Shown: positions 1 to 44,589 of the stretch, one piece after another
Layout of the letters: every line of letters starts with the position of its first letter
How positions within the stretch are numbered: the stretch's first letter is position 1
Assembly: GCA_017412675.1 (NCBI GenBank)
Contig: JAFPWV010000152.1
Location: 1 to 44,589, forward strand
Direction of reading: 5' to 3'
Origin: Clostridia bacterium
GTDB taxonomy: Bacteria > Bacillota > Clostridia > Oscillospirales > CAG-272
DNA: 44,589 nt
Made by a program: the position numbers and the translations under genes
The notes under the pieces: generated by a model
The model's database searches: none
Told to the model about the DNA's origin: nothing
What the model saw: only the letters and a program-made list of their open reading frames with translations

Positions 1-162
1 CTGCCGCTGGTGCTGAGCGGCTGCTATGTGGAGCCGGGGGAGAACAGCAATAACCGGAGCGGGAACAACCTGAATTTCCCCACCTACCCCACCAACGCGC
101 CTTTGGGAGCGGTGATTGACAAGAGGGCGGCTCCGGAGCCCTCTTGTCCGCCAGCTGCGTAG
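1..162 (+). CDS. 3' end of a possible small lipoprotein (partial)
   Basis: The frame is open from the first base and ends at TAG 160-162, giving 53 residues. It begins LPLVLSGC, which looks like the end of a lipoprotein signal peptide with a lipobox (L-S-G-C). A short polar Asn/Pro/Gly-rich tail follows, ending in CPPAA. If so, the Cys at residue 8 of the visible part would be lipidated and the mature protein would be only about 46 residues. No domain is recognised. An 8-bp hairpin (121-128 with 138-145) lies inside the coding tail and may help end transcription. The start lies outside the window. It could also be a fragment or a chance frame. Confidence 0.4.
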   Translation: MPLVLSGCYVEPGENSNNRSGNNLNFPTYPTNAPLGAVIDKRAAPEPSCPPAA

Positions 163-304
163 GCGAAAAAAACGAGTGATTTCGCTGTACATCCCCGCAA
201 ACGATAGTGCGCATGTCGAATAAACGGCGCAAACGAAGCCGCGCAGGCAAAATAAGCGCCCCGCTCTCCGCGGGCTTCCCCGCAAATATTTTTTGAAATC
301 CCTG

Positions 305-333
305 TTGACAAACGGGAGACGATGTGATATAAT
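305..333 (+). promoter_or_regulatory. Consensus sigma-70/A promoter of tRNA-Ala
   Basis: TTGACA at 305-310 and TATAAT at 328-333 are separated by exactly 17 bp. Both hexamers are perfect. The tRNA begins 13 bp after the -10 box, which fits a stable-RNA promoter. The rest of 163-346 shows no gene; it holds one small A/T-stemmed hairpin at 163-185. Confidence 0.93.
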
Positions 334-346
334 AGCACCTGTCAGC

Positions 347-419
347 GGGCTTGTAGCTCAGATGGGAGAGCGGTGCGTTCGCAACGCACAGGTCATGGGT
401 TCGAGTCCCACCAGGTCCA
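347..419 (+). tRNA. tRNA-Ala (anticodon CGC)
   Basis: The sequence folds as a 73-nt cloverleaf. The acceptor stem is GGGCTTG with CAGGTCC and includes the G3-U70 wobble that is the alanine identity element. The D arm is GCTC/GAGC, the anticodon stem GTGCG/CGCAC with loop TTCGCAA (anticodon CGC, reading GCG), and the T arm has loop TTCGAGT. The discriminator base is A73 and CCA is not encoded. Pair 49-65 of the T stem is an A-C mismatch. A perfect promoter lies upstream and a terminator directly downstream, so it is a single-gene unit. Confidence 0.95.
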
Positions 420-430
420 TAGCAAAAAAT

Positions 431-455
431 GGGAATCCGTAGGATTCCCTTTTTT
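431..455 (+). terminator. Rho-independent terminator of tRNA-Ala
   Basis: GGGAATCC (431-438), loop GTA, GGATTCCC (442-449) and then six T. The outer A run (424-429) mirrors the T run, so it could also work in the other direction. Confidence 0.9.
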
Positions 456-570
456 GCTGTGCATCTGATGGGCGAGTAAACCATGTCGAGCTTCCTATGT
501 TCGCTCCAGAACCAGCTTTCCGACTGTCCGTGCGCTGCACATCCACAACGCTGTACATCCCCGGAAGCTC

Positions 571-612
571 GTCGGTTTGCTTGCAAACCGGGGGTTCGAG
601 TCCCACCGTCGA
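571..612 (+). pseudogene. Decayed tRNA remnant
   Basis: The segment GGGTTCGAGTCCCACC at 592-607 is identical to the T arm and adjoining acceptor base of the intact tRNA-Ala (397-412). It is preceded by an inverted repeat resembling an anticodon arm (GGTTTGC/GCAAACC) and a D-arm-like AGCTC-GTCGG. The acceptor 5' strand and variable loop are missing. A terminator follows, as for the real tRNA. A still more degenerate copy sits about 186 bp further on (near 757-800). I read this as remains of an expanded tRNA cluster. Confidence 0.6.
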
Positions 613-618
613 CGCGGC

Positions 619-641
619 GAATCCACAGGATTCCCTTTTTT
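619..641 (+). terminator. Duplicated terminator hairpin after the tRNA remnant
   Basis: GAATCC (619-624), loop ACA, GGATTC (628-633), then CC and six T. It is the same structure as the functional terminator after tRNA-Ala, with a shorter stem. Confidence 0.65.
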
Positions 642-869
642 GCTGTGCATCTGATGGGCGATGAAACCATGTCGAGCTTCCTATGTTCGCTCCAGAACCA
701 GCTTACCGGCTGCCCGCGCGCTGCACATCCACACCGCTGCACATCCCCGGAAGCTCGTCGGTTTGCCCGCAGCCCGTTGATTCGGGTCCCGCGAACGGGA
801 GGAAAGCCCCGACGTCCACCCCCCACCCGACCTTTCCGTGTAAAATTTTTCTCTCTCCCCCGAAACCCC

Positions 870-898
870 TTGAAAATCCGCGGCCGATGGGCTATACT
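870..898 (+). promoter_or_regulatory. Promoter of the GH78-asparaginase unit
   Basis: TTGAAA at 870-875, 17-bp spacer, TATACT at 893-898. It lies 38 bp before the chosen start of the rhamnosidase gene. Confidence 0.82.
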
Positions 899-935
899 TG
901 ATACAGAATGATTCACCTGAATGCGAGGACCCGCC

Positions 936-3236
936 ATGACCGACGACAGACGCATCTCCTATTCCGCCGCCCCCACCCCCGCCGCGAGGATCCATCCCGA
1001 CGCGAAATTCATCTGGCTCGATCCCGCCGCTCATCCCGATGCGGACGTCAACCCGACGACGGTGTTCGCCCCCCTGCCCGAGGGCTTCTCCTTCCGCGCC
1101 GTCGAGTTCATCAAAACCGTGTGCAGGCCGAAGAGCTATCCGGGAACGCTGACCGTCACCGCATTCGCCGATCCCAAGTTCCGGCTCTGGGTGGGCGGCA
1201 CCTACGTCGGCACCGGACCCGTCGCGGCTGGCGGAGATTACGCGAATACCCTGCCCATGCCGAAGCAGTACGTCAACCGCTGGGACGTTCCCGTCGCGGG
1301 GAGCACGGTCGAGCTGCGCGTCCTCGTCTGGACCGGCTGCGGCGTCATGACCGATTATTCCACCGGGAAATGCGGCTTCATCCTCTCCGCGGAGGAGGGG
1401 GACGAGCTGCTCGGCGTGTCGGACGAGACCTGGACGGTGCGCGAGATCCCGGGCTTCTCCTCGATCGGCGAATACGATTTCACCGTGCCGACGGGAGCGG
1501 AGGAGGCCCCCGCGGTCGTGACGGGTCCGTGGAACCTCGCCGATCCGGGACTGCCGCCGCTCGAGGAGACCGAGATCCTCCCGGATACCCTCGCGCGCGA
1601 AGTCTTCGCCGGGCTGGTCACCCTGCGCGCATCGTTCGAGCGGATCTATTCGGCCTATCTGATCCTGAAGATCGAAAATCCCCTCGCGGAGCCCGCCGTC
1701 GTGCGCGTGGGCGTGGACGAAATGCGCGCGCCGAAGCCGGATCACCTCCGCGTGACGGTCCCGGCGGGGGAAACCGTCGTCGTGCGGAGCCTGAGAATGT
1801 ACAGCGTCGGGTGGATGACCGTTTCGGCGCCCGTCGGGGTGGAGGCGGAGGCCCATCTCTCCTATGTGCGCTATCCGACCGATCCCGCACACGAGGGGCA
1901 TTTCCGCTGCGGCGACGAGGGGCTGAACCGGATCTATGAGATCGGGAAATTCACCCTCGAAATGTGCCGCCAGACGCTCCACCTCGACAGCCCGACGCAT
2001 CAGGAGACGCTCGGCTGCACCGGGGACTACGCCATCGAAGCCACGATGACCCGGATGACCTTCGGCGACGAGCGGCTGACGCGCCTCGACCTCTTACGGA
2101 CGGCGGACCTGCTCTCGATGACCGACGGCCGCATGTTCCACACCTCCTACAGCCTGATCTGGGTCCGGATGCTCGCGGAATACGTCTTTGCGACCGGGGA
2201 TAGGAGCGTCGCCGAGACCTGCTATCCCGCGATGGAGACGCTGCTCGCCCGGTTCCGCACCTATATCGGCGAGCGCGGCGTGATCGAGACGCCTCCGAAC
2301 TATATGTTTGTGGACTGGGCGAACATCGACGGCTTCCAGCTGCATCACCCGCCGACGGCGCTCGGGCAGACCGTGCTCAACGCCTTCTGGTCCGACGCGC
2401 TCCGGGCTGCCGAAGAGGTTTGCCGGACGCTCGGAAAGATCCGCGAGGCGCGGCGCCTGAAGGACGAGCGGGAGAGACACCGCGGCGCGTTCAACCGGGA
2501 ATTCTACGATTTTGAGAAGAACCTCTACCGCGACGGGTGGCCGAAGGACGAATGCGATCCCGCGCCGGGCGACTGGCTGCCCGAAAACCCGGCGAAAACC
2601 TACTATTCCCGCCACGCGAACACACTCGCCGTCCTCTTCGGCATGATCCGCGGCAAGGCGGCGCGCGCGCTGATGGAGAAAATCGTCACCGAAGACGCCC
2701 TCGACGAGGGGAGTGCGATCGAGATCCAGCCGTATTTCATGCGCTACGTCCTCCTCGCCGTGTGGAAGACCGGGCTGTTCTCCGCGCACGGCATCCGCCT
2801 GCTGCACCTCTGGGACCGCGTGATCGAGGAGTGCCCGAAGGGGCTGGCGGAGGGCTGGGGCGACTTTCACGGCGACCATTCCCATGCGTGGGGCGGCGCG
2901 CCCGTGATCGAGATGCCCGCCCGGTTCACCGGATTCCGGATGCTGCGGTCCGGCTGGCGAAAATTCAAGCTCGATCCGCGCCTCTGGGGAACGGACGGCT
3001 TTGACGCCGCAATCCCGACGCCCTGGGGACTATTGCGCGTGAAGGCCGGACCGTACGGCACGACCGTCGACGTCCCCGACGCCTTCGAGCGGACCGGGAG
3101 CGAGCTGATCTTCCGGCTCCGGGACGAATTCTTGCCGAAGAAGCCGGAGAAACCGGCAGAGAACGACGGAAAACCGGCCGGGGAGCCGGACGAAAGGAGC
3201 GGGGAAGATGCTTCTGGCGACGGAGAGCAGGGGTGA
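936..3236 (+). CDS. Alpha-L-rhamnosidase-like glycoside hydrolase (GH78 type)
   Basis: A 766-residue protein without signal peptide, so probably cytoplasmic and acting on imported rhamnose-containing oligosaccharides. The first 320 residues are beta-rich, as in GH78 accessory domains. Residues about 325-690 form the alpha/alpha barrel, with the family hallmark DSPTHQETLGCTGD at 351-364 (compare D-x-P-x-R-x-E-x-x-x-W-x-G-D in GH78). The general acid of GH78 is the Glu of this motif region. The tail from about residue 735 is rich in Lys, Glu and Pro and overlaps the next gene. ATG 936 is preferred to 921 because GAGGAC lies 7 bases before it. Inverting rhamnosidase activity is inferred from family, and the exact substrate is unknown. 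Confidence 0.85.
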   Translation: MTDDRRISYSAAPTPAARIHPDAKFIWLDPAAHPDADVNPTTVFAPLPEGFSFRAVEFIKTVCRPKSYPGTLTVTAFADPKFRLWVGGTYVGTGPVAAGGDYANTLPMPKQYVNRWDVPVAGSTVELRVLVWTGCGVMTDYSTGKCGFILSAEEGDELLGVSDETWTVREIPGFSSIGEYDFTVPTGAEEAPAVVTGPWNLADPGLPPLEETEILPDTLAREVFAGLVTLRASFERIYSAYLILKIENPLAEPAVVRVGVDEMRAPKPDHLRVTVPAGETVVVRSLRMYSVGWMTVSAPVGVEAEAHLSYVRYPTDPAHEGHFRCGDEGLNRIYEIGKFTLEMCRQTLHLDSPTHQETLGCTGDYAIEATMTRMTFGDERLTRLDLLRTADLLSMTDGRMFHTSYSLIWVRMLAEYVFATGDRSVAETCYPAMETLLARFRTYIGERGVIETPPNYMFVDWANIDGFQLHHPPTALGQTVLNAFWSDALRAAEEVCRTLGKIREARRLKDERERHRGAFNREFYDFEKNLYRDGWPKDECDPAPGDWLPENPAKTYYSRHANTLAVLFGMIRGKAARALMEKIVTEDALDEGSAIEIQPYFMRYVLLAVWKTGLFSAHGIRLLHLWDRVIEECPKGLAEGWGDFHGDHSHAWGGAPVIEMPARFTGFRMLRSGWRKFKLDPRLWGTDGFDAAIPTPWGLLRVKAGPYGTTVDVPDAFERTGSELIFRLRDEFLPKKPEKPAENDGKPAGEPDERSGEDASGDGEQG

Positions 3237-4260
3237 GCTGATCGAGAACCGGCACGAGGGCTGCGTCGCGGTCGTCGGCGAAGAAGGCCTGCGGTATGCG
3301 GGCGGACGGTGGGGCGAGAGGATGTTCTTCCGCTCGTGCTCGAAGCCGATCCAGGCCCTGCCGGTGTTCCTCCTCGGCCTCGATAAGAGCTACGGTCTCA
3401 CGGACGAGGAGTGCGCGATCATGGCGGGCTCGAACGCCGGGGAGCCGATCTGCACGGAGGTGGCCGAGCGCCTCATAGAGAAGGCCGGGGTGACGGATGA
3501 CGACCTCGTTCTCCGCCCGCGCTATCCTTCGCATGAGCCGACGAAGTTTGCCGCCATCGCGCGGGGAGAGGGACCGCGGAAAGTCTGGCACGGGTGTGCG
3601 CCGAAGCACGTCGGGGCGATCCTCGTGCAGCGCGAGCTGACCGGATCGGGGCGGGGATACCACCTCCCGGATTCCGCGGCGCAGCGACTCATCCGCTATA
3701 CGATCTCGCTCTTCACGGGCACGCCGTATGAGCGGATCGCGCTCGGCACCGACGGATGCGGCGTTCCGGTCTTCGGCGTTCCGGGCGACGCGATGGCCCA
3801 TGCCTTTCTGTGCCTCGCCGCGCCCGATCTGATCCCGGAGAAGGGCTTCGCCGACGCCGCCCGCCGGATCACCGCGCTCATGCACCGCTATCCGCATCTC
3901 GTGCGCGGGAACAACTACCTCTGCACCGTGCTCAACGCGGCGGACGGGGTGGTCGCGAAGGGCGGGGCGTCCGGGGTCTACTGCTTCGGCCTGAAACCGG
4001 AGCGCCTCGGCGTCATGTTCAAGATCGCCGACGGCACGGAGACCGCATGGCAGGCGATCACCGCGCGGATCATCCGCCAGATCGCGCCGGACGGCCACGG
4101 GGCGCTCCTGCAGAAGCTCGAAACCGAAGAGCTGATCGGGACGGTCTGCCGGGAGATCCGGTCCCTCGCGGGCGAGGCGATCGGGGAGCTGCGGGCGGAT
4201 TTCACGCTCCGTCGCCCGGGAGAATCGCGCCGAGGGCGGGAATTGTCGGAAAAATCTTGA
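3208..4260 (+). CDS. L-asparaginase, asparaginase II family (Rhizobium etli type)
   Basis: 350 residues, the usual length for the PF06089 asparaginase family, which hydrolyses L-asparagine to aspartate and ammonia and is unrelated to E. coli AnsA/AnsB. Diagnostic segments are RSCSKPIQ (residues 42-49, with the Ser and Lys of the catalytic S-x-x-K), HGCAPKH (128-134) and TDGCGVPVFG (181-190). In the R. etli enzyme such Cys and Lys residues hold a zinc ion. The start overlaps the GH78 gene by 29 bp and has its own AGGAG 8 bases upstream, so the two genes are translated from one message. No signal peptide is present. Nitrogen release from asparagine is inferred. Confidence 0.9.
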   Translation: MLLATESRGELIENRHEGCVAVVGEEGLRYAGGRWGERMFFRSCSKPIQALPVFLLGLDKSYGLTDEECAIMAGSNAGEPICTEVAERLIEKAGVTDDDLVLRPRYPSHEPTKFAAIARGEGPRKVWHGCAPKHVGAILVQRELTGSGRGYHLPDSAAQRLIRYTISLFTGTPYERIALGTDGCGVPVFGVPGDAMAHAFLCLAAPDLIPEKGFADAARRITALMHRYPHLVRGNNYLCTVLNAADGVVAKGGASGVYCFGLKPERLGVMFKIADGTETAWQAITARIIRQIAPDGHGALLQKLETEELIGTVCREIRSLAGEAIGELRADFTLRRPGESRRGRELSEKS

Positions 4261-4285
4261 CAGAAAAGGTCCGATGTGCTATCAT
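4257..4285 (+). promoter_or_regulatory. Promoter of the methyltransferase gene
   Basis: TTGACA at 4257-4262, 17-bp spacer, TATCAT at 4280-4285. The -35 box overlaps the stop codon of the asparaginase gene. It excludes the upstream in-frame ATG at 4276 as a start. Confidence 0.85.
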
Positions 4286-4335
4286 GTACGGGGGGACGCC
4301 ATGTTTCCCGAGTAACGTCCGTGGGGGATTGTACC

Positions 4336-5130
4336 ATGAACATGTTCGAGTATTTCGGCTATTTCGGCGAGCAGACGCAGGACGACCGTCTGATCCAGAC
4401 GGAGAACGAGGTCATCGCCTCGCTGTTTGATAAATACCTTCCGCAGGGGGGGACCCTCCTCGATTCCGCCGCCGGGCGCGCGCAGTTCTGCTTCCGCTTT
4501 GCCGAGCGGGGCTGGGACGTGACGGCGGGCGACCTCATCGCGGACCGCGTGGAAGCGCTCAAGGCCGATCCCCGCGCCGCGCTCGTGAAGGAGTTCTACT
4601 GCGCAAGCTCGCGCAACCTCTCCCGGTTCGCCTCCGCATCGTTCGACGCCGTGATCTCCCTCGGCCCGATCTACCACATGAGCAACCGCGCCGAGCGGGA
4701 GGCATTCGTGCGGGAATCCGTGCGGGTCCTGAAGGACGGCGGATATTTCGCGTTCTCCTTCATGACGCCCTTCGCCATGACCGTCGGCCAGTTCCTCACC
4801 GCCGTGCGCACCGAGAACAGCCGCGACCGCCTCAGGGAGTTCCGCAGGCTCACGACCGTGGAACGGAGCCACAACGTCGATATGTTCTACGGGCTGACGA
4901 CGGAGGAGATGACCGATCTCTCCCGCGAATACGGCCTCGAGATCCTGACCGTCGCGTCGACGTACGGGATGCTCTACAACATGGCCGACGAGGTCGCCGC
5001 GATGGACGACGAGGAATATCTCCGCTTCCGGAAAGCCCAGATCGCCGCGGCGGAGGACCCCTTCGTCGCAAAGTACGCCATGCGCGGGCTGTACATCGGG
5101 CAGAAGAAGGCAAGGGACCTGTTCGACTGA
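4336..5130 (+). CDS. Class I SAM-dependent methyltransferase
   Basis: 264 residues. Motif I is LLDSAAGRAQFCFRFAERG (residues about 40-58, with Ser-Ala-Ala-Gly in place of the usual G-x-G-x-G). An acidic residue ends the next strand (TAGDLIADRV) and motif IV is AVISLGPIYHM. This is the Methyltransf_11/25 fold found in small-molecule methylases. The substrate cannot be told. The upstream in-frame ATG at 4276 lies inside the promoter, so ATG 4336 (MNMFEYFG) is chosen, with a G-rich stretch upstream as a weak ribosome site. It is a single-gene unit ended by the bidirectional terminator at 5201-5251. Confidence 0.85.
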   Translation: MNMFEYFGYFGEQTQDDRLIQTENEVIASLFDKYLPQGGTLLDSAAGRAQFCFRFAERGWDVTAGDLIADRVEALKADPRAALVKEFYCASSRNLSRFASASFDAVISLGPIYHMSNRAEREAFVRESVRVLKDGGYFAFSFMTPFAMTVGQFLTAVRTENSRDRLREFRRLTTVERSHNVDMFYGLTTEEMTDLSREYGLEILTVASTYGMLYNMADEVAAMDDEEYLRFRKAQIAAAEDPFVAKYAMRGLYIGQKKARDLFD

Positions 5131-5192
5131 GAGAACGGCCAAAAGGGAACCGCCCATACCTGCGGCAGCGATCCGCAAGGAACTGCAATCAA

Positions 5193-5251
5193 ATAAAACA
5201 AACGGTTGTGAAGCGAGCCATGACGTGCCGCCGCACAACCGTTCTTTCTTT
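5193..5251. terminator. Bidirectional terminator between methyltransferase and GH2 genes
   Basis: AACGGTTGTG (5201-5210) pairs with CACAACCGTT (5234-5243) across a 23-nt loop. The right side is followed by CTTTCTTT. The left side is A-rich, so the minus strand reads TTTGTTTTATTT. It serves both convergent genes. A second hairpin (5292-5299 with 5314-5321) lies nearer the GH2 stop but has no T run. Confidence 0.75.
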
Positions 5252-5328
5252 GGATAACCGTAAGGCTTCCCGCCCCGATGATGCCCGCTCCGCCGTTCGT
5301 TTCCGCAGACCGCCGAACGGCTTGGGGA

Positions 5329-7611
5329 TCACTGGATCTCCGCCTTCGCCTGCATCCCGTCCTCGCCCCACGCCCAGAGCGACGCGCTGCCGGTGACGCG
5401 GAGGTAGACGACGGCGCGGGAGGCGAAGGTGCGGCGGGTATGGGAGGAATACGGCGTGAGATCGTCCGGGCGTCCGTTCTCGATCCCGAGGATCTCCGCA
5501 CAGCCGAGTACCTGATACCGGATCTCCGTGTCGCGGGATGCGGGATGGCCGTTCGCGTCGAGGAGGCGCACCTCGATCTGCGCGATCCCGTCCGTCACCG
5601 GGCGTCCGGCGTCGAGCGAAATGACGGCGGGCTCCCCGGAAGTCACGAGCGTGTCCGACGCGCCTGATACCTCAGCCCGCAGCTCACCCGGCGCGAAGGG
5701 GACCTCGAACCGGATCCGCCACGGGTCGTCCGCCGACGCCTGCTTTTTGCCGAGGGATTCGCCGTTCAAGAAGAGCTCGGCCTCGCCCGCGTTCGTGTAG
5801 CAGGACACGCGCATGAGGCGGCCGTCCTCGTCGTTCCACGCGAAGCGCTCCATGTCCGGCCAGTCCCATTTGGCGTCCGCGTGACCGACGGCCAGCTTCA
5901 CGAAGGGCTCGTCCGTCCACATCGCGCGGCGGTGCCAGTACCCCGGCTTCTCGAAGGCGCAGAGGTCGAGCACGCCCGCCTGGGAAATGCGGCGCGGCCA
6001 GCCGGGGCATTCGCCGAGAAAATCGATGCCCGTCCAGAGGAACTGCACGGCGATATAATCGTGATCGAGCACGGCCTGCCACTCGCGCGCGCCCTTGCCG
6101 TTCTCGCTGCCGAAGATCACCCGGCCGGGATACGCCGCATGGTCCTCCTCGTAGAACTTTTCCTTGTAGTTGTACCCGACGACGTCGAGCGCGTCCGCGA
6201 ATCCCGTGCGGTTCGAGAGCTCGGGGAAGGACAGGGCGCTCGTGACGGGGCGGGTCGTGTCCAGCGCGTGGACGATGTCCATGAGTTCCCGCGCGATCAC
6301 GGCGAGGCGGGAGGCGTCGGGCTTTCGGACGTCATACATCCGCTCGGCGGCGGGCTTGTTCGCGTCGTTGTTGCCGAGGACCTCCCGGAAGAGCGGCGTG
6401 ACATAGGGATCGTTCGGATAGTCGATCTCGTTCCCGATGCTCCAGAGGATGACCGAGGGGTGATTGCGGTCGCGCTTCACCATCGCCTCGAGGTCCGCGC
6501 GGTGCCAGAGCGGGAAATCCTCCGCGTAGCCGAAGCGCTTCGGCGGATAGACGTTGTGCCCCTGCCACCACTTGTTCTTCGCGCCTTCCCACTCGTCGAA
6601 GGCCTCGTCCATCACGAGAAATCCCATCTCGTCGCAGAGATCGAGCAGGCGGGGGTCCGGCGGGTTGTGCGCCGTGCGGATCGCGTTGCAGCCCATCGAT
6701 TGGAACTTCTCGAGCCGCCGCCGCCACACGTCCTTCGGGACCGCCGCGCCGAGAGCTCCCGCGTCGTGATGGACGCAGACGCCTTTGAGCTTCATCGGGA
6801 CGCCGTTCAGGAAAAAGCCCCGGTCCCCGTCGAAGCGGAACGTGCGGATGCCGATCCTGACCGCCGCCTCGGACATGGCCGCCCCGTTTTTCATGGCAGA
6901 AGCCGTCAGGGTGTAGAGATTCGGATCGTCCGCCGACCAGAGATGCGCCGCCGGAACGGTCAGGTGCGCGATGCCGCTCCCGCCGTCGGAGGACGTTTCC
7001 GCCGCGACGCCACGCTCATCCTCCAGGGTGAAGCGCGCACCGTCGCCGCCCGCGGTCTCATATTTGATCCTCAGGATCGCCCGGCCGTCCTCCTCGACCG
7101 ATTCCGTCGAGACGAAGAGCCCGCCGTCCTCGAAGGAGACGGGATCGGTGACGGTCAGGGTGACGTCGCGGTAGATGCCCGAGCCCGTGAACCAGCGGGA
7201 GTCCGCGACCTCGTTGTGCTCCACGCGCACCGCGATCACGTTTTCCCCCGGCCGCACGAACGGCGTGACGTCGAAGGTGAACGTCGAATACCCGTACGCG
7301 CGCCCGCCGAGGTAGTTGCTGTTGATCCAGACCGACGCGTGCTTGTAGACGCCGCCGAAGGTGATCCGCACCCGCTTGCCCGCCGCGTCCTCCGGCAGCT
7401 CGAAGTGCTTCCGGTACCACGCGGTGCCGCCCGGGAGATAGCCGGTCCCGCTCGCGTTCTTCCGGTCGAAGGGATGCTCCACCGACCAGTCGTGCGGGAG
7501 GGTGACGCGCCGCCATGCACGGTCGTCCCAGCCCATGTAGTCCGCGCCCGGCTCGTCTCCGAGATGGAAGAGCCAGTTCTCATTCAGATTGCCCGGTACG
7601 CCTTGTTTCAT
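5329..7611 (-). CDS. GH2 beta-galactosidase-like enzyme
   Basis: 760 residues with the GH2 order: jelly-roll sugar-binding domain (about 1-150), immunoglobulin-like domain (155-260), TIM barrel (265-550) and C-terminal beta domains (ending with a bacterial Ig-like segment). Catalytic acid/base Glu395 lies in SIGNEIDYP and nucleophile Glu503 in FGSENGKG. The substrate motif NPPDPRLLDLCDEMG is typical of GH2 galactosidases and glucuronidases. There is no signal peptide, so it should act inside the cell. ATG 7611 has GGAGG 6 bases upstream; the longer frame to 7707 runs across the promoter and is rejected. Beta-galactosidase is the best guess, though other GH2 activities are possible. Confidence 0.88.
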   Translation of the reverse strand: MKQGVPGNLNENWLFHLGDEPGADYMGWDDRAWRRVTLPHDWSVEHPFDRKNASGTGYLPGGTAWYRKHFELPEDAAGKRVRITFGGVYKHASVWINSNYLGGRAYGYSTFTFDVTPFVRPGENVIAVRVEHNEVADSRWFTGSGIYRDVTLTVTDPVSFEDGGLFVSTESVEEDGRAILRIKYETAGGDGARFTLEDERGVAAETSSDGGSGIAHLTVPAAHLWSADDPNLYTLTASAMKNGAAMSEAAVRIGIRTFRFDGDRGFFLNGVPMKLKGVCVHHDAGALGAAVPKDVWRRRLEKFQSMGCNAIRTAHNPPDPRLLDLCDEMGFLVMDEAFDEWEGAKNKWWQGHNVYPPKRFGYAEDFPLWHRADLEAMVKRDRNHPSVILWSIGNEIDYPNDPYVTPLFREVLGNNDANKPAAERMYDVRKPDASRLAVIARELMDIVHALDTTRPVTSALSFPELSNRTGFADALDVVGYNYKEKFYEEDHAAYPGRVIFGSENGKGAREWQAVLDHDYIAVQFLWTGIDFLGECPGWPRRISQAGVLDLCAFEKPGYWHRRAMWTDEPFVKLAVGHADAKWDWPDMERFAWNDEDGRLMRVSCYTNAGEAELFLNGESLGKKQASADDPWRIRFEVPFAPGELRAEVSGASDTLVTSGEPAVISLDAGRPVTDGIAQIEVRLLDANGHPASRDTEIRYQVLGCAEILGIENGRPDDLTPYSSHTRRTFASRAVVYLRVTGSASLWAWGEDGMQAKAEIQ

Positions 7612-7651
7612 GAGATCCTCCGTTATCTGCCAGAGAGATTGCTTTCGGTCC

Positions 7652-7680
7652 ATTATAGCATACTCCCGCGCCGAAATCAA
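7652..7680 (-). promoter_or_regulatory. Promoter of the GH2 gene (minus strand)
   Basis: On the minus strand TTGATT (7675-7680), 17-bp spacer, TATAAT (7652-7657). It is divergent from the aconitase promoter 21 bp away. Confidence 0.85.
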
Positions 7681-7700
7681 CAGAAAAAAGCGGCTTTCCC

Positions 7701-7729
7701 TTGACATCTTCCGCCCCGTGTGGTATAAT
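7701..7729 (+). promoter_or_regulatory. Promoter of the aconitase-isocitrate dehydrogenase operon
   Basis: TTGACA at 7701-7706, 17-bp spacer, TATAAT at 7724-7729. Both boxes are perfect. The leader before the ATG is about 60 nt and A/T-rich. Confidence 0.92.
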
Positions 7730-7795
7730 TATCGCATCCTTGCGCCGGATATTAAAAAATCAAGAATAATTATACATACAGAAGGAAGAATACTC

Positions 7796-9748
7796 ATGGG
7801 ACTCACACTCGCGGAAAAGATCCTGAAAGCGCACACCGTGGACGGCGTCTTTGAAAAGGGGCGGGAAATCGGGCTGAAGATCGACCAGACCCTGACGCAG
7901 GACGCCACCGGGACCATGGCCTACATCGAGTTTGAAGCGATGGGCATCGGCCAGGTGAAAACGGAGAAAAGCGTCGCCTACATCGATCACAACACCCTGC
8001 AGTCCGGCTTCGAGAACGCCGACGACCACCGCTTCATCGCCTCCGTCGCGAAGAAGCACGGGATCTGGTACTCCCGCCCGGGCAACGGGATCTGCCATCA
8101 GGTCCACCTCGAACGCTTCGGCGCGCCGGGGAAGACCCTGATCGGCTCGGACAGCCACACCCCGACGGGCGGCGGCATCGGCATGATCGCGATCGGCGCG
8201 GGCGGCCTCGACGTGGCGGTTGCAATGGGCGGCGGCGCGTATTACATCACCTATCCGAAGATCGTCAACGTGAAGCTCTCGGGGAAGCTCTCCCCGTGGG
8301 TCTCGGCGAAGGACGTCATCCTGAAGCTCCTCTCGATCCTCTCGGTCAAGGGAGGCGTCGGGAAGATCATCGAATACACCGGCGAGGGCGTCGGGACCCT
8401 CAGCGTTCCGGAGCGCGCCACGATCACCAACATGGGCGCGGAGCTCGGGGCGACCACCTCGATCTTCCCCTCCGACGAGCGGACGCGCGCCTTCCTCAGA
8501 GCCGAGGGCAGGGAGGACGTCTGGGTCCCGCTCGCGGCGGATGAGGACGCCGTTTACGACGAGGTCGTCGCGATCGATCTCTCGTCGCTCGAACCGATGG
8601 CGGCCTGTCCGCACTCCCCGGACAACGTCAAAACCCTCGGCGAGATCAACGCGGCGGCGGAGGGCGGGCGGATGAAGATCGATCAGGTCTGCATCGGGTC
8701 CTGCACCAACTCCTCCCTCGCCGATATGCTGAAGGTCGCGTACATCCTCCGGGGGAAGACCGTTCACCCCGACGTCTCCCTTTCCGTCTCGCCCGGCTCG
8801 AAGCAGGTTTTGACGATGATGGCCGGGTGCGGCGCGCTCGAGACGATCCTCTCGGCCGGGGCGCGTCTGCTCGAATCCGCCTGCGGTCCCTGCATCGGCA
8901 TGGGCCAGTCCCCGAACTCCGCGGGCATTTCGCTCCGCACCTTCAACCGCAACTTTGAAGGCCGCTCCGGAACGAAGGACGCGCGGGTCTACCTCGTCTC
9001 TCCCGAAGTGGCGGCGGCGTCCGCGGTGGCCGGGTATCTCTGCGATCCGCGCGCGCTCGGCGACATGCCCGCCTTCGTTCTGCCGGAGCAGTTCACCGTC
9101 AACGACAACATGATCACCCCGCCCGCCCCGCCGAAGGAAGCGGACAGCATCGCCGTTCTGCGCGGGCCGAACATCCGGGAATACCCGAAGACCGCCCCTC
9201 TCGCCGATCATCTGCGCGCCGAGTGCGCTCTCAAGGTCGGGGACAACATCACGACCGACCACATCATGCCGGCCGGCGCGAAGATTCTGCCATTGCGCTC
9301 GAACATCCCGGCGATCTCGAAACATTGCTTCGCCGTGTGCGACGAGAGCTTCCCCGAACGCGCGCTCGCCCTCGGTCAGAGCATCGTGGTGGGCGGCTCG
9401 AACTACGGGCAGGGTTCCTCCCGCGAGCACGCCGCCCTCGCCCCGCTCTATCTCGGCGTGAAGGCCGTGATCGTCAAATCCTTCGCCCGCATCCACCGCC
9501 AGAACCTCATCAACGCGGGCATCCTGCCGCTCGAATTTGTCGAGGAGGCGGACTACGACACCGTCTCGCAGGGCGACATCCTTGCCGTCGAGGATCTGCG
9601 CGAGCAGGTGGAGGCGGGCGGCCCGATCACCGTGAAGAACCTCACGAAGGGGAAGTCCTTCGAGACGAAGTGCGAGCTGAGCGAGCGGATGCGCGCCATC
9701 CTCCTCTGCGGCGGTCTGCTCGACTATACCAAGGCCAATCTGAAATAA
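7796..9748 (+). CDS. acnA: Aconitate hydratase (Aquifex-type aconitase)
   Basis: 650 residues, the length of the compact aconitase form found in Aquifex and many Clostridia. It isomerises citrate to isocitrate with a 4Fe-4S cluster. Cluster cysteines are Cys303 (GSCTNSS) and Cys363 and Cys366 (ACGPCIG). The N-terminal part shows GSDSHTPTGGG (117-127). The C-terminal swivel domain contains NITTDHIMPAGAKILP and NYGQGSSREHAA, which carries the substrate-binding Ser-Arg. The ATG at 7796 follows GAAGGAAG; the longer frame crosses the promoter. It lies 10 bp before the isocitrate dehydrogenase gene and is co-transcribed with it, giving two consecutive steps to 2-oxoglutarate. Confidence 0.96.
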   Translation: MGLTLAEKILKAHTVDGVFEKGREIGLKIDQTLTQDATGTMAYIEFEAMGIGQVKTEKSVAYIDHNTLQSGFENADDHRFIASVAKKHGIWYSRPGNGICHQVHLERFGAPGKTLIGSDSHTPTGGGIGMIAIGAGGLDVAVAMGGGAYYITYPKIVNVKLSGKLSPWVSAKDVILKLLSILSVKGGVGKIIEYTGEGVGTLSVPERATITNMGAELGATTSIFPSDERTRAFLRAEGREDVWVPLAADEDAVYDEVVAIDLSSLEPMAACPHSPDNVKTLGEINAAAEGGRMKIDQVCIGSCTNSSLADMLKVAYILRGKTVHPDVSLSVSPGSKQVLTMMAGCGALETILSAGARLLESACGPCIGMGQSPNSAGISLRTFNRNFEGRSGTKDARVYLVSPEVAAASAVAGYLCDPRALGDMPAFVLPEQFTVNDNMITPPAPPKEADSIAVLRGPNIREYPKTAPLADHLRAECALKVGDNITTDHIMPAGAKILPLRSNIPAISKHCFAVCDESFPERALALGQSIVVGGSNYGQGSSREHAALAPLYLGVKAVIVKSFARIHRQNLINAGILPLEFVEEADYDTVSQGDILAVEDLREQVEAGGPITVKNLTKGKSFETKCELSERMRAILLCGGLLDYTKANLK

Positions 9749-9758
9749 GGAGCGCGTC

Positions 9759-10958
9759 ATGGACCGGATTTCAATGAAAACGCCCCTCGTCGAGATGGAC
9801 GGGGACGAAATGACCCGCGTGATCTGGCAATGGATCAAGGACATCCTGATCCTGCCCCACGTCGCGCTGAAAACCGAATACTACGACCTCGGCCTGAAGA
9901 ACCGCAACGAGACGGACGACCGGGTGACCGTCGAGTCCGCCGAAGCCGCGCTGCGTCTGGGCGTCGCCGTGAAGTGCGCGACCATCACGCCGAACGCCGC
10001 GCGCGTGAAGGAATATGACCTCCGGGAGATGTGGAAATCCCCGAACGGGACGATCCGCGCGATCATGGACGGCACCGTCTTCCGCGCGCCGATCCTCGTA
10101 AAGGGGATCGAGCCGTACATCCCGACGTGGAAGAAGCCGATCACCATCGCCCGCCACGCCTACGGCGACGTCTACAAGAACACCGAATCGACCGTGCCGA
10201 AGGGCGGCCGCGCGGAGCTCGTCGTCACGGATACCGAGGGAAACGAGACGCGGCAGCTCATCCACGATTTTGCCGCCTCCGCCGGGATCGTGCAGGGCAT
10301 CCACAACCTCGATTCCTCCATCGAGAGCTTTGCCCGGTGCGCGTTCCGGTACGCGATCGACACGAAGCAGGACCTCTGGTTCGCCGCGAAGGACACGATC
10401 TCGAAGACGTACGACCACCACTTCAAGGACGTCTGGGCGGACCTCTACGAGCGCGAATACCGGGAGACTTTCGAGAAGCTCGGGATCACCTATTTCTATA
10501 CGCTGATCGACGACGCCGTGGCGCGCGTGATCCGCTCGGAGGGCGGGTTCATCTGGGCGTGCAAGAACTACGACGGCGACGTCATGAGCGATATGCTGGC
10601 GACGGCATACGGCTCGCTCGCGATGATGACCTCGGTCCTCGTCTCCCCGACCGGCGCGTACGAATACGAAGCGGCGCACGGGACGGTCCAGCGGCACTAC
10701 TATAAGTATCTCGCCGGGGAGGAGACCTCGACGAACAGCGTGGCGACGATCTATGCCTGGACGGGGGCGCTCCGCAAACGCGGCGAGCTCGACGGGACGC
10801 CGGATCTCATCGCCTTCGCCGGCCGGCTCGAGGACGCGTGCGTCAAAACCATCGAGGAGGGCACGATGACCGGGGATCTCTATCTCCTCTCGAAGCTGCC
10901 CGCGAAGAGGAAGGTCAACACGCGGGAATTCCTCGAAGCCGTCGCGGAAAAGCTCTGA
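9759..10958 (+). CDS. icd: NADP-dependent isocitrate dehydrogenase (eukaryote-like homodimeric type)
   Basis: 399 residues, close to the subfamily II enzymes related to eukaryotic IDH1/IDH2 rather than E. coli Icd. It oxidises isocitrate to 2-oxoglutarate and CO2. Visible signatures are EMDGDEMTRVIW at the N-terminus, YDLREMWKSPNGTIR, and HGTVQRHY, whose Arg-His pair binds the 2'-phosphate of NADP in this family. Metal-binding acidic residues are in IDDAVARVI and NYDGDVMSD. AAGGAG lies 9 bases before ATG 9759. With aconitase it supplies 2-oxoglutarate and NADPH, likely for glutamate synthesis; no 2-oxoglutarate dehydrogenase is nearby. Confidence 0.96.
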   Translation: MDRISMKTPLVEMDGDEMTRVIWQWIKDILILPHVALKTEYYDLGLKNRNETDDRVTVESAEAALRLGVAVKCATITPNAARVKEYDLREMWKSPNGTIRAIMDGTVFRAPILVKGIEPYIPTWKKPITIARHAYGDVYKNTESTVPKGGRAELVVTDTEGNETRQLIHDFAASAGIVQGIHNLDSSIESFARCAFRYAIDTKQDLWFAAKDTISKTYDHHFKDVWADLYEREYRETFEKLGITYFYTLIDDAVARVIRSEGGFIWACKNYDGDVMSDMLATAYGSLAMMTSVLVSPTGAYEYEAAHGTVQRHYYKYLAGEETSTNSVATIYAWTGALRKRGELDGTPDLIAFAGRLEDACVKTIEEGTMTGDLYLLSKLPAKRKVNTREFLEAVAEKL

Positions 10959-10981
10959 CGGGATCGCCTGTCAAATAAGGA

Positions 10982-11018
10982 AAAGGCCTCTCTCCCAGGA
11001 AGCGGGAAAGGGGCCTTT
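10982..11018. terminator. Hairpin between icd and the convergent lipoprotein gene
   Basis: AAAGGCC (10982-10988) pairs with GGCCTTT (11012-11018), with further pairing inside (CTCCC with GGGA). The T tract is weak on the plus side. On the minus side TTCCTTATTT follows, so it probably serves mainly the convergent lipoprotein gene. Confidence 0.6.
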
Positions 11019-11036
11019 CATGTATCCGGGCCCCGG

Positions 11037-12515
11037 TCAGTTCGAGATCTGCTTGAGGAGCCGCTTGATCTCCGCGTCGACGGTCTTCTTCATCGTCTGG
11101 AGCACCGAGCCGAAATTGCCGGTCAGCCCGACGAACGAGCCCTTGAGCAGCTTCGCCGCGACCTGCTCCTGCCAGGCGTTGATGCCGAAGTCGAAGTAAA
11201 TGCTGTCGAACGCGATTGCCAGCATCTCGGCGGATTCCGCGTCGCGGGCGTATTTCGTCATGATGAGCGTCTCGATGTACTCGGGCACGATGTTCTGCTG
11301 CGTATAGAACGCCATCGCCTCGAGGAGCATCCCGACGTTATCCGCGCGGTCCGCGTCGAACGAAAGCGGCATGACGGAGAGCTCCGCGCCGAACGAGGGG
11401 GCGTAGTAGCGGTCCTGCGCCGTGTCGTACTTCGGGACCGGGACAAAACCGAAGTTGAAGTCGTAATCGCGCATACCGGCGAGGCTCTTCGGATTCGACG
11501 TGATGAACATCGCGCGGCCCTCCTTGAAGGTCCCGGCGACCATCGCGTCCGAGGAGTCGACGTTCTGGCTCGTCGTGTTGTACCAGCCGCCGTTCGAGGA
11601 GGCGTCGACGATGTGCTGCATCTTCGTGACCGCGAGCTCGTCCGTCGGCAGATCGAAGACCGGATAGCCGTCCGCGTCCTGCGTGATGAGCGCGATCCCG
11701 GAGCCGAAGATCATGCGGAGGAAATGCTCCTTGACCGAGCTCTCGATGCCGAACTGGTCCGCGTTCGTCGTCTGGCCGTCGCCGTTGATGTCCCGGTTCG
11801 CGGCGTCCGCGAGCGTCATCATGCTGTCGACGGTCCATTCGCCGTTGCGGACATATTCGTAGGGCGAGGTGAGGTTCATCTGCGTGACCATGTCCGTGTT
11901 GAAGGCGTAACCGCCCGCGCGGGACAGCACGCTCAGGCTGAAATTGCCGGAGGCCGCGTACTGGGACCCGCCGATTTTGAAGATCGAGGAGGCGTAGGGG
12001 TTCCACCACGCCTGATCGAGGGAGACATAGGGAAGGGTGCCCATGTCGGCGAGGTACTGGATCGCGCCCGTGATCCGCAGGTCGTACATCATGAAGAGGT
12101 CGTAGCTCGGGTCCCCCGACGTGACGTATTTCCCGATGACGTCCGGGTTGACCTGCGCCATGGTCTCGGTGGCGATCTTCGCGTTGAAGCGGTTTTCCAG
12201 CGTGTCGGTGCGCTTGTAGATCGCGTCGTTGAGGGATTCGCCGGTCAGCTCCTCCGCCTCGAGGACGTTGTACGCCCACGCGAGCCATTCCTGGCTGTGA
12301 TGCAGGATGTGGAGCTCGAAGCCCTGCATGTCCGTGTCCGGAAGGCCGTCGGTCAGCTCGGTCTCCGGCTCCGTCTCGATGGCCGTGTTCTCCGCGGCGG
12401 GCGTGTCCGTGGCGGCGGCGGGTCCGTTTTCTTCCGTTTTGCCCTTCTCCGCGCATCCGGCGAGCGCGCCGATGAGGAGGGAGAGGAGCAGAAGGATGGC
12501 AGTCAGTCGTTTCAT
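11037..12515 (-). CDS. Orphan extracellular solute-binding lipoprotein
   Basis: 492 residues. A signal peptide ends in the lipobox LAGC (Cys21), followed by a Glu/Thr/Pro-rich tether. The rest has the fold features of family 1 sugar-binding proteins of ABC importers. A loop DINGDGQTTNADQFG (242-256) resembles the calcium-binding loop seen in some of these proteins and recurs in the paralogue at 27961-29436. AAGGAG lies before ATG 12515. No permease or ATPase gene adjoins it, so it must share a transporter encoded elsewhere or act as a capture protein. A TATAAT-like -10 box sits at 12578-12583 without a good -35. Confidence 0.85.
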   Translation of the reverse strand: MKRLTAILLLLSLLIGALAGCAEKGKTEENGPAAATDTPAAENTAIETEPETELTDGLPDTDMQGFELHILHHSQEWLAWAYNVLEAEELTGESLNDAIYKRTDTLENRFNAKIATETMAQVNPDVIGKYVTSGDPSYDLFMMYDLRITGAIQYLADMGTLPYVSLDQAWWNPYASSIFKIGGSQYAASGNFSLSVLSRAGGYAFNTDMVTQMNLTSPYEYVRNGEWTVDSMMTLADAANRDINGDGQTTNADQFGIESSVKEHFLRMIFGSGIALITQDADGYPVFDLPTDELAVTKMQHIVDASSNGGWYNTTSQNVDSSDAMVAGTFKEGRAMFITSNPKSLAGMRDYDFNFGFVPVPKYDTAQDRYYAPSFGAELSVMPLSFDADRADNVGMLLEAMAFYTQQNIVPEYIETLIMTKYARDAESAEMLAIAFDSIYFDFGINAWQEQVAAKLLKGSFVGLTGNFGSVLQTMKKTVDAEIKRLLKQISN

Positions 12516-12577
12516 CGCAGTCTCCTTTGTCAGTCAGTTCGATTCCGTTTCCGGCGTCAGTCGCCGTGTGTACCTTG

Positions 12578-12583
12578 ATTATA
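12578..12583 (-). promoter_or_regulatory. Possible -10 box of the solute-binding lipoprotein
   Basis: TATAAT on the minus strand, 63 bp before the start codon. No recognisable -35 hexamer stands at 16-18 bp, so the site may need an activator. Confidence 0.45.
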
Positions 12584-12702
12584 TCGGATTTTGTCCGGCG
12601 GATGGTGAAGGAAGTGTGAATTTTCCAGAACGCGGAGGGGGAGGCGCCTTGCGGATTTATATTCAAATGTTGTTCAAGAAATCCCGTGGAAGTCGCCCGG
12701 TT

Positions 12703-12715
12703 GGTATGATATACT
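12703..12715 (+). promoter_or_regulatory. Extended -10 promoter candidate for the ATP synthase operon
   Basis: TGG followed by TATGAT (12705-12710) fits an extended -10 element; an overlapping TATACT stands at 12710-12715. No clear -35 box is seen. It lies about 60 bp before the first gene of the operon. Confidence 0.5.
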
Positions 12716-12776
12716 CAAAAAAATAGACGGATTGTGAAACGGATGGGTCGAAAAACCCGGAGAGGAGGCGGAGCCC

Positions 12777-13115
12777 GTGGAATCGATGGTCGGATTCCTC
12801 CTGGCCGCGGCAGCCGGATGCGCGGTGTCGGCGGTCAACTACGGCTTGACGAAACAGGCGATGACGAAGAGCGGAGGCCTTGTCGGCGCGCTGTCCGTCA
12901 TCCGGATGCTCCTCTCGGCCGGACTGCTCGCCGGGGTGTATTTCCTCGCCCCGCACACGCCGTGGGACCGCATCTGGATGCTCGTCGGCGCGGCGGCCGG
13001 GCTCACCGTCCCGATGTTCTTCTTCACCTTCCTCCTCGTGCGCCGCGCAAACGCGCAGAAGGAGGCAGAGGAACGGCCCGATCCCGAACACAAGCAAGGA
13101 GGCGAATCCTCATGA
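12777..13115 (+). CDS. AtpI-like membrane protein heading the ATP synthase operon
   Basis: 112 residues with about three membrane helices (5-23, 35-58, 66-88) and a charged, hydrophilic C-terminal tail. Size, topology and position ahead of atpB match the ATP synthase I (UncI) family, which helps assemble the c ring, but sequence similarity is weak and the call rests mostly on context. The start is GTG 12777 with AGGAGG 8 bases upstream. Its stop TGA overlaps the ATG of atpB (ATGA), which indicates translational coupling. Confidence 0.65.
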   Translation: MESMVGFLLAAAAGCAVSAVNYGLTKQAMTKSGGLVGALSVIRMLLSAGLLAGVYFLAPHTPWDRIWMLVGAAAGLTVPMFFFTFLLVRRANAQKEAEERPDPEHKQGGESS

Positions 13116-13786
13116 GCGAACCTTCCGAAGTCCTCATCCCCATCGGCGGGATCCTCGACGTCACGGGCGAAGTGGTCGCCATGTGGGTCCTGCTCGCGCT
13201 CCTCGCCGTCCTCTCCGTCCTCGCGACGCGGAACATGAAGGAGCGGCCGGGCAGGTTCCAGAACATGGTCGAGTGCGGGATCGAATACCTTGACAACTTT
13301 TTCTCCGGCATCATCGGGAAGCATCTCGCGCGCAAGTACTTCTTCTTCCTCGGCTCCCTCTTCATTTTCATCCTTTTCGCCAACTATTCCGGTCTGATCC
13401 CGGGCGTCGGCCTCACGAAGTACTTCGCCGCGCCGACCTCGTCCCTGTCCGTCACGCTCGGGCTCGGGCTCTCGACCTTCTGCTTCCTCCAGATCGCGGG
13501 ACTTCGCGCCGGGGTGAAGCACTACTTCAAGCGCTTCATCAGCCCGATCGCGTTCATGCTCCCGCTGATGGTCCTCGACGAATTCATCAAGCCCGCGTCC
13601 CTCGCCCTGCGCCTCTTCGGCAACGTCTTCGGCGAGGAGACCGTCACCCATAACCTCTACGACCTTCTTCCGATCGGCGCGCCGGTCATCATGATGGCGC
13701 TCTCCCTCCTGTTCTGCGCGATCCAGGCGGTGGTCTTCACCATGCTGACCTCCATCTACCTCGAAGAAGCCGTTGAGGCCGAATGA
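13112..13786 (+). CDS. atpB: ATP synthase F0 subunit a
   Basis: 224 residues with five or six hydrophobic segments. It forms the two half-channels that lead ions to and from the c ring. The essential stator arginine is Arg167 in LALRLFGNVFGEE, followed by the fifth and sixth helices. AAGGAGG stands 8 bases before the ATG, and the first codon overlaps the stop of the upstream gene. The next gene, atpE, begins 44 bp further on. Confidence 0.95.
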   Translation: MSEPSEVLIPIGGILDVTGEVVAMWVLLALLAVLSVLATRNMKERPGRFQNMVECGIEYLDNFFSGIIGKHLARKYFFFLGSLFIFILFANYSGLIPGVGLTKYFAAPTSSLSVTLGLGLSTFCFLQIAGLRAGVKHYFKRFISPIAFMLPLMVLDEFIKPASLALRLFGNVFGEETVTHNLYDLLPIGAPVIMMALSLLFCAIQAVVFTMLTSIYLEEAVEAE

Positions 13787-13830
13787 CCCCTGCGCATCCT
13801 TTCATTTCAATCCCCAAAAGGAGGTCCCTT

Positions 13831-14061
13831 ATGGATCGTTCCGCATTGATCGCCCTCGCCGCCGCCCTGTCCATCGCGGTGAGCACCATCTTCCCGGCTC
13901 TCGGGCAGGGAATGGCCGCCAAAGCCGCCATGGAGAGCATCGCCCGTCAGCCCGACGCCGCGAAGGATATCCGCTCGACGCTCATCATCGCCCTGTCCCT
14001 GATGGAGGCGCTCACCATCTACGGCCTTCTCATCGGGTTCATTCTGGCCGCGAAGGTCTGA
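13831..14061 (+). CDS. atpE: ATP synthase F0 subunit c
   Basis: 76 residues in two membrane helices joined by the polar loop ARQPDA. The ion-carrying acid is Glu59 in LSLMEALTIYG. This segment nearly matches the chloroplast and cyanobacterial c subunit (LAFMEALTIYG), which is proton-driven. The Ser-Thr pair that follows the Glu in sodium-type rings is Ala-Leu here, although the Gln of helix 1 (Gln26, GQG) is kept. AAAAGGAGG lies 8 bases upstream. Proton coupling is therefore inferred. Confidence 0.95.
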   Translation: MDRSALIALAAALSIAVSTIFPALGQGMAAKAAMESIARQPDAAKDIRSTLIIALSLMEALTIYGLLIGFILAAKV

Positions 14062-14072
14062 GGAGGCGCCCT

Positions 14073-14492
14073 ATGACGGTTCAACTGCCCGTCGTTCTCT
14101 GGACCGTGATCTGCTTCTGCCTCCTCATCGTCATCCTCAACCGGCTCCTGTTCCGCCCCATGCTCGCGTTCATGGACGCCCGTGAGGAGAAGATCCGCCG
14201 CGGCCGTGAAAAGCGCGACGCGGACGCCGAGGCGGTGAAGACGGCGGAGGAGGCCCTCGAGACCTTCCGCCGCGAGGAAGAAGCGCACCTCGATGCCCTC
14301 GCCCGCGAAACCGTTGCCGAAGCGCGCCGGGAGGCGGACGAGATGACGGCACGCGCCGCCCGGGAAGCCGCCGAAGCGGTGGAGGGCTGCCGCGTACAGC
14401 TCGAAGAGGATGCGAAGGAGATCGCACAACAACTCGACAAACGCACGGAGGAGCTGGCCCGCGCCTATCTCTCCGCGCTGACCGGCGTTTGA
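14073..14492 (+). CDS. atpF: ATP synthase F0 subunit b
   Basis: 139 residues, a little shorter than the usual 155-170. One membrane helix (about 5-27) is followed by the conserved [17 protein letters not shown] and a long charged helix that forms the peripheral stalk with its partner. Here the partner is evidently the b-like N-terminus of the next protein. AGGAGG lies 6 bases before ATG 14073. The stop is one base before the start of the next gene, so translation should be coupled. Confidence 0.92.
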
Positions 14493-14493
14493 T

Positions 14494-16734
14494 ATGCTGC
14501 ATTTTGTATATTCGATCATCAATTTTCTGATCCTCGCCGCCATCCTCTTCCTTCTGGGGCGCAAGACGGTGCTCGCGATCTTCCGGGGACGCCGGGAGCG
14601 GATCGGGCGGGCGCTCGACGAGGCCGAGGAGGCAGCGCGGGAGACGGCAATCCTTCCGGTGATCCCGGAGGCTTTTTCCGATGCCGTCCCTCCCTCCGCC
14701 GTCGAAGAGGCCGAGGCGATCCGGGCGGCTGCGCGGCTGCAGGCTGAGGCGGCAGGGAAGAGCGCTGAGGACACCATGCTCGGTCTGCGGCGCGAAATGC
14801 TCGCCGACGAACGCGCCCGCCTCATCGATAAGATCGTCGCGCGCGCGGCGAAGCTGACGCTCGAAGAGCCGTATCGGTCCGCGATCCGCGCGAAGGAAGA
14901 GGCGTTCGCCGACGAGATCATCCGGCGGATGGAGATAACCCCCGGCGACGTCGCCTACCTGAGACACCACGATCAGCTCTACGTCACCCTCACCTCCGCC
15001 CATCCCCTCCCGCAGTCGATCGTCGACCGCATCGGCGAGCGCGCGGAAGAGATGCTCGCACAAATCGGCGGCAGGCCCTCCTACTGGGTCAAGGAGGATC
15101 CCGAGCTCATCGGCGGCCTGCGCTTCCGCGTGGGCGACACCGTGTATGACTTCACCGTGGCGGACCGCCTCTATCAGCTCCGCCGCGATCTCGAAAAGCG
15201 CGAGCTCTCCGGGAACGAGGACGCCGACACCGTGATCCGCGACCTCTTCGAGGGGATCGCCTCGATGGACGGCGGGATCAGCGAATTCCAGCTCGGCCGC
15301 GTGCTGAGCGTCTCCGACGGCATCTGCTGGATGGACGGTCTGGCCGATATCATGTACGGCGAGGTCGTGGAATTCGAGTGCGGGGAGCGCGGCATGGTCC
15401 TCGACATCGAAGCGGACCGCATCGGCTGCGTGATCTACGGCCGGTACGAGCGCGTGGAGAGCGGCACGAAGGTGCGCCGGGTCGGGCGGATCGCGAGCGT
15501 TCCCGTGGGAGAGGACCTCCTCGGGCGCGTGGTCGATCCCCTCGGACATGCCCTCGACGGCCGTGGCCGCATCTTCGAGCACGAACGCCGCCCGATCGAG
15601 TGTCCCGCGCCCTCCATCCCGGACCGCGCCGCCGTCTCCCGTCCGCTGCACACCGGCATCCGCGCGATCGACGCCCTCGTCCCGATCGGGAAGGGCCAGC
15701 GCGAGCTCATCATCGGCGACCGCCAGACGGGGAAATCCTCCATCGCCATCGACGCGATCATCAATCAGCGGGGCACCGGCACGGTCTGCATCTATGTGGC
15801 GATCGGGCAGAAGGATTCGACCGTCATGGAGATCCGCGACCGGCTGACGAAGGTCGGCGCGATGGACTACACCACCATCGTCTGCGCCCCGGCCTCGTCA
15901 TCGGCGTCGTTCCAGTATATCGCGCCGTTCGCCGGAGCCGCGATGGCGGAATACTTCATGTACAAGGGGCAGGACGCCTTGATCGTGTACGACGATCTCT
16001 CGAAGCACGCCGTGGCATACCGCGAGCTCTCGCTCCTCCTCGGACGTCCGTCCGGCAGAGAGGCGTATCCGGGCGACGTGTTCTATCTCCATGCCCGGCT
16101 CCTCGAACGCGCCGCGCAGCTCTCGCCCGAAAACGGCGGCGGCTCCGTGACCGCGCTCCCGATCATCGAAACACAGGCGGGCGACATTTCCGCCTATATC
16201 CCGACGAACGTCATCTCGATCACCGACGGCCAGATCTTCCTCGATTCCGACCTCTTCAACGAGGGGCAGCGTCCGGCGGTCAACGTCGGCCTGTCCGTGT
16301 CCCGCGTGGGAAGCGCGGCGCAGACCCGGCTCATGAAGCAGGTGTCCTCGCGCCTCCGCATGGATCTCGCGCAGTACCGCGAGCTCGCGGGCTTCACGCA
16401 GTTCGGCTCCGACGTGGACGCCGCGACGAGGAAGGTCCTCGCGTCCGGGCGGCGGATGATGGCTGCGCTCAGGCAGCGTCGGTTCGATCCGCTCCCCGAC
16501 TGGAAGCAGGTCCTCCTCATCTTCGCCGTCTCCGAAGGACTGGCGGAGGACGTCGACCTGGAGGACATGGAGGACTGGGGACACGCGCTCGCCGAACGCC
16601 TCGAAGCGAAGCACCCGACGGAGACCGCATGGCTCCTCAGCGGGGGGAAGCTCACGCCTGAGCAGGCGGAATCGCTCCGTCATGCCGTGGAAGACTGCCT
16701 CGCCGATCGGGCAGAGGAAACGGAGGCCGCCTGA
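14494..16734 (+). CDS. atpA: ATP synthase b'-delta(C-terminal domain)-alpha fusion protein
   Basis: 746 residues in one unbroken frame. Residues 1-30 are a b-type membrane helix followed by [17 protein letters not shown] and a charged stalk (30-158). Residues 160-233 are the C-terminal domain of delta/[30 protein letters not shown] and [10 protein letters not shown] match its core. Residues 245-746 are a full alpha subunit with Walker A GDRQTGKS (408-415). The roughly 105-residue N-terminal OSCP domain is absent, and no separate delta gene exists in the operon. No ribosome site precedes ATG 14494; it lies one base after the atpF stop. Internal candidates GTG 15232 (GAGGA upstream, 500-residue product) and ATG 15265 (GAGGGG upstream) could give free alpha. 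Domain identities are clear; the assembly model is inference. Confidence 0.95.
15217..15234 (+). promoter_or_regulatory. Possible internal ribosome site and GTG start for free alpha subunit
   Basis: GAGGA (15217-15221) is followed after 10 bases by GTG (15232-15234), codon 247 of the fusion. Initiation here would yield a 500-residue protein, the normal alpha length, that still contains the N-terminal alpha helix ([10 protein letters not shown]). A second weaker option is GAGGGG (15250-15255) before ATG 15265. Unproven. Confidence 0.35.
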
Positions 16735-17573
16735 TGGCATCGCTCCGCGAACTGCGCAAACGGCTTGACAGCGTCCGGATGACCGGCCAGATGGCGGGCG
16801 CGATGAAGACGGCGGCGGCAGCCGGATACGCCCGGTTCAACGCCGCGCTCGCCCGCTTCACGGCGTATGCGGAAGCCTGTGACGAAATGCGGGACCGCTT
16901 CGGCGACGCGCTCGGGGCGGCATATCCCGTCACGGATCCCGGGGCGCCGCCCTGTTTCATCGTGCTCGGCGCGGACCGGGGCCTCTCGGGCGGCTACAAC
17001 ATCAACCTGTACGATTACGCGGACGCGATCCTCGCCGAAGCGGGAGAATTCCGCCTCTTCGTCGCGGGACGGCACGCCGCCGCACATTTTCGCGAGCGCG
17101 GGATCGAGCCCGTCTCGGAATTCACCCTCGCCGACGCGATCCGGTACGAGGACGCCGGCCGGATCCTCGAAAAGGCGGTCAACATGCTCCGGACGGGGGA
17201 GATCTCCTCCGTCACGATCCTCTGGCAGCGGTTCGTCAACATGCTCACCCAGGTCCCGGACCGGTTCCCGCTGCTGCCGATGCAGCCGTCGGGGTCACAG
17301 ATCCGCGGCGGGGACGCGCTCTTTCTGCCGGACCGCGACACCGTGCTCTGCCAGGCGGCCGCGGCGTGCGTCGGAGCGGATTTCTACGCCCGCGTACTCG
17401 AAGCGGGGGCCGGGAGCCAGGCTGCGACGCTCGTGACCATGCGTGCGGCCTATGACAACGCCGAGACCTCGTCCGCAGAGCTTTCCGCCGACATCAGCCG
17501 CCTGCGCCAGAGCGAGGTGACGTCGAGCGTGATCGAAACGTCCGGCGGCAATCTGCGCGGCAGACCCGAATAA
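16734..17573 (+). CDS. atpG: ATP synthase F1 subunit gamma
   Basis: 279 residues, normal length. The N-terminal helix SLRELRKRLDSVRMTGQMA and the C-terminal helix around TMRAAYDNAETS form the coiled-coil rotor axle. The central Rossmann-like domain contains the conserved GADRGLSGGYN. ATG overlaps the stop of the fusion gene (TGATG), so the two are translationally coupled. The last segment is TSGGNLRGRPE, whereas many homologues end soon after EI.SGA.A; the difference is minor. Confidence 0.94.
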   Translation: MASLRELRKRLDSVRMTGQMAGAMKTAAAAGYARFNAALARFTAYAEACDEMRDRFGDALGAAYPVTDPGAPPCFIVLGADRGLSGGYNINLYDYADAILAEAGEFRLFVAGRHAAAHFRERGIEPVSEFTLADAIRYEDAGRILEKAVNMLRTGEISSVTILWQRFVNMLTQVPDRFPLLPMQPSGSQIRGGDALFLPDRDTVLCQAAAACVGADFYARVLEAGAGSQAATLVTMRAAYDNAETSSAELSADISRLRQSEVTSSVIETSGGNLRGRPE

Positions 17574-18995
<1,422 letters not shown>

Positions 18996-18996
18996 G

Positions 18997-19296
18997 ATGG
19001 CAGAGCTCCCCGTCACCCTCATCCTCTCCGCTCCCGACCGCGAACCCGTCTCCGTCCGCTGCGATTCCGTGCACCTGATCGCGTGCGACAGCCGGGACGG
19101 CAGGCATGCGGGCGGCAGCGTCGGCATCCGCAGGGGACATGTTCCCGCGCTCATCGCCGTCGCTCCCGGACCCGTGCGGGCGTTCGCCGAAGGACGCGAG
19201 ATCTTTTCCTCCGTCACGTCCGGCGGGCTCGCGTCGGTCGCGCACAACCGCGTCACGCTCATGACGGAGCGCTTTTCCGATACCCTACAACCATAA
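18997..19296 (+). CDS. atpC: Short ATP synthase subunit epsilon (C-terminal helices absent)
   Basis: 99 residues against 130-140 in most bacteria. What is present is the N-terminal beta-sandwich: a ligand-like GSVGIRRGHVPALIAVAPGPVRAF corresponds to G-x-x-G-x-x-x-G-H-x-P. The frame stops where the two C-terminal helices would begin, with no frameshift seen downstream. These helices inhibit ATP hydrolysis in many bacteria, so this enzyme should lack that brake. ATG lies one base after the atpD stop. Confidence 0.88.
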   Translation: MAELPVTLILSAPDREPVSVRCDSVHLIACDSRDGRHAGGSVGIRRGHVPALIAVAPGPVRAFAEGREIFSSVTSGGLASVAHNRVTLMTERFSDTLQP

Positions 19297-19314
19297 TCCC
19301 ACAAGGAGGAACCC

Positions 19315-20670
19315 ATGGCAGACGCAATCATCAAAGGGATGCACGGATGCAGCCGCGAGGACGAATACGTAGTTCCCGCCGATCCCCGGATCCGGGAGAA
19401 ACTGGAGTGGTTCCAGGATCAGAAGCTCGCGCTGATGATGCATTTCGGCATCTATTCGACGCTCGGGCTCTGCGAATCGTGGCCCCTCGTCGACGGGGAC
19501 GCCGAATGGAGCCGCAACGAGGTCGACTGGGAGAGCGATCCGGAAATCATCAAGGAGCAGTACCGGAATCTCAACAAGTGCTTCAATCCCGCCCGCATCC
19601 GTCCCGAGGTCTGGGCAGACGTTGCCGCGCGCAACGGCTTCCGCTATTTCATCTTCACGACGAAGCACCACGACGGATTCTGCCTCTTCGACTCCCGGTA
19701 CACCGACTACAAGACCACCTCGCCCGACTGCCCGTTCCATACGCACAAATACGCCGACGTCACCAAGGCCGTGTTCGACGCCTTCCGCGCGCGCGGGATC
19801 GCCATCGCCGCGTACTTCTCGAAGCCCGACTGGCACTGCCCGTGGTACTGGACCCCGGGGATGGACAAGCCGGTCGCCGCGGACCGCAACCCGACCTACA
19901 AGCCCGCCGAACACCCCGAGCTCTGGGAAAAGTTCGTCGAATTCACGCACAACCAGATGATGGAGCTTGTGCGGGACTACGGGCCGATCGACATCCTCTG
20001 GCTCGACGGCGGACAGGTGCGCCCGAGCAACGGCCAGGACATCCGCCTCTCCGAATTCGTGAAGAAGGCCCGCGAGATCAACCCGACCCTCCTCACGGCG
20101 GATCGCACCGTCGGCGGCGAGAACGAGAACTACATCACGCCAGAGCAGAGCGTCCCGGCCGGACCGATCCGGGTGCCGTGGGAGAGCTGCGTCACCGTCG
20201 GGTACGCCGTCTCCTACCGCTTCAATGAGCGCTACAAGACCTCCCGTCAGCTCGTGCATCTTCTGATCGACGTCGTCTGCCGCGGCGGCAACCTTGCTTT
20301 GAACATCGCGCCGCAGCCCGACGGGACCCTCCCCGCGGACGCCGTGAAATCGGTCGACGGCATGGGCGACTGGCTCCGCGAGAACGGCGAGGCGATCTAC
20401 GGCACGCGGCTGGCCGACCCGAACGAGGACGGGACCACCGCCTTCACGAAGAAGGGCGACGTGTATTACGCCCTCGTGCGCCTGCCGGAGGGAGAACGCC
20501 TCGGCGAGACGCTCACGATCCCGTGGCCGCATGAGGCGAACCGCCTGACACTTCTTTCGCTCGGCGGGGAACTCGCCTTCGAGCGCACGGACGCGGGCCT
20601 CGTCGTGAAGGTGCCCGAGATCCTCAGGGGACACAACCCCATCGCCCCGGTCATCCGGATCGAGAAGTGA
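19315..20670 (+). CDS. Alpha-L-fucosidase (GH29)
   Basis: 451 residues of a GH29 TIM barrel. It retains MMHFGIYSTLG, TTKHHDGFCLFDS (115-127) and the nucleophile Asp231 in DILWLDGGQ. A short beta-sandwich ends the protein. There is no signal peptide, so it should cut fucosyl oligosaccharides in the cytoplasm. AAGGAGG precedes ATG 19315. It begins only 18 bp after atpC and no promoter or terminator was seen between them, so it may be the last gene of the ATP synthase transcript. The terminator at 20696-20733 ends the unit. Confidence 0.93.
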   Translation: MADAIIKGMHGCSREDEYVVPADPRIREKLEWFQDQKLALMMHFGIYSTLGLCESWPLVDGDAEWSRNEVDWESDPEIIKEQYRNLNKCFNPARIRPEVWADVAARNGFRYFIFTTKHHDGFCLFDSRYTDYKTTSPDCPFHTHKYADVTKAVFDAFRARGIAIAAYFSKPDWHCPWYWTPGMDKPVAADRNPTYKPAEHPELWEKFVEFTHNQMMELVRDYGPIDILWLDGGQVRPSNGQDIRLSEFVKKAREINPTLLTADRTVGGENENYITPEQSVPAGPIRVPWESCVTVGYAVSYRFNERYKTSRQLVHLLIDVVCRGGNLALNIAPQPDGTLPADAVKSVDGMGDWLRENGEAIYGTRLADPNEDGTTAFTKKGDVYYALVRLPEGERLGETLTIPWPHEANRLTLLSLGGELAFERTDAGLVVKVPEILRGHNPIAPVIRIEK

Positions 20671-20695
20671 TCCGTCAAACCGCAGAAAACAACAG

Positions 20696-20733
20696 AACGC
20701 CTGCGATCCGCAATGGGAACCGCAGGCGTTTTT
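20696..20733. terminator. Bidirectional terminator after the fucosidase gene
   Basis: AACGCCTGCG (20696-20705) pairs with CGCAGGCGTT (20721-20730) and TTT follows. The left flank is AACAG/AAAACAACAG, so the minus strand also has a T-rich tail for the convergent desulfoferrodoxin gene. Confidence 0.9.
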
Positions 20734-20756
20734 CTGTTCACTTTGCCGGTCCGCGC

Positions 20757-21131
20757 TTACGCCTTCCACAGGCTGTGGAGGTTGCAGTAGGCGTAGACGG
20801 CTTCGACCTCGTCACCCTCGCAGAGCGCGAAGCAGACCTCGGGCTTGTCGCCGGGATTCAGGGCTTTGCGCTGGTTGCCGAATTTCGTCTGGAGCGATAC
20901 CCATTCGATGTAATGCTCTGGGAGCATCGGATGCGCGACGCTGCCGACGCGGACGGTCACGCAGTTGCCTTCTACTTCAAAAACAGGTACGTGCTTTTCG
21001 ACGGCGGCGTCCGTCGTGCCGGGGATGATCTGCTTCATCGGCTTGCCGCAGCACATCACGGGCACGCCGGTTTTCTTCACGACCGCGATGATCTGGCCGC
21101 AGGTCTCGCAGCGGTAAAACATCATTTCCAT
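20757..21131 (-). CDS. dfx: Desulfoferrodoxin (superoxide reductase, two-iron type)
   Basis: 124 residues, the full family length. The N-terminal desulforedoxin-like centre has Cys8, Cys11, Cys27 and Cys28. The C-terminal superoxide-reducing iron site has His47 (EKHVP), His67 and His73 (HPMLPEHYIEW), Cys116 and His119 (CNLHSLW). It reduces superoxide to hydrogen peroxide without making oxygen, a defence typical of strict anaerobes. ATG 21131 is chosen because AGGAGG lies 9 bases before it; upstream in-frame codons fall across the promoter. It is a single-gene unit. Confidence 0.95.
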   Translation of the reverse strand: MEMMFYRCETCGQIIAVVKKTGVPVMCCGKPMKQIIPGTTDAAVEKHVPVFEVEGNCVTVRVGSVAHPMLPEHYIEWVSLQTKFGNQRKALNPGDKPEVCFALCEGDEVEAVYAYCNLHSLWKA

Positions 21132-21214
21132 CGGTTTCGTCCTCCTTGGATGTTGGATGGTTCCGGATGCCGGACGGCGCGGAAGCGGATCCCCCGCGTT
21201 CCGGCTCCGTTTCC

Positions 21215-21243
21215 ATGATACCATGAATTTGCGTCGCTGTCAA
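21215..21243 (-). promoter_or_regulatory. Promoter of desulfoferrodoxin (minus strand)
   Basis: On the minus strand TTGACA (21238-21243), 17-bp spacer, TATCAT (21215-21220). No PerR- or Fur-type inverted repeat was noticed around it. Confidence 0.87.
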
Positions 21244-21281
21244 CCGGTTTTTGCCGATTTCTGAGGGTGTGGCGCGATTTG

Positions 21282-22511
21282 TCACGAGATCCGGTAGACC
21301 TTCATCTGTCCGGGCGCGAGCCAGTCGCCGCCGGTGATCTCGTCCTCTCCCTCGGCATAATGCGCGTCCCAGGAGGCGTCTTTGAGACGGACATACGTCC
21401 GGTCCCATGTGAACCGCTCGAAGACCGGGGCGTCCTTCGAGACGTGGAGCACGAAGAGACCGCTCTCCGTCCAGGAATTGTTGACCACGGCGACGTGGCG
21501 ACGGCCGTCCAGGTCGAAGAAGCCGACGACGGCGGGGAGCCCCTGTCCGCAGGTCACGTCGAGGAGCACGGGATCGGTCCTTCCTGCCTCGAAGAGCGGG
21601 TATTCGCCGTACGCCTTGACGGTGTGGTACGTCCCGCGGTGCTCTGCACGGAGGAAGAAGTCCCCGAACTGATGCAGGAAGTGGCGGTTGACGCGGGAGA
21701 GATGCGCGAAGGTCTCGGTCCGCTCGCCGAATTCGTCGATGGGCGGCAGGCGGTAATTCGACACGGGCGCGCGCTCATACACGAAGAACCACAGAATGCC
21801 CTTCATGCCGGACGCGACCGCGGTGTTGAGCTGCCAGCGCAGATCGTCCTCCGACGGGACGCGGTACCGGAAATGCCCGACGGAGAGCAGCGTCGTCCAC
21901 GGATCGATCCCCGCGGCCTCGGCGCCGGACGCGAACTTGTACAGATTCGTGAAATACTGGTGGACGCCCGCCTCCTCGGGATTCATCTGCGTGTAGCAGT
22001 CGTAGCAGAGGATCTTCAGCCCCGCCTCGGGGACGAACCGCCGCGCCCAGTCCTCGAAGGTCGGCGCCTTGAGGATCGTCTCCTCCTGACCCTTCCAGTA
22101 GGGGAGGAAATTGAGGTGGGGCGTGAGCTCCGGCGCGACCCTCTGCTGGACCCGGCAGGCACGGGCAGCCGCCGCGAACCGCTCGTCCGTGGTGGGCTCG
22201 TCGCCGACGTGGAAGCCGATCACCGCGGGATGGTGACCGAAGTCCTCGTACGCCGCGCGGAAGGCCGCCTCGCATCCCTCCTCCGTATCGCCGCCGGACC
22301 ACCACCGGGCGCGCGCGTCGCTGACGATGACCTTGAGACCTTCTTTTTCGCACGCGTCGAGGATCGCGAGCAGGGCCGCCTTGTCGCAGCTGTCGTAGAA
22401 TTCCGGGCTGATGGCGAACGTCATGCCGAGGTCCGCCCAGTCCTTCACCGCCTCCGGGCCGAGATCGCCCGTTCTGGTGTAGTTCCAGAAGCCGATGGGA
22501 AACCGATTCAT
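21282..22511 (-). CDS. TIM-barrel glycosidase-like protein of unassigned family
   Basis: 409 residues, no signal peptide. It looks like a (beta/alpha)8 barrel related to clan GH-A enzymes: Glu105 in VIGFHVGDEPT is placed like the acid/base after strand 4, and Glu246 in GILWFFVYERAP could be a second acidic residue. A C-terminal beta domain (from about 315) contains HVAVVNNSW. I cannot assign the GH family or substrate. AAGGAGG precedes ATG 22511. It lies 10 bp after the SGNH esterase gene and is the second gene of that unit, so it may act on the deacylated sugar. Confidence 0.7.
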   Translation of the reverse strand: MNRFPIGFWNYTRTGDLGPEAVKDWADLGMTFAISPEFYDSCDKAALLAILDACEKEGLKVIVSDARARWWSGGDTEEGCEAAFRAAYEDFGHHPAVIGFHVGDEPTTDERFAAAARACRVQQRVAPELTPHLNFLPYWKGQEETILKAPTFEDWARRFVPEAGLKILCYDCYTQMNPEEAGVHQYFTNLYKFASGAEAAGIDPWTTLLSVGHFRYRVPSEDDLRWQLNTAVASGMKGILWFFVYERAPVSNYRLPPIDEFGERTETFAHLSRVNRHFLHQFGDFFLRAEHRGTYHTVKAYGEYPLFEAGRTDPVLLDVTCGQGLPAVVGFFDLDGRRHVAVVNNSWTESGLFVLHVSKDAPVFERFTWDRTYVRLKDASWDAHYAEGEDEITGGDWLAPGQMKVYRIS

Positions 22512-22521
22512 GCTGTCCTCC

Positions 22522-23637
22522 TTATTCGATGCCGAGCGCGGCGCAGAGGGTCATCGCGTAGACCCGCGCCATGAAGTCGCTCGGATGGTTGATGTTGTTG
22601 CCGGTCGCGTGATAGTATTCCTTGCGCTGCAAGAGGTGCCGGTGCATCGAGGTCATCGGCGCGACCCCGACGTGCTCCTCTCCGGCGGCGAACGCCCAAA
22701 GCCCGTCCTCGTATTCGATCTGGTGCGCCCAGAAGCCCGCGGCGCGCCAATGCGGCAGGATCGAGGAGAGCAGGAGGATGTCGGTGCCGGGGGAATCCTT
22801 CTCTGCCGTCCCGACGATCTCTTTGGTGAGCGCCATGAATTCCTCCCGCGTGCGCCAGCCGTCGTTCATGCCGAACGCGAGAATCATCAGATCCGGCTGA
22901 TAGCGGACGGCACGCGCCCCGACGTTCTCGAGCCCCCACTTCGACTCCATTCCGCCGACGGCGGTGTTGACGTAGTGGAGCACGCGGCCCCCGGTCATCG
23001 TCACCTCGTCGAGCGGCCCGTAGGGGACCACGTCGATCGAAAGCGCGTATCCGTATTTCTCCGCGAGCGCCCGGGCCGTCATGACGGGGAAGGGCTCGGC
23101 ATGGGGCGGGACCCCGACGACGCCGGACGAGTTCGCCCCGGTCGTGATGCTGTCGCCGTAGAAGAGGATCGTCGCCTCCTCGCCGCGTCCGAGCTTCGAG
23201 AGGAACCGCGCGCATTTGTCCGTCTGCGGCGGCGGGATCGGACCGTCCCAGGGAGCCGCGTGGCGGTAGGTCACGTCGACCATGTAGCGGATCATCGTGT
23301 CCCCTTCGCCGAAGCCGAGGAAGGGGTGTCCCTCCTCCCGGCAGCCGAAGTCCGCGCCGTCCCGGTGTTCTGCCGGATAGAAGCGATCGAGCGGGATGAA
23401 CGGCATCCGCGAGCCCTCGGGCCGCACGAGCGCGCCGTTTCGGAGGAGCCAGTCCCGGCCCTCCTCGAATTCGGTCGTGAGATCCGCCGAGAAGACCCCG
23501 AGGATCTCGTCCATCGGAAAGGCGAGCTTGGCCTCCCGCTCATCCTCGCGGAACAGGACGGATTCGTGCGCGACGACGTTCCCCTTCCAGAGCGGGCGGA
23601 TGTATTCGCCGAGGGAATAGGTTCTTGAAACGTTCAT
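22522..23637 (-). CDS. SGNH/GDSL-type carbohydrate esterase
   Basis: 371 residues. A beta-rich N-terminal domain (1-150) precedes the SGNH hydrolase domain with block I FYGDSITTG (nucleophile Ser163), Gly and Asn blocks around GMNDGW, and a block V of NINHPSDF. The usual Asp-x-x-His is Asn-x-x-His here, which suggests a Ser-His dyad or an Asp from elsewhere; the NHPSD form is common in related clostridial proteins as far as I know. No signal peptide. Start ATG 23637 has GGAGG 6 bases upstream and is preferred to 23652. It probably removes acetyl or similar groups from imported sugars. Confidence 0.82.
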   Translation of the reverse strand: MNVSRTYSLGEYIRPLWKGNVVAHESVLFREDEREAKLAFPMDEILGVFSADLTTEFEEGRDWLLRNGALVRPEGSRMPFIPLDRFYPAEHRDGADFGCREEGHPFLGFGEGDTMIRYMVDVTYRHAAPWDGPIPPPQTDKCARFLSKLGRGEEATILFYGDSITTGANSSGVVGVPPHAEPFPVMTARALAEKYGYALSIDVVPYGPLDEVTMTGGRVLHYVNTAVGGMESKWGLENVGARAVRYQPDLMILAFGMNDGWRTREEFMALTKEIVGTAEKDSPGTDILLLSSILPHWRAAGFWAHQIEYEDGLWAFAAGEEHVGVAPMTSMHRHLLQRKEYYHATGNNINHPSDFMARVYAMTLCAALGIE

Positions 23638-23669
23638 GGCTGCCTCCTGCATCGGGATTCTCCGGTTTC

Positions 23670-23699
23670 ATTATAGCACCCCCGGCGGGAGGATGTCAA
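23670..23699 (-). promoter_or_regulatory. Promoter of the SGNH esterase-glycosidase operon (minus strand)
   Basis: On the minus strand TTGACA (23694-23699), 18-bp spacer, TATAAT (23670-23675), 32 bp before the start codon. Confidence 0.87.
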
Positions 23700-23721
23700 G
23701 CGGGCCGGGCGCGATATGCCG

Positions 23722-23756
23722 AAAAACCGCCGCGGATTCACAGGGACCGCCGCGGC
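23722..23756 (-). terminator. Terminator of the minus-strand membrane protein gene
   Basis: Minus-strand stem GCCGCGG (23750-23756) with CCGCGGC (23729-23735), loop of 14, then GG and five T. It lies 15 bp after the stop. Confidence 0.72.
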
Positions 23757-23770
23757 TTCTTCGACCGGTT

Positions 23771-25066
23771 TTAATTCCGGATGTACACCCCGCACCCGAA
23801 GGGCTGCAGCGCACGGGCGGTGACGCCGGATCCGTCTGCGTGCCATTTCGCCTCATAGCCGAGGCTCCGCTGCCGGAAGAACGACGCGAGATCGGCGCTG
23901 CTGTCGTGCGTGTCCGCGCTGCCGAAGCGCACCTCGACGCCGTCCAGGGACCGTAGAAAATCCGTGAACGCCGCGGCGAAGCGGATGTCGTCCGTCATCC
24001 CGTCCGGGAGCTCCGCCTCGCGCAGATCCTCCAGCCGGATCCGCAGACGCCGGAACGATTCCGCGAGCATCCGGTCGACGCAGCCCATCAGCTCCCGGTT
24101 GAAGTCCAGCGTCAGATCATACCGCTCGGGATCGGGGCGGAGGAGGGGCGTCGCGTCCCGATCGTCAAACGGCTCGGTGTGCAGCGCGACGATCCCCGCC
24201 TCATGCGCGTACCCGCCGCTGTCGAGGTTCACCGCGAGCGTCACGCTCTGCACGCGGAACAGATCCTCCGGCAGCTCGGCAAACGCCGCCTCCGCCCTCT
24301 CGATCTCGCCGGAGCGGTCGGAGAGGAACCGTTTGAGCGTTTTCATGGCGTCGGAGCGCGGAACGAGGGGGCCGAGGTCCTTTGCGAGCGTTTTCACCGC
24401 CTCCTGCCGCGCCTTCATGTCGCCGAGCGATTCGCGGAAGGATCGGTCGGACAGGCTCACCGGATAGGAATCCGCAAAGCGGCGCAGGACGTCGGCGAGC
24501 GCGCGGTTTTCATAGAGCTCCCGGAACAGGTCCGCGCGATACCGGATGACGGCGGGATCCTCCGTGTAGAGCGGGACGCCGTCCGTGTCCGATGGGGAGA
24601 GGGCCATCCCGAGCGCCGCGTCGTAAGCCTCGGCATAGCCCTCCGGCAGCGGCGCCCGGCAGGTGCCTTCGGGGAAGAGCAGACGCGGCCCGGTCTCCTC
24701 CCGCCGGTCTCTCTTCTCCGCCGCGGGGACAGCGGTCCGTTCCCGCTTCGGCTTGGTCTGGATATGGTACGGCGTCGTCTTCGATCCGTGCCTCCTGTCC
24801 CACAGCAGCCGCGCGATGTACAAAGTCCCGTACACGGAGATGACGGCGATGAAGAGGCAGATCAGGAACCACTTGACGAGCACGAGCGCGCCTTCGAGGT
24901 TGCGGGTCTTGACCACGCCCCAGCCGAGGATGACGGCGATGACGAGCAGGACGAACGGATAGGTGTCCTCTCTGCTCCGGATCTCCTTCGGATGCGCCGC
25001 CCGGGATTCGATCGCGCGGATCGCTTTTTGCAGCCGCTCTCTGATGGCCTGTCCGATGGGCTTCAT
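23771..25066 (-). CDS. Two-helix membrane protein of unknown function
   Basis: 431 residues. The first 35 residues are basic and amphipathic, followed by two membrane helices (about 36-53 and 58-85), a basic linker with KPKRERT, and a cytoplasmic, mainly helical region. The stretch around residues 178-205 (DPAVIRYRADLFRELYENRAL) recalls the lever region of MutS-like proteins, but no P-loop or ATPase motif follows, so this is only a weak hint. AGGAGG lies 8 bases before ATG 25066. It is a single-gene unit with its own promoter and terminator. I do not recognise a named family. Confidence 0.72.
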   Translation of the reverse strand: MKPIGQAIRERLQKAIRAIESRAAHPKEIRSREDTYPFVLLVIAVILGWGVVKTRNLEGALVLVKWFLICLFIAVISVYGTLYIARLLWDRRHGSKTTPYHIQTKPKRERTAVPAAEKRDRREETGPRLLFPEGTCRAPLPEGYAEAYDAALGMALSPSDTDGVPLYTEDPAVIRYRADLFRELYENRALADVLRRFADSYPVSLSDRSFRESLGDMKARQEAVKTLAKDLGPLVPRSDAMKTLKRFLSDRSGEIERAEAAFAELPEDLFRVQSVTLAVNLDSGGYAHEAGIVALHTEPFDDRDATPLLRPDPERYDLTLDFNRELMGCVDRMLAESFRRLRIRLEDLREAELPDGMTDDIRFAAAFTDFLRSLDGVEVRFGSADTHDSSADLASFFRQRSLGYEAKWHADGSGVTARALQPFGCGVYIRN

Positions 25067-25116
25067 GGTGCTTCCTCCTAAAGTTCACGGGAACGCGAAA
25101 CGTGCTATTTGGTCTC

Positions 25117-25145
25117 ATCATACCAGATTTCATTCGCTTTGTCAA
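25117..25145 (-). promoter_or_regulatory. Promoter of the two-helix membrane protein (minus strand)
   Basis: On the minus strand TTGACA (25140-25145), 17-bp spacer, TATGAT (25117-25122). Confidence 0.85.
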
Positions 25146-25267
25146 TAGGATTTTTGAATTTCACGGATCGGCGGGAATCCTCTTCCGGACGGATACTGGC
25201 GGCGCTGCACCACGGACGGAATATGCATGAATCCATAAAACTATTTTGTGAAACCCGCACGAATCCC

Positions 25268-25296
25268 TTGACAAAATGACGGGTATGGGCTATAAT
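25268..25296 (+). promoter_or_regulatory. Promoter of the anchored CBM protein
   Basis: TTGACA at 25268-25273, 17-bp spacer, TATAAT at 25291-25296. Perfect boxes with a leader of about 43 nt. The rest of 25146-25267 shows no gene. Confidence 0.92.
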
Positions 25297-25346
25297 GAAA
25301 TCAGCGATACACCATTCAAATATTATTATAGAAAGGAACCCTCTGT

Positions 25347-27656
25347 ATGAAACGTATCCTGCTCTGCGCAATCCTCGCGGCAGTCCTGACGATTTCTCTC
25401 GCGGTCGGCGCCTCCGCGCTCGGCGAAGAGATGATCATCGCGACCGGCACCCCGAAGATCGACGGCGTCATCGACGATATCTGGGCGACGGCGGACCGCC
25501 AGCAGCTCGGTTACTGCAAGGCCGGCGATCGAAAGGTCGACGCGTACACCCTCCCGGAAGACTGCTCCGTGTACGCCTCCGCGCTCTACGACAACACCGC
25601 GCTCTACTTCCTCTTTGAAATCACCGACAACGAATTCGCGTTCGACTCCTCCGTCGGCGACTGGAAAAACGACGCCATTTATCTCTACATCGACGAGATC
25701 GGCGACGGCGACCCGACGTGGACCGATCAGCAGGCCCAGATCGCCCTCATCCCCGAGGACGGCTGGGAACTGATCCCCCGCAAGGGCGCGACCCCGGCGG
25801 ACTACGAATTAGCCTACACCTTCCCGACGGCCACGACCTGCGTCATCGAGTTCAAGTACGTTCCCCGTGAGCTCGCGCTGAAGGAAGGCACGGAATTCAC
25901 CCTCGACTTCCAGTACAACGATTCCATCCCCGGCGGGACCCGCGATTACTGCCTCGGCTGGTCCGACGAGACCGACGACGCCTCGAACAACTCCGCGTGC
26001 TGGGGCTTTGCGACCCTCGGCGGCGCAGGCACGGCTTCCGCTCCTGCCGCTGCTGGAACGCCCGGCAACTGGACGAACACGAACTTCACCGCCTCCTTCG
26101 ACGATCCCGACTGGCACTCCTCCTCCGATGACATCGAATTCGAGGACACCTGGGTCGCCGGGGAGTCCAACGCCCGCTGCAACGACGGCTCCTACTACGT
26201 CTATCTGAAGAACGACGGGCTCGGCGACTACTCCGTCGAGTTCGAGGTCAAGGAAGACGGCACCTACGAGGTCGCGATCTGCCTGATGGCATGGGAAAAA
26301 TCCGTTCCCCGCGCCACCAACGTGAAGGTCGACGACTCCGACTGGGTCCGCCTCGAATTTGACTACGAAAACGAAGACAAGCAGCTCGAACAGTTCATCA
26401 CCGGCCTGACCATCCCGCTCACCAAGGGAACCCACAAGCTGACCCTCGGCCTGCCGGACGGCCACGACGACTCCACCCTCAAGACCCTCTACTTCGACTA
26501 CTTCTTCCTCCGCAAGGTCGGCGACATGGGCGCGGCTCCCGCAGCTGCTTCCTCCGCCGAGCTGCTCGCGAAGTCCTTTGACACCATCTTCGTCGACGGC
26601 GAGATGATGGTCGACGGCAGCGCGAACGTGTGGCTCGCCGATAACCCGGTCGAGGGCGACATCGTGCAGCTCGAGGTCCGCGGCTGGACCCACATCAGCA
26701 CCCCGATCCAGGGCTATGCGTACACCATCGACGGCGGCGCTGCCGTGAAGTCCGAAGACTTCATTCAGGACAGACCTGACGTCAAGGCCGTGATCCATGA
26801 AGAAGCGGAAGGCTTCGACATTGCGATCGACGTCTCCGAGGTCGGCGCGGGCGATCACGTCATCAAGATCTTTGCGATCGACGAAAACGGCGGCCTGGTC
26901 GACTCCACGTTTGAATTCCCCTTCACGCAGACCGGCGGCGCTTCTGCTGCGGCTCCTGCGTCCGGCTACCCGGCATCCGGTGAATCCGGCAACTTCATGA
27001 TGGGCAAGATCATCGGCAACGAGACTGGTTGGGACGGCACGGCTGGCTCCGGCGCAGCTTCCGCATTCGACGGCAAGGCGGAAACCTTCTTCGATCCGCT
27101 CGGCGTCGGCGACGGCTACTGCGGCATGGAATTCGACGAACCCTACATCCTCGAAAAGGTTGCGATCCTGTCCCGCTCCACCTTCCTTGACCGCTTCTAC
27201 GGCGGCTCCATCGAAGGCTCGAACGACGGCGAGGAGTGGGAGACCCTCTGGGAATCTGAGGAAGAAGCTCCCTCCGCAACGGAATACAACATCGTGACCG
27301 AGTTTGACAACAACTACGGCTACAAGATGTTCCGCTACATCAACTGGCTGAAGCACGGCGACGTTGCGGAAGTCGAATTCTACGGCAAGCCCGGCACGGC
27401 GGAACGTCCGGCGGAGGAACCGAAGGCGGAAGAGCCCAAGGCGGAAGAACCGAAGGCAGAGGAACCGAAGGCCGAAGAACCGGCTGCGGAACCCGAACCC
27501 GAGACGCCCGCTGAGACTCCGGCTGAGACCCCGACCGAAACGCCCGCTGAAAAGCCCGCTGAGACCGCGAAGTCCGGCTGCGGCTCGATGATCGGCGGCG
27601 GCATGATCGTGCTCGTCACCATCCTCGGCTCTGCCTGGATCTCGAAGAGAAGATAA
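25347..27656 (+). CDS. Secreted, C-terminally anchored multi-domain carbohydrate-binding protein
   Basis: 769 residues. A signal peptide (1-24) is followed by a CBM9-like domain (about 28-215, KIDGVIDDIWATAD and LYFLFEITD), a CBM6/35-like sandwich (about 232-385), an Ig-like domain (about 400-530) and an F5/8-type discoidin (CBM32-like) domain (about 545-690, with ASAFDGKAETFFDP). A linker of five EEPKA-type repeats and Pro-Glu-Thr repeats leads to KSGCGSMIGGG, a hydrophobic helix and SKRR. No catalytic domain is seen. AAAGGAA precedes the ATG. It probably holds polysaccharide at the cell surface. Codon use is markedly biased toward optimal codons, which suggests high expression. Domain boundaries are estimates. 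Confidence 0.85.
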   Translation: MKRILLCAILAAVLTISLAVGASALGEEMIIATGTPKIDGVIDDIWATADRQQLGYCKAGDRKVDAYTLPEDCSVYASALYDNTALYFLFEITDNEFAFDSSVGDWKNDAIYLYIDEIGDGDPTWTDQQAQIALIPEDGWELIPRKGATPADYELAYTFPTATTCVIEFKYVPRELALKEGTEFTLDFQYNDSIPGGTRDYCLGWSDETDDASNNSACWGFATLGGAGTASAPAAAGTPGNWTNTNFTASFDDPDWHSSSDDIEFEDTWVAGESNARCNDGSYYVYLKNDGLGDYSVEFEVKEDGTYEVAICLMAWEKSVPRATNVKVDDSDWVRLEFDYENEDKQLEQFITGLTIPLTKGTHKLTLGLPDGHDDSTLKTLYFDYFFLRKVGDMGAAPAAASSAELLAKSFDTIFVDGEMMVDGSANVWLADNPVEGDIVQLEVRGWTHISTPIQGYAYTIDGGAAVKSEDFIQDRPDVKAVIHEEAEGFDIAIDVSEVGAGDHVIKIFAIDENGGLVDSTFEFPFTQTGGASAAAPASGYPASGESGNFMMGKIIGNETGWDGTAGSGAASAFDGKAETFFDPLGVGDGYCGMEFDEPYILEKVAILSRSTFLDRFYGGSIEGSNDGEEWETLWESEEEAPSATEYNIVTEFDNNYGYKMFRYINWLKHGDVAEVEFYGKPGTAERPAEEPKAEEPKAEEPKAEEPKAEEPAAEPEPETPAETPAETPTETPAEKPAETAKSGCGSMIGGGMIVLVTILGSAWISKRR
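27412..27570 (+). repeat. In-frame repeats coding EEPKA and PAETP linker
   Basis: Five near-identical 15-bp units code Glu-Glu-Pro-Lys-Ala, followed by 12-bp units coding Pro-Ala-Glu-Thr. They make an extended acidic wall-spanning linker. Slippage could change the copy number between strains. Confidence 0.85.
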
Positions 27657-27696
27657 GCTCCCGCCCGTGATGGGCAGAATTGAATGAATCATGGCA

Positions 27697-27738
27697 CCTC
27701 GCCGCGTTGTGTTCAGGCATAGCGCGGTGAGGTTTTTT
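27697..27738 (+). terminator. Terminator of the CBM protein gene
   Basis: CCTCGCCGCG (27697-27706) pairs with CGCGGTGAGG (27723-27732) with one G-U pair, followed by six T. Confidence 0.9.
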
Positions 27739-27801
27739 CTGCCGTCCCGGCACAGGGAAGGGGATTTTTGTATTTTTATTCACAAAAAGCTTTCAAAACG
27801 G

Positions 27802-27830
27802 TTGAAAAACGAGGGATCCTCTGGTATAAT
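27802..27830 (+). promoter_or_regulatory. Promoter of the second solute-binding lipoprotein
   Basis: TTGAAA at 27802-27807, 17-bp spacer, TATAAT at 27825-27830. The leader to the ATG is about 125 nt, long for this window, and contains small hairpins (GCTGC/GCAGC near 27870; CCGG-rich pairs near 27898-27922). No riboswitch class is recognised. With the terminator at 27697-27738 this accounts for the gap 27657-27960. Confidence 0.85.
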
Positions 27831-27960
27831 AAAAACGGACAAAACCTGCTCCGCAGACAGACCGGCTGCCGGGCAGCTTCCGCTTTTCCGACGCCGAAAC
27901 CGGATCGCGCCGGACCGGGAGACCGTTTGACAGCATGATTCATGAGAAAGGATTCGTACG

Positions 27961-29436
27961 ATGAAAAAGCAGTTGTGTTTGATCCTCGCCGTCCTGATGC
28001 TGGCGCTCACGTTCAGTGCCTGCTCCGAAAAGCCGGGCGGCGAGCAGCATGCGCAGGATCCATCCGTACCGGAGAACGTCCAGCCTGCCGCGGATGAGCA
28101 GGACGATGAGGCGGAAGTCTTCGCGGCAAAGATCCCGGCCGGGACCGATCTCGGCGGCTACGGATTCCGCATCCTCGTGTACGACGGGTCGAGCTCCGTG
28201 TGGCACGACGCGGACTTCTTCGCCGAGGAGCTCACGGGGGACGTGTTGAACGACGCGGTTTACCGCCGCAAGCTCACCGTGGAGGACGCGCTCAACGTGG
28301 AGATCGTGACCTGTCCGGAAAGCGCATATTGCTATACGCCGATGTACACGAGCGTGCAGTCGGGCGACGATGCCTACGATGCCGGTTTCGTCGGTCTGCA
28401 GGACAGCTTTTCCCTCGCGGAGAAGAAGATGATCTATGATCTGAATCAGATCGACGATCTGGAGCTCAGCGCGCCGTGGTGGGATCAGAACTGCGTTACC
28501 CAGCTTTCCGTCAACCACCGGAACTACCAGATCACGGGGGACATCAGCATCCTTTACCGCAAATCCATCCGCGTGCTGTACTACAACAAGGCGCTCGGGA
28601 CGAATTATCAGCTGGAGAGCCCCTATGCCATGGTCGATGAAAAGACCTGGACGGTGGACCGGCTGACGGCGCTCTGTTCCGCGGTGTCCGAAGACCTCGA
28701 CGGCAACGGTGTGTATGACGATAAAGACCGTTACGGGCTTGTCTATTCGGGGGATACCGCGCGCATCGCCTTCATCGCCTCCGGGGTGTCGTACGCGACG
28801 AAGGATGAAAACGACCTGCCCGTTCTGACCTTCTACAGTGAAAAGACCGTCTCTGTCTGGGACAAATACGCCGATCTCCTCCTGAATCCGCAGATCTCGG
28901 CCAACTGCAGCAAAAACCCGTGGGAATACGAAAAGATGTTCCTCGCCGATCAGGGGCTGTTCTGCTGCATGGAACTGCACCATGTGGAGGGGCTGCGCGA
29001 AATGGACCACGACTTCGGCATTCTCCCCCTGCCGCTGTTCGACGAGGCACAGGACGACTATCATGTGATGGTCAACTTCGGTCCCGCGGCAGCCTGCCTG
29101 ATCCCCGTCACGAATCTCGAGCTGTCCCGGACGGCATGGGTGCTCGATTCGCTCGGCGCGGAAGGGAAGAACACGCTGACCCCCGCCTATTACGACAGCT
29201 ATCTGAAGGGCAAGACGACCCGGGACGAGGAATCCCGCGCGTCCCTCGAGATCATCTTCAACTCCGTATTGTATGACGTCGGCGCGTGCTTCGACTGGGG
29301 CGACATCACCCACCTGCCGCGCGAACTGCTCGACAGCGAAAGCCGCGACATCGCGTCCGTTTATCAGAAGAAGGAAAAGCTCGTGATGAAAGCGATGGAG
29401 CGCTCGATCAAGAGCTTTACCGAAGAGACGCCGTGA
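27961..29436 (+). CDS. Orphan extracellular solute-binding lipoprotein (paralogue)
   Basis: 491 residues with signal peptide and lipobox FSAC (Cys21), an acidic tether, then a family 1-type binding protein. It is a distant paralogue of the protein at 11037-12515: ELTGDVLNDAVYRR aligns with ELTGESLNDAIYKR, and both have KTWTVD/GEWTVD followed by a Ca-loop-like DLDGNGVYDDKDRYG (245-259). GAAAGGA lies before the ATG. No transporter genes adjoin. Role in oligosaccharide capture is inferred. Confidence 0.85.
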   Translation: MKKQLCLILAVLMLALTFSACSEKPGGEQHAQDPSVPENVQPAADEQDDEAEVFAAKIPAGTDLGGYGFRILVYDGSSSVWHDADFFAEELTGDVLNDAVYRRKLTVEDALNVEIVTCPESAYCYTPMYTSVQSGDDAYDAGFVGLQDSFSLAEKKMIYDLNQIDDLELSAPWWDQNCVTQLSVNHRNYQITGDISILYRKSIRVLYYNKALGTNYQLESPYAMVDEKTWTVDRLTALCSAVSEDLDGNGVYDDKDRYGLVYSGDTARIAFIASGVSYATKDENDLPVLTFYSEKTVSVWDKYADLLLNPQISANCSKNPWEYEKMFLADQGLFCCMELHHVEGLREMDHDFGILPLPLFDEAQDDYHVMVNFGPAAACLIPVTNLELSRTAWVLDSLGAEGKNTLTPAYYDSYLKGKTTRDEESRASLEIIFNSVLYDVGACFDWGDITHLPRELLDSESRDIASVYQKKEKLVMKAMERSIKSFTEETP

Positions 29437-29474
29437 CGGCTCCCGCAGGAATTGCGCCGAACACGAACAAACAG

Positions 29475-29510
29475 AAAAGGAGCAATGCGTTATGCACGGC
29501 TCCTTTTTTT
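29475..29510. terminator. Bidirectional terminator between lipoprotein and SGNH genes
   Basis: AAAAGGAGC (29475-29483) pairs with GCTCCTTTT (29499-29507) and the T run continues to 29510. The loop has a small TGC/GCA pairing. The A run on the left gives a T run for the convergent gene. Confidence 0.92.
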
Positions 29511-29542
29511 ACGGTCGTTCGTCGAATACCGGTGGATTTGCC

Positions 29543-30163
29543 TTATTTCAGCTGCCCGAAGAGCTTGTCGAAGGCGTCGGCGTAGTATCCGGCGATCAGT
29601 CTCGCGCCCGCTTCCGTCGGATGAACGCCGTCTGCCGCCCATGCGGTCGGCGCTTCACCGATGCAGTGGGACGCAAACAGCCCGTCCATCGGGAGAAACG
29701 CGTCCGCATATTCGCGCGCCAGCTTCCGCGTGATCTGGATCTTCGGATCGAGGTCGATGTGGAAGAATTCCTTGTCCGGCACGGGCAGAAGGAACTGCTC
29801 GATCAGGAGGATCTTCGCGCGGGTCTTTGCCCGGATCTCCGTGAGCAGGTAGCGGTAGCATTCCTCGAAGTATTCGTGGGGCATCCAGTTCCGATCCCCG
29901 GCGCGGTGCCAGGTGTCGTTGATGCCGATCATGATCGAGACGAAGTCCGGCTGAAGGTCGATGCAGTCCGTCTGCCAGCGGTCCCGCAGATTCTCCGCGC
30001 GGTGTCCGCCGATGCCGAGGTTGATGAACTCGAATGCGGTGCCGGGATGGCGGTTTTTGATCAGCTCGGCGGTGTATTTCGGATACCCGTAGCCGAGATC
30101 GTGGTAGTCTTCGCGGCTTCTGCCGGCGTCGGTGATGCTGTCGCCCTGGAATAGGATTCTCAT
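29543..30163 (-). CDS. SGNH/GDSL-family hydrolase
   Basis: 206 residues of a single-domain SGNH hydrolase. Block I is FQGDSITDAG (nucleophile Ser9), the Gly block is in NLGIGG, block III is GINDTW (80-85) and block V is DGVHPT with Asp178 and His181, so the catalytic set is complete. No signal peptide. Such proteins are often annotated as acetylxylan or rhamnogalacturonan acetyl esterases; substrate unknown. ATG 30163 has AGGAGG 7 bases upstream; the longer open frame above it is antisense to other genes. It is divergent from the GH39 operon. Confidence 0.9.
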   Translation of the reverse strand: MRILFQGDSITDAGRSREDYHDLGYGYPKYTAELIKNRHPGTAFEFINLGIGGHRAENLRDRWQTDCIDLQPDFVSIMIGINDTWHRAGDRNWMPHEYFEECYRYLLTEIRAKTRAKILLIEQFLLPVPDKEFFHIDLDPKIQITRKLAREYADAFLPMDGLFASHCIGEAPTAWAADGVHPTEAGARLIAGYYADAFDKLFGQLK

Positions 30164-30251
30164 GAGAAGACCTCCTCTGAAGTGTGATGGATGGCTTGCC
30201 GGTGCGATCCGCGGCCTCTCGGGACAAGGCGGCGCGGATGCTGTCTGCCAT

Positions 30252-30280
30252 AGTATATCACGAAACGAAGCGCTTGGCAA
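30252..30280 (-). promoter_or_regulatory. Promoter of the SGNH gene (minus strand)
   Basis: On the minus strand TTGCCA (30275-30280), 17-bp spacer, TATACT (30252-30257). Confidence 0.75.
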
Positions 30281-30350
30281 GGGGATCTGTGAAAATGGCC
30301 GTCCGATTTGCACAGCGGAGCAAAAAGCCTCCCGGCTTTCGGAACAATCC

Positions 30351-30379
30351 TTGACAACCGTTCCCCCGCAGGGTATAAT
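30351..30379 (+). promoter_or_regulatory. Promoter of the GH39 five-gene operon
   Basis: TTGACA at 30351-30356, 17-bp spacer, TATAAT at 30374-30379, perfect boxes. Confidence 0.92.
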
Positions 30380-30439
30380 AAGAGCATCAAGCAGGCGTCC
30401 TCCGCCCTGCCGTGACTTTTGGAACAAGGAGCAGCGACC

Positions 30440-31807
30440 ATGGCTCAGATCAACGTGGATTTTCAGACCATCACAGGCAGAATCAAACCCATGCACAGCG
30501 TCAACAACGGCCCCATCGTCCCGCAGGCGCACAGCTTCGGGAATTTCGACGATTACGCCGCCGCTAAATTCCCCTTCGCGCGCACGCACGACGCTTCCTT
30601 CACACCCGCTTACGGCGGACCTCACACCGTCGATATCCTGGCCATCTTTCCCGATTTCGACGCGGACGAGAACGATCCCGCCTCCTACGACTTCGATCTG
30701 ACGGACGAATACATGGAGAACATCCTCGCCTCGGGGACGAAGGTCTTCTACCGCCTCGGGAACCGGATCGAGCACGAATCGAAGCGTTACGGCTCCATCC
30801 CGCCGAAGGATTATGCGAAATGGGCGCGCATCTGCGAGCACATCATCCGGCACATGAACGAGGGATGGGCCGACGGCCACCATTACGGCATCGAATACTG
30901 GGAGATCTGGAACGAACCCGATGTGAATCCGCAATGCTGGGACGCGCCCGTCGAGGACTTCTTCCCGCTCTACGACACCGCCGTCCGGCATCTGAAAAAG
31001 TGCTTCCCGGATCTCAAAATCGGCGGTCCCGCCGCGTCGTACGTCTTCAACCATTGGCTCGTCGAAGGGCTGTTCCGGTACATCACGCGCGATCCCGCCG
31101 ATCCCGCCCCGATGGACTTCTTCTCCTTCCACCACTATGGCCGTGAACCGGACGATTTTGCGCGGGATGCGGAAAAAGCGCGCGAGCTCGCCGACCGGTA
31201 CGGCTATCCCGACGCCGAATTGATCCTGAACGAGTGGAACTATGTGCGGGCATGGACGCGGGAAGAACTGCTGACGTCCTATTACACGATCATCGGGCTG
31301 AAGGGTTCGGCGTTCGTGGCCTCCTCCGTGCTCACGGCACAGCATTCGCCGCTCGATCACTTCATGTACTATGATGCCAGCTACAGCGTGAAGTGGAACG
31401 GTCTCTTCGACAGCTATTCGCAGAAGCCGCTCAAATCCTATTATTCGCTGAAATCGTTCGGGGAGCTCTACGATCTCGGCACGGAAGTGCGCGCAGATTC
31501 CGACACGCACGGCATCCATGCCGCTGCGGCAAAATCCGAAGACGGCAGCGAGGCGGCGATCCTCTTGTCGTATTATCTCGATCATCCCTCCATCGACGGC
31601 ACGGGAGCGGACGATCAGGCCGTCAGCCTGACGATCGGCTGGGAGGGCTTTGCGTCGGAGAAGGGCGTGGACGTCACATACTGCGTGCTCGACGCCGCGC
31701 ATGACATGGACGTCACCGCTCAGGAAACCTTCTGGGGAGCCTCCGGGGCCCACACCTTCGCGCTGCCGCTGTACACCACGATCCTCGTCAGGCTGAAAAA
31801 GCGGTGA
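30440..31807 (+). CDS. GH39-like beta-xylosidase family glycosidase
   Basis: 455 residues, no signal peptide. The TIM barrel carries the GH39 acid/base Glu159 in EYWEIWNEPD and the nucleophile Glu265 in LILNEWNY. A C-terminal beta-sandwich begins near residue 345. GH39 enzymes are retaining beta-xylosidases, alpha-iduronidases and related activities; the choice cannot be made here. ATG 30440 has AAGGAG 8 bases upstream and is preferred to the in-frame codon at 30419. It is the first of five closely spaced genes (gaps of 28, 42, 27 and 42 bp) ended by the terminator at 35469. Confidence 0.88.
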   Translation: MAQINVDFQTITGRIKPMHSVNNGPIVPQAHSFGNFDDYAAAKFPFARTHDASFTPAYGGPHTVDILAIFPDFDADENDPASYDFDLTDEYMENILASGTKVFYRLGNRIEHESKRYGSIPPKDYAKWARICEHIIRHMNEGWADGHHYGIEYWEIWNEPDVNPQCWDAPVEDFFPLYDTAVRHLKKCFPDLKIGGPAASYVFNHWLVEGLFRYITRDPADPAPMDFFSFHHYGREPDDFARDAEKARELADRYGYPDAELILNEWNYVRAWTREELLTSYYTIIGLKGSAFVASSVLTAQHSPLDHFMYYDASYSVKWNGLFDSYSQKPLKSYYSLKSFGELYDLGTEVRADSDTHGIHAAAAKSEDGSEAAILLSYYLDHPSIDGTGADDQAVSLTIGWEGFASEKGVDVTYCVLDAAHDMDVTAQETFWGASGAHTFALPLYTTILVRLKKR

Positions 31808-31835
31808 GCGATCCGGTTCAAAGAAAGGATACCGC

Positions 31836-32579
31836 ATGGGTTACATCAGAATCACGGAAGAGAACATCGACAAGGAGCATATCTGCTGCGCCATGTCGAA
31901 TAACCAGAGCGCGCGGAAAAAAGAATGGCTCAGGGCGCGTTTCGGCGAAGGGCTGGTCTTCTACCGCAGCGAGGAGCGGGGGAAGTGCTTCATCGAGTAT
32001 ATGCCTGCGGAAAACGCCTGGGTGCCGATGATCGCGGACGGAACTATGCACATCAACTGTCTGTGGGTCTCCGGCTCGCTCAAAGGTCACGGCTACTCGA
32101 ACGATCTTTTAAACGAGTGCATCCGGGACGCGAAGGAGCAGGGCAGGGTCGGGCTTTCCATTCTGTCCTCCGCGAAAAAGAAGGGCTTCCTCGCCGATCC
32201 GAAGTATCTGACATACAAAGGCTTCCGCGTCGCGGACGAATCCGACACCGGGATCCAGCTGTGGTTCCTCCCCTTCACGGACGAAGCGGCGCCGCCCCGG
32301 TTCAAGGACTGCGCGAAGCACCCCGCTGTGACCGGGACGGGATTCGTGATCCATTATTCCGATCAATGCCCCTATACCTATTACTGGGTGCCGCGTCTCG
32401 CCGAGGTTGCAGAGGAGCACGGCATCCCGCTGCAGGTGATCCGCATCGAAAGCCGCGAGCAAGCGCAGAACGCGCCTTCCCCGGTGACGAATTTCTCCCT
32501 GTTCCGGGACGGAAAATTCCTCTCCCATGAGATCCAGTCCGAAAAGAAATTCCTCGCCCTCGCGGGAACGGCGGAATGA
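31836..32579 (+). CDS. GNAT acetyltransferase with C-terminal YoaP-like domain
   Basis: 247 residues. The N-terminal half is a GNAT fold with an acetyl-CoA loop around VSGSLKGHGYSNDLL (78-92). The C-terminal part (about 165-247), with VIHYSDQCPYTYYWVPRL, has the thioredoxin-like YoaP domain, in which the CPYT segment replaces the C-x-x-C of redox proteins. Known members are uncharacterised. AAAGGA precedes the ATG. It is the second gene of the GH39 operon; no link to sugar metabolism is evident. Confidence 0.82.
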   Translation: MGYIRITEENIDKEHICCAMSNNQSARKKEWLRARFGEGLVFYRSEERGKCFIEYMPAENAWVPMIADGTMHINCLWVSGSLKGHGYSNDLLNECIRDAKEQGRVGLSILSSAKKKGFLADPKYLTYKGFRVADESDTGIQLWFLPFTDEAAPPRFKDCAKHPAVTGTGFVIHYSDQCPYTYYWVPRLAEVAEEHGIPLQVIRIESREQAQNAPSPVTNFSLFRDGKFLSHEIQSEKKFLALAGTAE

Positions 32580-32621
32580 ACGAAACCGAAAAGCAATGTC
32601 CAATCGAGAAAGGGAAACATC

Positions 32622-33821
32622 ATGAAGCAAGTCGTTCTTCGTTTTATGGCCTGCAGCGATCTCCATTATTCGGACGATCCCGGCTGCAGGGAGAGAAAGC
32701 GTTTTGAAGAGGGCATCCGCCAGCTCTACGCCTACGCCGACACGCAGCCGTACAAGGCGGTGGATGCCGTCTACATCGTGGGGGATTTCGCCACGTCCGG
32801 CACGCTGGCGCAGATGAAGATGGTGAAGGATTCGCTGGACCGCGGCCTTCGCCCGGAGACGCTCGTCAACCTGAGCCTGGCGTCCCACGAATACCACGGA
32901 CCGGAGGGGGAAGAAGGCGCGCGCCAGCGGTTTGACGAAGTGTTCGGCCAGCCGGCAGACACGCACCGTGTGATCCGGGGCTTCCACTTCATTTCCGTCA
33001 CCACGACCGAGGGATGCCGGTTCCGCAAGCCTCAGCAGGATTTTGCGGCGCGGGAACTGGCCATCGCCCATGCCGATACGCCGAAGCGCCCGATCTTCTT
33101 TTTCCAGCATCCGCATCTCTCGGATACCGTCTACGGCAGCATCGGCTGGGGAGACGGCGCGCTCGTGCCGATCTTGACCAACTACCCGCAGGTCATCGAT
33201 TTCTCCGGTCACTCCCACGCCCCGATCAACGATCCCCGTTCGATCCATCAGGATCATTTTACATCCGTGGGGACCGGGACCTTCAGCTATTTTGAGCTGG
33301 ATGAATTCGACAAGATTTATGCGACCTTCCCGCCGGAGAGCGAGATCGCCGCGCAGATGCAGATCGTGGAGGCGTTCGACGACGGAAGCGTCCTCATTAA
33401 GCCCTACGACGTGATCACCGGACAGTTTTTCCACGACGGATGGCTCGTGGAGCGCCCGTGGGACCCGGATTCATTCGTCTACACGCGCGCGAAGCGCATC
33501 CATGAGGCTGGCACGCCGCATTTCCCGCCCGACGCGTCCCTCAGTGCCGAACAGACCGCGGAAGGCCTTCGCGTCGTCTTCGATCACGCGGACGGCGGCG
33601 GGGAGGACGTCAACGACTACGTCATCATCGTGCGGGATGCGGACGGGATCGTCGCGCGCCGGTTTGCGCTGTGGTCGCCGTACTATCTCATGAACCGGCC
33701 GGACAAGATGGTCTATACCGTCCCGCCGCTCGAGCCCGGGGACTATACCGTCACCGTCCGGGCGCGCGGATTCTGGTACAACGAATCGGACAACACGCTG
33801 GTCGAGAAGATCAGGGTCTGA
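32622..33821 (+). CDS. Calcineurin-like metallophosphoesterase with altered metal motif
   Basis: 399 residues. Motifs are SDLHY (Asp13, His15), GDFATSG (Asp55), ASHEYHG (88-92), QHPHLSD (His163) and GHSHAP (His197, His199). The usual GNH[D/E] is ASHE, so the metal-ligand Asn is replaced by Ser; the other ligands are present. A C-terminal beta domain (about 290-399) resembles fibronectin type III. No signal peptide, so the substrate is probably a cytoplasmic phosphodiester or sugar phosphate. GAAAGGGA lies before the ATG. Third gene of the operon. Confidence 0.82.
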   Translation: MKQVVLRFMACSDLHYSDDPGCRERKRFEEGIRQLYAYADTQPYKAVDAVYIVGDFATSGTLAQMKMVKDSLDRGLRPETLVNLSLASHEYHGPEGEEGARQRFDEVFGQPADTHRVIRGFHFISVTTTEGCRFRKPQQDFAARELAIAHADTPKRPIFFFQHPHLSDTVYGSIGWGDGALVPILTNYPQVIDFSGHSHAPINDPRSIHQDHFTSVGTGTFSYFELDEFDKIYATFPPESEIAAQMQIVEAFDDGSVLIKPYDVITGQFFHDGWLVERPWDPDSFVYTRAKRIHEAGTPHFPPDASLSAEQTAEGLRVVFDHADGGGEDVNDYVIIVRDADGIVARRFALWSPYYLMNRPDKMVYTVPPLEPGDYTVTVRARGFWYNESDNTLVEKIRV

Positions 33822-33848
33822 GTGCACCGACTGACACAGGGGGTTACC

Positions 33849-34886
33849 GTGAACAAGGAATTCTTATTTGAACTGTTATCGACCGGGTCCGTCTCCGGAA
33901 ACGAAGCGGAACTCGAAAAGAAGATCTACGATTACATGCAGGACAAGGCGGACGAGGTGCGGGTCGACGAGCTCGGCAACGTGACCGCCATCCTCAATCC
34001 GTCGGCGCCGTTCAAGGTGCTGCTCGCGGGACATGCGGACGAGATCGGTCTCATGGTCACAGCCATCGGGAGCGACGGCACCTTGATGGTGACAAACATC
34101 GGCGGGATCTATACGACGACCTACCCGGGCCACAAGGTGCGGATCTATACGAAGAACGGCGTGATCTACGGTGCGGTCGCCAATTCGAGGGACATCGCCA
34201 AGAACGGCGATCTCAAAGCCTCCGATCTCAAGATCGACATCGGCGCGAAGGACCGCGAGGACGCTCTCAGCCATGTGGCGCTCGGCGATACGGTGACGTT
34301 CGACACGGACGTGCGGGAACTGCTCAACGGCTGCATCACCGGCAGAGCGCTCGACGACCGGATCGGCGCGTATATCGTCATGGAAGCGCTCGCGGAGGCA
34401 AAGAAAAAAGGCGCGTCGGTCGGCTGCTATTCCGTTGCGACCACGGGCGAGGAGACGACCGGAAACGGCGCGTTCTTCACCGCCTCCCGCGTGAAGCCGA
34501 ACATTGCGATCGCTGTCGACGTGACCTATACCTCGGACAACTGCGGCATCAGCGAGGCGCTGACCAGTGACATCGCCGTCGGCAAGGGCCCGGTGCTCTG
34601 CAACAATCCATCCATCCACAAAAAGCTCAATGCCGGACTTCGGGAATGCGCGAAGAAGCTGAACATGGAGGTCCAGACCGAAGCGGCGAACGGCAGCACC
34701 GGCACGGACGGCGACACCATGCACCTGACCGGGATCGGCGTCCCCTTCGCCCTGGTCTCGATCCCGCTCCGCTACATGCACAACCCCGACGAGGTCGGCT
34801 CCCTCGCGGACATCCGGAACTGCATCGACCTTTTGGCGGAATTTTTCGCGGACTGCACGGCGGACATGGACCTCAAGCCGTTCTGA
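33849..34886 (+). CDS. M42-family metallo-aminopeptidase
   Basis: 345 residues with the M42 dinuclear metal site: His62 (GHADEIG), Asp169/170 (ALDDRIG), Glu201 and Glu202 (TGEETTG), Asp224 (VDVTY) and His311 (RYMHNPDEV). This family includes deblocking aminopeptidases once called endoglucanases. GTG 33849 is chosen because AGGGGG lies a few bases upstream and the family start (NKEFLFELLS) fits; the GTG at 33822 has no ribosome site. Fourth gene of the operon, probably for breakdown of imported peptides. Confidence 0.9.
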   Translation: MNKEFLFELLSTGSVSGNEAELEKKIYDYMQDKADEVRVDELGNVTAILNPSAPFKVLLAGHADEIGLMVTAIGSDGTLMVTNIGGIYTTTYPGHKVRIYTKNGVIYGAVANSRDIAKNGDLKASDLKIDIGAKDREDALSHVALGDTVTFDTDVRELLNGCITGRALDDRIGAYIVMEALAEAKKKGASVGCYSVATTGEETTGNGAFFTASRVKPNIAIAVDVTYTSDNCGISEALTSDIAVGKGPVLCNNPSIHKKLNAGLRECAKKLNMEVQTEAANGSTGTDGDTMHLTGIGVPFALVSIPLRYMHNPDEVGSLADIRNCIDLLAEFFADCTADMDLKPF

Positions 34887-34928
34887 GCGGCGTGAGGGAG
34901 CCTGCCGTCATCTCGAAAGGAGTTAGAT

Positions 34929-35438
34929 ATGAGCAAAAGAGCGGATCGGAAGAACAGAAAGCGGGAGAAGATCCGGGAGAGCATCCGCAATTCCGTCATC
35001 GCAGCGGTGATCGGCATCGTCTTTCTCGCGCTCGGGATCGTGGGGATCGTCGGCAACGGAAGGAAGTACAGCGCATACCGCGATTCGCCGGACCGTCAGA
35101 CCGTGGAGGCGGAGATCACCTACGCGGAGCCGAAGACCCGAAAAGATGAGACCGGCAAAGCGTATGAAGTCTGCGACGTGAAGCTGCAATACACCGCGGA
35201 CGGACGGGAATACAACGGGAAGACGCGCCTGTATCACCGGGCCCAAAAGGGCGACACCGAAGAGATCGAAGTATATCGCACCGCGCAGGGAGAGTACCGC
35301 ATTCCCGTCATCACCACGCGCGAGGAGCTCCTCCTTCATGACGTGATCCCGCTGATCTCCGTGGTGGTCGGCGCGCTGCTTGCCGTGATCGGCGGCGTGA
35401 TGATCGTCAGCGACACCCGCGAACTCCGCAGGCTGTAA
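34929..35438 (+). CDS. Two-helix membrane protein with an extracytoplasmic DUF3592-like domain
   Basis: 169 residues: a very basic N-terminus (about 20 residues), one membrane helix (22-43), a soluble beta-rich region (55-125) and a second helix (138-160). The pattern VEAEITYAEPKT ... CDVKLQYTADGREYNGKTRLY resembles the DUF3592 fold. No function is known. AAAGGAG precedes the ATG. Last gene of the operon. Confidence 0.72.
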   Translation: MSKRADRKNRKREKIRESIRNSVIAAVIGIVFLALGIVGIVGNGRKYSAYRDSPDRQTVEAEITYAEPKTRKDETGKAYEVCDVKLQYTADGREYNGKTRLYHRAQKGDTEEIEVYRTAQGEYRIPVITTREELLLHDVIPLISVVVGALLAVIGGVMIVSDTRELRRL

Positions 35439-35468
35439 GGGCGTTTCGCTCACAGCATGATCACATCG

Positions 35469-35510
35469 AAAAAGGATTGCCGTCTCTGCGAAAGAGGCGC
35501 AATCCTTTTT
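35469..35510. terminator. Terminator of the GH39 operon (bidirectional)
   Basis: AAAAAGGATTGC (35469-35480) pairs with GCAATCCTTTTT (35499-35510), with a second small stem (TCTC with GAGG) inside. The symmetry suits the convergent GNAT gene too. Confidence 0.93.
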
Positions 35511-35540
35511 GTATGCATTTGATCGATGGGATCCCCGGCC

Positions 35541-36101
35541 TCACTCGGCGAGCAGTCCGCGCGCGTTCCAGCGGAGCACGGTCCGATACCCGAGCTTCGC
35601 GTACCACGGGCCGACGGCCGTCCAATGGATGTAGGAATAATCGAAGCCGCGGAGGCGGAGGATCTCCGTCACATCCTGCACCATCCGCAGGCCGATCCCC
35701 CGACGGCGGTAATCCGGCACCGTCCCGACGCATCCGGGCCCGGAGATCTTCAGCTTCCGCCCGCCGACGGGGAAGACGCCCATTTCGTCCACGTCGCAGA
35801 AGCTCACCACGCGATCGCCGTCAAAGGCGCAGTAAGCATGCTCCGGGCGGTTGTAATACTTCACCCAGCCCTCGTCGACCTCCGCGACGCTCTTGCGCAG
35901 CGAATCCATATCGCCGTGGAAAAAGCCGAAGGTGATCCCGTCCGGCACGGGGATCTTCACGTCATCCGGAGAAAAGCCCGCGAGCTCGAGCAGCATTTCC
36001 TCGCACACCCATTCGGGCTGCATGTTCCGGATGGATTCGCGCTCGAAGAAGTGCGGATGCATCGCCTCGAACAGTTCTTCGCATTCTTTGCGGTTCAGCA
36101 T
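35541..36101 (-). CDS. GNAT-family N-acetyltransferase
   Basis: 186 residues. The acetyl-CoA motif is VGTVPDYRRRGIGLRMV (R-x-x-G-x-G/A type), followed by RGFDYSYIHWTA and GPWYAKLGY, the usual C-terminal strands. The N-terminal half is family-specific and gives no substrate clue. ATG 36101 (MLNRKEC) has GGAGG 5-6 bases upstream and is preferred to the longer frame across the promoter. Single-gene unit. Confidence 0.86.
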   Translation of the reverse strand: MLNRKECEELFEAMHPHFFERESIRNMQPEWVCEEMLLELAGFSPDDVKIPVPDGITFGFFHGDMDSLRKSVAEVDEGWVKYYNRPEHAYCAFDGDRVVSFCDVDEMGVFPVGGRKLKISGPGCVGTVPDYRRRGIGLRMVQDVTEILRLRGFDYSYIHWTAVGPWYAKLGYRTVLRWNARGLLAE

Positions 36102-36182
36102 GATGTCCTCCTTGTGCGTCCCCTGTCCGGCGCAGTCCGTTCTCTGCCGCCTGTGCCGCGGGGAACCGATGTATTCGGGATC

Positions 36183-36211
36183 ATTATAGCACATTCCCCT
36201 CTGCGCGTCAA
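36183..36211 (-). promoter_or_regulatory. Promoter of the GNAT gene (minus strand)
   Basis: On the minus strand TTGACG (36206-36211), 17-bp spacer, TATAAT (36183-36188). Confidence 0.85.
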
Positions 36212-36268
36212 GTCTGTCCGGAGAAGTGGCGGGGGACGGATTGAGCGGGATCTCTCTTGAGATTCCTC

Positions 36269-36297
36269 TTGCATTCTCTTCCGCGGTGTGCTATACT
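36269..36297 (+). promoter_or_regulatory. Promoter of the UroD-family gene
   Basis: TTGCAT at 36269-36274, 17-bp spacer, TATACT at 36292-36297. It lies inside the longer open frame that starts at 36257 and so argues against that start. Confidence 0.72.
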
Positions 36298-36382
36298 GTT
36301 GATGGAATCCTCCATGAAGCGGACAATCCAGCGGCGTCCGTTCTCATTCTGTCTGCCGGTGCCGCCCGGTACGGTTGTCACG

Positions 36383-37393
36383 ATGACCTCGAAGGAAATC
36401 ATCCGCCGTCTTGTTGCCCACGACGATCCTGTGCGCTTCGGGTATGACTTCGCCAATCTGTCCGACTTCATATGGGTCGGCACGAGGCGCTACATCAACC
36501 TTCCTCCGAATCCCTACGACGCGTGGGGCGATTACCCGGAACTCAAGAAGCTCACGGGCTTCAGCGGGGAAGTGCGCCGGGATATGTACGGCAACATTTA
36601 CGGCCGTTTCAACGGAAAGACCAAGGGCGAATGCATCCGCGGCGCGATCCAGGACTGGGACGACTATGAATTCCCCATGCCCGAATTCGATCCCGCGTAC
36701 CGCCGCACGCTCCTCGATATGGATCTCGCGCATCACGAGAAATACGTCCTCGGCGGCGGATCGTCTCTCTTCTCGGTCCTGCGCGATGCCCGCCTGATCG
36801 CCAATGCCCTGATGGACACCATCACCGATCCCGAAACCGTCGCCGGATTTGTCGATATGCTCGCGGAATACGAGGCATCCGTCATCCGAAGCGTCGCGGG
36901 CTGCGGGATCGACGCGTGGTTCTTCGGAGACGACCTCGGGACCCAGGAGACCACCTTCATGTCCCCCGCATCGTTCCGCGAGCTGTTCAAGCCTGCGTAT
37001 CACAAGGTGGCAGCGGCGGCGCACGAGGCGGGCATGGCGGTCTTTCTGCACTCCTGCGGGAACGACTATGCGCTCATGGAGGATCTGATCGACGCCGGGA
37101 TCGATGTGTTCCAGTTCGACCAGCCGGACGTCTATCCGACGGAAGTGCTCGCCGGCGAATTCGCCGACCGCGTTTGCTTCCATTCCCCCGTGGATATCCA
37201 GAAGGTCCTTCCGACGGGAGACCGAGCATTCATCGAATCCCGCGCGAAGGAGATGTGCGAGCTGTTCCGCTCCGTCGGCGGCGGCTGGATCGCCAAGGAC
37301 TATCCGACCTACCATGATATCGGCGTGGAGAAGGAATGGGCCGCATGGGCGCAGAACGTCATCGTGGCAAACAGCGCGATCCCGGCAAAATAA
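36383..37393 (+). CDS. Uroporphyrinogen decarboxylase-family protein (corrinoid methyltransferase-like)
   Basis: 336 residues of the UroD TIM barrel. The C-terminal half holds GDDLGTQETTFMSP and FLHSCGN (221-227); a His-x-Cys is the zinc ligand pair in methyltransferases of this family such as MtaA, whereas true UroD enzymes lack it. A role in methyl transfer is therefore more likely than heme synthesis. The start is uncertain: ATG 36383 (MTSKEIIRR) fits family N-termini but has no clear ribosome site; ATG 36314 is the alternative. Single-gene unit. Confidence 0.8.
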   Translation: MTSKEIIRRLVAHDDPVRFGYDFANLSDFIWVGTRRYINLPPNPYDAWGDYPELKKLTGFSGEVRRDMYGNIYGRFNGKTKGECIRGAIQDWDDYEFPMPEFDPAYRRTLLDMDLAHHEKYVLGGGSSLFSVLRDARLIANALMDTITDPETVAGFVDMLAEYEASVIRSVAGCGIDAWFFGDDLGTQETTFMSPASFRELFKPAYHKVAAAAHEAGMAVFLHSCGNDYALMEDLIDAGIDVFQFDQPDVYPTEVLAGEFADRVCFHSPVDIQKVLPTGDRAFIESRAKEMCELFRSVGGGWIAKDYPTYHDIGVEKEWAAWAQNVIVANSAIPAK

Positions 37394-37433
37394 GCGCATC
37401 CGGAGAGGACCGCGGTTTTCGGATGTTAAACGG

Positions 37434-37470
37434 AAAGTGTCCCGGGTCAGATGGACTTCGGGCGCTTTTT
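37434..37470 (+). terminator. Probable terminator of the UroD-family gene
   Basis: AAGTGTCCCG pairs with CGGGCGCTT with one bulge and one G-U pair, followed by a T run to 37470. Confidence 0.65.
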
Positions 37471-37505
37471 GTTTTCGGAACCGGCTGAGAAGATCCGATT
37501 TTTCG

Positions 37506-37534
37506 TTGACATCCCCCTGTTTTTCCTGTATAAT
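37506..37534 (+). promoter_or_regulatory. Promoter of the GH2-propeller-GH20 operon
   Basis: TTGACA at 37506-37511, 17-bp spacer, TATAAT at 37529-37534, perfect boxes. It excludes upstream starts for the GH2 gene. Confidence 0.92.
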
Positions 37535-37619
37535 GAAACCGAACAGCCCGCGCGGGGAAAGGACCGGCCGTTATTCCCGCCGTGACGCTCCCGTCCCCGA
37601 AAAGCAAGGAGGCTCCTTC

Positions 37620-39800
37620 ATGATTTTCAAACCGGCCTTTTTCGGATCGTCCCCCGATCTGCCCGACATCCCGCCCTTCCCGGCGTCCGTCCCGGGCAAC
37701 ATCCAGCTCGATTTCATCACCGCGCACCCCGCGTTTGCCGGAGATCTCAACGTCGGTCTCGAACACCGGAAGATGCTCGCGCTGGAGCCGTACACCTGGT
37801 TCTACACGACGACGCTCGACTGCGCGCCGGAGCCCGGTGAAAAGCTTTGGTTCGTCACGGAGGGGATCGACTACCTCTGGTCCCTGGAGCTCGATGGCGA
37901 GACGTTTTACACGCACGAAGGAATGTTCTCGCGGGTGGAGCTCTGCCTCACGGACCTGCTCGGGGATCGGCTGCATCCCGGCGCGTCGTTCGCCGTGAAG
38001 ATCCATCCCCATCCGATGCTGTACACGGCGGCAGAGGGCAGGCCGCGTCACCGCAGTCAGGCTGCCGGATGCGTCAAGCCGCCCGTCGCCTACGAATGGG
38101 ACTGGCATCCGCGCGTGATCCCGTCCGGTATATGGGATGAGACGTATTTCGAGACCCGCACCGACGCCCACATCTTCGACGCCGAAGCCCGCTATGTCCT
38201 CGCAGACGATCTCTCGCGGGCGGACGTGACGTTCTCCGTGAAAGCAGCCGTCCCCGCCGAGGTGGTTTTCCGCGATCCGGACGGGGAGGTCGTCTTTGAA
38301 GGCCGGAGCACTCCGGATATGCCCACCCTGCGCCTCACTGTCGCGGATCCCGTCCTTTGGCAATGCCGCGGCATGGGAGATCCCGCGCTCTATACCTATG
38401 AAGTCGCCACCTCCGGGGACCGCAAGACCGGCACGGTCGGGTTCCGCCGCATAAGGCTCGTCATGAACGAAGGTGCGTGGTGGGAGCCGGCGGGATTTCC
38501 GAAGTCCCGCAGCAATCCCCCGGCGCAGATTGAGCTCAACGGCACAAAGGTCTTTGCGAAGGGCTCCAACTACGTCAATCAGGAGATCTTTACGGGTACT
38601 CTGACCCGGGAGGAATACGAGGGATCAATCCGGGCTGCCGCGGAATGCAATATGAACATCTTCCGCTGCTGGGGCGGATCGGGCGTGCAGATGGAGGATT
38701 TCTACGACCTCTGCGACCGCTGGGGGATCATGCTCTGGGTGGAGTTCCCCCTCGCCTGCAACTGTTATCCCGACAGCGGGCACTATCTCCGGATCCTGGA
38801 GCAGGAGGCCGCGGCCATCATCCGAAAGATCCGCCGCCATCCGTCCCTCGTCCTCTGGTGCGGCGGCAACGAGCTCTTCAACAGCTGGTCCGGGATGACC
38901 GAGCAGAGCCTCGCCCTGCGTCTGCTCAACAAGCTGACGTACGAGCTCTCGCCGGAGATCCCCTTCAACATGACCTCCCCGCTCTCCGGCATGAAGCACG
39001 GCGGCTACACCTTCATCGACCGCGAATCCGGGCTCGATCCGTACGCGCTCTTCGGACAGTCGCACGCTACCGCCTACACCGAATTCGGCGTCCCCGGCAT
39101 CCCCTCGGCGGACTGTATCCGCGGCATCATTCCCGCAGAGGAGCTCTTTCCGCCGAAACCCGGTCCGGACAGCGCGTGGGAAGCGCATCACGCCTTCAAC
39201 GCGTGGGGATCGGACGCCTGGCTCTGCTTCCCGACGCTCGCGCGATTCGGTGACGTTTCCACGCTGGACGCGATGTGCGAGACCTCCGCGTGGCTTCAGC
39301 GGACCGGCTACAAGGCGATCTTTGAAGCGGCGAGACGCCAGAAGCCCTATTGCTCCATGGCGATCAACTGGTGCTGGTGCGAGCCGTGGAAATGCGCGGT
39401 CAACAACTCGCTCATCGCCTATCCCGATTTCAAAAAGGACGCGTATTACGCCGTCGCGGACTCACTCAGGGACGTGCTCGGCGCAGCGGAGATCCCGAAA
39501 TTCAGCTGGTCTGCCGGCGAGACCATGACGCTCGTCCCGTGGCTTTTCAACGACACGAAGAAGGAAGTGCGCGGCCGCGTGACGATCCATGTCACGTTTG
39601 GCGGAGGATTCGTCGTCCTCGGTGCGGCAGACCTCGAAGCGAAGCCGCTTTGCAACGCGAAAGGCGGAGCGCTCTCCTTCCGGATCCCGGACGACGCCGC
39701 ACATCGGCAGCGCTTTACCGTCACCGCAGTCCTCGAAACCGACGGTGGTGAGAAGATTTTCAATTCGTATGAACTGGTGATTGAAAACAAGGAGGTTTGA
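37620..39800 (+). CDS. GH2 beta-mannosidase-like enzyme
   Basis: 726 residues. The layout follows GH2 mannosidases: N-terminal sugar-binding domain (about 20-180, with YTWFYTTTLD), Ig-like domain (185-285), TIM barrel (300-600) and a C-terminal beta domain. Acid/base Glu418 lies in WCGGNELF and the nucleophile Glu488 in AYTEFGVPG; these W-C-G-G-N-E and E-F-G contexts are typical of beta-mannosidase rather than beta-galactosidase. The protein is somewhat short for the family (usually 800 or more). No signal peptide. AAGGAGG precedes ATG 37620. Its tail carries the ribosome site of the next gene. Confidence 0.87.
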   Translation: MIFKPAFFGSSPDLPDIPPFPASVPGNIQLDFITAHPAFAGDLNVGLEHRKMLALEPYTWFYTTTLDCAPEPGEKLWFVTEGIDYLWSLELDGETFYTHEGMFSRVELCLTDLLGDRLHPGASFAVKIHPHPMLYTAAEGRPRHRSQAAGCVKPPVAYEWDWHPRVIPSGIWDETYFETRTDAHIFDAEARYVLADDLSRADVTFSVKAAVPAEVVFRDPDGEVVFEGRSTPDMPTLRLTVADPVLWQCRGMGDPALYTYEVATSGDRKTGTVGFRRIRLVMNEGAWWEPAGFPKSRSNPPAQIELNGTKVFAKGSNYVNQEIFTGTLTREEYEGSIRAAAECNMNIFRCWGGSGVQMEDFYDLCDRWGIMLWVEFPLACNCYPDSGHYLRILEQEAAAIIRKIRRHPSLVLWCGGNELFNSWSGMTEQSLALRLLNKLTYELSPEIPFNMTSPLSGMKHGGYTFIDRESGLDPYALFGQSHATAYTEFGVPGIPSADCIRGIIPAEELFPPKPGPDSAWEAHHAFNAWGSDAWLCFPTLARFGDVSTLDAMCETSAWLQRTGYKAIFEAARRQKPYCSMAINWCWCEPWKCAVNNSLIAYPDFKKDAYYAVADSLRDVLGAAEIPKFSWSAGETMTLVPWLFNDTKKEVRGRVTIHVTFGGGFVVLGAADLEAKPLCNAKGGALSFRIPDDAAHRQRFTVTAVLETDGGEKIFNSYELVIENKEV

Positions 39801-39804
39801 CATC

Positions 39805-41250
39805 ATGGAACCGCTCGTGATCGGATCAAGAAGAGAACCCATGTGGGATGACTGGCTGATCGACACCGAAAAGACGGACACCCCGCTGAAGCTGCATCAT
39901 CCCGTTGAGCGGGAGTGCACCGTGTTCGAGGAGCCGTGGGCAGCGGGCACCAGCCCCTATCTCTGCGTCATGCGGGACGGGGCAGAGTACCGGATGTACA
40001 CGGCGCACAATGCAGGAACCATCTGTTCCGTCAGTACGGACGGCATCCACTGGGAACGCCCCGATCTCGGCATCGTCGAAGTCGACGGCTCGAAGCACAA
40101 CGCCCTGATCGGGATCATCGGCGACGGCGAGACGGATCTCTATCCGCCGGACCGCTACGTCGCCGCGCATTTCGACGGCTTCCGCATGTTCGTCGACGAG
40201 AACCCGGACTGCCTCCCCGGCGAGCGGATCAAGGCGATGTTCAGCGCTCATTCGAGCCTTCATCTTCTCGTCAGCGAGGACGGTTTCCGCTTCCGGTACG
40301 CCGGACAGTTCTCCATCCCCGCCGAAAACCCCGGCACGCCCTATGACAGCGTCAACACGCTCTTTTATGACAAGCACATTGGGAAATACCGGGCGTACGT
40401 CCGCGACTATTTCCAGGCGAGCAATCCCGCGGACCCGATCTGGATCCGGGCGATTTCCGCCTCCGAGAGCGCGGAGCTGTTCCCGAAAAGCGGAAGCTGG
40501 CCGAAGGCGCACTATCTCGAGTACGACACGCCGAACGCATGGCAGATGTACATCAACTCCATCATGCCCTACGAGCGGGCGGACCACATCCTCGTGGGCT
40601 TCCCGTCGCGCTATGTCATCCGCACGCGGTGGACGGAGAATTACGACGAGCTGTGCGGGAGCGAGGAGAGGCGGAAGCGTGCGGGCGAGGGACTCGATCA
40701 CCGGCTCGGCCTGTCCGTGAGCGACACGCTCTTCATGATGTCCCGGGACGGCCATCGCTTCACCCGCTATCCCGAGGCCTTCCTGCGGCCCGGACCGGAG
40801 CATCCGCGGAACTGGGTGTACGGCAGCGTGTACTTCTCCAACGGCATGTTCGAGACGCCGCCCCATCATCCCGGGTGCGACAACGAGCTCTCCTTCTACT
40901 GTATGCAGAACCGCTTCTTCCCGGATCCCCCCGAAGCATGGCGCTATTCGATCCGTCTCGACGGCTTTGTGTCGCGCACGGGCGTGTACCCGGAATCCAA
41001 TCTCGTCACCAAGCCCTTCATTTTCGATGGCCGCGACCTCTTCGTGAATTTCTCGACCTCCGCCTACGGTCACATGCGCTTCAAGCTGACGGACATGGAA
41101 GGGAACGGCATCACCTCCACGGAGACCTTCGGCGACAGCGCGGACCGCAGGGTCCGGTTTGACGGCGAGGTCGGACGCTTTGCCGGGCGTCCGGTCGTGC
41201 TTTCCGTCAATATGTTCGACGCTGACCTCTATTCCGTCATGTTCCGCTAA
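39805..41250 (+). CDS. Beta-propeller protein, GH32/GH43-like
   Basis: 481 residues rich in blade-like repeats: SPYLCVMRDGAEYRMYTA, STDGIHWERPDLG, LLVSEDGFRFRYAG and FYDKHIGKYRAYVRDY, consistent with a five-bladed propeller of the GH32/43/68 or GH130-like superfamily. I cannot place the catalytic triad with confidence. No signal peptide. The ATG at 39805 has AAGGAGG 10 bases upstream, within the end of the GH2 gene (4-bp gap). Second gene of a mannosidase-propeller-GH20 operon, so it probably acts on the same glycan. GH130 phosphorylases act on mannosides and would fit, but this is a guess. Confidence 0.72.
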   Translation: MEPLVIGSRREPMWDDWLIDTEKTDTPLKLHHPVERECTVFEEPWAAGTSPYLCVMRDGAEYRMYTAHNAGTICSVSTDGIHWERPDLGIVEVDGSKHNALIGIIGDGETDLYPPDRYVAAHFDGFRMFVDENPDCLPGERIKAMFSAHSSLHLLVSEDGFRFRYAGQFSIPAENPGTPYDSVNTLFYDKHIGKYRAYVRDYFQASNPADPIWIRAISASESAELFPKSGSWPKAHYLEYDTPNAWQMYINSIMPYERADHILVGFPSRYVIRTRWTENYDELCGSEERRKRAGEGLDHRLGLSVSDTLFMMSRDGHRFTRYPEAFLRPGPEHPRNWVYGSVYFSNGMFETPPHHPGCDNELSFYCMQNRFFPDPPEAWRYSIRLDGFVSRTGVYPESNLVTKPFIFDGRDLFVNFSTSAYGHMRFKLTDMEGNGITSTETFGDSADRRVRFDGEVGRFAGRPVVLSVNMFDADLYSVMFR

Positions 41251-41327
41251 TGATTCACGCGCGGAGGATCCTCAGCATCCTCTGTCCGTCCACACGATCC
41301 TGAATACAACCGAAAGGAGCATCCACT

Positions 41328-42311
41328 ATGATCTATCCATCCGCATGGAGCCTCCGCGGCCTCTGCATCACCGCGCCGAAGCCGGAAGACGTCGATCTGT
41401 TCGTCCGCTTCGTCAGGGAGCGCCTCGCCGCCGACGGCATCAACACGCTCGTTCTGCTGACACGCTACCGCTACGCCTTTGAAACGCATCCGGAATGCCG
41501 GGCGAACGATCCGCTCTCGAAGAGCGACGTCGCCGCGATCAAGGCAGCCTGCGACGAAAACGGCATCGAGCTGATCCCGAAGATGAACCTCCTCGGCCAT
41601 CAGTCCGGGAAAACGAAGGCGTCCTTCGACGGACTGCTGAAAGGCTTCCCGCAGTTCGACGAGACGCCCGACGACGAAGAGGTCGAATACTGCCGCTCGC
41701 TCTGTCCCTCCGATCCCGAATGCTTGAAGGTCGTGCTCGATCTCGTCGGGGAGATGGCGGACGCATTCGGCGCGAAGACCTTCCACATCGGCTGCGACGA
41801 GGTCTTCGAGATCGCAAAGTGCCCGCGCTGCCGCGACAAATCGACTGCCGAACTCTTCGGCGGCTGGGTGCGCGCGATCCACGACTTCCTCGCGTCGAAG
41901 GGCATCCGGACCATGATGTGGGGCGACCGCCTCCTCGACGGGACCGCCACCGGATACGGACGCTGGGAAGCCTCGCAGAACGGCACCGAAGCGGCCATCG
42001 CCGATTTGCCGAAGGACATTTTGATCTGCGACTGGCACTACGAGAACATGGCGGCTTATCCGTCGGTCGAGGTCTTCGCCGAAGCCGGATTTGACACCGT
42101 CCTCTGCCCGTGGCGGTACAAGGACAACGCCGTGAAGTTCATCGAATACGCCAAAGCGCACGACGGCGGCAGCATCCGGGGCGTGATGGAGACCACATGG
42201 TGCGACCCCGCCGCGCTGATCAAGGTGCTTCTGGAGATCCCGGACGAGAAGGAATATTCCTCGGACAACTACAAATTCGTCGCCGAGACCTACCGCACGC
42301 TCTTTATGTGA
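41328..42311 (+). CDS. GH20-like beta-N-acetylhexosaminidase catalytic domain
   Basis: 327 residues, a bare TIM barrel without the N-terminal alpha/beta domain of classical GH20 enzymes. The catalytic pair Asp157-Glu158 lies in FHIGCDEVF, matching H-x-G-x-D-E. LIPKMNLLGH and the downstream TMMWGDRLLDG (barrel strands with an Asp) also fit the family, while two Cys-x-x-Cys-like cysteines (KCPRCRDKS) follow the catalytic site. No signal peptide, AAAGGAG before the ATG. It is 77 bp after the propeller gene and is the last gene before the terminator at 42323. Confidence 0.82.
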   Translation: MIYPSAWSLRGLCITAPKPEDVDLFVRFVRERLAADGINTLVLLTRYRYAFETHPECRANDPLSKSDVAAIKAACDENGIELIPKMNLLGHQSGKTKASFDGLLKGFPQFDETPDDEEVEYCRSLCPSDPECLKVVLDLVGEMADAFGAKTFHIGCDEVFEIAKCPRCRDKSTAELFGGWVRAIHDFLASKGIRTMMWGDRLLDGTATGYGRWEASQNGTEAAIADLPKDILICDWHYENMAAYPSVEVFAEAGFDTVLCPWRYKDNAVKFIEYAKAHDGGSIRGVMETTWCDPAALIKVLLEIPDEKEYSSDNYKFVAETYRTLFM

Positions 42312-42322
42312 CGCCATCCTCA

Positions 42323-42360
42323 CCGGACAGCTGCTCCCGAACCGGCTGTCCGGTTTTCTC
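42323..42360 (+). terminator. Terminator of the GH2-propeller-GH20 operon
   Basis: ACCGGACAGC (42323-42332) pairs with GCTGTCCGGT (42346-42355), followed by TTTCTCT. Confidence 0.9.
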
Positions 42361-42375
42361 TGCCGTCCAGCGCTG

Positions 42376-42404
42376 TTGACACCCGGGCCGATTTCCTGTA
42401 TAAT
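42376..42404 (+). promoter_or_regulatory. Promoter of the four-helix membrane protein
   Basis: TTGACA at 42376-42381, 17-bp spacer, TATAAT at 42399-42404, perfect boxes. Confidence 0.92.
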
Positions 42405-42466
42405 AGGCTCAAACGGATTTCGGGCTTTCGCATCGGAATCCGGACTGACCGAGAAAGGGGCTACCC

Positions 42467-43042
42467 ATGAAACCAAGAAACCGCATCCCGATTCCGCAGC
42501 CGTCATCCCGCGGCGAGCCGGTGAAGCTCTTCAACATCATGCTCCCGATCTGGCTGATCCTGTTCTGGCCGACGCTTCTGTGGCTGGTTCTGATCCCCGC
42601 GAACTATTTTCTGGACCGGATCGTCCTGAAATGGAGCCTCGGCGACCTGCCGGACAAGGGATCCTTCTGCCGCCGGCACACCTGGAAGATCTGCCTCGCG
42701 GGCTTTCTCAGCGATTTTGTCGGCGTTCTGATCCTGTTCGGCTTCTTCATGGCGAGCGTTGGCTTTGACGATTCCACCTCCTTCGGCGCCCTGCTCGAGG
42801 ATCTCGCTTACGGCGTCGGGTTCAACCCGTTCAGCCATATCGGGTCGTTCCTCATCGTCGTTCTGGCCATTGTGGTCGCCGGCCTCCTCATCTTCCTGCT
42901 CGACCGGAAGATCCTGAAAAAAGCCGGCCTCAGTGCTGAACAGGCGAAGAAATCGGCGCTCCGGCTTGCCCTCATCACCGCCCCCTACCTCTACTTTATC
43001 CCCTCCAGCTTCCTGTACGACAACGGGAACTTCATCGTCTGA
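42467..43042 (+). CDS. Four-helix membrane protein of unknown function
   Basis: 191 residues with about four membrane helices (20-50, 75-98, 125-148 and 165-185) and a proline-rich cytoplasmic start. KPRNRIPIPQPS has no known meaning. The cytoplasmic loop LDRKILKKAGLSAEQAKKSALRLALI is well conserved-looking but unassigned. GAAAGGGG precedes the ATG. Single-gene unit; no family recognised. Confidence 0.72.
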   Translation: MKPRNRIPIPQPSSRGEPVKLFNIMLPIWLILFWPTLLWLVLIPANYFLDRIVLKWSLGDLPDKGSFCRRHTWKICLAGFLSDFVGVLILFGFFMASVGFDDSTSFGALLEDLAYGVGFNPFSHIGSFLIVVLAIVVAGLLIFLLDRKILKKAGLSAEQAKKSALRLALITAPYLYFIPSSFLYDNGNFIV

Positions 43043-43087
43043 CGCCCGCCGCCCGCCATCGAGCCCTCTTCTCTCTTCGCCTCCGTT

Positions 43088-43096
43088 TTAGCACTC
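43088..43096 (+). promoter_or_regulatory. Solitary CIRCE half-site
   Basis: TTAGCACTC is a perfect left arm of CIRCE, 100 bp upstream of the full operator and without a right arm. It may be chance or a decayed second HrcA site. Confidence 0.35.
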
Positions 43097-43155
43097 TCTC
43101 CCCCTATCTGCGCAAAACGAAGTTGTGAACAATGTGTAAACTCTCCCAAAACCCC

Positions 43156-43184
43156 TTGATTTTTCCGTTTCGCTGGCGTACAAT
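43156..43184 (+). promoter_or_regulatory. Promoter of groES-groEL
   Basis: TTGATT at 43156-43161, 17-bp spacer, TACAAT at 43179-43184. The CIRCE element follows 12 bp after the -10 box, placing the operator at the start of the transcript. Confidence 0.88.
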
Positions 43185-43196
43185 AGGGGCATAAGG

Positions 43197-43223
43197 TTAG
43201 CAGTCATCCGATTTGAGTGCTAA
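43197..43223 (+). promoter_or_regulatory. CIRCE operator (HrcA binding site)
   Basis: TTAGCAGTC, 9-bp spacer, GAGTGCTAA. The right arm matches the consensus perfectly and the left arm has one change (C to G at position 7). HrcA bound here represses chaperonin expression until heat or misfolding stress. Confidence 0.95.

Positions 43224-44589
<1,366 letters not shown>

Follow-up and report, generated by a model that had tools for sequence, protein, structure and literature searches.

A recurrent b′-δ-α triple fusion in clostridial F-type ATP synthase operons and its possible multi-stalk architecture

An ATP synthase operon containing a three-part fusion

The window, meaning the whole 44,589-nucleotide stretch analysed here (contig JAFPWV010000152.1 of Clostridia bacterium assembly GCA_017412675.1), contains an ATP synthase operon in the order AtpI-like, a, c, b, b′-δCTD-α, γ, β, ε (Table 1; δCTD, C-terminal domain of δ/OSCP). 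Subunits a, c, b, γ, β and ε all lie beside α, as in a complete F-type operon, and the ion-site residues are intact. Subunit c carries Q in helix 1 and E-A-L-T-I-Y in helix 2, which by motif reads as an H+-type ion site and would point to H+ rather than Na+ coupling of the fused enzyme. Among distinct triple-fusion operons, the ion-site glutamate of c was present in all 84 that have a subunit c, and the conserved arginine of a in all 81 that have a subunit a. Upstream of the operon, at 7589-10958, an aconitase-family gene is followed by an isocitrate/isopropylmalate dehydrogenase gene; after it, at 19315-21224, lie a gene for an α-L-fucosidase and, in the opposite orientation, one for a desulfoferrodoxin.

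Table 1. Features of the ATP synthase operon in the window
Feature	Position	Strand	Length	Evidence and remarks
Small membrane protein, AtpI position	12777..13115	+	112 aa	GTG start; name positional
Subunit a	13112..13786	+	224 aa	PF00119 6e-46; conserved Arg is residue 167
Subunit c	13831..14061	+	76 aa	PF00137 4e-17 (scanned with longer 5′ end)
Separate subunit b	14073..14492	+	139 aa	PF00430 28.2 bits, cut-off 28 (scanned from 14079)
b′-δCTD-α triple fusion	14494..16734	+	746 aa	Frame, Pfam, recurrence in other loci
b′ part of fusion: transmembrane helix near residues 4-22, stalk as far as about residue 150	14494..14943	+		PF00430, PS3 b alignment, hydropathy
δ/OSCP C-terminal domain alone, residues 155-233	14956..15192	+		PF00213 profile positions 96-172 of 172
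Complete α subunit, residues 245-746	15226..16734	+		TIGR00962 697 bits for segment, cut-off 484.45
Subunit γ	16734..17573	+	279 aa	PF00231 3e-44; start overlaps fusion stop codon
Subunit β	17595..18995	+	466 aa	TIGR01039 762.5 bits
Subunit ε	18997..19296	+	99 aa	PF02823 3e-9; N-terminal sandwich only

Homologues of the first, small membrane protein occupy the same place in most of the 80 loci described below. The protein itself had no Pfam match over cut-off, and five homologues that were scanned gave weak and inconsistent matches, among which ATP-synt_I appeared once (E 0.018), so that its name is positional. The Pfam scan of ε found no match to the C-terminal domain. The top NCBIfam match of the separate b was a b′ model, at 74.5 bits and under the cut-off of 118 (scanned from 14079), and this protein is presumed to be the partner of the fused b′. 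Its stop codon ends 1 nt ahead of the fusion start, and 61 of the 78 loci have a spacing from b stop to fusion start in the range -20 to +12 nt, consistent with coupled translation.

The fusion is a single open frame. The initial annotation had read it as a b-type membrane helix and stalk, the C-terminal domain of δ and a complete α, and had suggested profile searches of these parts; all of the expected Pfam domains were found in order, with PF00430 slightly under its cut-off. PF00430 (ATP-synt_B) matched residues 4-94 (8.9e-6; 26.3 bits, against a cut-off of 28), and PF00213 (OSCP/δ) matched residues 155-233 over its cut-off (9.1e-10), covering profile positions 96-172 of 172. The α domains PF02874 (268-331), PF00006 (388-603) and PF00306 (610-734) all exceeded their cut-offs, and the whole chain scored 695.9 bits against TIGR00962 (F-type ATP synthase α; cut-off 484.45; profile 13-496 of 503). 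Although the b′ match falls below cut-off, both PF00430 and PF00213 were matched at E ≤ 0.01 by 19/19 aligned family members, and the family profile places residues 4-143 against positions 11-157 of b from Bacillus PS3 (1.2e-9). These results indicate that the b′ assignment holds and that b′ covers almost the whole stalk. Hydropathy showed one strongly hydrophobic segment, and a proline-bearing segment at about residues 50-68 may interrupt the stalk helix. The δ part consists of the C-terminal domain without the N-terminal domain, and the same was true of the OSCP match in all triple fusions listed (one set of 14 copies and one of 12, with two shared). The layout confirms that the peripheral stalk is covalently tied to the catalytic head, as originally proposed.

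Recurrence, hosts and ancestry of the fusion

A search of 59 genomes, including the window's own, identified the full-length fusion in 13 operons of 12 other genomes, with 61-92% identity. One of these genomes (G001) holds two different triple-fusion operons (L042 and L043), both of them full-length frames. A scan of a species-genome collection gave 143 pattern matches, of which 137 were confirmed as relatives and 80 loci were kept. Using profiles built from the family, b′, δCTD and α were found in one frame and in the same operon setting in 80/80 named loci; of these frames, 76 are intact (734-790 aa, median 739) and the other four are truncated where their contigs stop. Because 11 of the first 13 operons recur among the 80 loci, the sets are not independent; all triple-fusion loci retrieved amount to 88 distinct operons. 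The longest complete fusion, of 790 aa (L067, from 5571), has an extra acidic insert in its b′ stalk.

Recurrence bears directly on whether an assembly error or a chance frame joined separate b′, δ and α genes. The window's genome is fragmented (242 contigs), which would favour such an artefact, but the same junction occurs in 88 distinct operons, including the 80/80 named loci from varied samples, and we therefore reject this explanation as vanishingly improbable. The initial annotation had proposed a search of related genomes for α subunits of 700-780 residues, and complete fused frames of 734-790 aa were found; a stop and a start near 15195-15235, which would have undone the fusion, are excluded by the full-length frames in the 12 other genomes and the 80 loci.

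The record titles of the 80 loci name uncultured Clostridia, Oscillospiraceae, Christensenellaceae and Ruminococcus, and give rumen, colon, rectum, caecum, horse faeces and others as sample sources, with many from the guts of ruminants, deer, horses and rabbits. In an even sample of the window's order the triple fusion was carried by 18 of 394 genomes (own genome included; the frame of G175 is only 521 aa), and in even samples of the class (391 genomes) and phylum (398) it was found in the window's own genome only. In one locus from a record titled Prevotella sp. (L119), the triple-fusion operon runs into a 505-aa β, after which come an a of 350 aa and a further c; this may be a contig misjoined at the conserved β gene, or a transfer.

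On a phylogenetic tree, 50 triple-fusion α sequences fell on one side of a branch with support 100/100, and they form a clade provided that the root lies outside them. Some double (δCTD-α) fusions had long branches. Constraining doubles and triples together was not rejected, either with all doubles (p-AU 0.31) or with those of the order (p-AU 0.41), and constraining all doubles together gave p-AU 0.048. Given these values, we claim neither an independent nor a stepwise origin of the δ-α fusion.

Other F-type ATPases in the host genomes and known relatives

Other F-type α subunits (E ≤ 1e-15) and OSCP matches (E ≤ 0.001) were surveyed in 12 of the 18 order-sample triple-fusion genomes, namely those at least 91% complete. 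The fusion was both the sole F-type α and the sole OSCP match in nine of the 12 (G150, G027, G422, G054, G122, G093, G315, G380 and G294), and in G054, G122, G093, G380 and G294 only the fused α and its β passed E 1e-15. Two others (G124 and G405) also hold a canonical operon and the last (G411) a two-part fusion. Within the window's genus, where four triple-fusion genomes were at least 92% complete, a canonical α and δ were also found in G002, G016 and G024 and not in G013. Ten of these 16 near-complete genomes (12 from the order sample and four from the genus) contained no other δ by which a single stalk could be imposed.

The window's own genome holds a second, canonical F-type operon with separate δ and α (L034, G000:C36, 4242-10683). 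Its c subunit carries a GEG / E-T-T pattern and its ε has 89 aa. The E-T-T pattern is typical of Na+-type c, and the genome would then possibly encode two enzymes for two ions, with a Na+-type canonical synthase beside an H+-type fused one.

When a genome has no other α, either all three α sites of F1 are filled by the fused chain or the product is cut or re-started from the fused chain. Mixed assembly with canonical α was rejected as a general explanation because no other F-type α was found in 9/12 genomes, while such assembly is conceivable in the window's genome, in most of its genus and in three of the 12 order-sample genomes.

The accepted picture of an F-type ATP synthase includes a single peripheral stalk and a single a-subunit. 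The top PDB match of the fusion was chain I of 9JC1 (2.8e-178), an N-less δ-α fusion engineered in Bacillus PS3 FoF1 (Ueno et al. 2025, Nat Commun; PMC12229609). According to that paper, the δ N-terminal domain sits on the three-fold axis atop F1 and thereby allows only a single stalk, and the engineered enzyme carries as many as three stalks, every one of them with its a-subunit; its H+/ATP ratio was 5.8 compared with 3.0, and the threshold pmf was halved. The authors report two stalks on average, three being rarely seen by cryo-EM, with lower pump activity, and suggest that nature might use multi-stalk enzymes too. The natural fusion likewise lacks the δ N-terminal domain and joins δCTD to the α N-terminus. 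In gene architecture it resembles the Ueno type, PF00213 being matched at positions 96-172 only and inside the α chain. It differs from the engineered enzyme, which has a separate b dimer, in that b′ is also fused and the stalk is covalent with the head. Stalk number and H+/ATP were measured for the engineered enzyme, whereas the natural fusion is known here from its sequence.

Natural N-less δ-α fusions are listed in the Discussion of PMC12229609 (Acidaminococcus fermentans, UniProt G4Q3K6 and A0A1I2C5T3). They share the δCTD-α joint and, as far as the paper describes them, have no b′ in the chain. Similar two-part fusions were found in the window's order, with lengths of 571-603 aa (L018, L020, L021, L025 and L161), the δ part of L161 (in G411) resting on a weak PF00213 match. 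Another family of the phylum (f53) has two, one of 597 aa and one of 600 aa, beside which b is a separate protein of 173 aa. Two-part fusions occur in the same genus or order as canonical and triple forms (L021 of G020 in the window's genus; L161 and L051-L053 in the order).

In the mycobacterial b-δ protein, α is separate and δ is complete. Like that protein (PDB 7JG5 chain d; NCBIfam PRK13428), the fusion joins a b-type stalk to δ and is accompanied by a second, separate b. Membership was rejected, as the b′-δ segment scored 28.9 of 328 bits against PRK13428 and has no δ N-terminal domain. N-ATPase operons likewise have no separate full δ gene, and their b adjoins α (PMC5709465); β and ε come first in that operon and last in the fusion operon. 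Membership of this family was also rejected (TIGR03321, 25.1 of 224.7 bits; TIGR03324, 573.6 of 750.5 bits). Passages of the same source treat b-δ Rosetta proteins of Gordonia and Mycobacterium together with operon modules, and the triple chain does not appear in those passages.

The initial annotation had known of no described fusion including α. This must be narrowed, because the δ-α fusion is already described (PMC12229609). For the version with b′, searches of an open-access collection containing few subscription journals turned up no description of a b′-δ-α chain.

A candidate multi-stalk enzyme and competing readings

Our favoured reading, which we hold to be somewhat more likely than not, is that the fusion belongs to a natural H+-ATP synthase with several covalently locked stalks, suited to low motive force. 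The fused chain would serve as stator in a second F-type ATP synthase, one coupled to H+, with a b′ helix that begins in the membrane, climbs the side of F1 and joins a δCTD seated on its own α. Since F1 has three α subunits, three b′-δCTD arms per head would be expected and not one. Each arm would pair with one copy of the separate b, translated just upstream, and each could keep an a-subunit of its own in contact with the c-ring, for a predicted three a-subunits per enzyme. With all three working, the number of H+ per turn would equal the number of c-subunits multiplied by that of a-subunits, and the enzyme would run in low gear, using many H+ per ATP and making ATP even when the motive force is very low; run backwards, it would pump many H+ for each ATP. 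Both this gear ratio and the physiological direction are predictions from the proposed architecture.

By the relation given in PMC12229609, a c10-c15 ring with three a-subunits would yield an H+/ATP of 10-15 instead of 3.3-5 and a threshold of about 28-52 mV at 40-50 kJ/mol. The full version of the proposal has three covalent stators, each running from membrane to head, and three proton-conducting a-subunits held by them round one c-ring. This version, with H+/ATP close to the c-ring number and synthesis at about 30-50 mV, is more tentative, and we rate it slightly short of even odds. Three stalks can be unstable, as the engineered enzyme shows. A covalent b′ would counter loss of the stalk from F1, and it couples arm number to α number. 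The median length of subunit a was 224 aa in triple operons (n=97, a count that includes duplicate loci and some truncated at the end of a contig), 291 in double (n=5) and 251 in canonical operons (n=3); shorter a-subunits would fit crowding around the ring, with control sets too few to use.

If the reading is correct, these cells would have a motor with three side stalks, not one, and a different proton cost per ATP. The family provides a natural lineage in which the δ change made in the laboratory is present in at least 88 distinct operons, together with a fused b′, and several genomes yielded no F-type ATPase besides the triple-fusion enzyme. These operons allow a direct test of whether multi-stalk, low-gear ATP synthases operate in cells. 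The fusion would also serve as a scaffold that keeps stalks from simply coming off F1, which is the reported weak point of the engineered enzyme (PMC12229609).

For six pairs, dN/dS was computed part by part. It was 0.12-0.37 for the membrane helix (five pairs, the sixth not being computable), 0.15-0.35 for the stalk, 0.07-0.21 for δCTD and 0.07-0.15 for α. Thus b′, δCTD and α are under purifying selection. The δCTD-α linker was looser than its neighbours (0.27-1.09), as might be expected if a protease or an internal translation start freed α, and with it b′-δ, to give a canonical single-stalk enzyme. Codon 258 of the window's fusion is moreover an ATG that follows GAGGGG at plausible spacing, and GTG or TTG recurs at window residues 270 (32/79 frames) and 271 (29/79), although these residues are already inside the α barrel. 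Codon 258, however, is a start codon in only 13/79 frames and was rejected as an internal start because it is not conserved; a start codon with an SD-like word of at least 5 nt between residues 230 and 272 was present in only 15/79, and no conserved internal start was found at the junction, where no start codon was common to even half of the 79 frames. A freed b′-δCTD would also be without the δ N-terminal domain that anchors δ to F1. We consider such processing quite improbable.

Selection on the membrane helix and stalk likewise bears on the possibility that one arm alone pairs with b and an a-subunit while the other two b′ helices stay idle, the fusion being neutral or stabilising and H+/ATP normal. 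Function needs only one a-subunit, and single-, double- and triple-stalk particles are described for the engineered enzyme (PMC12229609). Against idle helices stand this purifying selection and the closely spaced b gene in most loci, and the δ domain that enforces one stalk is absent from every triple fusion listed. We regard one working stalk as unlikely, while giving it some real weight.

A multi-stalk machine might alternatively serve mainly as an ATP-driven H+ pump for pH balance, of high volume and low gradient, and not as a synthase. The ε C-terminal domain, often inhibitory of hydrolysis, is missing from the fused operon, and the hosts, judging from record titles, look like fermentative gut Clostridia. 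The missing domain is not specific, since ε is short in the genome's canonical operon too, and we think a role mainly as a pump unlikely. RnfC is part of an ion pump with a small driving force. It was found over cut-off in 13/14 genomes searched compared with 4/14 control genomes; this would suit a synthase that depends on a weak ion pump, and it does not prove direction. As RnfC is also present in G444, which has a two-part fusion, it says little about the triple-fusion enzyme or its direction. Among the genomes with the fusion as sole F-type α, 8/9 had RnfC over cut-off, which weakly favours a synthase over a pump.
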